In this document: positions 1 through 42,354 of the stretch, piece after piece | Layout: each line of letters begins with the position of its first letter | How positions within the stretch are numbered: position 1 is the stretch's first letter | Origin: Planctomycetota bacterium | GTDB lineage: Bacteria; Planctomycetota; B15-G4 | Direction of reading: 5' to 3' | Assembly: GCA_029259725.1 (NCBI GenBank) | Contig: JAJDER010000079.1 | Span: 1 to 42,354 of the forward strand | Length of the DNA: 42,354 bases | The notes under the pieces: model-generated | What the model saw: only the letters and a program-made list of their open reading frames with translations | Told to the model about the DNA's origin: nothing | Database searches by the model: none | Translations under genes and position numbers: made by a program

Positions 1-24
1 GCCTCGGCCGCCGCCGAGGAGGGG

Positions 25-116
25 GCTCCTGATTTTCGGGCATGAGGTCTGAGGCGAGTTTCGAGGCGAAGCCTCGACTGTCTGAGCAGCAGATCTCATG
101 CCCGAAAATCAGGAGC
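25..116. repeat. Large inverted repeat (hairpin element)
   Basis: Positions 25-46 and 95-116 are perfect reverse complements (22 of 22). With one G/T mismatch the pairing extends to 25-51 with 90-116. The spacer holds a second palindrome, 61-67 with 71-77, around GAA. The arms contain GATTTTCGGG, noticeably AT-richer than the flanking sequence. It lies just beyond the 3' end of the minus-strand gene ending at 159. It could be a bidirectional terminator, a REP/MITE-like element, or a structured RNA. No ORF or T-run belongs to it. The first 24 bases also contain a small hairpin (2-7 with 14-19). Confidence 0.8.
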
Positions 117-158
117 ACACGGCACGACGCCACCGAAGGCCAGCTGTGGCGCAAGCTC

Positions 159-1601
159 CTAGCCCCGGGCGGGGCGCGCGGCGAGGGCCTCGGCCGCGCG
201 GCGCAGCGCCTCGGTCCGGTCGGCGACAGGCGCGGCGGGGTCCACGCCGTGGTCGCTTCCGGTGAGCCGGATCAGGCGCTCCAGGGCCGCGAAGGCGGTC
301 GACGGGTCCTCGTCGGCGAGCAGCGCCAGCAGCGGCTCGGCGGAGGCCGCGGGGTCGAGGGCCAGGCGCGCCCCCGCCAGGGCCGCCTGCAGGTCGGCGG
401 GCATGTCGGCGGGCGTGCGGTCGGCGGCCCAGCGATCGAGTTCGTCGCGGGCGGCGGGTCGTCCCGAGTGGCCGAGAGCATCGACCACCGCCACGAGCAC
501 CTCGGGCTCGGTGCGGCGGCGCAGACCGACCACGAGGGGATCGGCGACCCGAGCGGCGCCGCAGACGCGTGCGGCCTGGGCGGCGATGCCCGGCGTGTCC
601 TCGAGCAGCGCACCCGCGGCCATGATCGCGATGCGGCCACGCGTCTTGTCGTCACAGAGGTCGGGGAGGCGTTCGAGCACTTCGAGACAGTGCATCCGCA
701 CGTAGTCGTCGGTGGAGCCGAGGCCTTCCTCGAGGAACGGGAGCACGCCCGGGCCGAGATGCGTCAGCGTGTGGCGGGCGCCATCGATCTGGCGCAGCTG
801 ATAGGCGCCGAGGTGGCCGACGAGCAGGCGGACGCGATCCACGAGCGCCGGATCCTCGAAGGGCCCGGAAGCCGCCCAGATCGCGAGGCGCTGGCTCTCC
901 CACCAGTCGAGCATGGCGCGCACCGACTCGGTGCGCGCGGGGATCGGTGCCGAGGTGTGGAAGCCGAAGTCGGTGCCGGCCAAGGCGACGATGCCGGGGA
1001 GGGCCAGCTCCTGGATGAAGGCCATGCGGTCGGTCCGCGTCCACTGCAGCTCGACGACGTCACCGGCGAACTCGGTCTTCTCGCGCAGGATCAGCAGCAG
1101 CAACTCGACACCCGCGGGGTGGCCGAGCCGTGCGGCGGCGGCCGCTTCGGCGGCACGCACCTCGAGCGGGACGTCGTAGTCCACGGGAAAGGGGCCGAAG
1201 CCCTTGATCAGTCGGGGCAGGGCGCCGACGGAACCGTGGCGGGCGAGCTCGTGGGCGGCGGCGGCGGCGACGGCGATCTGCTCGTCACGCAGGGCGGCCA
1301 TCAGCGTGGTCGCGGCGTCGGCTCCGAGGTCGTCCGAGAGCGCTGCCAGCGCATCGAGCCGTTCGGTCGGTGTGGCGGCCAGGCGCCAGTTCGCCTGGGG
1401 CAAGGCCTCTCCGGGCAAGGGAGCGGCGAGCACGTCGCGCCAGAACCACTCGGTCTCGCCCTCCGGAACGCCCGGCAGCGGCGGCACGCTGAGTCCCGCG
1501 GGCGACGCCTCGCCGCAGCCGGACGAAACCAGGGCGGCTCCAAGCGCAACAACGGCGCCGAAGGCCCAGGACCGCCTGCAAGGTGAGCGTCTCGAGTCCA
1601 T
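159..1601 (-). CDS. HEAT-repeat lipoprotein
   Basis: A 480-residue protein of unknown specific role, probably a lipid-anchored envelope scaffold. The N-terminus has an arginine-rich n-region, a hydrophobic stretch and a lipobox-like LVSSGC ending at Cys29, which fits a lipoprotein signal peptide. The rest is Ala/Leu-rich with repeated helical pairs of HEAT type, for example around VEVRAAEAAAAARLGHP and DALGHSGRPAARDELDRWAA. I place the start at the ATG at 1601, because the basic n-region follows directly; an in-frame ATG at 1619 would add six residues. The open frame runs further upstream to 1979, but that part lies antisense to the Trm112-like gene and is not believable as coding. It is divergent from that gene across about 70 bp. 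HEAT repeats give protein-protein contacts but no reaction can be assigned. Confidence 0.8.
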   Translation of the reverse strand: MDSRRSPCRRSWAFGAVVALGAALVSSGCGEASPAGLSVPPLPGVPEGETEWFWRDVLAAPLPGEALPQANWRLAATPTERLDALAALSDDLGADAATTLMAALRDEQIAVAAAAAHELARHGSVGALPRLIKGFGPFPVDYDVPLEVRAAEAAAAARLGHPAGVELLLLILREKTEFAGDVVELQWTRTDRMAFIQELALPGIVALAGTDFGFHTSAPIPARTESVRAMLDWWESQRLAIWAASGPFEDPALVDRVRLLVGHLGAYQLRQIDGARHTLTHLGPGVLPFLEEGLGSTDDYVRMHCLEVLERLPDLCDDKTRGRIAIMAAGALLEDTPGIAAQAARVCGAARVADPLVVGLRRRTEPEVLVAVVDALGHSGRPAARDELDRWAADRTPADMPADLQAALAGARLALDPAASAEPLLALLADEDPSTAFAALERLIRLTGSDHGVDPAAPVADRTEALRRAAEALAARPARG

Positions 1602-1642
1602 GAGGGCGTAGTTTGACATGGCGTGCGCGGCGTCCGTAAGGG

Positions 1643-1648
1643 TAGGAT
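1643..1648 (+). promoter_or_regulatory. Possible -10 element for the Trm112/yidC pair
   Basis: TAGGAT fits the TAnnnT form of a housekeeping -10 box. It lies 26 bases before the ATG at 1675, leaving room for a short leader with the GGAGG at 1664-1668. A TTGACA at 1613-1618 is too far away (24-base spacer) to be its -35 partner. Confidence 0.3.
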
Positions 1649-1674
1649 CCGCCGCTTTCGCACGGAGGTCCGAA

Positions 1675-1947
1675 ATGGCGACGACCGAGCTCGACAAGGA
1701 GCTGCTCGCGATCCTCGTGTGTCCCGAGACCAAGGAGCCGGTGACGCTCGCGGACGCCGAGCTGGTGTCCCGCGTCAACGCGGCGATCGAGACCGGCAAG
1801 GTCACGTCTCGGGACGGGCAGGCGGTGTCGCGCGCGCTCGATGCGGGGCTCGTGCGACAGGACGGGAAGGTCGTGTACCCGGTGCGCGGCGGCATCCCGA
1901 TCATGCTCATCGACGAGTCGATCCTCCTGGACGGCCTCGAGAGCTGA
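1675..1947 (+). CDS. Trm112-family small protein (UPF0434-like)
   Basis: A 90-residue protein of the Trm112/YcaR type. In eukaryotes and archaea Trm112 activates methyltransferases; bacterial members are mostly uncharacterised. The family start (LLAILVCPETKEPV) and end (YPVRGGIPIMLIDE) are clear. Two oddities are visible. The usual CPxC zinc knuckle is reduced to a single Cys (CPET), and the middle carries an extra, mostly helical insert of about 25 residues. A zinc site like that of the classical family is therefore unlikely. The start at 1675 is set by GGAGG at 1664-1668, six bases upstream; longer in-frame starts have no such site. yidC begins 30 bases after the stop, so the two are probably co-transcribed. 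Confidence 0.75.
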   Translation: MATTELDKELLAILVCPETKEPVTLADAELVSRVNAAIETGKVTSRDGQAVSRALDAGLVRQDGKVVYPVRGGIPIMLIDESILLDGLES

Positions 1948-1977
1948 ACGGGGTCTCGGCCCTGCAGAGACCTGTCC

Positions 1978-3828
1978 ATGGAGAAGCGTCTCCCGTTCGC
2001 CCTGCTGCTGTGTCTGGTGTTCGTGTTCCTCTACACCGACCTGGTGATGAAGCCGGGTGGAGCGGACCGCGCCGGCACGGAACCCACCCGTGGCCCGGGG
2101 GCGCTCGGCACCGAGCCCGGCAACCCGGTGGATCCGCCCTTGCCGTCCACTCCCGGCTCCCAGCCGGCGACGGTCAACGGCAACGGCGTCGCATCGGGTC
2201 CCGGCAGCACCCCTGATGCTCCGGCACGCGAGGTCGGCCCGTCCCAGACCGTGCCGTGGATCGGCAACGGCTTCCACGCCACCTTCGAGACCCTCGGCGG
2301 GGGGCTGAGCTCGTACACCCTCGACGACTACCGGATCTCGCCGGAGTCGGACGAGCCGATGGAACTGCTGGGACAGGTCGATGTCGCCACGACCTCGTTC
2401 CTGCTCCGCGACGTGCACGGGCGCTGGGGACTCGACCGCGTCCTCTGGGATGTCGAGACCGCCCCCAACGGCAGCCTGGTCTTCACACACGTGACCGAGG
2501 ACGGCGTCCGCTTCGTGCGGCGCATCGGCGCGACTCCCGACCCGTACGTGTTCGCCCTCGACATCGAGGTGCACAACGACGGCGGTGAGGCCGGGGGCAA
2601 CCTCAGCCTGGCGCTGGCCGGCGCCCAGGGTCTGCTCGATGACTCGGCGGTGAGCTTCGTGGCGCCCCCGACGGCGCTGGCCGTCGTTCGCGAGCCGGGT
2701 GGCGAGGAGTTCATCGAGTGGAGTGGCGGCGACCTCCTGGATGGCACGCCCCGCCGCATCGGGGGGGGCGAAGCGCTGCTCGCCGCCGGTGTGATGACCA
2801 ACTACTTCGCGTCGGCGCTGGTGCCTGACGCGCAGACGTACGTGACCGAGGTGTCGCCACGCGCGGTCCTCGACCACGTCAAGCTCGAGGTGGCGGCGCT
2901 CGAGAAGCAGCCGCTGGACGAGCGCGATCTCGAACGCTGGCGGCGAGACCTGGCGGAGGATCACAGGACCAACGGCTCCGTGGACCTGTTGCTGAGCGTC
3001 GCCATGCCCGCGGCGGGCGAGAGCGCCGCCTTCCGCTTTCGCGTGTTCGCCGGACCCAAGAGCCGTGAGCTGCTGGACGGCCCCGGCTTCGGGTTCCTGC
3101 GCCCGATCATCGAGTCGAGCTACGGCAGCATGGCGTGGATCAACAAGGCCATGCTGTGGGTGCTCGAAGCCTTCCACGACGTGTTCCGCAACTGGGGCGT
3201 GGCGATCATCCTGCTCACGCTGATCGTGCGCACGTGCCTGTTCCCCCTGAGCCGCATCCAGCAGTCGTCGATGATGAAGTACTCGGCGGTCATGCAGCGC
3301 ATCAAGCCGCAGCTCGACGAGATCAAGGCGAAGCACAAGAACAACCCGAAGAAGCTCAACGAAGCACAGATGAAGCTGATGAAGGACCACGGGGCACGGC
3401 CGCCACTGGGCGGGTGCCTGCTGATGTTCCTCCAGTTCCCGATCTGGATCAGCCTGTTCCAGATCCTGCGTAGCTCGATCGAGCTGCGGCAGGCGCCGTT
3501 CGTCGGTTGGATCAACGACCTCTCCCAGCCGGATGCCATGCCCCTCGGCATCGCCGGCTTCGCCACGGTCAACCTGCTGCCGATCCTGATGGCCGGAGCC
3601 ATGGTCCTGTCGATGAAGGCGCAGCCGAAGCCGGCGGATGACGCCCAGGCCCAGCAGCAGAAGCTCATGGCGATGCTCATGCCGGGCGTGATGCTGGTCT
3701 TCCTGTACGGCTATCCCGCCGGGCTGGCGCTGTACATCCTGACCTCGTCCCTGCTCGGGATCTTCGAGATCCGTGTGATCCGGAAGTTCTTCCCGGTCGA
3801 GACGGGTCCGTTGGCCAAGCCGGCCTGA
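1978..3828 (+). CDS. yidC: Membrane protein insertase YidC
   Basis: A 616-residue YidC/Oxa1-family insertase that helps place membrane proteins in the inner membrane, alone or with SecYEG. The N-terminus is a membrane segment (residues about 5-21). A low-complexity Gly/Pro-rich linker follows, then a large periplasmic beta domain to about residue 375, as in other Gram-negative YidC proteins. The conserved core begins near residue 384. It contains the groove arginine in LIVRTCLFPLS (about Arg418), the cytoplasmic hairpin rich in Lys/Gln, and PPLGGCLLMFLQFPIWISLF. The end (LALYILTSSLLGIFEI) matches the last membrane helix. Length and order are normal for the family. In many bacteria yidC is close to mnmE; here four sugar genes lie between them. 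Confidence 0.95.
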   Translation: MEKRLPFALLLCLVFVFLYTDLVMKPGGADRAGTEPTRGPGALGTEPGNPVDPPLPSTPGSQPATVNGNGVASGPGSTPDAPAREVGPSQTVPWIGNGFHATFETLGGGLSSYTLDDYRISPESDEPMELLGQVDVATTSFLLRDVHGRWGLDRVLWDVETAPNGSLVFTHVTEDGVRFVRRIGATPDPYVFALDIEVHNDGGEAGGNLSLALAGAQGLLDDSAVSFVAPPTALAVVREPGGEEFIEWSGGDLLDGTPRRIGGGEALLAAGVMTNYFASALVPDAQTYVTEVSPRAVLDHVKLEVAALEKQPLDERDLERWRRDLAEDHRTNGSVDLLLSVAMPAAGESAAFRFRVFAGPKSRELLDGPGFGFLRPIIESSYGSMAWINKAMLWVLEAFHDVFRNWGVAIILLTLIVRTCLFPLSRIQQSSMMKYSAVMQRIKPQLDEIKAKHKNNPKKLNEAQMKLMKDHGARPPLGGCLLMFLQFPIWISLFQILRSSIELRQAPFVGWINDLSQPDAMPLGIAGFATVNLLPILMAGAMVLSMKAQPKPADDAQAQQQKLMAMLMPGVMLVFLYGYPAGLALYILTSSLLGIFEIRVIRKFFPVETGPLAKPA

Positions 3829-3885
3829 CCCGGCGCCGGCGGCGGCGTCGACCGGCCGAGCCTCGCTCCGGCCCCGGACGTGGCG

Positions 3886-3891
3886 TATCCT
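3886..3891 (+). promoter_or_regulatory. Possible -10 element before the sugar cassette
   Basis: TATCCT stands nine bases before the ATG at 3901. If used, the transcript would begin within about three bases of the start codon, giving a leaderless or nearly leaderless message. The same CGTATCCTC context occurs on the minus strand at 37353-37358, upstream of the msrP remnant. Confidence 0.3.
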
Positions 3892-3900
3892 CTGGCCCCC

Positions 3901-4989
3901 ATGACGCCACCCACCCGCCCGCGGCGCTCCCGCGTCGGACTCACGCTCTTCGTCGTGGTCCTCTCGATGCTCGCCTTCGAGGTCGTGGACCTCGTGCTCG
4001 GTGACCGCCAGCCGCCGCGTGCCACGCCGTTGCGCATGCTCACCGCGGCCTGGGACGGCGTCGCCGGGGTCTGGACGGGGGGGGGTCCGTTGGCCGCTTC
4101 GGGTGGAGACACCGCGCGCCTGGCCTTCGAGCCCCTGCCCTACGTGAACTACGGCCTCAAGCCCTCGTTCACGCGCGAGGGCGATCCCCTGCGCTCGACG
4201 AACTCGATCGGCTTCCGTGGCCCCGACGTCACGGTCCCGAAGCCCGAGGGCGTCTTCCGCATCGTCTGCCTGGGCGGCTCGACCACCTACAGCGACGCGG
4301 TCGCCGACGACGAGACCTACCCGGTGCAACTCCAGGCGATGCTGCGCCAGCGTCATCCGGACCGGAACATCGAGGTCGTCAACGCGGGCGTGCCCAGCTA
4401 CACGACGGCAGAGAGCCTGGCCAACCTCGCCTTCCGCTGCCTGGAGCTGGGGCCCGACGCGATCGTCGTCTACCACGCGGCGAACGACTACCGCCCGCGC
4501 AGCTACCCGAACTTCGTGCCCAGCTACTTCCACTACCGCAAGGTCTGGGACGGCACGCTCGCCCATCGCACGCAGAGCGATCTGCCGGAGCTGCAGGGCG
4601 GCATCAACTCGCTGATCCAGCTGGCGCCGCCCGAGGAGATGGGGAACCCCAAGAAGAACGTGGAGCGGTCCGGCGTCGGCGCCTACACGCGCAACCTGAC
4701 CTCGATCGCCGGCATCGCGCGAGCGCACGGCGTCCGCACCGTCTTCGTGACCTTCCTGATCGATCCTGACCACGAGTGGGGCAACCCCGAGTCGGTGGCG
4801 GGCATCGCCGAGCACAACGAGGCCATGCTGGCCGTGGCCAAGCGTACCGGTGCCCTGGTGGTGGACCTGGCCGGTGAGATGCAACCGGCCGGCATGTTCC
4901 ACGACCCGGTGCACCTCAACGCCCAGGGCTGCAAGGTCAAGGCGCGCGTCATCGCCAACGGCCTCAGCAAGGGGCTCTTCGGCGAGTGA
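3901..4989 (+). CDS. Membrane-anchored SGNH/GDSL-type hydrolase
   Basis: A 362-residue protein with one N-terminal membrane segment (VGLTLFVVVLSMLAFEVVDL) and an SGNH esterase/acetyltransferase-like domain. The four family blocks are visible: Ser127 in CLGGSTTY, the Gly block NAGVPSYTT, Asn195 in YHAANDY, and Asp335/His338 in HDPVHL. These supply the expected catalytic Ser-His-Asp and oxyanion residues. Such proteins remove or transfer acyl groups on surface polysaccharides and other esters. The sugar genes that follow suggest a polysaccharide substrate, which is inference. The start at 3901 is preferred over 3880 because a -10-like TATCCT sits between them. It overlaps the next gene as TGATG (4987-4991). 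Confidence 0.8.
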   Translation: MTPPTRPRRSRVGLTLFVVVLSMLAFEVVDLVLGDRQPPRATPLRMLTAAWDGVAGVWTGGGPLAASGGDTARLAFEPLPYVNYGLKPSFTREGDPLRSTNSIGFRGPDVTVPKPEGVFRIVCLGGSTTYSDAVADDETYPVQLQAMLRQRHPDRNIEVVNAGVPSYTTAESLANLAFRCLELGPDAIVVYHAANDYRPRSYPNFVPSYFHYRKVWDGTLAHRTQSDLPELQGGINSLIQLAPPEEMGNPKKNVERSGVGAYTRNLTSIAGIARAHGVRTVFVTFLIDPDHEWGNPESVAGIAEHNEAMLAVAKRTGALVVDLAGEMQPAGMFHDPVHLNAQGCKVKARVIANGLSKGLFGE

Positions 4990-5798
4990 TGCCCGGGGCC
5001 GCGGGCGCCGAGGAAGGCACGGCGCGGCAGGCGCGGGAGGCCACCGCGTCAGGGCCGGGCCCCGAGGCGGCCGGCTCCCCGTGGTTGTCCATCGCCGCCC
5101 CGTGCTTCAACGAAGCCGAGGGGATCGAGGCGGTCGTGGCCGAGTGGCACGGGATCCTCGACGCATGCCCGCAGCGGACCGAGATCGTGCTCTGCAACGA
5201 CGGCAGCACGGACGGGACGCGGGAGGTCCTCGAGTCGCTCGCGGCCGCCAACCCGCGCCTGCGCGTGGTGCACTTCGACACCAACGGCGGTTACGGTCGT
5301 GCGCTCTCGGCGGCCATCGATGCGACGCGGGGTCGCTACGTCGCCACGATCGACAGCGACGGGCAGTTCGACGTCGCCGATGCGGTGACGTTGGCGCAGC
5401 GCCTCGAACACGAAGGCCTCGCGGCGATCACCGGCTACCGGCGCAAGAAGCAGGACAGCGTCTTCCGCGTCCTCGCCGACCGCGGCCTGAACCTGATCGT
5501 GCGCAGCATGTTCGGCGTGGCCCTGCGCGACACGAACTGCGCGCTCAAGGTGGCCCAGGGCGACGTGCTGCGCGGGCTGAGGATCGAGGCCCGCGGCTAC
5601 CCGACCCCGACCGAGATCTGCGTCCGCCTGGCGGCTCTCGGCCACGCCCTGGGCGAGGCCCCCGTGGCTCACCGTGAGCGCGCCGCCGGCGCGAGCAAGC
5701 TGCATCCCTTCCGCACGGCCTGGTCCATGTGGCGCTTCCTGCTCTACCTGCGACGGCGATTGAAGCTCCACAGCGACCGGATTATCGTCGAACCATGA
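4989..5798 (+). CDS. Family 2 glycosyltransferase
   Basis: A 269-residue GT2 protein (GT-A fold) of the dolichyl-phosphate-sugar-synthase-like type. Visible blocks are the nucleotide-binding start (LSIAAPCFNEAEGIEAVV), DGSTDGT, and the metal-binding DSDGQFD near residue 122. The C-terminus is basic (RFLLYLRRRLKLHSDR) without clear membrane spans, so it probably sits on the inner membrane face. It would transfer a sugar from an NDP-sugar to a lipid carrier or glycan; the donor cannot be read from sequence. Its ATG overlaps the upstream stop (TGATG), and its own stop overlaps the next start as ATGA (5795-5798), so the three genes are translationally coupled. Confidence 0.85.
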   Translation: MPGAAGAEEGTARQAREATASGPGPEAAGSPWLSIAAPCFNEAEGIEAVVAEWHGILDACPQRTEIVLCNDGSTDGTREVLESLAAANPRLRVVHFDTNGGYGRALSAAIDATRGRYVATIDSDGQFDVADAVTLAQRLEHEGLAAITGYRRKKQDSVFRVLADRGLNLIVRSMFGVALRDTNCALKVAQGDVLRGLRIEARGYPTPTEICVRLAALGHALGEAPVAHRERAAGASKLHPFRTAWSMWRFLLYLRRRLKLHSDRIIVEP

Positions 5799-6727
5799 GT
5801 GGCCAAGAACTCCTCGGCGTCATCCTGGCCGCGGGCAAGGGCACGCGGATCGCCCCGTTCAGCGAGCGCTTCCCCAAGCCGATCCTCCCGATCCTGGGCA
5901 AGCCCCTGATCCAGCACCAGGTCGAGTGCATGCGCGACCTGGGTGTGCGGCGCGTCGTGATCGTGATCGGGCACCTGGGCTTCGAGGTGGTCCGCGCGCT
6001 CGGGGACGGCAGCGAGCTCGGCGTCGAGATCGAGTACGTCGACCAGGGCCCGACGCTCGGCATCGCCCACGCGGTGAGCAAGCTCGAGGCGCGCCTCGAC
6101 CGCCCGTTCCTGCTCTTCCTGGGCGACATCTTCTTCGTCGACCTGGACCTGGCCGGCATGGCCGCGCTGATGGAACAGGACGGCGTCCGCGGCGTCCTCG
6201 CGGTCAAGGAAGAACCGTCGATCGAGGCCATGCGCCGCAACTTCGTGGTGCTCGAGGACGCCGCCGGCCGGGTCGAGCGCGTGATCGAGAAGCCGCGCCA
6301 TCCCCGCACGCGACTCAAGGGCTGCGGCCTGTATCTCTTCGACCCGGTCTTCTTCGACGCGGTGCGACGCACGCCGCGCACGGCGCTGCGCGACGAGTAC
6401 GAGATCACCGACGCGATCCAGATCTTCATCGACGACGGCCACGAAGTGCGCGCCTCGCGCTGCATCACCGAGGACCTCAACCTCAGCTACCCGCACGACC
6501 TGCTCGACATCAACCTGCAGCTGCTCGGCGACGCGACCCTGGTCGGTGAGGGTGTCCAGCGCCCCGCGGGTGCGGTCCTCGAGCGCAGCGTGGTCATGGA
6601 TGGCGCGGTCATCGAGCACCCCATCACGGTGCGTGATTCCCTCGTCTTCCCGGGCGCCGTGGTGCGCGGCGACGAGGACCTCGTGCGTCGCATCGTGACC
6701 CCCGAGCACGTCATCGACTGCCGCTGA
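5795..6727 (+). CDS. Sugar-1-phosphate nucleotidyltransferase
   Basis: A 310-residue NDP-sugar pyrophosphorylase. The signature VILAAGKGTRIAPF (residues 9-22) and the FPKPILPI block are those of the RmlA/GlmU/GalU superfamily; LFLGDIFFVD carries the metal-binding Asp. The C-terminal part (EGVQRPAGAVLERSVVMDGAVI) looks like a short left-handed beta-helix, but is too short for an acetyltransferase. It would make an activated sugar (UDP-, dTDP- or GDP-linked; not decidable here) for the neighbouring glycosyltransferase and epimerase. Translation probably starts at the ATG at 5795, which overlaps the upstream stop; the frame is open further back but the family begins here. Confidence 0.85.
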   Translation: MSGQELLGVILAAGKGTRIAPFSERFPKPILPILGKPLIQHQVECMRDLGVRRVVIVIGHLGFEVVRALGDGSELGVEIEYVDQGPTLGIAHAVSKLEARLDRPFLLFLGDIFFVDLDLAGMAALMEQDGVRGVLAVKEEPSIEAMRRNFVVLEDAAGRVERVIEKPRHPRTRLKGCGLYLFDPVFFDAVRRTPRTALRDEYEITDAIQIFIDDGHEVRASRCITEDLNLSYPHDLLDINLQLLGDATLVGEGVQRPAGAVLERSVVMDGAVIEHPITVRDSLVFPGAVVRGDEDLVRRIVTPEHVIDCR

Positions 6728-6780
6728 CCGTCGGTCGGCGAGACCCCGCCACCGATCACGTCGCGACCCGGAGCCCAGCC

Positions 6781-7722
6781 TTGAGCGACCGCCCCTGCCG
6801 ACACGCGCTGGTCACCGGTGGTGCCGGTTTCATCGGTCACCACCTCGTGCGACGCCTGCTCGCGGAGGGCCTCGCCGTGACCGTGCTCGACGATCTCTCC
6901 ATGGGCAAACGCGAGAACGTGCCCGCGGAGGCGCGCTTCGTGGAGGGCGACGTCCGGGACGCGGCCGCCGTCGATGACGCTCTCGAGGGTGTCGATTGCG
7001 TCTTCCACGAGGCGGCCATCGTCTCGATCCGCGCCTCCATCGACGGCTTCGCCCGCGATGCCGACGTGAACCTCGGCGGCACGCTGCGCCTGCTCGAGCG
7101 CATGGCCGGTCGCGGGATCAAGAAGGCGCTGCTGGCCAGTTCCATGGCGATCTACGCCGACAGCCCGACGCCGGCGCCGATCGACGAGTCGTGGAGCGCC
7201 GAGCCGATCTCGCCCTATGGCGTGGCCAAGCTCGCCGCGGAGAAGTACTGGCTGATGCTGGGGGCGACGCTCGGGCTGCAGCCCACGGTGCTGCGCTACT
7301 TCAACACCTACGGCCCGAACCAGACGCCGACGCCGTACGTCGGCGTCATCACGATCTTCATCCACAAGCTCCTGAAGGGCGAGGTGCCGGTGGTCTTCGG
7401 CGATGGGGAGCAGCGTCGCGACTTCGTCCACGTCGACGACATCGTGTCCGCCAACATCGCCGCCCTGCGCGGGGACGCGGCGGGACGCATCTTCAACGTG
7501 GGCACGGGCCACGCCACATCCGTCAACGAGATCGCAGCCGGTCTCATCGCCACCCTCGCGCCGGGCCTGAGCGCAGGATCCGCGCCGGCCCAGGCGGGCG
7601 AGATGCGCCATGCCATCGCGGACGCGTCGGCCCTGCGCGAGACCCTGGGCTGGAGCCCGACGCGTCCCGAGGTCGACTTCGCCGATGTCGTCAGCTACTG
7701 GCGAGACGCCGCCGCCGGCTGA
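6781..7722 (+). CDS. NAD-dependent sugar epimerase/dehydratase (extended SDR)
   Basis: A 313-residue extended short-chain dehydrogenase of the GalE/WcaG type. TGGAGFIG at residues 12-19 binds NAD. The catalytic Tyr146 and Lys150 are in PYGVAKLAAEKY, with the Ser of SSMAIY upstream. DFVHVDDIV and FNVGTG are further family blocks. It would change the sugar of an NDP-sugar, fitting the nucleotidyltransferase 53 bases upstream. The only reasonable start is TTG at 6781, preceded by GGAG; the Rossmann motif follows immediately, so a later start is excluded. The 3' end overlaps mnmE by 38 bases. Confidence 0.85.
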   Translation: MSDRPCRHALVTGGAGFIGHHLVRRLLAEGLAVTVLDDLSMGKRENVPAEARFVEGDVRDAAAVDDALEGVDCVFHEAAIVSIRASIDGFARDADVNLGGTLRLLERMAGRGIKKALLASSMAIYADSPTPAPIDESWSAEPISPYGVAKLAAEKYWLMLGATLGLQPTVLRYFNTYGPNQTPTPYVGVITIFIHKLLKGEVPVVFGDGEQRRDFVHVDDIVSANIAALRGDAAGRIFNVGTGHATSVNEIAAGLIATLAPGLSAGSAPAQAGEMRHAIADASALRETLGWSPTRPEVDFADVVSYWRDAAAG

Positions 7723-9088
7723 GCCGGGCGGGCGCCCGGACAGCACCGACACGATCGTCGCGCCGGCCACCGCGGCCGGTTTCGGCGTGCGGGCCCTCGT
7801 GCGCCTCTCGGGGCCTCGCGCGCGGCAACTCGTCGGCGCCGTGCTGGTCCTCGCGCCGGACGCGACGTGCTCTCCGGGGCATGTCACCGACGCGCGGCTC
7901 GACCTCGGAGACGGCGTCGATTGCCCGGTCACGCTGCTCACCTTCCTCGCGCCGCGCTCGTTCACGGGCGAGGACGTGGTCGAGGTGCACCTGCCCGGCT
8001 GGCCGGTGCTCGTCACCGAACTCGTGCGGCGGTTCGTCGAGGCGGGCGCGCGCGTGGCTGCCGCCGGCGAGTTCACGGCGCGCGCCGTGGTGCTCGGTCG
8101 CCTGTCACCGGACCAGGCCCTGGCGGTGGGGAGACTGACCGCGGCAGCCGACCCCGCCGAGGCGGCCGCGGCCGTCTCGCTCCTCACCGGAGAGCTCGCC
8201 GCCCTCCACGGGGCGTTGCGTTCGGCCCTGCTCGACGTGCTCGCGTTGATCGAGGCCCACGTGGACTTCGAGGAGGAGGACACCGAGGCCATCGACACGC
8301 GCCGCCTGTCCGGCGGCCTCGCCCGCGCGCGGGAACTCGCCGAGCGGCTGCTGTCCACGGCGACGTCACTGCCGGCCCACGACGGCGAGACCGACGTGGT
8401 CCTGCTCGGCCCCCCGAACGCCGGCAAGTCGAGCCTGCTCGCGGCCCTCTGCCCCGGCGCCGAGACGACCATCTCGCCCCAGCCGGGCACGACGCGCGAC
8501 ATGCTCGAGGCCCACGTGCACCACGCCGGGCGCGCCTACCGGCTGCTGGACGGCCCCGGCATCGTCGAGGACGAGACGCCCCTCGCCGCTCTCGACCGGC
8601 ACGCTGCGCGCCGCTTCGCCTCGCTGCTTCCCGTGTCGGCGGTGATCCTCGACGTCGAGGACGTGAGTTGCGCGCCGGCCCCGGGCGAGCGCGCCTACCG
8701 CGCGGCGCTGGCCGCGGGGCGGCCGGTCGTCCGCATCGACAACAAGGTCGACCTGCCGCAGGTGCGCGCGACGGGCCGGCGTCCGGGGAGTCTGGGTGTC
8801 TCGGCTCGCGACGGGACCGGGCTGCCGGCGCTGTGGGAGGCGCTCGCCGCCGCGGCCCCGGCCCCGCCGGCGACCGACCTCGCCGACCGCACCGAGCGCG
8901 AGGCGATGACGGCGCTGCTGCCCTCGCTACGCGACGCCGAGGCCGGCGACTTCGACGGCGCGCTGCCCGTGCTGGCCCTGGCCCTGCGCGAGGCCGTGGC
9001 CGCGCTCGACGCGCGGACCGACCGCTCCGCGGACCTGGTCGAGGAGGTCCTGACCCGCATCTACGCCACCTTCTGCGTGGGCAAGTGA
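7685..9088 (+). CDS. mnmE: tRNA-5-carboxymethylaminomethyl-uridine GTPase MnmE
   Basis: A 467-residue MnmE (TrmE), which with MnmG modifies the wobble uridine of several tRNAs. The N-terminal folate-binding domain begins with DTIVAPATAAGFGVRALVRLSG. The embedded G domain has G1 GPPNAGKSS (residues 242-250), G3 DGPG, G4 NKVD and G5 SARDG. The C-terminal FCVGK keeps the essential Cys (Cys464). The start at ATG 7685 gives a short extra N-terminus and overlaps the epimerase gene by 38 bases. The frame is open back to 7610, but that part reads as the out-of-frame epimerase and is not family-like. All key residues are intact. Confidence 0.93.
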   Translation: MSSATGETPPPAEPGGRPDSTDTIVAPATAAGFGVRALVRLSGPRARQLVGAVLVLAPDATCSPGHVTDARLDLGDGVDCPVTLLTFLAPRSFTGEDVVEVHLPGWPVLVTELVRRFVEAGARVAAAGEFTARAVVLGRLSPDQALAVGRLTAAADPAEAAAAVSLLTGELAALHGALRSALLDVLALIEAHVDFEEEDTEAIDTRRLSGGLARARELAERLLSTATSLPAHDGETDVVLLGPPNAGKSSLLAALCPGAETTISPQPGTTRDMLEAHVHHAGRAYRLLDGPGIVEDETPLAALDRHAARRFASLLPVSAVILDVEDVSCAPAPGERAYRAALAAGRPVVRIDNKVDLPQVRATGRRPGSLGVSARDGTGLPALWEALAAAAPAPPATDLADRTEREAMTALLPSLRDAEAGDFDGALPVLALALREAVAALDARTDRSADLVEEVLTRIYATFCVGK

Positions 9089-9123
9089 CGGTCCTGGTGA
9101 CGAGGTGGGCGCGAGGCGATAGG

Positions 9124-9129
9124 TAGACT
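9124..9129 (+). promoter_or_regulatory. Possible -10 element (GGTAGACT) before the kinase gene
   Basis: TAGACT lies 45 bases before the ATG at 9175, in an otherwise featureless 86-base gap after mnmE. The octamer GGTAGACT occurs again at 40130-40137, before the cyclodeaminase-like gene. No good -35 match stands at 16-18 bases. Confidence 0.3.
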
Positions 9130-9174
9130 GCAGGATCGCGATCGGGTGCATGAGGACGGCCCGAGCAGGCGCAC

Positions 9175-11244
9175 ATGATGATCGAGCCCCCCGACGACAC
9201 GACGATGCCCCCCGGCGGCAGCGGTCAGGCCGGCACACCGGCCGAGGACCCGTTGCCGCGTGTGTTGCGCGAACTCTCGGCCGTCATCGATTCGGGCCGC
9301 CGCATCGACACGGCCGAGTATCTGCAGCGCTACCCGGACCTGTCGCCGCGGCTCAAGGAGTTCTTCAAGACCCAGGGTGTCGACGGCCTCAGCACCGACG
9401 GGCCGGCGCTGCCGCCCGGCTCGACCCTCGACGACTACCGCGTCATCGGCGAGATCGGCCGCGGCGGCATGGGCTACGTCTACGAGGCCGAGCAGCTCTC
9501 GCTGAAGCGGCACGTCGCGCTGAAGGTCCTGCCCTCGGGAGCGCTGCGCAACCAGAAGGCCGTGGATCGCTTCCGCCGCGAGGCCACCGCGGTGGCGCGG
9601 CTCTCGCACCCGCGCATCGTCGCCGTGCACGGTTTCGCGCAGAGCGGGAACAGCGCCTACCTGTCGATGGAGCTGGTGGCCGGCCTGGATCTGGCCGCCA
9701 TCGTGGATCGTCTGCGGTCGGCGCGGACGCACGGGCGCCGCTTCGTACTGATCAGCGGTCCCGACCGGGACGGCGACATCGCCGAGTGGGCCCGCGGGCA
9801 CCGGTTGATCGGCACCATGCCGGGCGACCCGCACACCGAGGACGGCGTGGTCATCGACCTGCGCAACTACGCACACATGGCCGCGGCCTTCGGGGCCGAC
9901 GCGGCGGACGCCCTGCGGCACGCCCACGCCCACGGCATCATCCACCGCGACATCAAGCCGTCGAACCTGCTGCTGGGCGCCGATGGCCGCATCAAGCTCT
10001 CCGACTTCGGGCTGGCGAAGAGCGTCAAGGACCTGTCGCTGACCAAGACCGGCGATTTCGTCGGATCGCCCGCCTACGTGAGCCCTGAGCAGGCCGCCTC
10101 CCGCCGCAAGAAGGTCGACGAGCGCAGCGACATCTACTCGCTCGGCGTGACGCTCTACGAGTTCCTCACGCTGCACCAGCCCTTTGCCGGGAAGGACGTG
10201 GCCGACGTCCTGCGCAAGATCATCACCACCGACCCGCCGCCGCCGTCGCGCCTCAATCCACGCATCCCGCGCGACCTCGAGACGATCGTGGTCAAGGCCA
10301 TCGAGAAGGACCCGGCCAAGCGCTACCAGAGCGCCGAGGAGTTCGGGGACGACCTGCGCCGCTTCCTCAACTACGAGCCGATCACCGCGCGGCCGCTGGG
10401 CCCGCTGGGCCGCCTCGCCCGCTCGGTGCGTCGCAACCGCGTGGCCTGGCGCGCCTCCGTGTTGGGTGCGGCGGTGATGTTGGCCGTGGCGCTCGTGCTG
10501 GCCTCGACGACCAACGTCTTCGGGGCGCGCCAGGTGCAGACGCCGCCGGAGCTCGTGCTCGACGACCCGATGCAGTCGGCGCTGATCGCGCTGTTCAACG
10601 ACCTCGCGGCGGGCATCCCGGACAAGGAACGCTACCAGCGCATCTTCGCCGTGACCGAGCAGGCCCAGGCCACACTGCACGAAGGCGACCTGGTCAAGCT
10701 GGATGCGATGCTGGCCTCGCTGGACGCGCAGATCCAGCTCTCGAGCATGGCCGCGGTCGACGCGAAGCTGTTGCAGAGCACGCTTCGGTCGATCAAGGTC
10801 GGGGCGGTGCGCGCGTTGCACCTGGCGGTGGAGAGCGGCCAGGCCCAGACGGCCAGTGGTGAGCGGCAGCTGCTCGGCGCGATCGAACGCCTGCTGGGCG
10901 ATGCGGATCCGCTCGTGTGCAAGAACGCCGCCTACGCCCTGGGTGACCTCGGGCGTCCGTCGTCCCTGGGGGCGATGCTCGACGCGCTCGCCCATCGCAG
11001 CGACGTCTCCGGGCGACGTGCGATCATCGCGGCCCTGGCGCGGCTCGACCAGCAGGGGGCCGTGCCGTACCTGGCCGAACTCGTCGAGGATCCCGAGCCC
11101 GCCGTGCGGTACGCCGCTCTCGAGGCGCTGCTGTCGCTGGACCCGGTCGACCTCGAGCTGACCCTGGGTGGCTTCGCCGACGACGGGGAGCTGTGGATCC
11201 GCGATCGCCGCGAGCGGGCATTGGCCGCACGGGGGCGGGACTGA
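9175..11244 (+). CDS. Membrane Ser/Thr protein kinase with C-terminal HEAT-like region
   Basis: A 689-residue Hanks-type kinase. Residues 88-390 form the kinase domain: glycine loop IGRGGMGYVYE, Lys117 in VALKVLP, HRDIKPSN with Asp259, DFG at 277-279 and VGSPAYVSPEQ. An insert of about 50 residues (about 184-235) separates the middle lobe segments. A membrane helix at about 428-446 follows a basic stretch. The outer part (about 460-689) is helical, and its end has HEAT-like units (AAYALGDLGRPSSLGAMLDAL). This is the usual cytoplasmic kinase with an extracytoplasmic sensor layout. Its stop overlaps the start of a solute-binding lipoprotein (TGATG at 11242-11246), suggesting that the lipoprotein supplies a signal. 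Start may be 9175 or the adjacent ATG at 9178. Confidence 0.88.
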   Translation: MMIEPPDDTTMPPGGSGQAGTPAEDPLPRVLRELSAVIDSGRRIDTAEYLQRYPDLSPRLKEFFKTQGVDGLSTDGPALPPGSTLDDYRVIGEIGRGGMGYVYEAEQLSLKRHVALKVLPSGALRNQKAVDRFRREATAVARLSHPRIVAVHGFAQSGNSAYLSMELVAGLDLAAIVDRLRSARTHGRRFVLISGPDRDGDIAEWARGHRLIGTMPGDPHTEDGVVIDLRNYAHMAAAFGADAADALRHAHAHGIIHRDIKPSNLLLGADGRIKLSDFGLAKSVKDLSLTKTGDFVGSPAYVSPEQAASRRKKVDERSDIYSLGVTLYEFLTLHQPFAGKDVADVLRKIITTDPPPPSRLNPRIPRDLETIVVKAIEKDPAKRYQSAEEFGDDLRRFLNYEPITARPLGPLGRLARSVRRNRVAWRASVLGAAVMLAVALVLASTTNVFGARQVQTPPELVLDDPMQSALIALFNDLAAGIPDKERYQRIFAVTEQAQATLHEGDLVKLDAMLASLDAQIQLSSMAAVDAKLLQSTLRSIKVGAVRALHLAVESGQAQTASGERQLLGAIERLLGDADPLVCKNAAYALGDLGRPSSLGAMLDALAHRSDVSGRRAIIAALARLDQQGAVPYLAELVEDPEPAVRYAALEALLSLDPVDLELTLGGFADDGELWIRDRRERALAARGRD

Positions 11245-12398
11245 TGCCGGCGAGAGGGAGGGCGCCCGCCATCGTCGCGCGGCGGGCCGTGCTGCCGTTG
11301 TGGATCGCGGTGGTGTCGACGCTGTTGCCGGGCTGTGGCGCCGAGCCGCCACCGATCGGGGTCTTGCTGCCCAAGTCCGCGGTCTGGGGCCGCGAGGCCG
11401 AGCAGGGCCTGCGCCTGGCCTACGACGAGCTTCCCGAGGAGGGCCGCCCGGTGCTGCGCGAGGCGGACTCGGGCGGAACCACGCAGGGCGCCATCGACGG
11501 CTTCCAGATGCTCGTCAGGTCCGGTGCCACCGTGGTGCTGGGTCCGTTCTCGACCGACACCTGCATCGGCACCGGCGTGGTCGCCGACGACTTGCGCGTG
11601 CCCTTCGTGTCGCCGTCGGCCACGGCGGCGGTCGTGACGCGCGATTCCGACTACGCCCTGCGCGTCTGCTACAGCGACGACGAGGTGGCCCGCGGCCTGG
11701 CGGCCTTCGCCACCGAGGACCTGGAGCTGACGCGCGTGGCCCTGCTCGTGGACCTCTCACGCACCTACGCCCTGGGCCTGGCGGAGTGCTTCACGGACGA
11801 GTTGGCCAGGCGACACGGCCGCATCGTCGCGGAGATCGGTTTCTGGCCCGACGACGAGGACCTGGGTGACACCCTCGACCGCCTCGTGGCCGTGGTGGAC
11901 CCGGAGACTCCGAAGGACGAGGCCTCGGTGCAGGCCGTGTTCGTGGCCGGCTTCGGCCGCGACATCGTGCCGATGCTGCGCGGGGCCACCGACAAGCGTG
12001 TGGAGGCCCTGGTCCTGCTCGGCGCCGACGGGTGGAACGGCGCCGAGCTGCGCCAGCTGATCCCGGGCAGGGTGGCCGCGGCCTACCACACGAGCCACTT
12101 CAGCATCGAGGAGCAGGATCCGGCCGTGGCCCGCTTCGACGCCGCCTACCGCGCCCGTTACGGCGAGGCACCCTCCGACATGGCGGCGCTGGTGTACGAC
12201 GCCGCCCGCGTGATCTTCTCGGTCTACGACCCGCGCGCCGACGGAGTGATGCTGCGCACGCGCCTGCGCTCGGTGCGCCGCTTCGGCGGGGTCACGGGTG
12301 AGATCGACCTCGACTTCTCGGGGGAGCCCGTGGGGAAGAGCATCGTGCTGGAGCAGATCCACGACCCGGGCCAGCCCGGCTTCGTCCGCCGGCTCTGA
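11244..12398 (+). CDS. Periplasmic solute-binding lipoprotein (type 1 fold)
   Basis: A 384-residue lipoprotein. The signal peptide ends in STLLPGC, with Cys31 as the lipidated residue. The mature part starts with IGVLLPKSAVWGREAEQGLRLAYDE, the opening of type 1 periplasmic binding proteins of the branched-chain amino acid receptor (Peripla_BP_6) kind. FVSPSATAAVV and ALVYDAARVIFSVYD are further matching blocks. No permease or ATPase gene is nearby, so uptake is not indicated. Its coupling to the kinase gene (TGATG) makes a ligand-sensing role more attractive. The ligand is unknown. An 8-bp GC hairpin lies just after the stop. Confidence 0.8.
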   Translation: MPARGRAPAIVARRAVLPLWIAVVSTLLPGCGAEPPPIGVLLPKSAVWGREAEQGLRLAYDELPEEGRPVLREADSGGTTQGAIDGFQMLVRSGATVVLGPFSTDTCIGTGVVADDLRVPFVSPSATAAVVTRDSDYALRVCYSDDEVARGLAAFATEDLELTRVALLVDLSRTYALGLAECFTDELARRHGRIVAEIGFWPDDEDLGDTLDRLVAVVDPETPKDEASVQAVFVAGFGRDIVPMLRGATDKRVEALVLLGADGWNGAELRQLIPGRVAAAYHTSHFSIEEQDPAVARFDAAYRARYGEAPSDMAALVYDAARVIFSVYDPRADGVMLRTRLRSVRRFGGVTGEIDLDFSGEPVGKSIVLEQIHDPGQPGFVRRL

Positions 12399-12403
12399 GA
12401 GGG

Positions 12404-12426
12404 CCGCCCGCCCGGCCCGCGGGCGG
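12404..12426 (+). terminator. GC hairpin after the lipoprotein gene
   Basis: 12404-12411 pairs perfectly with 12419-12426 (CCGCCCGC / GCGGGCGG) around a 7-base loop, five bases after the stop at 12398. There is no T-run, so this would be a hairpin-only terminator or an mRNA 3'-end stabiliser. A direct repeat GGGCGGACCGT x2 (12421-12442) overlaps its right arm. Confidence 0.45.
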
Positions 12427-12548
12427 ACCGTGGGCGGACCGTCCGAGAGGTGGGTGGGGTGCCTGTGGAGGGGGTGTGGAACGAGTCCGGTGTTCGGATT
12501 CAAGTCCGGCGCCGGGGCCCCAAACCCACGACTTTGTGGCCCGATCGC

Positions 12549-12578
12549 TTGGAAACACCAGATCTCGTGGGGGATACT
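12549..12578 (+). promoter_or_regulatory. Candidate promoter of nrdR
   Basis: TTGGAA (12549-12554) and GATACT (12573-12578) are separated by 18 bases and each match four of six consensus positions. The stretch is AT-richer than its surroundings and stands 65 bases before the GTG start of nrdR. The 245-base gap 12399-12643 holds no gene; I saw no clear NrdR box. Confidence 0.4.
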
Positions 12579-12643
12579 GGGTTCCGGCTCGCGCGACGGC
12601 GGACGTCGCCAGGGGCCCTACTCCGGGGGGAGCGGCCGCCGAC

Positions 12644-13126
12644 GTGCGCTGTCCTTACTGCAAGTCCAACAACGACCGCGTCATCGACTCGCGCACCTCG
12701 GGCGAGGCGGACTGCATCCGCCGCCGCCGGGAGTGCCTCGAGTGCCATGGCCGGTTCACCACCTATGAGCGCGTGGGCGAGACCCCGTTGCGCGTGGTGA
12801 AGAAGGACGGCCGGCGGGTTCCCTTCAACCGCGACAAGATCTTCAAGAGCCTGCTGGTGGCTTGCCAGAAGCGGCCGGTGAGCACCGAGACGCTGGAGTC
12901 GGTCACCTCGGACATGGAGAACCAACTCCACGAGATGTTCGACAAGGAGGTGGCCTCCAAGTACATCGGCCACCTGGTCATGGAGGCGCTGCGCGACTTG
13001 GATCACGTGGCCTACGTGCGCTTCGCGTCGGTCTACCGCGAGTTCAAGGACATCAACCAGTTCCTGGACGAGTTGAAGCCCCTGCTCGACAGCCGGGAGG
13101 AGGACCGTGGTGCGCCGGCCTCCTGA
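12644..13126 (+). CDS. nrdR: Transcriptional repressor NrdR
   Basis: A 160-residue NrdR, the ATP/dATP-sensing repressor of ribonucleotide reductase genes. The zinc ribbon has Cys3, Cys6, Cys31 and Cys34 (RCPYC and ECLEC). The ATP-cone follows at about residues 49-139 (VVKKDGRRVPFNRDKIFKSL to YVRFASVYREF). Length and motif order are typical. The start is GTG at 12644, because the family begins directly with M-R-C-P-Y-C. The frame is open back to 12476, but that part is not family-like. A G-rich Shine-Dalgarno-like run lies about 11 bases upstream. The 3' end overlaps the next gene by 20 bases. Confidence 0.95.
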   Translation: MRCPYCKSNNDRVIDSRTSGEADCIRRRRECLECHGRFTTYERVGETPLRVVKKDGRRVPFNRDKIFKSLLVACQKRPVSTETLESVTSDMENQLHEMFDKEVASKYIGHLVMEALRDLDHVAYVRFASVYREFKDINQFLDELKPLLDSREEDRGAPAS

Positions 13127-15044
13127 CTCCGATTCCCGCGACGCGGGTCTGACCGTGCGCAAGCGCGACGGGCGCGTGGTGGCGTTCGACGGGCGCAAGA
13201 TCGCCGCCTCGATCGAGGCCGCCCTGCACGCCGTCGATGCCACCGAGGCGGGCGGTTCGGTGGGCCGCGACCTGGCGCAGGTGGTCGAGCGGTCGCTCGG
13301 AGCCGAGGTCGGTGGTGTCGCCGTCGGGACGCAGGAGGCCGGCTGCGCCGAAGCCACCTCCACGGTGCGCCACGCCCCGGTGGAGGTGGCCGACATCACG
13401 CGCCGCGTGGATGACGTGCTCACCGGCTCGGGATACGAGCGCGCGGCCTACGCGTTCGCCGCGGTGGGGCAATCGCGGCGACACTCGCGTGCCGCGCTGC
13501 GCATCCGCGACGCGGGTATCGGCGACGGCGTGCGCGGCATTCCCGGCACCCCCGAGGTGGATCCGGGCGAGTGGTCCAAGGGGCGCATCGTCCGGCTGCT
13601 CGAGACGGAGGCCGCGTTGGACCCGGCGCTCGCCGAGGACATCGCGGCGGCCGTGGAGCGCGGCGTGTTCGGCGCGGGGCTGCGCACGGTGAGCCCGGCC
13701 CTGCTGCGCGAGTGGGTCGACAACGAACTCACCCAGCGCGGGCTCTCCTCGCGACTGGGCGCCCACCGCATGGTGGGCCTGCCGAGCCACGAACTGCGCG
13801 AGATCCTCGCCTCGGGCCGCGCGGGTCCGCAGGCCGAACGCGAGATCGCCTCGCGCGTGTGCGGTCAGTACGCGCTGCGTGAGGTCTACCCGGACGACGT
13901 CGCCGCCGCGCATGAGCGCGGGCTGCTGCTGCTCGAGGACCTGCCCTGGGCGGGTCGGGTGGACACCGCGGTGCTCCCGCTGTCCGCGCTGCTGCCCGCC
14001 CTGCCCGGCGTGGCCGGCATGGTCCTGCGCAACCTCGCGCGCCTCTGCGCGCGCGAACTCGTCGTGCTCTGGGACACCGAGGGCGCCGGCCCCGCCGAGG
14101 CGGCCGCGCTCTTCGAGCAGGTCTGCGAGCCGGGGCTGTCGGAAGGCGCCGTCGCCCCGATCCGGTTCGCCGTCGATGCCTCTCCTCGCGCCGAGGTGGC
14201 CGAGGCCTTCGTGACCGCTCTCGAGCAGCGTGGCGTGTCCGCGCCGCACCGGGGCCGGCCGCCGGGCCTGCGCCTGGGGCTCGTCGGGTTGCCGGAACCG
14301 CTGCTGCTCCGCGCCCTCGCCCTGGAGGAGGTCAGCGATGCGGTGGACTTCGTGGTCGCCCTGCCGCGCCCGCGGGTGGGCTCGACCTCCATCACGCTCA
14401 ACCTGGCGCGCGTGGGGCTGCGCGCCGGGCGAGGGGGCACCCGGGCGTTCCTGGACGGGGTCGGCGAGCTGGCGACGCTGGCCGTGGACGGTCTGGCGGC
14501 TCGCGGCCGGATGACCGAGCCGGTCACGCTGCCCCTCGCGACGTTGGCGGCGTCCCTGGGCGCCGCCCCGGATCTGCTCGGGAGTCCGCGTCCGAGGCTG
14601 GCCCTGGCCGGCCTGCGCGCGGCGGCCCACGTCCTGGCCGGTGATGCGCGACGCGCCGATGACCTGCTGGGCGATCTCGCCGCCGCCGTGGGTGAGCGGC
14701 TCGAGCGTGTCAGCCCCGACCGGCCGGTCCGTGAGAGCGCCGGTCCCGCCGTGCGGCGCCTGTTCGGGACCGCCGACCTGGCCGCCCATCCCGAGGGGCG
14801 CGACCTGTTGCCCCTCTCCACCGCTCGCGACGGCTACCGGTACGATCAGGCTTGGCTGTTGCCTCCCGGCGGGGATCCTGCCGCCGTCGGGGCACGCGCG
14901 GCGCGGGTCGCCGCCCGCCTCGGTTTCGTCCGTACCGCGCCGCTGCCCCGCAGCACGGGCGGCCGCGACGCTCGACTCACCTTCCTGCGGTGTCTGCACG
15001 CGGCCGCTCGTCCGGACTCCGGGATCTCCTCTCCATGCGTCTGA
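13107..15044 (+). CDS. ATP-cone protein with degenerate NrdD-like region
   Basis: A 645-residue protein. Residues about 15-128 are an ATP-cone (VRKRDGRVVAFDGRKIAASI ... YERAAYAFAAVGQSRRHSR), the nucleotide-sensing domain of ribonucleotide reductases. The next part recalls the anaerobic reductase NrdD: LLREWVDNELTQRGL resembles its early helices, and VYPDDVAAAHERGLLLLEDL sits where NrdD has the AH..GDIHIHDL block. The metal and catalytic residues of that block, and the C-terminal glycyl-radical motif, are not present. So this looks like a reductase-derived protein without reductase activity, perhaps a nucleotide sensor. Start is GTG at 13107 or 13110, behind GGGAGGAGG. It overlaps nrdR by 20 bases and smc by 10. 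The NrdD relation is my reading; the ATP-cone is firm. Confidence 0.7.
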   Translation: MVRRPPDSDSRDAGLTVRKRDGRVVAFDGRKIAASIEAALHAVDATEAGGSVGRDLAQVVERSLGAEVGGVAVGTQEAGCAEATSTVRHAPVEVADITRRVDDVLTGSGYERAAYAFAAVGQSRRHSRAALRIRDAGIGDGVRGIPGTPEVDPGEWSKGRIVRLLETEAALDPALAEDIAAAVERGVFGAGLRTVSPALLREWVDNELTQRGLSSRLGAHRMVGLPSHELREILASGRAGPQAEREIASRVCGQYALREVYPDDVAAAHERGLLLLEDLPWAGRVDTAVLPLSALLPALPGVAGMVLRNLARLCARELVVLWDTEGAGPAEAAALFEQVCEPGLSEGAVAPIRFAVDASPRAEVAEAFVTALEQRGVSAPHRGRPPGLRLGLVGLPEPLLLRALALEEVSDAVDFVVALPRPRVGSTSITLNLARVGLRAGRGGTRAFLDGVGELATLAVDGLAARGRMTEPVTLPLATLAASLGAAPDLLGSPRPRLALAGLRAAAHVLAGDARRADDLLGDLAAAVGERLERVSPDRPVRESAGPAVRRLFGTADLAAHPEGRDLLPLSTARDGYRYDQAWLLPPGGDPAAVGARAARVAARLGFVRTAPLPRSTGGRDARLTFLRCLHAAARPDSGISSPCV

Positions 15045-18000
15045 CCCGTATCGAACTCTACGGCTTCAAGTCCTTCGCGGATCGCGTGCAGCTGGAGCTG
15101 CCCGCGGGCTTGACTTCGATCGTGGGCCCGAACGGCTGCGGCAAGTCCAACGTCATGGACGCGATCAAGTGGGCGCTCGGCGAGCAACGCCCGACGGCCC
15201 TGCGCGGCGACGAGATGATGGACGTCGTCTTCAAGGGCAACGGCGCCCGCGCCGCGCGCAACTTCGCCGAGGTCTCGCTGGTCTTCGACAACGAGGACGG
15301 CAAGCTCCCGGTGGACTACACCGAGGTCGTGATCACGCGGCGCCTGTTCCGCTCCGGCGAGAGCGAATACCTGATCAACAAGCAGGCCTGCCGGCTCAAG
15401 GACGTGCGCAGCCTGCTCATGGACACGGGCCTGGGCACGTCGGCCTATTCGATCATGGAGCAGGGCCGCATCGATGCGGTGCTGTCGGCCAACCCGGCCG
15501 AACGTCGGCGCATCTTCGAGGAAGCCGCCGGCATCTCGCGCTACCGCGCGCAGCGCCGCGAGAGCGAGAGCAAGCTGGCGCGCACCGAGCAGAACCTGCT
15601 GCGGCTCGGCGACATCGTCGAGGAGCTCGAGAAGCGCGTGCGCAGCCTGAAGCAGCAGGCCGGCCGCGCGCGCAGCTATGTGATCGCCAAGGAACGCCTG
15701 GCGCAACTCAAGGCGCTGTTCTACGCGCACCGTTGGAAGACGCTGGCCCAGGATCTGGAACGGCTGCAGGCGCTGGGTGCGCAGGTGGAGCAGGGCGAGG
15801 CCGAGGGCAAGGCGGCGCTGCTCGCGGCGCGGGCCGAGCTCGATGCGGTCAGCGGTCAGCTGGACGGCGTGCGCGCGGAAGTCGATGCGGCGGCCGAGGC
15901 CTTCCGCCAGGCCACCGGCGCGACCGAGGCCCTGTCGGAACGACGCAGCTCGGTGCAGCTGCGGCTGACGGAGCTCAACGCGCGCCGGGAAGAGCTCGCG
16001 AGCCGGGCTGCGGGACTGGACCTCGCGGTCGAGGAGCGACGTCACGAGGTCGAGGAGGTCGGTCAGCGCCTGGCCGCCGTCGAGACGGAGCTCGAGACGT
16101 GCCAGGTCCACGTGTCGACCGAGGAAGCCGCTGCCGCCGTCTCGGCGCGCGCCATGGACGACTGGCGTCGCGCGGACGAGGCGCGCAAGACGGGAGCGTT
16201 GCAGCGCCAGGCCGAACTGACCGAGGTGCGCAACCTGATGGCCACGACGGGCTCGCGCGCCGCGGGTCTCAAGGCCTCGCGTGATCGCGTCAGCGAGCGA
16301 GCGACGACGCTGCGGGCGCAGCTCGTCGAGCACGAATCGATGCAGGGTGCGCTGTTCGCCGGCACCAAGGACCTCGACGCGACGCTGGTCTCGGCCCAGG
16401 GACAGGTCGAGGCGCAACAGGCCGCGAAGAACGTGCTGGCCTCGCAGATCGAGGAGCTGGACGCGGGCGTGGGCGAGCGTCGTGAGCGCCTGGCGCGCGC
16501 GGACAGTCGCCGTGCGGCCCTCGACGAGCTGATCAAGAGTCGCGAGGGCGTGTCCGAGGGTGCGCTGACCTTGCTCCGCTCGGGGCTCCCCGGCGTCGAG
16601 GGGCTGGTCGTGGACCACCTCGACGTGCCGACCGAGCTGGCCGAAGCGGTCGAGGCGGCCCTGGGGACCTCGGCCGAGGCGGTCATCGTCGCGCGGCGTG
16701 TGGACTGCCTGGCGGCTCTGGGCCACCTGCGCGATGAGGAGGCGGGGCGGGTCCTGCTCCTGCCCCGAGACGGTCTGCGGCCGCGCGAGGTCCGCGCCGG
16801 ACTGCCCGGCGAACTGCTGCTCGATCGCCTCGCCGTCACGGGCGAGCAGGACGTGATGCAGACCCTGCTCGGACACGTGCGGCTCGTGTCCGACGCGGCG
16901 GCACTCGGCCACTGCTCTCCGGACGGGACCACGGTCTGGGTCACGCCCGCGGGCGAGTTGCTCGACGAGCGCGGTGTGCTGCGCGGTGGCCGTCTCGGTC
17001 GGGAGGGCGGTCTCGTCTCCAGGCGCGCCGAGTGCGCCGAACTGACCCACCGGGTCGAGGCGCTCGAGGCCGAGCTGCGGCAGCTCGAGATCGATCGTCG
17101 TGCGCAGATGGACACGCTGGTCGCCCAGGAGGGTGATCTCGACGCGGCGCTCGGGCGTGTGCGCAAGATCGAGACCGAGCGTGAGCGGGCGCGCGAGCAG
17201 CAGCGCCAGATCGTCCAGCAGCATGAGGCCTTGCAGCGGGACGTCACCCTGCACGACTCGGACGTGGCGCGCCTCGAGCGCGAACTGAGCGAGGCCGTGG
17301 CGCAGCGGGCGCGCGCCGAGGAGCGCGAGGCCGCCCTGGTCGGACAGGTCGAGCTGGATCGCGAGGCCGAGGTGGACGCGACCCGTCGGCGCGAAGAGCT
17401 GGAGACGGACGTGTCCGGGCGCCAGTCGGACGTCGCCTCGGCGAAGCTCGAGCTGTCCAAGCGCGAGGAGCGCCGCGAGGCGCTGGCCACCGAGTTGCGG
17501 CAGGTGCAGCGTGGGCTCACCGAGCGCACCGAGGAGGCGGGGCGGCTGACCGCCGAGCAGCGGAGCCTGGACGACCGTGAGCATGCTCTCACCGTCGAGA
17601 CGCGCGAGTTGGAGGGTCGCGAAGCCCTGCTCGTCGAGCAGCGCGATGCGGCGGCCGGCCGGCTCGGCGAAGCCAAGCAGGACAGCGGCAAGCTCTCCGA
17701 GCGCATCGGGGGCTTCCGTCAACAGGTCGAACTCTGCGAGGCGAGGCTGGAGTCCGCGGCCGAGGCCGTGAACGAGCACCGCATGCGCGAGCAGGAGACG
17801 CGCATCCACCGCGAGAGCCTGCGCGAGAAGGTGCTCGAGGAGCTCGACGTCGACCTCGAGACGCAGGCGCTGGAGCTGCCGTCACTGTTGACCGAGGCGC
17901 CGCCGGAAGCCGAGTTGACCGAGGACGACGCCGGCACGGACGAGCCGGCAGCCGCCCGCGAGTCGATCGGGGCCGATGCGCAGGCCCATGACGCGGTCGA

Positions 18001-18946
18001 GGGCGGCGAGGCGCCGACGAGCCCGGTCGTGCCCGACGCGGGCACACCCGCGGAGGCCGAGGTCGCCATCGACTGGGAGGCCGTCGAGCGCGAGATCGAG
18101 GAGTTGCGCGCGCGCATCGCGCGCATGGGCAACGTCAACATGGCCGCGATCGACGAACTCGGCGAGGTCGAGGAGCGGCTCGAGTTCCTGACCACGCAGC
18201 GCGACGACCTGCTCTCGGCCAAGCGCTCCCTGGTCGAGACGATCGGCAGGCTCAACAAGGAGTCTCGCGAACGGTTCGTCGAGACGTTCGAGGACGTCCG
18301 CGGGCACTTCCGTCAGATCTTCCGCAAGCTCTTCCACGGCGGCAAGGCGGACATCACCCTGGCCGAGGGCGAAGACGTGCTCGAGAGCGGCGTGGACATC
18401 GTCGCCGCACCTCCCGGCAAGGATGCCCGTTCGATCAGCCTGCTCTCCGGCGGCGAGCGAACGCTCACCGCGGTCGGTCTGCTCTTCGCGTTGTTCAAGA
18501 CGCGGCCGAGTCCCGTGTGCCTGCTCGACGAGGTCGATGCCGCGCTGGACGAGACGAACATCGACCGCTTCTGCACGGTGCTCGAGGACTTCCTCGGGCA
18601 GAGCCAGTTCCTGGTCGTGACCCATGCCCGCCGGACGATGGGGTATGCCGATACGATCTACGGCATCACCATGCAGGAGCACGGTGTGAGCCGCGCGCTG
18701 TCGTTGACCCTGGCGGAGTACGAGGCCAACAAGGACGTCAGCGAGTCGCAGGCCTCTTCGACCCCGACGACCCATGGCGCGCGGGGCAACCAGCCGGCCG
18801 GGACGTCGCGCGTGAAGGACGAGGACGGACCACCGAACGGCGGCGCGTCCCGGGCGGGCCGGCCGGCCGACGCGGATGCGGACGATGGAGCCCGGCTCGG
18901 CCGGGCCAGCGAGGCGGGCGCCGAACTCGGCGCCGAGCTCAACTAG
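15035..18946 (+). CDS. smc: Chromosome segregation protein SMC
   Basis: A 1303-residue SMC, the ATPase of the bacterial condensin that compacts and separates chromosomes. The N-terminal head begins MRLTRIELYGFKSFAD, with Walker A GPNGCGKS at residues 31-38 and a Q-loop in YSIMEQGRID. Two long coiled coils flank a hinge at about 515-670 (GLPGVEGLVVDHLDVP). The C-terminal head has the signature LLSGGERTLTAVGLL (about 1136) and Walker B VCLLDEVDAALDE. Two unusual parts are an acidic, low-complexity insert at about 949-1010, just before the second head, and a disordered tail of about 70 residues. The ATG at 15035 is fixed by the family start and overlaps the upstream gene by 10 bases. Confidence 0.95.
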   Translation: MRLTRIELYGFKSFADRVQLELPAGLTSIVGPNGCGKSNVMDAIKWALGEQRPTALRGDEMMDVVFKGNGARAARNFAEVSLVFDNEDGKLPVDYTEVVITRRLFRSGESEYLINKQACRLKDVRSLLMDTGLGTSAYSIMEQGRIDAVLSANPAERRRIFEEAAGISRYRAQRRESESKLARTEQNLLRLGDIVEELEKRVRSLKQQAGRARSYVIAKERLAQLKALFYAHRWKTLAQDLERLQALGAQVEQGEAEGKAALLAARAELDAVSGQLDGVRAEVDAAAEAFRQATGATEALSERRSSVQLRLTELNARREELASRAAGLDLAVEERRHEVEEVGQRLAAVETELETCQVHVSTEEAAAAVSARAMDDWRRADEARKTGALQRQAELTEVRNLMATTGSRAAGLKASRDRVSERATTLRAQLVEHESMQGALFAGTKDLDATLVSAQGQVEAQQAAKNVLASQIEELDAGVGERRERLARADSRRAALDELIKSREGVSEGALTLLRSGLPGVEGLVVDHLDVPTELAEAVEAALGTSAEAVIVARRVDCLAALGHLRDEEAGRVLLLPRDGLRPREVRAGLPGELLLDRLAVTGEQDVMQTLLGHVRLVSDAAALGHCSPDGTTVWVTPAGELLDERGVLRGGRLGREGGLVSRRAECAELTHRVEALEAELRQLEIDRRAQMDTLVAQEGDLDAALGRVRKIETERERAREQQRQIVQQHEALQRDVTLHDSDVARLERELSEAVAQRARAEEREAALVGQVELDREAEVDATRRREELETDVSGRQSDVASAKLELSKREERREALATELRQVQRGLTERTEEAGRLTAEQRSLDDREHALTVETRELEGREALLVEQRDAAAGRLGEAKQDSGKLSERIGGFRQQVELCEARLESAAEAVNEHRMREQETRIHRESLREKVLEELDVDLETQALELPSLLTEAPPEAELTEDDAGTDEPAAARESIGADAQAHDAVEGGEAPTSPVVPDAGTPAEAEVAIDWEAVEREIEELRARIARMGNVNMAAIDELGEVEERLEFLTTQRDDLLSAKRSLVETIGRLNKESRERFVETFEDVRGHFRQIFRKLFHGGKADITLAEGEDVLESGVDIVAAPPGKDARSISLLSGGERTLTAVGLLFALFKTRPSPVCLLDEVDAALDETNIDRFCTVLEDFLGQSQFLVVTHARRTMGYADTIYGITMQEHGVSRALSLTLAEYEANKDVSESQASSTPTTHGARGNQPAGTSRVKDEDGPPNGGASRAGRPADADADDGARLGRASEAGAELGAELN

Positions 18947-19101
18947 GCGACGTCGACCGTGGGACGGGCCGGAGCGAGCGGCGGATTTTTTTTGAAGTCG
19001 CTCTTCGCAACCGGCCCCCAAAGCCGCTTATGTCCTCAGCCCCCGACCGTGTTCCGGCGCGAGCCGGGGGCAAAAGGGCCTCCCGACAATTCACGGCTCG
19101 A
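18947..19101. other. First part of the gap after smc
   Basis: No gene is visible. A T8 tract at 18986-18993 stands 40 bases after the smc stop without a clear preceding hairpin. A hairpin at 19054-19067 has a CCGGC/GCCGG stem and a GCGA tetraloop; GCCCCC (19039-19044) can also pair with GGGGGC (19066-19071). Composition is less GC-rich than in neighbouring genes. Confidence 0.5.
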
Positions 19102-19279
19102 CCCGGTGAACACCGGGGAAGAAGCGCGTGGAGGGCACACACACGCAGGTTTCGCTGGGGAGCGAAGCGGGCGGACCAGGGAGCAACTCTGGGGAAAAGG
19201 GGAAGAAGGGGAGAAGAGTTAAGCCTCGTGAAAGGCCCCCCCTGGTCCACCCAGAGACGACGGAGGATAGCCCTCTCCG
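19102..19279 (+). ncRNA. Candidate structured RNA or mRNA leader
   Basis: A chain of stem-loops fills this stretch. 19102-19107 pairs with 19112-19117. 19151-19156 pairs with 19161-19166 around GGGG. 19173-19181 pairs perfectly with 19240-19248 and extends by three more pairs past one mismatch. Inside that stem, AACTCT (19185-19190) pairs with AGAGTT (19215-19220), and GCCT (19223-19226) with AGGC (19233-19236), giving a three-way junction. The 24-base loop of the AACTCT stem is all purine with three GGGG runs. 19261-19265 pairs with 19275-19279. I do not recognise a known family. Strand is uncertain; plus is assumed because flanking genes are plus. It may be the leader of the gene at 19511. 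Confidence 0.5.
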
Positions 19280-19510
19280 AGCAACAAGGCAAAGTGACAA
19301 CATGGATCGTGGCGGATCCGTCGCGACAGGGGGCGATCGCGGCGAGTCGTCCATCGAGACGCGGGCGACCGGCGGACGCGGCCTGCGCGCCGGCCGCAGC
19401 GGTGCGCGGGGCCAGCCGGTGCTCCCTCGCCGGAAGGGCAGACGGTACAAGGAGTGCCGCGGAACGGCCGATGGAGGCCGCGACAGCGCCTTTCCTCACG
19501 CCGGACTCCG
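19280..19510. other. Last part of the gap before the DHS-like gene
   Basis: No believable coding region is seen. Open frames exist on both strands but have Arg/Ser/Pro-rich translations typical of antisense or non-coding GC-rich DNA. It may be the 5' leader of the gene at 19511. Confidence 0.4.
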
Positions 19511-20455
19511 ATGGATTTCCCGCCGCTCGACTTCTCCCGCCTGCGGACGGCCTCAGTGGGGCAACGTGCCCACAAGGTGGACACGTCCATGTTCGCGCGT
19601 GCCCTCCAGCCCGGTGAGGGGGAGGTCCTCGATTCGATGCCGGACGTCCTCGGAGCCGCGGCGCTGCGTCGGCTGGCGGAGCGGATCGTCCAGGCGCAGC
19701 GCAGCGGCGCCCCCGTCGTGGTGGGCTTCGGTGGGCACGTGATCAAGACCGGGCTGGCGCCCTTGCTCATCGATCTCATGGAGCGCAAGGTGATCTCCGC
19801 GCTGGCCACCAACGGCGCCGGTGCCATCCACGACTTCGAGATCGCGGCCGTGGGGCACAGCAGCGAGGACGTCGGCCCCGGGCTCGACGATGGCAGCTGG
19901 GGCATGGTCCACGAGACGGCCGAGGCGCTCAACGTCGGCGCCCAGCGTGCGGCGCACGAGGAGATCGGGCTGGGGCTCGCCCTCGGGCGCGCGATCCTCG
20001 CCGGTGGTGCGGCTCACCCCGAACTGTCGCTGCTCGCCGCGGCGGCCCGGCTCGACGTGCCCTGCACGGTGCACGTCGCCTTGGGCACGGACACGGTCCA
20101 CATGCACGCCAACGCCGACGGTGCGGCCATCGGCGCGGCATCGCTGGCGGACTTCCGCACCTTGGCCGCCGTCGTCTCGCGCTTGTCGGGCGGTGTCTAC
20201 CTGAACCTGGGCTCGGCCGTGATCATGCCCGAGGTCTTCGTGAAGGCACTCAACGTGGCGCGCAACCTCGGCCACGAGGTCGGCGGCTTCTGCACCGCCA
20301 ACCTGGATCAGATCCGCCACTACCGGCCGCGCGTCAACGTGCTCGACCGGCCGGGCGGCGAGGCCATCGAGATCATCGGGCACCACGAGATCAACGTCCC
20401 GCTCCTGCGCTGGGAGGTGCTGCGGCGCCTGGGTCCGGCGGGGGAGAACGAGTGA
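19511..20455 (+). CDS. Conserved protein resembling deoxyhypusine synthase
   Basis: A 314-residue protein starting MDFPPLDFSRL at the ATG 19511. It has Gly-rich Rossmann-like segments: VVVGFGGHVIKTGLAPLLIDLM, ALATNGAGAIHDFEIA and GGVYLNLGSAVIMPEVFVKAL. Their order and spacing recall the deoxyhypusine synthase fold, but I cannot identify that enzyme's catalytic Lys, and bacteria normally lack its eIF5A substrate. I therefore do not assign that activity. Its stop overlaps the hldE start (TGATG at 20453-20457) and GGGGGAG precedes both, so it is tightly coupled to ADP-heptose synthesis. A role with sugar nucleotides or phosphosugars is possible but unproven. The relation to deoxyhypusine synthase is my recollection of the family pattern. 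Confidence 0.55.
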   Translation: MDFPPLDFSRLRTASVGQRAHKVDTSMFARALQPGEGEVLDSMPDVLGAAALRRLAERIVQAQRSGAPVVVGFGGHVIKTGLAPLLIDLMERKVISALATNGAGAIHDFEIAAVGHSSEDVGPGLDDGSWGMVHETAEALNVGAQRAAHEEIGLGLALGRAILAGGAAHPELSLLAAAARLDVPCTVHVALGTDTVHMHANADGAAIGAASLADFRTLAAVVSRLSGGVYLNLGSAVIMPEVFVKALNVARNLGHEVGGFCTANLDQIRHYRPRVNVLDRPGGEAIEIIGHHEINVPLLRWEVLRRLGPAGENE

Positions 20456-21936
20456 TGAGTGCAGGCGCGGACCGCCGGGGCCTGACCGACTGGCTCCGCC
20501 CCGAGCGCAAGCCCCGGGTGCTGGTGGTCGGCGACATGATCCTCGACCGCTACCAGTACGGTTCGACCACGCGGATCTCGCCCGAGGCGCCGATCCCGGT
20601 GCTGGCCGCGTCCCACGAGGAGGACCGGCTCGGCGGTTGCGGCAACGTGGCTGCCAACATCGCCAGCCTGGGTGCCGAGGTCCACTGCATCGCGGTGGTG
20701 GGCCGGGACGAGGGCGCCGCACGCGTGCGCGAGCTGCTCGGAGTGGTCGGCGTCGATGCCTCCGAGCTGGTCGCCGACGGCGAGCGCCCGACCATCCGGA
20801 AGACCCGGCTGGTGAGCCAGAGCCAGCAGCTCCTGCGCATCGACGAGGAGCGCATCGGCCCGCTCGCGGTCGCCGTGGAGCAGGCCTTGCTCGACCACGT
20901 CGCGGTGCACCTGCCCGAGGTCGACGTGGTCGTCATCTCCGACTACGGCAAGGGCACGCTCACCGACGCCGTGCTCGAGCGCATCTGCCGGCAGCGTGGC
21001 GCGGACGGCCCGCGCGTGCTCGTGGACCCCAAGGGCAAGGACTACACGCGCTACCGCGGCGCGAGCCTGCTCACGCCCAACAAGCTCGAGGCCGAGACGG
21101 CCACGGGCGTGTCCATCGAGCACGAGGGCGACGTGCGCCGCGCCGCCGAAGTCCTCTGTGCGCAGGCGGACCTCGAAGCGGCGGTGATCACCCTCGGTGC
21201 CAAGGGCATGTACTGCCGGACGGCTGACGGGAGTGGCGAGTGGTCGATCCCGGCCCAGGCCCGCGCGGTCTACGACGTGACCGGCGCCGGCGACACCGTC
21301 ATCGCCACCCTTGCCCATGCGCTCGGCGCGGGCGCGCCGCTCTACGACGCGCTGCGGCTCGCGAACGCGGCCGGTGGCATCGCCGTGCAGCGCTTCGGCG
21401 TCGCGGCGATCACGCCGGATGAGCTCGAGGCGGCGTTGGTCGGCAGCGTGCACACCAGCAGCAAGATCGTGGCGCGGGACGAACTCGTGCGCCGGCTCGC
21501 GGCCGAGCGCGCGGCGGGCCGCCGCATCGTCTTCACCAACGGCTGTTTCGACGTGCTGCACGTCGGACACCTCGACTACCTGACCGAGGCCCGGAGCCTG
21601 GGCGACGTGCTCGTGATCGGCATCAACGACGACGCGTCGGTCACCCGCCTCAAGGGCCCGCCGCGCCCGGTCAACACCATGGTCGATCGCGCCGCGCTGC
21701 TGGCCGGGATGGAGTGTGTCTCCTTCGTCACGCACTTCGACGCCGACACGCCGCTCCAGCTGATCGAGGCGATCACGCCGGACGTCCTGGTCAAGGGCGA
21801 GGACTGGGCCGACAAGGGTGTGGTCGGTCGCGAGTGGGTCGAACAGCACGGTGGCCGCGTGGTGCTCGCGCAGATCCGCGAGGGCCACAGCACCACGCGC
21901 ATCCTGCAGCAGCTCGGCATCGAGGACATCGACTGA
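20455..21936 (+). CDS. hldE: Bifunctional heptose-7-phosphate kinase / heptose-1-phosphate adenylyltransferase HldE
   Basis: A 493-residue fusion that performs two steps of ADP-glycero-manno-heptose synthesis for the LPS inner core. The N-terminal PfkB-type kinase starts VLVVGDMILDRYQYG; catalytic Asp280 is in DVTGAGDT. The C-terminal nucleotidyltransferase has FTNGCFDVLHVGHLDYL with the HxGH motif at 369-372, and ends HSTTRILQQL. Both halves are complete, so the enzyme should be fully functional. The in-frame ATG at 20455 overlaps the upstream stop and has a GGGGGAG site, so it is preferred to the GTG three bases earlier. The gene is evidence for heptose-containing LPS in this organism. Confidence 0.95.
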   Translation: MSAGADRRGLTDWLRPERKPRVLVVGDMILDRYQYGSTTRISPEAPIPVLAASHEEDRLGGCGNVAANIASLGAEVHCIAVVGRDEGAARVRELLGVVGVDASELVADGERPTIRKTRLVSQSQQLLRIDEERIGPLAVAVEQALLDHVAVHLPEVDVVVISDYGKGTLTDAVLERICRQRGADGPRVLVDPKGKDYTRYRGASLLTPNKLEAETATGVSIEHEGDVRRAAEVLCAQADLEAAVITLGAKGMYCRTADGSGEWSIPAQARAVYDVTGAGDTVIATLAHALGAGAPLYDALRLANAAGGIAVQRFGVAAITPDELEAALVGSVHTSSKIVARDELVRRLAAERAAGRRIVFTNGCFDVLHVGHLDYLTEARSLGDVLVIGINDDASVTRLKGPPRPVNTMVDRAALLAGMECVSFVTHFDADTPLQLIEAITPDVLVKGEDWADKGVVGREWVEQHGGRVVLAQIREGHSTTRILQQLGIEDID

Positions 21937-21986
21937 GCGAGCCGAGCGGGAGCGCCGACCCGCCGCGCCCCGAGCCCTCGCGGCTC

Positions 21987-22382
21987 GTGAACGTCTACGT
22001 GGCCCGCGACGCGACGCACGCCCATCTGCTCGTCGCGCGCCTGCTCGAGGTCGGGATCCATGCCGAGGTCAGCGGCGAGCACCTGCAGGGCCTGCTCGGC
22101 GAGATCCCCATGGGCTGGGCCACGTCGCCCACGATCCTGGTGCCGGAGCAGCATGGACGCCGCGCGGCGTGGTTCCTGCAGCAGCTCGACGCGGGGCGCG
22201 ATCCGGCGCTCGAGGATCTCCCGGCGGAGGCCGACGCGGCGGTCGGTCCCGCGGTCGGTCCCGCGGTGCCCGACCCGAAGCTGCCGTCCCACCGGGACTG
22301 GCTCTGGACGTGGCTCCTCGTGGGGATCGTGCTGCTCGTGCTCGAGGGCGTGGTCTGGTTCTTCCTGGACCGGATCGGTTGA
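21987..22382 (+). CDS. DUF2007-type protein with C-terminal membrane helix
   Basis: A 131-residue protein. The first 65 residues match the DUF2007 pattern: VNVYVARDATHAHLLVARL, then the Gly-x-His-Leu block EHLQGLLGEIPMG and the SPTILVPEQ strand. DUF2007 domains are small alpha/beta modules related to PII-like folds, with no proven role. A Pro/Ala linker containing VGPAVGPAV (from a tandem 12-base repeat) leads to one membrane helix (about 104-126). The GTG at 21987 is the likely start. A CTG overlapping the hldE stop (21933) is also in frame and would give a coupled start with 18 extra residues. Neither has a strong Shine-Dalgarno site. Confidence 0.7.
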   Translation: MNVYVARDATHAHLLVARLLEVGIHAEVSGEHLQGLLGEIPMGWATSPTILVPEQHGRRAAWFLQQLDAGRDPALEDLPAEADAAVGPAVGPAVPDPKLPSHRDWLWTWLLVGIVLLVLEGVVWFFLDRIG

Positions 22383-22485
22383 GACCGACCACGCGCCCCG
22401 AAGACGGAGGCGGCGAGTTCCCACACACCATCCTGTTCGCCGCGCGCGAATCGGCCCCGCCACCGAACACCCCACGGAGGAGATG

Positions 22486-22563
22486 ATGCAGCATCGCAAC
22501 TGGTCCTGCCCCAAGTGCGGCCACGACGACTTCGAGACGGACGAGTTCCGCGCCACCGGCGGA
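22486..22563 (+). pseudogene. Truncated zinc-ribbon protein gene (YpzJ/COG3478-like)
   Basis: Twenty-six codons are recognisable: MQHRNWSCPKCGHDDFETDE followed by FRATGG. This is the opening of small nucleic-acid-binding zinc-ribbon proteins, whose second Cys pair normally comes about 30 residues later. A strong GGAGGAG site precedes ATG 22486 (an ATG at 22483 also exists). After 22563 the family sequence stops abruptly, and the frame runs on to 22878 antisense to the peptidase gene with an Arg/Ser-rich translation. The second CxxC is missing. The peptidase stop codon lies only three bases beyond the break, so a rearrangement probably joined the two. Confidence 0.65.
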
Positions 22564-22565
22564 GC

Positions 22566-24020
22566 TCAGGGGCGGAAGGCGAAGAAGCGGTCGAGGGCGC
22601 GGCTGTCCTCGAGGCGCGAGGCCTCCTCACCGTCGGCCGAGATCCGGTACCCGGCCCGCTCCAGGAGCTCGCGCACGGAGGGGAGTTCGGTGCCGAGCAC
22701 CGAGCGTTGCCAGCGTGCTCCCAGGCCCGCGTCGGCGAACCAGGTGGCGAGCGTGGTGAGACCGTACGCGCGATCCTCACGGCGGAGCAGGTCGCGCACG
22801 AGGGCGGGGAGTCCCGGGCGGCGCGCCTCGCGGAGTTCCACGTCGAGCAGCAAGGCCAGCAGGGGCGCGCCGGTGTAGGCGAGGGTCTCGAGGGGCCCGT
22901 CACCGTCGCGCCAGGACACCGTGGGGTCGCCGAAGGCCACCTGGCCCAGTGCGCTGCGTGTGCGCGCGATGGACTCGAGCTCCAGCAGCCGACGGGCGAA
23001 CCACTCGCGGCTCACCAGGCCCGTGGAGGTCGCGGTCCACAGCGCGAGGTACTCGGTGAAGCCCTCCTTGAACCAGACCAGCGACGAGTCGTCCTCGACG
23101 AGTTGTTGCCCGAGCCAGTCGTGCACGAACTCGTGCAGGACGAAGGCGCGGAACCACTCACCCTCCTCGACGCCGGCGGGTTGATCGGCGCCGAAGCCGA
23201 TACGCAGACCGAAGTGGCTGCCCATGCCGCCGCCGGCGTGGTCGGTGATGAAGGCGCGGTAGGGATCACGCGCGGCGGTTCCGAACTGCCGGGCGAGCAC
23301 GGGGCCGGCGGCGATCAGCACGTCGGCCACGGCCGGCGTGGCATCACGCCCGCTCCCGAACTGGTAGACCTCGACGTCGAAGCGGCCGCGCGAGCGCTCG
23401 GCCTCGTGGGTCGGGCGACCGAAGGCGAGCGGGGCGTTGCCCATGGCGGCGTCGAGCACCACGCGTTGCTCGGCGGTGCCTCGGCCGGCCCAGCCCGTGA
23501 TGATCGGCGTGCCCCGGGGAGCCAGCAGGGTGAGCGTGCGCTTGCCGGCGAGTGGTTCGCCGTTGACGAACACCTGGACGAGCGTGCTCCACGAGTATCC
23601 GAAGGCGTACGCGTCATCGTGGGTGGCGAGCAGGCCCCGTGCACGCTGCGCGGCGCTGCCGATGCGGGGCAAGTGGAGGGCGTAGCGGAAGGCCACGACT
23701 CCGTGGGGTGCGTCGCCGAGCAGCGCCTCGAACCGCCCCGGTCCCGCGGCGTGGATCGAAGACGACGTCTCGAGCGCTTCCAGGTATCCGGGCGCGTCGG
23801 CGGCGCCACCCCAGCCGGACAGCTCGAAGGTCAGGCGCGCCGCGTCGGCGGGGATGCCACGGACCTCGACGTCGACCACCCAGGCGGTGCCGGTCTCACC
23901 CGGCGCATGCCGGAGTGTGTAGCGGATCTCGGAAGCGACCAGGGCCCGAGCCGCCGCCGCAGGCGTGGCCGGAAGCAGGACTGCGATCGCGAGGGCGAAG
24001 AGGAACGCAGGGGCACGCAT
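22566..24020 (-). CDS. Secreted M61-like (gluzincin) metallopeptidase
   Basis: A 484-residue protein with a clear signal peptide (FLFALAIAVLLPATPAAAAR) and a zinc-peptidase core. His296-Glu297-x-x-His300 (HEFVH) and Glu319 in WFKEGFTEY have the gluzincin spacing. The N-terminal part (residues about 30-230) is beta-rich, as in M61 glycyl-aminopeptidases. It would act in the periplasm or outside the cell on peptides; specificity is unknown. The start is the ATG at 24020, directly before the signal peptide; the upstream open frame to 24203 is Arg/Pro-rich and not convincing. An extended -10-like TGCTAGGGT lies nine bases upstream, so the message may be nearly leaderless. Confidence 0.82.
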   Translation of the reverse strand: MRAPAFLFALAIAVLLPATPAAAARALVASEIRYTLRHAPGETGTAWVVDVEVRGIPADAARLTFELSGWGGAADAPGYLEALETSSSIHAAGPGRFEALLGDAPHGVVAFRYALHLPRIGSAAQRARGLLATHDDAYAFGYSWSTLVQVFVNGEPLAGKRTLTLLAPRGTPIITGWAGRGTAEQRVVLDAAMGNAPLAFGRPTHEAERSRGRFDVEVYQFGSGRDATPAVADVLIAAGPVLARQFGTAARDPYRAFITDHAGGGMGSHFGLRIGFGADQPAGVEEGEWFRAFVLHEFVHDWLGQQLVEDDSSLVWFKEGFTEYLALWTATSTGLVSREWFARRLLELESIARTRSALGQVAFGDPTVSWRDGDGPLETLAYTGAPLLALLLDVELREARRPGLPALVRDLLRREDRAYGLTTLATWFADAGLGARWQRSVLGTELPSVRELLERAGYRISADGEEASRLEDSRALDRFFAFRP

Positions 24021-24028
24021 GGCTGGCG

Positions 24029-24037
24029 ACCCTAGCA
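24029..24037 (-). promoter_or_regulatory. Possible extended -10 element of the peptidase gene
   Basis: On the minus strand TGCTAGGGT has the TGn plus TAnnnT form of an extended -10 box. Its end is nine bases from the start codon at 24020, implying a very short leader. Confidence 0.35.
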
Positions 24038-24103
24038 GACGCGGATCGGCCCCCGGCGAGGCGGGCGGCAGGGCCCGGTTCCCACGCGTTCCGGACTTCG
24101 CGA

Positions 24104-24109
24104 TACGAT
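24104..24109 (+). promoter_or_regulatory. Possible -10 element of the first 229-residue paralogue
   Basis: TACGAT stands 78 bases before the ATG at 24188, in the divergent gap with the peptidase gene. TTCCCA at 24079-24084 could be a poor -35 with a 19-base spacer. A minus-strand TACGAT with a similar TTCCCG upstream stands before the repeat protein gene at 35907. Confidence 0.3.
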
Positions 24110-24187
24110 CGGGCCGCGGGGAGGGTCGTCCGTCGCTTGCCCGGGGGGGCCGGGGAGCGTGCGCGGCCCACGCCGAGGGAGACCAAG

Positions 24188-24877
24188 ATGCCCGACTACG
24201 CACAGCCCGCCAAGCAGCCGGACCCCGGCGGATCCGAGCAGAAGCGGCGCTTCAAGCCCGAGGTCGAGGGCATGAGCGCGAACGTGACCTTCGGGTCCAA
24301 CGGGATCGTCGCGATCACGATCGAGGTCGAGCAGACCTCGACCTTCGACGACAGCTCCGGCTACTCGGTCACCGGAGCGATCGGATCCGCGTCGGCGACC
24401 GCGAGCCGCCTGGAGTCCATGACCGGGCTGGCTCCGTTCACCGTCGGACAGGACTTCGACCTGTCGCTCACCTTCGCCGGCACCAACGCCGCCACGTTGT
24501 CCGGGTCCATCCCCGGACTCAGCGTGACCAGCAACGGGACCGAGCCCATCGCGTTGGCCGGCAGTGGGCAGACGCTCGATGGGAGCGTCCATTTTGGTGT
24601 CAACGGCGATGCGCAGGTGGCGCTGGACCTCACCTCGGATGCCTCGATCACACGCACCTCCGACGCGTTCACCGCCTCGGGGGGCGCCGCGAACTCCGAG
24701 CGCAACCTCAACGTCGTGCAGCTGACGGCGGCGGCTTCCTTCACCGCGGGAACGGCCTTCACCGTGTCGGTGGAGTACCTCGACGGCACCGGCACCACGC
24801 GGCTGTACAGCGGGACCTGCGCCGCGTCCAACGTGGTCGTGGGCCGGACCGTCAACGTGCCGATGTCGATCCAGTAG
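24188..24877 (+). CDS. Unknown beta-rich protein, tandem paralogue 1
   Basis: A 229-residue protein of no family I recognise. A charged leader (residues 1-25) is followed by EVEGMSANVTFGSNGIVAIT and a Thr/Ser/Val/Gly-rich body that looks like a beta-sandwich. There is no signal peptide and no membrane helix, so it is either cytoplasmic or exported by a route without a classical signal. It is clearly related to the next gene: same length, shared VEGMSANV block, and the shared pattern LDLTxDxSITRTxxxFxxSGG in the second half. GGGAG precedes the ATG at 24188. It is divergent from the M61-like peptidase. Confidence 0.75.
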   Translation: MPDYAQPAKQPDPGGSEQKRRFKPEVEGMSANVTFGSNGIVAITIEVEQTSTFDDSSGYSVTGAIGSASATASRLESMTGLAPFTVGQDFDLSLTFAGTNAATLSGSIPGLSVTSNGTEPIALAGSGQTLDGSVHFGVNGDAQVALDLTSDASITRTSDAFTASGGAANSERNLNVVQLTAAASFTAGTAFTVSVEYLDGTGTTRLYSGTCAASNVVVGRTVNVPMSIQ

Positions 24878-24895
24878 GGGAGGCGCTCACGGCCT

Positions 24896-24915
24896 GTGGG
24901 CTTCGTTGAGCCCAC
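24896..24915 (+). other. Hairpin between the two paralogues
   Basis: 24896-24902 (GTGGGCT) pairs with 24909-24915 (AGCCCAC) around a 6-base loop, 19 bases after the first paralogue's stop. Without a T-run it may be a partial terminator or an mRNA-processing or stability element that gives the two genes different expression. Confidence 0.5.
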
Positions 24916-24999
24916 GAACTCCGCTGGGAGGCTCACGTGGTCTCGTCATCCCGGGGGGCCGGGGGCGAAGGGCCACGTCCATTCGGAAGAGGAGGAACG

Positions 25000-25689
25000 A
25001 TGTCGGAACACATGCAACCAGAACAGACGCCGGTGACGCCGAGCGCGTCCCCGAGCCATCACGGCGACATCACCGAAGTCGAGGGCATGAGCGCCAACGT
25101 CCAGTTCGGCGTCCAGGGCGTCGTGCAGATCGAGGTCGACATCCTGCAGGGTTCGACCTACGACGACAGCGGCGATTTCACGGCGACGGAGAGCGTTGCC
25201 GGCGGGACGGCCCAGTCGATGGAGACGACCGAGCTGCGCGGCTTCACGCCGTACACCCCCGGGGCCGACTACTACGCCGAGCTGGCCTTCTTCCAGGACG
25301 GCCAGACCGTGCCCACGCTGCTCACGGGAGTCGTGGACTCGGGGAGCGTGATCTCCTCGGGCCCTGCGGTGCCGGTCCACCTGTACGGCGGCGGTCAGGA
25401 AGTCCAGGGGTCGGTGCTGTTCGGCCCGACCGCGTTGCTCACTCTCGACCTCACGACGGATGGCTCGATCACGAGGACGACGACACGCTTCAGCATGTCG
25501 GGCGGTCCCCAGGCGGGCGTCCGCCGGGCCAACGTCACGCGGATCAACGCCCTCGGAGCGTACGTGCAGAACGGGGCGTACGCGCTCGAGGTCCGCTTCG
25601 TCAACCCTCGGAACCAGCTGGCCTATTGCGGTTCGGTGCCGGTCGCGCAGCAAGGCGCGAACCCGCTCGTGCCGATGTCCGGCTGCTGA
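25000..25689 (+). CDS. Unknown beta-rich protein, tandem paralogue 2
   Basis: A 229-residue protein, exactly as long as the preceding paralogue. Its Ser/Pro/His-rich leader (residues 1-24) differs, then VEGMSANVQFGVQGVVQIEV begins the shared body. TYDDSGDFTAT, GSVLFG and LDLTTDGSITRTTTRFSMSGG correspond to blocks in the first copy. No signal peptide, membrane helix or catalytic motif is visible. The chain ends in a Cys (MSGC). The ATG at 25000 has GGAGG five bases upstream. The 122-base gap before it contains a hairpin. It converges on the TPR-CHAT gene, with 49 bases between the ends. The pair may be structural, sensory or protease-substrate proteins; no evidence decides. Confidence 0.75.
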   Translation: MSEHMQPEQTPVTPSASPSHHGDITEVEGMSANVQFGVQGVVQIEVDILQGSTYDDSGDFTATESVAGGTAQSMETTELRGFTPYTPGADYYAELAFFQDGQTVPTLLTGVVDSGSVISSGPAVPVHLYGGGQEVQGSVLFGPTALLTLDLTTDGSITRTTTRFSMSGGPQAGVRRANVTRINALGAYVQNGAYALEVRFVNPRNQLAYCGSVPVAQQGANPLVPMSGC

Positions 25690-25738
25690 ACGCCGCGCCG
25701 CGTCCGGGGGTGCCTCGGTCCACCGGGGCGGGACGCCC

Positions 25739-28700
25739 TCAGCGCGGCAGGCCGCAGTGGATGAAGGGGGCCCAGGTGTAGGGGTGTCCCACGGGGACCA
25801 CCTCGGACGTGGACGGGGAACGGCGTGGGCCGAGGGACTCGCCGCGTTCGCTCGAGCCGGCCGCGTCGGTCGCGAGTTCGCCCCGCCGCAGTGCGAGCCG
25901 CGCCAGACGCAGCGCCGTCGACGGCGCCTGGCCCTCGTGCAGATGGCCCGTGTAGAAGCGGGTCATGAGCGCCGCCGTCGAGCGGTCGGGCACGCGCCAG
26001 AGGCTGGCCACGACGCGCCGTGCCCCGGCATACATGAACGCCCGCGCCAGGGACTGGACGCCCTCGCCACGGCGCACCGAACCGCGAGCCGTCTCGCACG
26101 CGGAGAGCACGGCGAGGTCGGCGTCGAGGTCGAGTTCCATGATGTCGTGCAGCGAGACGTGGCCGCCATCGTCTCCCGAGGCGGACAGGGCGAGCCCGGT
26201 TCCCCGGGTGTCGGTGCCCGAGATGCCGTGGGCGGCGACGTGCACGATGGCGTAACGCGCCGGGTCGTCCCTGAGCGCCTCCAGGGAGGCCTCGCTCCCC
26301 GTGCGCAGGTCCACGTCGGTGCCGACCCAGCGCAGGTCGCGCTGCTCCGCGCCGGCAGCCTCGTGAGGGACGTCGTCGGTGAGACGCGCGATGGCGAGCG
26401 CCTCGTCGCGCGTGGCCGGGAGGCGCGGGAGCAGCGTGGGCGTGGGAGAACGCAGCAAGCCCTGGGAAGGGCTCTCGCCTGCGTAGACCGGGTCGGCGAG
26501 GAGCAGGAGCCGACCCGGGTCCGCGCGGGGGCCGACCTCCGCAAGCAGTCCGAGCAGGGGCGTGGACGGGCTGTACCCGACCTCGCGTTCGTCGAGCACG
26601 AAGGTGACCTGGGCGAAGCTCATCGGTCGTGGGTCATGGTCGACGACCAGCGCTTCGAAGGGCAGTGCCGCCAACGCCGGGCTGGGGACGATCACCAGGG
26701 CGGGCCGGCCCTCGTCGCGTTCCGACGCCCCGACCAGGAGCGGCTCGAGCAGGCGAGCGTGGAGGGCGCGGCCGCGGCGGGCGATCTCGTCCACGCCGGC
26801 GAGCCGAGCGCGAGACGTCATCCCGTCGAGGAATCCGGAGACGTCGAGGTCGTCCAGCGGCCCCAGGTCGTGGAAGCGGATCCCGTGGCCTTGGACCACG
26901 TAGCCATAGAGCCGCTCGAGGCCTTCGGTGTACTCGATCAGCAGCGTGTCGGGAGGCAGCGTATCGGCGACGGTCGTGGCAGGCAGGGAGCCGGGGCGGT
27001 CGAGGCCGGCCTGCCGCGGCTCCGCCCGTGCGATCTCGTCGTGCACGTCGTCGAGCTCGCGCGTGAGCGCCGAGAGTTGCAGCCGCGCGGCGTCGGCATC
27101 GTCGACGCGATCGGCTCGGACCGCGCGCGCGAGACGGGTGGCGACGGCCTCGCGATCCGAGGACAGGCGGATCGACTCGTTGCGCAGCGCGACGAGCTCC
27201 GGCGTGCGCCCGCCTGATCGATGTTCGGCGATGCCCTCGAGCAGGCCGCGTCCCTTCCAGCGGCCGGCATCGCGGAAGCCCGCGGCGACGGCCGCGGTGA
27301 GGGCCTCGGGAGTCGTCGCGGCGGCGTGGCGCGCGGCCGCCAGGTCCTGGGACAGCTGCGAGGCCCGCGCGTACGTCACGAAGGCCCGGAGCTGCGAGGC
27401 GACCTCGGACGGGAGCGTGCGCACGCTGGGGCCATCGATCCAGTGCTCGATGTCCGCCAGGTCCTCCTCCGCGCGGTCGAGCTCTCCTCCGGCGAGGGCG
27501 ATCTCGGCACGGATGGTCAGCATCGCGACGGAGTAGCCCCACGCGCCGCCTTCGCGCGCGAGCCGGACGGCACGATCGGCCAGCTCCCGTGCGGGCCCGA
27601 CCTCGCCCAGCGCCAGCCGGATGTGCGCCTGGTTCCCGAGGGCCACCGCGCGGGCGATCTCGTCCTCGGCGGTGACGGCGTGGCGCTCCTGCGCTTCGGC
27701 GAAGGCGAGCGCGGCCGACAGCTCGCCGGCCTCGTAGGCGGCGGACGCCGAGGTCGCCGCCAGTCGCGTCGCATCGCGGGGCATCGTCGCCGGATCCACG
27801 CTCGTCCAGGCTGCCGCCAGGTCGGCCTCGAGCCGGTCGCCGGCGCCATCGGCGGCCCAGGTGGCGTTCGCCATGGAGACCATCACGTGGGCTCGCAGGA
27901 CCGGACTGTCGATCGTGTCGGCCAGCGCCCGCGCTTCATCCAGGTAGTGCCGCGCCGAGGCATGCCTGCCGAGGGCGGTCTCGCTGTTGGCGAGCGCGTG
28001 CAACGCGGTGATCTCGAGCATCGGGTCGCCGAGCTCGCGCGCCAGCAGGCAGGTCGTCGCCAGGGCCGTGCCGGCTTCGACGAGGTGCCCCGTCTCGAGC
28101 GCGATCACGCCACGCGCGCCCAGGAGACGGGCGCGGACTTCCCTCGCGGTCGCGATGCCCTCGGCGCGGTCGAGCTCGGTCAGCGCGGCCTGGAACTCGC
28201 CTCGCTGGCGCAGGAGGTCGGCCAGGTTGAGCCGTGCGATCGCCTCGTTGTCCGGCTGCCCCAGCTCCGCGAGCCGGGCGGCGACCGCGACGAGCATCGG
28301 CCGGGCGCGGTCGTGCTCGCCGGCGTCAGCGAGGTTGGCGGCCAGGGCTCCCTCGAGCACGAGGCGGTTGGTCTCGTCGCCCATGCGTTCGGCGAGGCTG
28401 ATGGCCGCCGCGTACAACTCGCGGGCCCGTGCGGCGTCCGCGCTCTGATGGGCGACTTCCGCGAGGGTGTTGAGCGCGAGCATCTGGAGCGGCTGGTGCC
28501 CGAGGTCCCGCGCGCGGGTGAGTCCGGCCTCGAGTCGTCCTCGGGCCGCATCCAGGCTGCCCAGCTGGGCCTCGGCGGCACCGAGGAAGACCAGGCCGGC
28601 GCAGGTCAGGACCGACCCGTCGTCGAGCGAGGGGTCCGCCTCTCCGCCCTCGGGCAGCGCGCGCTGCAGGGACGCCCGAGCCGGAGCGTAGGACCGCGCG

Positions 28701-29242
28701 TTGAACCAGGCCTGGCCGGCGTTGAAGAAGGAGACCCGGGCGGTCGCCGCGTCGCCGCGCGCCAGGGCGGCTTCGCCGACGAGGTCGTTGAAGCGCGCCG
28801 TCTCCTCGAGCAGGGCGCCGCCCACCGGAGGGGGCAGGCTGCCCGCCCGCAGTTCGAGCTGGACCGAGCCCTGCTCGTACGCGCCGAGCGCGACCTCGCA
28901 GACGACGCCGGCGGCATCGGCCTCCTCGATCACGAGCCGGCTGTTCCAGCCCGCGAGGCCGTTGTCGTCCTCGCTGAGGATCGCTCCGTCGGGGCCCAGG
29001 GCCGACAAGCGCGGGTCGGCGTGTCCCGAGCGGGCCAGCAACGTGACGGACGTGTCGCGTCCGGGCAGGACCCTCACGCGCACCGGGTCGCCGTCGGGCA
29101 GCGTGAGGGTGCGGACGTCGCCCACGCGCAGGACGATCTCGTCGCCCGCATGAGGGCCCGGATCGGCGCGCGCCACCGCCGGGGCGGCAAGCCAGGCGAG
29201 GACGAACCCCGCCACGATCCGGCGCCCGAGACTGCCCGACAT
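25739..29242 (-). CDS. Secreted TPR-CHAT (caspase-like) protein
   Basis: A 1167-residue protein. A signal peptide (IVAGFVLAWLAAPAVARA) leads into a beta-rich domain (about 30-140) that may bind ligands. An array of TPR-like repeats follows at about 150-700 (for example LNTLAEVAHQSADAARARELY). The C-terminal CHAT domain starts near residue 790. The caspase-type dyad is present: His1005 in VHVAAHG and Cys1049 in VLSACETARG. CHAT proteins are cysteine peptidases related to caspases and separase, often switched on by partners bound to their TPRs. Export makes this one different from the cytoplasmic defence-type CHAT peptidases. The start at 29242 has GGGAG seven bases upstream. Its substrate is unknown; the neighbouring paralogues are candidates only by position. 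Confidence 0.85.
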   Translation of the reverse strand: MSGSLGRRIVAGFVLAWLAAPAVARADPGPHAGDEIVLRVGDVRTLTLPDGDPVRVRVLPGRDTSVTLLARSGHADPRLSALGPDGAILSEDDNGLAGWNSRLVIEEADAAGVVCEVALGAYEQGSVQLELRAGSLPPPVGGALLEETARFNDLVGEAALARGDAATARVSFFNAGQAWFNARSYAPARASLQRALPEGGEADPSLDDGSVLTCAGLVFLGAAEAQLGSLDAARGRLEAGLTRARDLGHQPLQMLALNTLAEVAHQSADAARARELYAAAISLAERMGDETNRLVLEGALAANLADAGEHDRARPMLVAVAARLAELGQPDNEAIARLNLADLLRQRGEFQAALTELDRAEGIATAREVRARLLGARGVIALETGHLVEAGTALATTCLLARELGDPMLEITALHALANSETALGRHASARHYLDEARALADTIDSPVLRAHVMVSMANATWAADGAGDRLEADLAAAWTSVDPATMPRDATRLAATSASAAYEAGELSAALAFAEAQERHAVTAEDEIARAVALGNQAHIRLALGEVGPARELADRAVRLAREGGAWGYSVAMLTIRAEIALAGGELDRAEEDLADIEHWIDGPSVRTLPSEVASQLRAFVTYARASQLSQDLAAARHAAATTPEALTAAVAAGFRDAGRWKGRGLLEGIAEHRSGGRTPELVALRNESIRLSSDREAVATRLARAVRADRVDDADAARLQLSALTRELDDVHDEIARAEPRQAGLDRPGSLPATTVADTLPPDTLLIEYTEGLERLYGYVVQGHGIRFHDLGPLDDLDVSGFLDGMTSRARLAGVDEIARRGRALHARLLEPLLVGASERDEGRPALVIVPSPALAALPFEALVVDHDPRPMSFAQVTFVLDEREVGYSPSTPLLGLLAEVGPRADPGRLLLLADPVYAGESPSQGLLRSPTPTLLPRLPATRDEALAIARLTDDVPHEAAGAEQRDLRWVGTDVDLRTGSEASLEALRDDPARYAIVHVAAHGISGTDTRGTGLALSASGDDGGHVSLHDIMELDLDADLAVLSACETARGSVRRGEGVQSLARAFMYAGARRVVASLWRVPDRSTAALMTRFYTGHLHEGQAPSTALRLARLALRRGELATDAAGSSERGESLGPRRSPSTSEVVPVGHPYTWAPFIHCGLPR

Positions 29243-29356
29243 GATTGACTCCCGTGTCCGATTCCCTCGCCCCCTCCGGTCAGCGGCGGCGAGGCGCGTG
29301 GCGAAGGTCCATTGTGCTCCCTGGGGCCCGATGTCGCGAGGCGGCGCCGGGGGCAG

Positions 29357-30283
29357 CTAGCGATCCTCCAGGGATGTGCTGCAGAACCGGACCAGGTAGG
29401 GCGTCGCCGGGATGTCGATCCGCTCCAGGCGCATGTTGCCGTCGCCCCACGTGACGACCAGGAGCCGCGGCCCGGCGGGGACTCCGCGGAAGAGCACGCG
29501 ACCATGCTCGTCCGGCGCGCGCGACTCGGGCGATCCCTGGTTGAACACTGCGTCGGGTTCCGCGAGGGCCAGGGTGATGCCTCCGTCGACGGACCTCGGG
29601 CGCTCGTGGACCTGCACGTGCAGCGTGGTCCCGGCGCGTTCGCTGGCCGCGCAGAGTTCCGCGGGGTCGAGGCACAGGTCCAGGCGTGGGCGCAGTTCGA
29701 ACGGGACGTCCACGACCTGCACGGGCGGCACGGGGCAGTCGGTGACGGGGTGGACGATCAACTCGGTGCGTCCGCCGGACAGCGGCGCGAGCAGGAACCG
29801 GCCGGCTGCGTCGGTGGTCGTCGTGGCGGCCAGCGGGCCGGGGTCGGAGGTGTCCAGGAAGCCCCTGGTCTCGAGCGTGGTGACCTCGAGCCAGGCTTGG
29901 ATCGGTCGACCCGCGGCGTCGACCAGGCGGCCCTCGATCGGATGGTCGTACTCGAGCCGGAAGCGGATCGAGTCGGGCTGCGACTCCTCGGTGTCGATGC
30001 GGGTCACGACGCTTCGATACCCGCCCCGACTGGTGCGCAGTTCGAACGCTCCCGGGTGGGGAAGTGGCACCTCGAACCGGCCGAGTGCGTCGGAGAGCGG
30101 CGGGTTCGGAGTCCAGCTGGAGTGGCTCCACACCTGCGCGCCGCCCATGATCTCGCGCCACCGCACGATCGAGACGGCGACGCCTTCGATCGGGATCCCG
30201 TTCACGTCGACGGCGGGGGACAGGAGCAGCCAGGCTCCGCACGCCACCAAGGCCAGGACGCCCCCCAGGATTCCCGTTCGCAT
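29357..30283 (-). CDS. Anchored protein with carboxypeptidase-regulatory-like domains
   Basis: A 308-residue protein with a hydrophobic N-terminus (ILGGVLALVACGAWLLLSPA), either a signal peptide or an anchor. The Cys15 context (LVAC) weakly resembles a lipobox. The body contains two or three beta-sandwich units of the carboxypeptidase-regulatory-like kind: IEGRLVDAAGRPIQAWLEV, then TTDAAGRFLLAPLSGG, and DEHGRVLFRGVPAGPRLLVV. These modules are common on exported proteins and have no catalysis of their own. It lies 114 bases upstream of the CHAT gene on the same strand and could be co-transcribed with it. A TACCAT -10-like hexamer is at 30346-30351 (minus). Confidence 0.7.
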   Translation of the reverse strand: MRTGILGGVLALVACGAWLLLSPAVDVNGIPIEGVAVSIVRWREIMGGAQVWSHSSWTPNPPLSDALGRFEVPLPHPGAFELRTSRGGYRSVVTRIDTEESQPDSIRFRLEYDHPIEGRLVDAAGRPIQAWLEVTTLETRGFLDTSDPGPLAATTTTDAAGRFLLAPLSGGRTELIVHPVTDCPVPPVQVVDVPFELRPRLDLCLDPAELCAASERAGTTLHVQVHERPRSVDGGITLALAEPDAVFNQGSPESRAPDEHGRVLFRGVPAGPRLLVVTWGDGNMRLERIDIPATPYLVRFCSTSLEDR

Positions 30284-30410
30284 GCCCAGCCCTCACCGTG
30301 CGCGACCCGGAAGCCACCGCGCGCCGTCGCTCCGGCCCCGACGCGATGGTACGCCCGCCGACCTCCGGGCGATGGGCGGGCGATGGCCCGCCGCCGGCCG
30401 GGATGGCACA

Positions 30411-31586
30411 GTGTCCCGCTTGACCACCACGACCGTCGAACTCCGCATCCATCCGAGCCCGCACCCGTTCGTGCGCAAGGGGCTCGTGGTCCGTGCGCCC
30501 CCGGGCCTCGAGACCGGTGAGGTCGTCACGATCGTGGCCCCCGACGGTTCCATCGTGGGCGACGGCTTCTGGAACGGCCGCTCGGACATCGCCGTGCGGC
30601 GCCTGACCCGCGGCGACGTGCGCCTCGACCTGGAGGCGCTCACGCTGCTGCTCGAGCGCGCGGTGATCCTGCGCGAGCAGCTGGTCGGCCTCGAGCCCGA
30701 GATCACCCCGCATCGCCTCGTCCACGCCGAGGGCGACGGCCTCTCGGGCCTGGTCATCGACCGTTTCGGTGACGTGCTCGCGGTGGAACTCCACAGCGCC
30801 GGCTGGTTGGGCTGGATCGCCGAACTCCTGACCTGGCTCCACGCGCGGCTCGGGACACGGCACCACCGCGTGGAGATGTCGCCCCGCGTGGCGCGTCTGG
30901 AGGGCGTGGCGGCCATCCGTCAGGTGAGCAACGACTGTCCGCGCCGCATCAGGCTGCGCGAGCAGGACGTGCGCTTCGAGATCGATCTCGAGGTGGGCCA
31001 CAAGACCGGCTTCTTCTGCGACCAGCGCGACAACCGCAGTCAGCTGGTGGACTGGGTCGAAGGTCGCGACGTGCTCGACCTCTGCTGTCACACCGGCGGC
31101 TTCGCGGTCACCGCGGCGACGCTCGGCGCTCCGCGCTCGGTCACGGCCGTGGACCTGGACGAGACGGCACTCGCGCAGGCCAAGCGCAACGCGAACATCA
31201 ACCAGGTGCGGGTCTCGCTGGTGCACGCCGACGCCTTCGACTGGGCGCGGCAGGTCGGCAACAGCGGCCGGCGCTTCGGTGCGGTGGTGCTCGATCCCCC
31301 CAAGTTCATCCCGACGCGGAAGGACGAGAAGGAGGGCGAGGCGCGCTACCACGACCTCAACCGCCTGGCCCTCGGCCTGGTGGAGCCCGGCGGGCTGCTC
31401 GTGACCTGTTCCTGCTCGGGGATCCTCACCCGCGAGCGGCTGCGGGAGCTGATCACGACGGCCGCGCGCAAGGCGGGGCGCGACGTCGTGCTGCTGGCGG
31501 CCACCGGCACCGGCGCGGATCACCCCGTCGCGCTCGAGTGTCCCGAGAGCGAGTACCTCAAGGTGCTCTGGCTGCGGGTGCACTGA
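30411..31586 (+). CDS. Class I rRNA methyltransferase, RlmI-like
   Basis: A 391-residue protein with the RlmI layout: an N-terminal PUA domain (HPFVRKGLVVRAPPGLETGE), a middle domain with GDGLSGLVIDRFGDVLAVEL, and a C-terminal Rossmann-fold methyltransferase. SAM motif I is VLDLCCHTGGFAVTAA (about residue 222) and motif IV is LDPPKF (Asp295-Lys298). RlmI methylates C5 of a cytosine in 23S rRNA; the same layout also covers related enzymes, so the exact target is not certain. The start is unsure: GTG at 30411 is chosen, but TTG at 30420 or ATG at 30372 are in frame. A GCCGGC hairpin (31588-31602) follows the stop. Confidence 0.8.
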   Translation: MSRLTTTTVELRIHPSPHPFVRKGLVVRAPPGLETGEVVTIVAPDGSIVGDGFWNGRSDIAVRRLTRGDVRLDLEALTLLLERAVILREQLVGLEPEITPHRLVHAEGDGLSGLVIDRFGDVLAVELHSAGWLGWIAELLTWLHARLGTRHHRVEMSPRVARLEGVAAIRQVSNDCPRRIRLREQDVRFEIDLEVGHKTGFFCDQRDNRSQLVDWVEGRDVLDLCCHTGGFAVTAATLGAPRSVTAVDLDETALAQAKRNANINQVRVSLVHADAFDWARQVGNSGRRFGAVVLDPPKFIPTRKDEKEGEARYHDLNRLALGLVEPGGLLVTCSCSGILTRERLRELITTAARKAGRDVVLLAATGTGADHPVALECPESEYLKVLWLRVH

Positions 31587-31587
31587 G

Positions 31588-31602
31588 GCCGGCGTAGCCG
31601 GC
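31588..31602 (+). terminator. Hairpin after the RlmI-like gene
   Basis: GCCGGC (31588-31593) and GCCGGC (31597-31602) pair around GTA, beginning one base after the stop codon at 31586. No T-run follows, so its strength as a terminator is uncertain. Confidence 0.4.
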
Positions 31603-31644
31603 GCGCGGCGCGACTCACCGGCGCCGGCCACGCTCGGGATGTGG

Positions 31645-31650
31645 TAGACC
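31645..31650 (+). promoter_or_regulatory. Possible -10 element (GGTAGACC) of the peptidase operon
   Basis: TAGACC in the context TGGTAGACC lies 30 bases before the TTG start at 31681. It resembles the GGTAGACT sites at 9122-9129 and 40130-40137. Confidence 0.3.
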
Positions 31651-31680
31651 TCTCGTCCCTGGAGACCCGGAGGGTTCGAG

Positions 31681-32607
31681 TTGAGCGCTGGACCTGTCGT
31701 CGTCGTCCACGGCGGGGCGGGCTCGCTGGAGAGCGAGGCCGATCGCCGTCAGTATCTCGTCGGTGTCGCGGGCGCCTTGGACGCGGGGGTCGCGGCGCTG
31801 GCCGACGGCTGTGCGGCCGCGGTGCGAGCGGCCGTCGTGTTCATGGAAGCCCACACGATCATGAACGCCGGACGCGGGGCGGCCCTGGCGGCCGACGGCA
31901 CGGCGGCCCTCGACGCCGGTTTCATGGACGGTGCCACGCGGCGCTACGGCGGTGTCACGGGCGTGCGCCGCTGCATGCATCCGGTGTTGCTCGCCGCTCG
32001 CCTCGCGGACGAGGGCGACTTCGGACGCTTCCTCGGGCCCCCCGACGTGGACGCGCTGCCCGAGGAGTTCGGCGTGCCCGCCTGCCTGCCCGAAGAGCTG
32101 ATCACCGCGCGTGCGCGCGCCATCCTCGATCGTCGGCTGGCCGCGAAGGTCACGCCGGGCGCGGCGCCGTACCTCGACACGGTGGGGGCGGTGGCGCTCG
32201 ATGCAAACGGGCACGTCGCCGCGGCGGTCTCCACCGGCGGCATGAGCATGAAACGCGCCGGCCGCATCGGGGACTCGCCCGTCGTGGGCAGCGGGTTCTG
32301 GGCCGATGACGCCGTGGGCGCCTGCGTGACCACCGGCGTCGGTGAGGCCCTCGCGCGGATGGGGACGGCGCGGCGTTGCATGCAGCTCGTCGCCGACGGT
32401 CTGAGCGAGACGCCGGCCGCCGCCGCCGACCGCGCCCTCGACGAGCTGATCGAGTTCGACGGCGACGAGCGTGGCGCCTCGGGCCTGATCCTGGTCACAC
32501 GCGCGGGTGACGTCGTCCTCGACCACAACAGTCCCGAGATGTCCGGCGGCTGGGCGCGCCCGGACGGCACCCGTGACGTGACGCACCTCTGGCGGCGACC
32601 AGGATGA
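31681..32607 (+). CDS. Isoaspartyl peptidase / L-asparaginase (Ntn hydrolase)
   Basis: A 308-residue member of the Asparaginase_2 family, which removes isoaspartyl dipeptides formed in protein damage or hydrolyses asparagine. It starts VVVVHGGAGSLE, the conserved opening. The self-cleavage site is before Thr167 in YLDTVGAVALD, and that Thr becomes the nucleophile of the mature enzyme. VSTGGMSMKRAGRIGDSPVV and the later ACVTTGVGEA are the substrate-binding blocks. The start is TTG at 31681, with CGGAGGG about eight bases upstream; no ATG or GTG precedes the family start. The stop overlaps the next gene as ATGA (32604-32607). Confidence 0.9.
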   Translation: MSAGPVVVVHGGAGSLESEADRRQYLVGVAGALDAGVAALADGCAAAVRAAVVFMEAHTIMNAGRGAALAADGTAALDAGFMDGATRRYGGVTGVRRCMHPVLLAARLADEGDFGRFLGPPDVDALPEEFGVPACLPEELITARARAILDRRLAAKVTPGAAPYLDTVGAVALDANGHVAAAVSTGGMSMKRAGRIGDSPVVGSGFWADDAVGACVTTGVGEALARMGTARRCMQLVADGLSETPAAAADRALDELIEFDGDERGASGLILVTRAGDVVLDHNSPEMSGGWARPDGTRDVTHLWRRPG

Positions 32608-33434
32608 CGGGTTCGCCGCGACCGGTCACGCGCGCCGAGCTGCAGCGTCTGCAGGGCCTGACACGCGGTCGCGAGCGACGCGAGACGGGTTGCTGCCTGG
32701 TGGAAGGGGCGACGCTGCTCGGCGAGGCCCTCGCCGCGGGCTGCGTGCCCGAACTGGTCGCGGTCGAGGAGGCGCTGATCGAGGATCGCTCCGTGCGCGC
32801 GGCCCGGGCGGCCGGCGCCGAGGTCGTGACCATCGACGAGCGCTCGGCGGCGCGGGTCTCGGACCGCGAGCAGGCCCGCGGGCTGCTCGCGGTCGTGCCC
32901 GTGCCGGCGACGTGGGACGGCAGCTCGGGTGTTCCGGCGACCGGGCCGGTCCTGGTCGTCGCCCTGTGCGGGCTGCAGGACCCGGGCAACGTGGGGACCC
33001 TGCTGCGCTCGGCGCGGGCTTTCGGTGCCACGGCGGTCGTGACCATGGCCGGGACCGCGGATGCCTTCGGCCCCAAGGTCGTGCGCGCGTCCGCCGGTGC
33101 CGTGTTCGGCCTCGCGCTGCGCGCGGCGCAGGGGGCCGGTGGCGAGGTGGACCTGGGCGCCCTGGCGTCGGCCCACGAGCTGCAACCGGCGCGGGGCGTG
33201 CAGCCCGCGGCGCGGGATCGGCCCGCGCGGCCGGGTACGGCGGGCGCGGCCGCGACTCCTCCGCCGCGCTGCCTGCTCCTGCTCGGCCACGAGACTCGCG
33301 GCGTCCCCGAGCTGGCCGGGACCACGGCCGTGAGCGTGCGTCACGAGCCCGGTGTCGAGAGCCTGAACGTCGCCATGGCGGGGTCGATCCTGCTCTCACG
33401 CTGGTACGAGCAGCACATGGGGCCGGCGGCGTGA
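32604..33434 (+). CDS. TrmH/SpoU-family RNA 2'-O-methyltransferase
   Basis: A 276-residue SPOUT methyltransferase. The three family motifs are present: NVGTLLRSARAFG, LLGHETRG and ESLNVAMAGSILLSRW. The N-terminal substrate-binding part (about 1-105) includes VEGATLLGEAL. A Pro/Ala-rich stretch of about 30 residues (near 190-215) is an insert compared with typical members. It would methylate a ribose in rRNA or tRNA; the exact target cannot be read from sequence. It is coupled to both neighbours, by ATGA at its start and GTGA at its end (33431-33434). Confidence 0.88.
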   Translation: MTGSPRPVTRAELQRLQGLTRGRERRETGCCLVEGATLLGEALAAGCVPELVAVEEALIEDRSVRAARAAGAEVVTIDERSAARVSDREQARGLLAVVPVPATWDGSSGVPATGPVLVVALCGLQDPGNVGTLLRSARAFGATAVVTMAGTADAFGPKVVRASAGAVFGLALRAAQGAGGEVDLGALASAHELQPARGVQPAARDRPARPGTAGAAATPPPRCLLLLGHETRGVPELAGTTAVSVRHEPGVESLNVAMAGSILLSRWYEQHMGPAA

Positions 33435-33850
33435 CCCACGCCGGGCGGCCGCTCCTGCACATCGCGGCGGCGGTCATCGTGCGCGATGGGCGGGTGCTCG
33501 TGCAGACGCGGCCCGCCGGAACGCACTACGCCGGCTTCTGGGAGTTCCCCGGTGGCAAGCGCGAGGCGAACGAGGAACCGGCGGCCTGCGCCGTGCGCGA
33601 GTGCGCCGAGGAGCTGGGCCTGGCCGTCGAGGCGGCCGAGGTGTTCGAGGTCGTGGAGTGGGACTACGAGGTGCGCCTCGTCCAGGTGACCTTCGTGCGC
33701 TGCCGGGTGGTGGGGGACGCCGAACCCGAGCCGCAGGACGGCCAGCGCGTGCGCTGGGCCGATGTGGACGACCTCGAGCGTCTGACCTTCCTGCCGGCCA
33801 ACGCGAGCGTGCTGCGTCGCCTGGCCGCGGAACTGCGCGCGCCGACCTGA
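33431..33850 (+). CDS. MutT-type Nudix hydrolase
   Basis: A 139-residue Nudix protein. The box is complete: Gly42, Glu48, Arg56-Glu57, Glu60-Glu61 and Gly63, in the order GX5EX7REX2EEXG. GFWEFPGGK and the length match MutT, which destroys 8-oxo-dGTP, although other substrates are possible. The start is GTG at 33431, whose last two bases share the stop of the upstream gene (GTGA). It is the last gene of a three-gene coupled operon and converges with the repeat-protein gene, 32 bases away. Confidence 0.85.
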   Translation: MTHAGRPLLHIAAAVIVRDGRVLVQTRPAGTHYAGFWEFPGGKREANEEPAACAVRECAEELGLAVEAAEVFEVVEWDYEVRLVQVTFVRCRVVGDAEPEPQDGQRVRWADVDDLERLTFLPANASVLRRLAAELRAPT

Positions 33851-33882
33851 GTCGCGCGGTCAGAAGCAGCCCTGGCCCCGGC

Positions 33883-35907
33883 TCAACCCTCGTTGTTCTG
33901 GAGCACGAGCAGGATGCCCTCGGTCTGCTGCCCCTCGGAGACGTAGATCTCCTTCTGCGACTTCTGCGCGTACACCAGCCGCATGAAGGGATGCACGACC
34001 TTGCCGCCCACCTTCTCTGGGTTCAGCGTGAGCGTGTAGTTCCCGGCGCGCAGGTTCTCGAAGCGGAAGGTGCCGTCCCTGTCGGTGGTCAGCGCCTCCA
34101 GGAACCCGGTGCCCTTCTGGCTGACCTGCACCTTGGTGAAGGCCAGCGCCTCCTGGTTGATGTCCAGCGCCTTGCCCGCGATGACCGCGCCCGGAGGCAG
34201 GGTGACGTCGAACTCGGCATTGCCACCGTTGGCGTCATCACGGATGACGACGTCGTTGATCGCCTTGGGTGCCGAGTTGCCGTGCGTCACGGCCACCTGG
34301 TAGGTGCCCGGCGGGATCAGGTCCAGCTTGTACCGACCCTCGCCGTCGGTCGTCACCTCACGCACCCGCTCGCCGCTCGGTGCCAGGGCGCCGAACAGGG
34401 CACCGATGGACGTCTCGACGTGGTTGTTCAGGTTCAGGCTGACCGATGCCCCCGCGGCCGGGTCGGTGATGTGGTCGAAGACCCGACCGCGCAGCGTGCC
34501 GCCCATGCCCATCTCGATGCGCAGCTGCGGCGTCTGGTCCGCCGCCTCGCGGGTGATCGTGAACGGTTCGCTGCGGGCGTCGGCCCAGCCCTTCGCGCGC
34601 GCTTCGAGCATGTAGCTGCCCGGCTCGATGTCGTCGAAGAGGAAGTAGCCGGCGGGGTCGTCCAGCTCCTTGCGCTGGTTCAAGTAGCTGGGATCGCGCT
34701 GCGCATGATGCCGCATGAGCATCAGCTCACCGTCGGCCACGGGCTGCCCGGCCACGGTCGTGACCCAGCCCTCGACCTGTCCCCGCTTGTACATCGTGAC
34801 CAGGATCGTGCCGGCGGTGATGTGGATCCGCGGCCGCGTCACGTCGGAGTAGCCCGCGCAGGTGACGCGCAGCTGGTAGTAGTTATCGCCCATGCCGTCG
34901 AGCAGGTAGTACCCGTTGGCATCGCTGATCGCGACGGCGCTACCCTGGTACTCCTTGGTCAGTGAGGTCGCTTCGAGACGGGCGCCCTCGACGGGGTTGC
35001 CGTCGCCGTCGACGACTCGGCCCTCGAGCGCCTTTCCGCGGTTGAGTTCGAAGGCCATGGTCTCGTCCTTGGCCTGGCCCTCCAGCGCGTTGCTGACGGT
35101 GCGCGACTGGCTCTCGTAGCCCTCCGACGTCACGCGCACCTTGTAGCTGGTCCCCGAGACGTGTTCGAAGGCGAAGCTGCCCGCGCCGTCGGTGAAGACG
35201 ACCTTCCAGGGGCGGTGATCCTCGGGCTTCTTGAACACGGTCTCGAGCGTGTCGAACATCTCCACGCGCGCGCCCGGGATCGGCCCGCTGTTCACTTCGA
35301 CCACGGTGCCCTGCACCGTCGCGCCCTTGAGCATGGTCAGCGTGACCCCGCTCGTCTCGACGTTCTTGCGCACGCGGAAGTGGGGTGACTCGCTCTTGGC
35401 GTAGAGTTCGTGTTCACCCACGAGCAGGTAGGCCTTCTTGCGCGGGATGTCGGCGAGGGTGAAGTTCCCCGCGGCGTCGGAGTAGGTCTCGGTATCGACG
35501 CGCTTGCGCGTCCCGGGGAAGTTCCCGCCGATCAGCGCGTTCTCGCTCTGGAAGATCGTGATGCGCACGTCGGGGACCGGCTCGCCGAGCTGGTTCACGA
35601 CCATGCCGCTCACGCTGCCCACCGGCCCGAAGGCGGAGGAGGCGACCAGGGGGGTGCTCTCGGGCTGGCTGAGCACGGGAACCTTGATGGACTCGGCTGC
35701 ACCCGTCTCGGGTGCCGCGACGACATCGTCGAAGCGCTCCATGGGGCCATCCTCGACCCGGTTCAGCGAGGTGCTCGGCTCGGGACCCGAGGATCCCGGG
35801 CCGTCCTCGCCCAACATCAACCAGACCATGCCCAGGAGTCCGAGCAGGGCGACGGAGGTGACAAGCACGACGAGCGGGGTGTTTGACCCCTTCCGCGACG
35901 ATCTCAT
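33883..35907 (-). CDS. Anchored multi-repeat carboxypeptidase-regulatory-like protein
   Basis: A 674-residue exported protein. A basic start (MRSSRKGSN) and one hydrophobic helix (TPLVVLVTSVALLGLLGMVW) make a signal anchor. A Ser/Pro/Glu-rich linker follows to about residue 100. Then come about six beta-sandwich repeats with the motif G-x-V-x-D-x-x-G-x-P-V-x-G-A and a later D-G-x-G-x-F/Y. Examples are GSVSGMVVNQLGEPVPDVRI, LEGRVVDGDGNPVEGARLEA and LRGRVFDHITDPAAGASVSL. No enzyme motif is seen. It probably works as a surface or periplasmic binding or structural protein. The ATG at 35907 is chosen because the anchor follows; the frame is open much further but reads as non-coding. Confidence 0.8.
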   Translation of the reverse strand: MRSSRKGSNTPLVVLVTSVALLGLLGMVWLMLGEDGPGSSGPEPSTSLNRVEDGPMERFDDVVAAPETGAAESIKVPVLSQPESTPLVASSAFGPVGSVSGMVVNQLGEPVPDVRITIFQSENALIGGNFPGTRKRVDTETYSDAAGNFTLADIPRKKAYLLVGEHELYAKSESPHFRVRKNVETSGVTLTMLKGATVQGTVVEVNSGPIPGARVEMFDTLETVFKKPEDHRPWKVVFTDGAGSFAFEHVSGTSYKVRVTSEGYESQSRTVSNALEGQAKDETMAFELNRGKALEGRVVDGDGNPVEGARLEATSLTKEYQGSAVAISDANGYYLLDGMGDNYYQLRVTCAGYSDVTRPRIHITAGTILVTMYKRGQVEGWVTTVAGQPVADGELMLMRHHAQRDPSYLNQRKELDDPAGYFLFDDIEPGSYMLEARAKGWADARSEPFTITREAADQTPQLRIEMGMGGTLRGRVFDHITDPAAGASVSLNLNNHVETSIGALFGALAPSGERVREVTTDGEGRYKLDLIPPGTYQVAVTHGNSAPKAINDVVIRDDANGGNAEFDVTLPPGAVIAGKALDINQEALAFTKVQVSQKGTGFLEALTTDRDGTFRFENLRAGNYTLTLNPEKVGGKVVHPFMRLVYAQKSQKEIYVSEGQQTEGILLVLQNNEG

Positions 35908-35977
35908 GGGCCTTGGACGATGGCGGGGTCCCCGTCTTCCCGGGAGCCCGCGGGGGGACGCTGGAGAGGAAGCGGAC

Positions 35978-35983
35978 ATCGTA
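35978..35983 (-). promoter_or_regulatory. Possible -10 element of the repeat-protein gene
   Basis: On the minus strand TACGAT stands 70 bases before the start at 35907; TTCCCG lies 18 bases further upstream (36002-36007). The same hexamer pair in similar spacing stands before the gene at 24188. Confidence 0.3.
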
Positions 35984-36085
35984 GCCCACCGGGTCGGACG
36001 GCGGGAACACCGTGGGGGCGGGTCCCGTCCAGCACCCCTTCGGCGCCCGTCGGCCCCCGTCTGTAGGCGGCTTCCTGACCCCGGA

Positions 36086-36103
36086 CCCGCCGGCCCTGGC
36101 GGG
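36086..36103 (-). terminator. GC hairpin after the pseudouridine synthase gene
   Basis: 36086-36091 (CCCGCC) pairs with 36098-36103 (GGCGGG) around a 6-base loop, five bases beyond the stop at 36108 on the minus strand. No T-run is present. The rest of the 200-base gap to 35908 shows no gene. Confidence 0.4.
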
Positions 36104-36107
36104 GGGC

Positions 36108-36800
36108 TCAGCGCTTCGGATTGCGGGCGTCCAGGGCAGCCTGCATGTCGGCCGGCAGCGGCGCCTCGACGCGGAGCTCGCGGCCGGTGACCGGGTGCTC
36201 GAAGGTGAGGCGCGAGGCATGCAGCAGGGCCCGGCGCGGCCGCTCCCCCGGCGAGCCGGAGTCCGTCCCGGGCCCGGTCCCGGACTTCGGCCGCCGCCCG
36301 AACTTGCGGTCTCCGAGCACCGGGTGCCCGATGTGGGCCAGGTGCAGCCGGATCTGGTTGTGTCGACCGGTCTCGATGTCCAGCCGGACCAGCGCCGCGC
36401 GCTCCAGCGGCCGCTCCACGGTGTAGTGGGTGACGGCGCGCCGGCCGCCGCGCTCCACCCGCGCCGTCTTGCCCAGATCCTTGATCGGCACGTCGATGGT
36501 GGCGCGGGGTGGGCGCGGGATGCCTTCCACCAGCGCGAGGTACTCCTTGGTGACGGCGTGTCGCTTGAAGAGGCTCTCGAGCGCCGCGCGGTGTCGCTTG
36601 TCGAGGCACAGCAGCAGCACACCGCTGGTCTCGCGATCCAGGCGGTGGACCGGTGCGACGGCGTGGCCGTCCCGGCGCAGGTCGTCGAGCACGCAGCGCT
36701 CGCTTCCATCGTGTCCGACGGTGAGTACTCCGGCCGCCTTGTCGACGATGAGGAGTGTCTCGTCCTCGTACAGCACGGTGTACGTCGCGTCGCGATCCAC
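36108..36800 (-). CDS. RluA-family pseudouridine synthase
   Basis: A 230-residue pseudouridine synthase of the RluA/RluC/RluD group. The catalytic Asp55 is in VHRLDRETSGVLLL. VTKEYLALVEG and TGRHNQIRLHLAHIGHPVLG are the further family motifs. There is no S4 domain, so it resembles the short RluA form. It converts a uridine in rRNA or tRNA; the site is unknown. A Gly/Pro-rich insert of about 20 residues (near 180-200) interrupts the segment after KFG. The start is GTG at 36800, with GAGG just upstream. The msrP remnant ends four bases before it on the same strand. Confidence 0.88.
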   Translation of the reverse strand: MDRDATYTVLYEDETLLIVDKAAGVLTVGHDGSERCVLDDLRRDGHAVAPVHRLDRETSGVLLLCLDKRHRAALESLFKRHAVTKEYLALVEGIPRPPRATIDVPIKDLGKTARVERGGRRAVTHYTVERPLERAALVRLDIETGRHNQIRLHLAHIGHPVLGDRKFGRRPKSGTGPGTDSGSPGERPRRALLHASRLTFEHPVTGRELRVEAPLPADMQAALDARNPKR

Positions 36801-36804
36801 GACC

Positions 36805-37287
36805 TCAAGCGTACAGATGCGCGACCTGTTCGCCGTAGCCGTTGTAGAGCCGGGTCGGCATCGGATCCTGGCGACCCTTCTCGATCAGCCGCTCGCTGGC
36901 CTGGCTCCAGCGCGGCGGAAGCGATCGTCGCGCTGCTCCTGCTCGAAGCCCGTGAGCAGGTCGTCGATGTCGAAGGTCACCGGCTGCTGGACCAGGCCCG
37001 AGACCTCGACGGTCCACGGGCGCGTAGGGCGGCACGGCGCCAGGGTCCTCGCCGCGGGCCAGGGTGCGCACGGGGGGCTCGCCGTCGTCGTCGGGGTCCC
37101 GACCGCCGGAAGCAGCGTTCTTCCGGGCGGCGCTCGCCGGCTGGCAACCGATCGAGGCGGCGGCGAGGCTCGAGAGCTCCAGGAAGCCCATGGCGCGCAG
37201 GATCTGGCGGCGCGTGGCCCAGGTGGTCTCGTCGGTGAGGGGGCCGGAGACCGACTCCCAGCTGCGGGGGACGCGGGCGGAAGCCAT
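36805..37287 (-). pseudogene. msrP: msrP (yedY) remnant with frameshift and internal deletion
   Basis: MsrP is the molybdopterin-containing periplasmic methionine-sulfoxide reductase. The N-terminus is recognisable (SWESVSGPLTDETTWATRRQ then ILRAMGF, with the twin-arginine signal). A later segment, RPWTVEVSGLVQQPVTFDID then DLLTGFEQEQR, is read in another frame, so a frameshift lies near 37015-37040. The C-terminus (PRWSQASERLIEKGRQDPMP then TRLYNGYGEQVAHLY) is back in the first frame. Everything between EQEQR and PRWSQ is missing at about 36925, including the Moco-ligating Cys region. An open frame of 160 codons survives across the remnant, but the product could not work. I see no msrQ partner. 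Confidence 0.82.
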
Positions 37288-37352
37288 GCAGACTCCTCGG
37301 GACGGGGCCGGTGGTCGCGGCAGGCAGCGTGTGCGATTCCGGCTTCCGCCCG

Positions 37353-37358
37353 AGGATA
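37353..37358 (-). promoter_or_regulatory. Possible old promoter of the msrP remnant
   Basis: TATCCT on the minus strand, 65 bases upstream of the remnant's start, in the same CGTATCCTC context as at 3884-3892. Confidence 0.25.
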
Positions 37359-37381
37359 CGTCCCCAGGACGCCGACGCGGA

Positions 37382-39931
<2,550 letters not shown>

Positions 39932-39971
39932 CGGGGGACCTCCGGGCGGAAGGGGAGTCACCCGTCGGAAG

Positions 39972-39988
39972 TGCAAGCCGCGTGCCAA
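39972..39988 (-). promoter_or_regulatory. Sigma-54-type (-24/-12) promoter of clpB
   Basis: On the minus strand the sequence TTGGCACGCGGCTTGCA matches the sigma-54 consensus YTGGCACG-N4-TTGCW at every position. The -24 GG and -12 GC are exactly 10 bases apart. Transcription would start near 39961, giving a leader of about 30 bases with the GGAGG site of clpB. Activator sites were not identified. clpB is more often under heat-shock control elsewhere. Confidence 0.7.
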
Positions 39989-40131
39989 TCGGCGGTCTCG
40001 CGCGGAGGCGGCGGGACGCGGCCCCAGGGCCGGTTCTCCGCAGCTGCCCACAACCTCTCAACAGGTGGGACTGTCGATGTGGCCAGGCGGGCTGCCTAAA
40101 TGGCGGTACGTGCTTCCCGCCATGCGGCCGG

Positions 40132-40137
40132 TAGACT
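40132..40137 (+). promoter_or_regulatory. Possible -10 element (GGTAGACT) of the cyclodeaminase-like gene
   Basis: TAGACT in the context CCGGTAGACT lies 63 bases before the ATG at 40201. The 269-base divergent gap 39932-40200 holds this site, the clpB promoter and no gene. Confidence 0.3.
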
Positions 40138-40200
40138 CCGCGCCGATCGGCCCTGGCACCCGCCTCGCGGCCTCGTCCTCCTCGCCTTGCGGATCCCCTC

Positions 40201-40830
40201 ATGCTGGTCGAAGCCACCCTGACCGACTTCGCCGCGGCGTCGGCGTCGAGAGAGCCCACTCCCGGCGGCGGGTCGGTGGCCGCCTACGTCGGCGCGCTGG
40301 GGGCGGCGCTGGGGGCCATGGCCGCCCGCTTCACCGAGGGCCGCAAGGGCTTCGAGCACCACGCCGATGCGCTCGCCAGCGAGATCAACCGTCTCGACGC
40401 CCTCCGCGAGGAACTGCTCGAGCTCGTGGATCTCGACGCGGCCGCCTACGCAGGCGTGGGTGCCGCCTACGGCCTCCCGAAGTCCACCGCTGACGAGCAG
40501 GCCACGCGCCGTGAAGCGATCCAGGCCGCCCTGCGCGCCTCGATGCAGGCGCCGCTGCGCACCTGCCGTGTGGCCGTCGAGGGGCTCACCGTGCTCGACG
40601 CGCTGGCCGGCCACTGCAACCCGAACCTGTTCAGCGACGTCGTCGTCGGCGCGCACGACCTCGGCGCGTCGTACCGCAGTGCCTGGGTCAACGTGCTGAT
40701 CAACCTCGCGTCCCTCGAGGACACCGAGCTGGTCGAGACCGTCCGAGCCGAGGGAGCGACTCTCGTCGGGCTCGTCGACGCCATCGAAGCGCGCATCGCC
40801 GAGGCGTTCCTGACGTCGCTGCAGCGCTGA
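40201..40830 (+). CDS. Formiminotransferase-cyclodeaminase-like protein (FchA/FTCD_C)
   Basis: A 209-residue all-helical protein of the cyclodeaminase family, which releases ammonia from 5-formimino-tetrahydrofolate to give 5,10-methenyl-THF. The opening [20 protein letters not shown] with AMAARFT is the family signature. [16 protein letters not shown], the [13 protein letters not shown] block and [10 protein letters not shown] also fit. No formiminotransferase or histidine-degradation gene is nearby, so the natural substrate here is uncertain. The ATG at 40201 directly precedes the family start. The next gene follows after 17 bases. Confidence 0.82.
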
Positions 40831-40847
40831 TCGGGAGGCGCCGGTCC

Positions 40848-42221
40848 ATGGCCGACGAGACGTCCAGAGACGGCCGGCCGACGGCCCAGCGCGGGCCGGG
40901 TGGCGTCGCCGTGCATCATCCGGCACTGCTGCCGCTGCTGCGCGAGACCACCACGCAGGCAGACCTCGACGTGCTGGAAGCGCAGCTGCGTGGCTGGGGC
41001 GTCTTCGACTTCCCGCAGCTCGAGACCGGCCTCTACTCAGCCGTGGTCGGCGACGGCGCAGACGAGACCGGCTACCGCTCCACGTGGCTGCGCGACACGG
41101 TGCACGTGGCCAACGTGCGCTGGGACCTGGGCGAGACCGGGTCGGTCGCCGCGACCTGCGCGGGGTTGCTGCGTTGGCTGCAGGTCCAGGCCCCGCGCTT
41201 CGAGGCCTGTCTCTCCGGCGAGGCCGAACTCGCCGACCCGATGCAACGCCCCCACGTACGCTTCGACGGGGAGCGCATGGTGGAGCTCGACGCGTGGTGG
41301 CCCCACGCGCAGAACGACGCCCTCGGGATCACGCTGTGGTTGCTGTGTCGAGCGGTGCTCAGTCGATTGGCCGAGCCGTCGCCCGAGCTGGCCGACGTGC
41401 TGGCGCGGTTCCCGCTCTTCTTCGAGGCCGTCGACTACTGCCACGACGCCGAGAGCGGTCACTGGGAGGAGACGCCGAAGCGGAACGCGTCGAGCGTCGG
41501 AGCCGTCGTCGCCGGACTGCGTTCGCTGCGTGGACTCCTGCGGGCGGACGTCGCCCGCCCCCTGTTGGAACGTCTCGCAGCACGTGGTGTCGACGACGCC
41601 CGGCTCGCCGGCTTGCTCGGCGCGGGGAGGCGGCGCCTGGCGGAGAGCCTGCCGCTGGAGTCCACCGGCAACGCGGATCCGCGGCTCGACCGTGCGGCCG
41701 ATGCGGCCTGCCTGTTCCTCGTGCACCCGCTCTGGGTCGCGGAGCCGAGTCAGGCCGGACGCATCGTGGGCCTCGTGCGCGAGCACCTCATGGGCCGCCA
41801 CGGGATCCGGCGCTACGTCGGTGACAGCTACTGGAGCGCGGACTACAAGCGCCGCTTCACGGTCGAGGAGCGCAGCGGGTCGTTCGAAGGCGACCTGACC
41901 GAGCGCGACTCGGCCCTGGTCCCGGGCAGCGAAGCGCAGTGGTGCCTGTTCGACCCGGTGCTCTCCTGCATCCACGGCCGGCGCGCCCAGGCCACGGGCT
42001 CGGCGGCGGACCTGCTCGCGCAGCGGCTCCACTTCCACCGCGCCCTGGGGCAGATCACCGGCCCCGACGGCGCGTTCCCCGAGGGCCTCTGCCCCGAGGC
42101 GTACGTCATGCCCGACAGTGCCACGCCCGGGCACTGGGAACCCAATGACGACACGCCGCTGATGTGGACCCAGGCCATGCTGGTCGCGGCCTTCCAGGCG
42201 ATGCGCGCGACCGCGCCTTGA
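40848..42221 (+). CDS. GH15-like / phosphorylase-kinase-alpha-like protein
   Basis: A 457-residue protein without signal peptide that looks like the (alpha/alpha)6 barrel of glycoside hydrolase family 15 and the phosphorylase-kinase alpha subunit. TGYRSTWLRDTVHVANVRWD recalls the family's early WxRD substrate block. GHWEETPKRNASSVGAVVAG carries a candidate acidic residue. The end EPNDDTPLMWTQAMLVAAF matches the typical P-L-x-W-x-x-A closing helix. A glucoamylase or trehalase-like activity is possible, but catalytic glutamates are not certain. A GGGAGG site precedes the ATG at 40848. It follows the cyclodeaminase-like gene closely and ends just before the 11-bp repeat array. Confidence 0.65.
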   Translation: MADETSRDGRPTAQRGPGGVAVHHPALLPLLRETTTQADLDVLEAQLRGWGVFDFPQLETGLYSAVVGDGADETGYRSTWLRDTVHVANVRWDLGETGSVAATCAGLLRWLQVQAPRFEACLSGEAELADPMQRPHVRFDGERMVELDAWWPHAQNDALGITLWLLCRAVLSRLAEPSPELADVLARFPLFFEAVDYCHDAESGHWEETPKRNASSVGAVVAGLRSLRGLLRADVARPLLERLAARGVDDARLAGLLGAGRRRLAESLPLESTGNADPRLDRAADAACLFLVHPLWVAEPSQAGRIVGLVREHLMGRHGIRRYVGDSYWSADYKRRFTVEERSGSFEGDLTERDSALVPGSEAQWCLFDPVLSCIHGRRAQATGSAADLLAQRLHFHRALGQITGPDGAFPEGLCPEAYVMPDSATPGHWEPNDDTPLMWTQAMLVAAFQAMRATAP

Positions 42222-42222
42222 C

Positions 42223-42354
42223 GGCGCGACGACGGCGCGACGACGGTGCGACGACGGTGCGACGACGGTGCGACGACGGTGCGACGACGGTGCGACGACG
42301 GTGCGACGACGGTGCGACGACGGTGCGACGACGGTGCGACGACGGTGCGACGAC
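42223..42354. repeat. Tandem 11-bp repeat array, 12 units
   Basis: Beginning one base after the stop codon at 42221, the sequence consists of exactly twelve 11-bp units up to the window end. The first two are GGCGCGACGAC and the next ten are GGTGCGACGAC, without a single error. The array probably continues beyond the window. The unit length is not a multiple of three, so all three frames are used in turn. Confidence 0.95.

Follow-up and report, generated by a model that had tools for sequence, protein, structure and literature searches.

The window, that is, the whole stretch of 42,354 nucleotides analyzed here, belongs to a genome assembly of 4.79 Mb with a completeness of 84% and a contamination of 0.15%. 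The 16S gene of this genome, located on contig C18, contains the target of the PLA46 probe, which we take to be a mark of Planctomycetota. Toward the end of the window, the gene encoding the disaggregase ClpB is read on the minus strand and is separated from a divergent gene by an intergenic region in which the putative regulatory elements lie (Table 1). The best NCBIfam model for this ClpB was TIGR03346, with a score of 1173 bits, 59 bits short of the cut-off of 1232.

Table 1. Features of the clpB locus and of the candidate activator gene (contig C98).
Feature	Position	Strand	Remarks
Sigma-54 -24/-12 promoter TTGGCACGCGGCTTGCA	39972..39988	-	13/13 match; unique in the window; kept in 6/6 genera of the family
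clpB, disaggregase of 849 aa	37382..39931	-	Pfam Clp_N, AAA_lid_9, AAA_2, ClpB_D2-small
Ribosome-binding site GGAGGT	39938..39943	-	6 nt before the clpB ATG; read from the sequence
Predicted clpB transcription start	39961	-	12 positions past the C of the -12 GC; deduced from the position of the site
Predicted upstream activator site CGCCATTTAGGCA	40093..40105	-	8/10 to TGCCA-N3-TGGCA; ~138 bp upstream of 39961
Degenerate second copy of the activator site GGCCGCATGGCGG	40117..40129	-	Weak alone; placed like the first of the two palindromes seen in relatives
Divergent FTCD_C (cyclodeaminase-like) gene	40201..40830	+	Pfam PF04961; shares the intergenic region with clpB
Candidate activator, 453 aa	C98 15435-14074		PF00072, PF00158, AAA_lid_14, HTH_8; GAFTGA present

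The first-pass annotation of this DNA had claimed a sigma-54 promoter in front of clpB with all of its fixed positions in agreement, a GG/GC spacing of exactly 10 and a good distance to the ribosome-binding site and the start codon, and all of these points were confirmed. Read on the minus strand from 39988 to 39972, TTGGCACGCGGCTTGCA matched the consensus YTGGCACG-N4-TTGCW at 13 of 13 positions with GG-N10-GC spacing, and no other exact match was present in the window. The exact sequence TGGCACGNNNNTTGC occurred only once, while 0.03 occurrences were expected from shuffles of the window. The ATG of clpB (39931, minus strand) is located 41 nt downstream of the site, and a start at the predicted +1 (39961) would produce a leader of 30 nt. 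No sigma-70-like site was found between positions 39900 and 40250.

A weaker look-alike facing the opposite gene had also been pointed out. This sequence (CTGGCACC-CGCC-TCGC, 40153-40169) is indeed present, with a 10/13 match and 32 nt before the ATG of the divergent gene, but no functional meaning could be maintained for it. Among five relatives, a 9/13 site at a similar place was observed in G004, three others had matches of 8/13 or lower at unrelated positions, and the divergent start of the fifth was not reliably located. The window contained 10 imperfect matches (up to two mismatches) versus 16 expected, and therefore the look-alike was attributed to chance. It was rejected as a promoter, and the FTCD_C gene, having no conserved sigma-54 site in the relatives, is not considered part of the putative regulon described below.

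The conservation of the clpB site in relatives, proposed earlier as a check, was then evident at several levels. Each of the six genera in the family of the window had a -24/-12 site ahead of clpB (6/6). When the intergenic regions of these six genera (~51% identity) were aligned, the TGGCA, G and TTGC columns were invariant, together with several columns of a palindrome located upstream, and the conserved islands were the -24/-12 site and this palindrome. Other genomes of the order carried weaker GG-N10-GC sites at comparable positions. A site of at least 10/13 was detected in 65 of the 115 planctomycete clpB regions versus 4 of 115 on the antisense strand (32/60 versus 4/60 when counted by family), and in 2 of 72 clpB genes from outside the phylum. 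A search for loci related to clpB had yielded distant, scattered relatives, which served as a control across phyla. Roughly one in two of the planctomycete clpB genes sampled showed no clear site. Both the promoter and the palindrome were found in the two named Phycisphaerales clpB loci, L121 and L160. Judging by this conservation, the site at 39972-39988 is real and functional. Outside the phylum, a 13/13 sigma-54 match without palindrome was seen 53 nt upstream of a Rhizobium clpB (L155).

The genome contains the rpoN gene (PF04552, E = 7e-59), as the sigma-54 assignment called for. About eight NtrC-type activators are also encoded in it (eight places above 100 bits to PF00158, the highest with 246 bits) which, along with the predicted upstream activator site, agrees with the earlier proposal that clpB depends on an enhancer-binding ATPase. 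Nine exact matches to the sigma-54 consensus were counted in the whole genome, versus ~2.9 predicted by base composition; eight of them sit just upstream of gene starts and the remaining one (L018) inside a coding frame. The other exact sites located before genes (L017, L019-L023, and L025) had no palindrome, and several of the genes behind them appeared by eye to encode secreted or membrane-bound proteins, so these sites are likely served by other activators.

The relatives carried a pair of palindromes between 100 and 200 bp upstream of clpB, with GCCATTATGGC, GCCATGATGGC, and GCCTTAATGGC as examples of the first copy, and the general motif across the phylum was TGCCA-N3-TGGCA. A palindrome of at least 9/10 was present before clpB in 36 of 115 planctomycete regions, versus 1.0 expected from shuffles. 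The clpB palindromes of the window are imperfect (8/10 and weaker), whereas those of the relatives are strong. This comparison suggests that TGCCA-N3-TGGCA is likely an enhancer upstream of clpB. An initial guess at the palindrome, GCCATWATGGC, was found at 30 places in the genome (15 on each strand), most of them not associated with a sigma-54 site, and was replaced by TGCCA-N3-TGGCA following the phylum comparison. When one mismatch was allowed, TGCCA-N3-TGGCA was not enriched genome-wide (51 places versus 169 for the reversed pattern); the motif is informative only when paired with a sigma-54 site.

The combination of both elements was searched in 159 planctomycete genomes without regard to the genes, requiring the palindrome followed at 41-101 bp by TGGYAY-N5-TTGC. 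This search produced 33 matches in 28 of the 159 genomes, versus a single match for the reversed pattern. The target gene could be read in 29 of the 30 loci retrieved, since in the thirtieth (L349) the contig ends ahead of it, and all 29 targets were chaperone or protease genes: groEL (12), dnaK (9), groES (3), clpB (2), hsp20 (2), and ftsH (1). Their identity was established by Pfam on representatives of each kind and by conserved start sequences for the rest.

In the genome of the window, groEL was preceded by a palindrome pair (-94 and -138) and the sigma-54 site TTGGTCCGGGCTTTGCT, and dnaK by the exact palindrome TGCCAGGATGGCA and TTGGCACGGGTTTTGTT. Two palindromes and a 12/13 sigma-54 site were also observed before a gene for a stand-alone receiver of 145 aa (contig C11, L289:1275-1500), which could be a phosphate sink or a feedback element of the same kinase that is described below. 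As a separate observation, the dnaK promoters of six genomes of the family (L384-L389, ~1666-1770) kept TTGGCAC but deviated from the sigma-54 consensus at -12 in a conserved way, reading TTTG(T/A) and not TTGC.

The targets matched the set of genes that Rhodopirellula baltica induces by heat, which includes ClpB, GroEL, DnaJ, GrpE, Hsp20, DnaK, Cpn10, and FtsH (PMC2754498). In that organism rpoN is not itself heat-induced (PMC2754498), an observation tempered by the fact that the activity of sigma-54 is set by the activator and not by the level of the sigma factor. The first-pass annotation had proposed that sigma-54 would tie clpB to a specific signal in place of heat shock. This part was not supported: throughout the phylum, the same promoter and enhancer stand before groEL, dnaK, groES, hsp20, and ftsH, and heat-shock control therefore appears to run through sigma-54 directly. 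The contrast between sigma-54 and heat-shock control should thus be dropped and, as far as these shared elements indicate, the two are most likely the same thing here.

Control by HrcA/CIRCE, which in many bacteria likewise coordinates groEL and dnaK, was rejected. No HrcA match was obtained in the 14 genomes of the class of the window present in the collection, while the same search was positive in 7 of 14 control genomes, and no CIRCE-like element was found near these chaperone genes. As the genomes are incomplete, the absence throughout the class carries more weight than the absence in the genome of the window. HrcA/CIRCE follows a repressor logic, unlike the positive sigma-54 control proposed here.

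A candidate for the activator was located on contig C98, where a histidine kinase gene, the gene for an NtrC-type receiver/AAA+/Fis protein and dnaK follow each other in this order. The reading frame of the kinase (PF00512/PF02518, HisKA/HATPase_c) extends into the 5' end of the activator gene, and the domain search recognized no sensor, extracytoplasmic or ligand-sensing domain in it. The activator could not be assigned to a named equivalog, the nearest NCBIfam models being AtoC, NtrC, and ZraR, all well below their cut-offs. The palindrome TGCCAGGATGGCA is located directly past its stop codon. The same order of activator and dnaK, with palindromes and a -24/-12-like site, was observed in 6/6 genera of the family, and the adjacency of both genes was also found in nine genomes of other families (G018, G029, G032, G035, G069, G111, G125, G135, and G163).

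A tree of the activator ATPase domains from nine genomes contained one clade with a member in every genome. The helix IGERTLYRKIKEY, or a close variant of it, was present at the C-terminal end of exactly one activator in each of the nine genomes compared, and a DNA pattern for this helix was detected in 67 of 159 genomes, nearly all of them with a single hit, versus 0 for the reversed control. The presence of the helix tracked that of the clpB palindrome (27/50 versus 8/61; Fisher p = 4e-6, uncorrected for ancestry). Some genomes bearing the palindrome had no helix at up to two mismatches. An apparent exception, G069, turned out to carry the close variant ISERTLYRKIKVY in the activator adjoining dnaK. 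In the sister families of the order (f2 and f3), clpB had -24/-12 sites with different upstream motifs, and no helix match was found in the members searched, which points to a drift of the activator or of its site in these families. Upstream of clpB in one sister family (L178, L179, and L181), a repeated TGTCAAAGTGACG or TGCCAAAGTGACG was seen in place of TGCCA-N3-TGGCA. Additionally, the receiver domain of the activator looked degenerate in G134 (L330) and G148 (L318), and phosphorylation may therefore not be a universal switch.

The sequence evidence covers the promoter, the putative enhancer, their conservation, the shared targets, the synteny of activator and dnaK, the presence of rpoN and the lack of an HrcA match. 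It points, with good probability, to a heat-shock regulon of Planctomycetota that would be positively controlled by sigma-54 in genomes lacking HrcA, with the two-component activator linked to dnaK acting on TGCCA-N3-TGGCA. According to this proposal, RNA polymerase with sigma-54 would transcribe clpB from the -24/-12 site at 39972-39988, and an NtrC-type activator positioned on the palindrome, ~100-140 bp upstream, would loop to the polymerase and open the closed complex. The likeliest activator is the receiver/AAA+/Fis-HTH protein of C98 (453 aa), which the kinase would switch on upon protein damage, sensed for example through free DnaK. In this genome, such a common control would extend to clpB, dnaK, and groEL; in other members of the phylum it would take in groES, hsp20, and ftsH. 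We infer the binding of the activator to the palindrome, the sensing of protein damage by the kinase and the induction by heat. The location of the activator beside dnaK hints, speculatively, at a feedback by DnaK. In a broader sense, we lean toward the idea that the classical sigma-32/HrcA logic has been replaced by a strict positive enhancer control in which DnaK, placed beside its own regulator, would be a natural feedback point.

Several other explanations were weighed against this regulon. The sigma-54 promoters may be real and answer to a trigger other than heat or protein damage, such as starvation, metals or the envelope, the chaperones being included in a broader response. Activators of the NtrC type commonly act in responses to nitrogen, metals or the envelope, the models nearest to the C98 activator are AtoC, NtrC, and ZraR, none of them over the cut-off, and a stand-alone receiver gene is under the same control in this genome. 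This explanation seems fairly unlikely, however, because classical heat-shock genes account for all of the 29 readable targets and match the heat-induced set of R. baltica (PMC2754498), and the kinase has no recognized extracytoplasmic or ligand-sensing domain. It is unlikely as well that the regulon and the palindrome are real and an activator other than the one linked to dnaK binds, the dnaK-linked pair controlling something else. The genome offers about eight activators, the palindrome occurs without a helix match in some genomes, and in other families of the order no helix was detected in the members searched, yet clpB keeps its -24/-12 sites. Against this, the activator directly adjoins the palindrome-bearing dnaK promoter in 6/6 genomes of the family and in other families, each genome has one conserved activator whose invariant recognition helix parallels the invariant palindrome, both co-occur (at the p value given above, with ancestry uncorrected), and the G069 exception resolved into a close variant of the helix beside dnaK.

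The two remaining explanations concern the clpB promoter itself. Tandem promoters exist in many bacteria and ECF sigma factors are numerous in planctomycetes, so a housekeeping or ECF promoter might drive most of the clpB transcription and leave a minor role for the sigma-54 site. The lack of a sigma-70-like site in the region searched and the conservation of the -24/-12 site and the palindrome as islands in six genera with ~51% identity make this quite improbable. That the match at 39972-39988 is a functionless coincidence is very unlikely, almost to the point of being negligible, in the light of the comparative data: some exact matches are certainly expected by chance, given that about three of the nine in the genome are predicted and L018 lies in a coding frame, but the position of the clpB site, its conservation in 6/6 genera, its enrichment in the phylum and the linked enhancer argue against it.

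The proposed sigma-54 heat-shock regulon has precedents in part. In E. coli, sigma-54 likewise transcribes chaperone-related genes, with an input to heat shock at the ibpB and rpoH promoters; that input is accessory and sigma-32 is the main factor, whereas here the chaperone genes appear to be under one sigma-54 control. In a PVC relative, a chaperone operon is likewise linked to sigma-54 and an AtoC-type activator, but HrcA/CIRCE is present in that organism and its rpoN falls on heat shock. The HsfA-HsfB pair of Myxococcus xanthus, which acts on lonD, is a two-component system of an NtrC-type sigma-54 activator and a kinase named for heat shock. It has been mentioned in relation to development, motility, predation, and natural products (PMC9548883, PMC7910581).

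The closest work is a survey from 2025 that deals with the same phylum, target genes and promoter type and is also computational (PMC12316311). It reported that sigma-54 promoters are enriched before GroEL, GroES, IbpA, GrpE, DnaJ, DnaK, and the Clp/Lon-type ATPases of COG0542/0466/1066 in Planctomycetota and Bacteroidota, the planctomycete enrichment being in Planctomycetia and Phycisphaerae (PMC12316311). A promoter of this type before clpB is therefore not surprising for Planctomycetota in general. COG0542 is the Clp ATPase group that usually contains ClpB. In the passages of the survey consulted, no enhancer sequence or activator is assigned to the chaperone genes, and its authors indicated that they lacked the activator specificity for some of the organisms (PMC12316311). 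Relative to that text, the shared palindrome, the kinase/activator pair beside dnaK and the absence of HrcA in the class of the window are added here. No earlier report of an enhancer or activator for planctomycete chaperone genes was found in the literature searched, mainly open-access papers. The control of heat shock in planctomycetes had been left open, and the putative enhancer, a candidate activator with its kinase and a target list make the question testable. If the proposal is true, a general stress response would rest on activator-dependent transcription with almost no basal leak.

Finally, a nearly perfect tandem repeat of 11 bp (GACGGTGCGAC, 12.3 copies) was observed at positions 42220-42354, reaching the end of the contig, and it was probably this repeat that broke the assembly.
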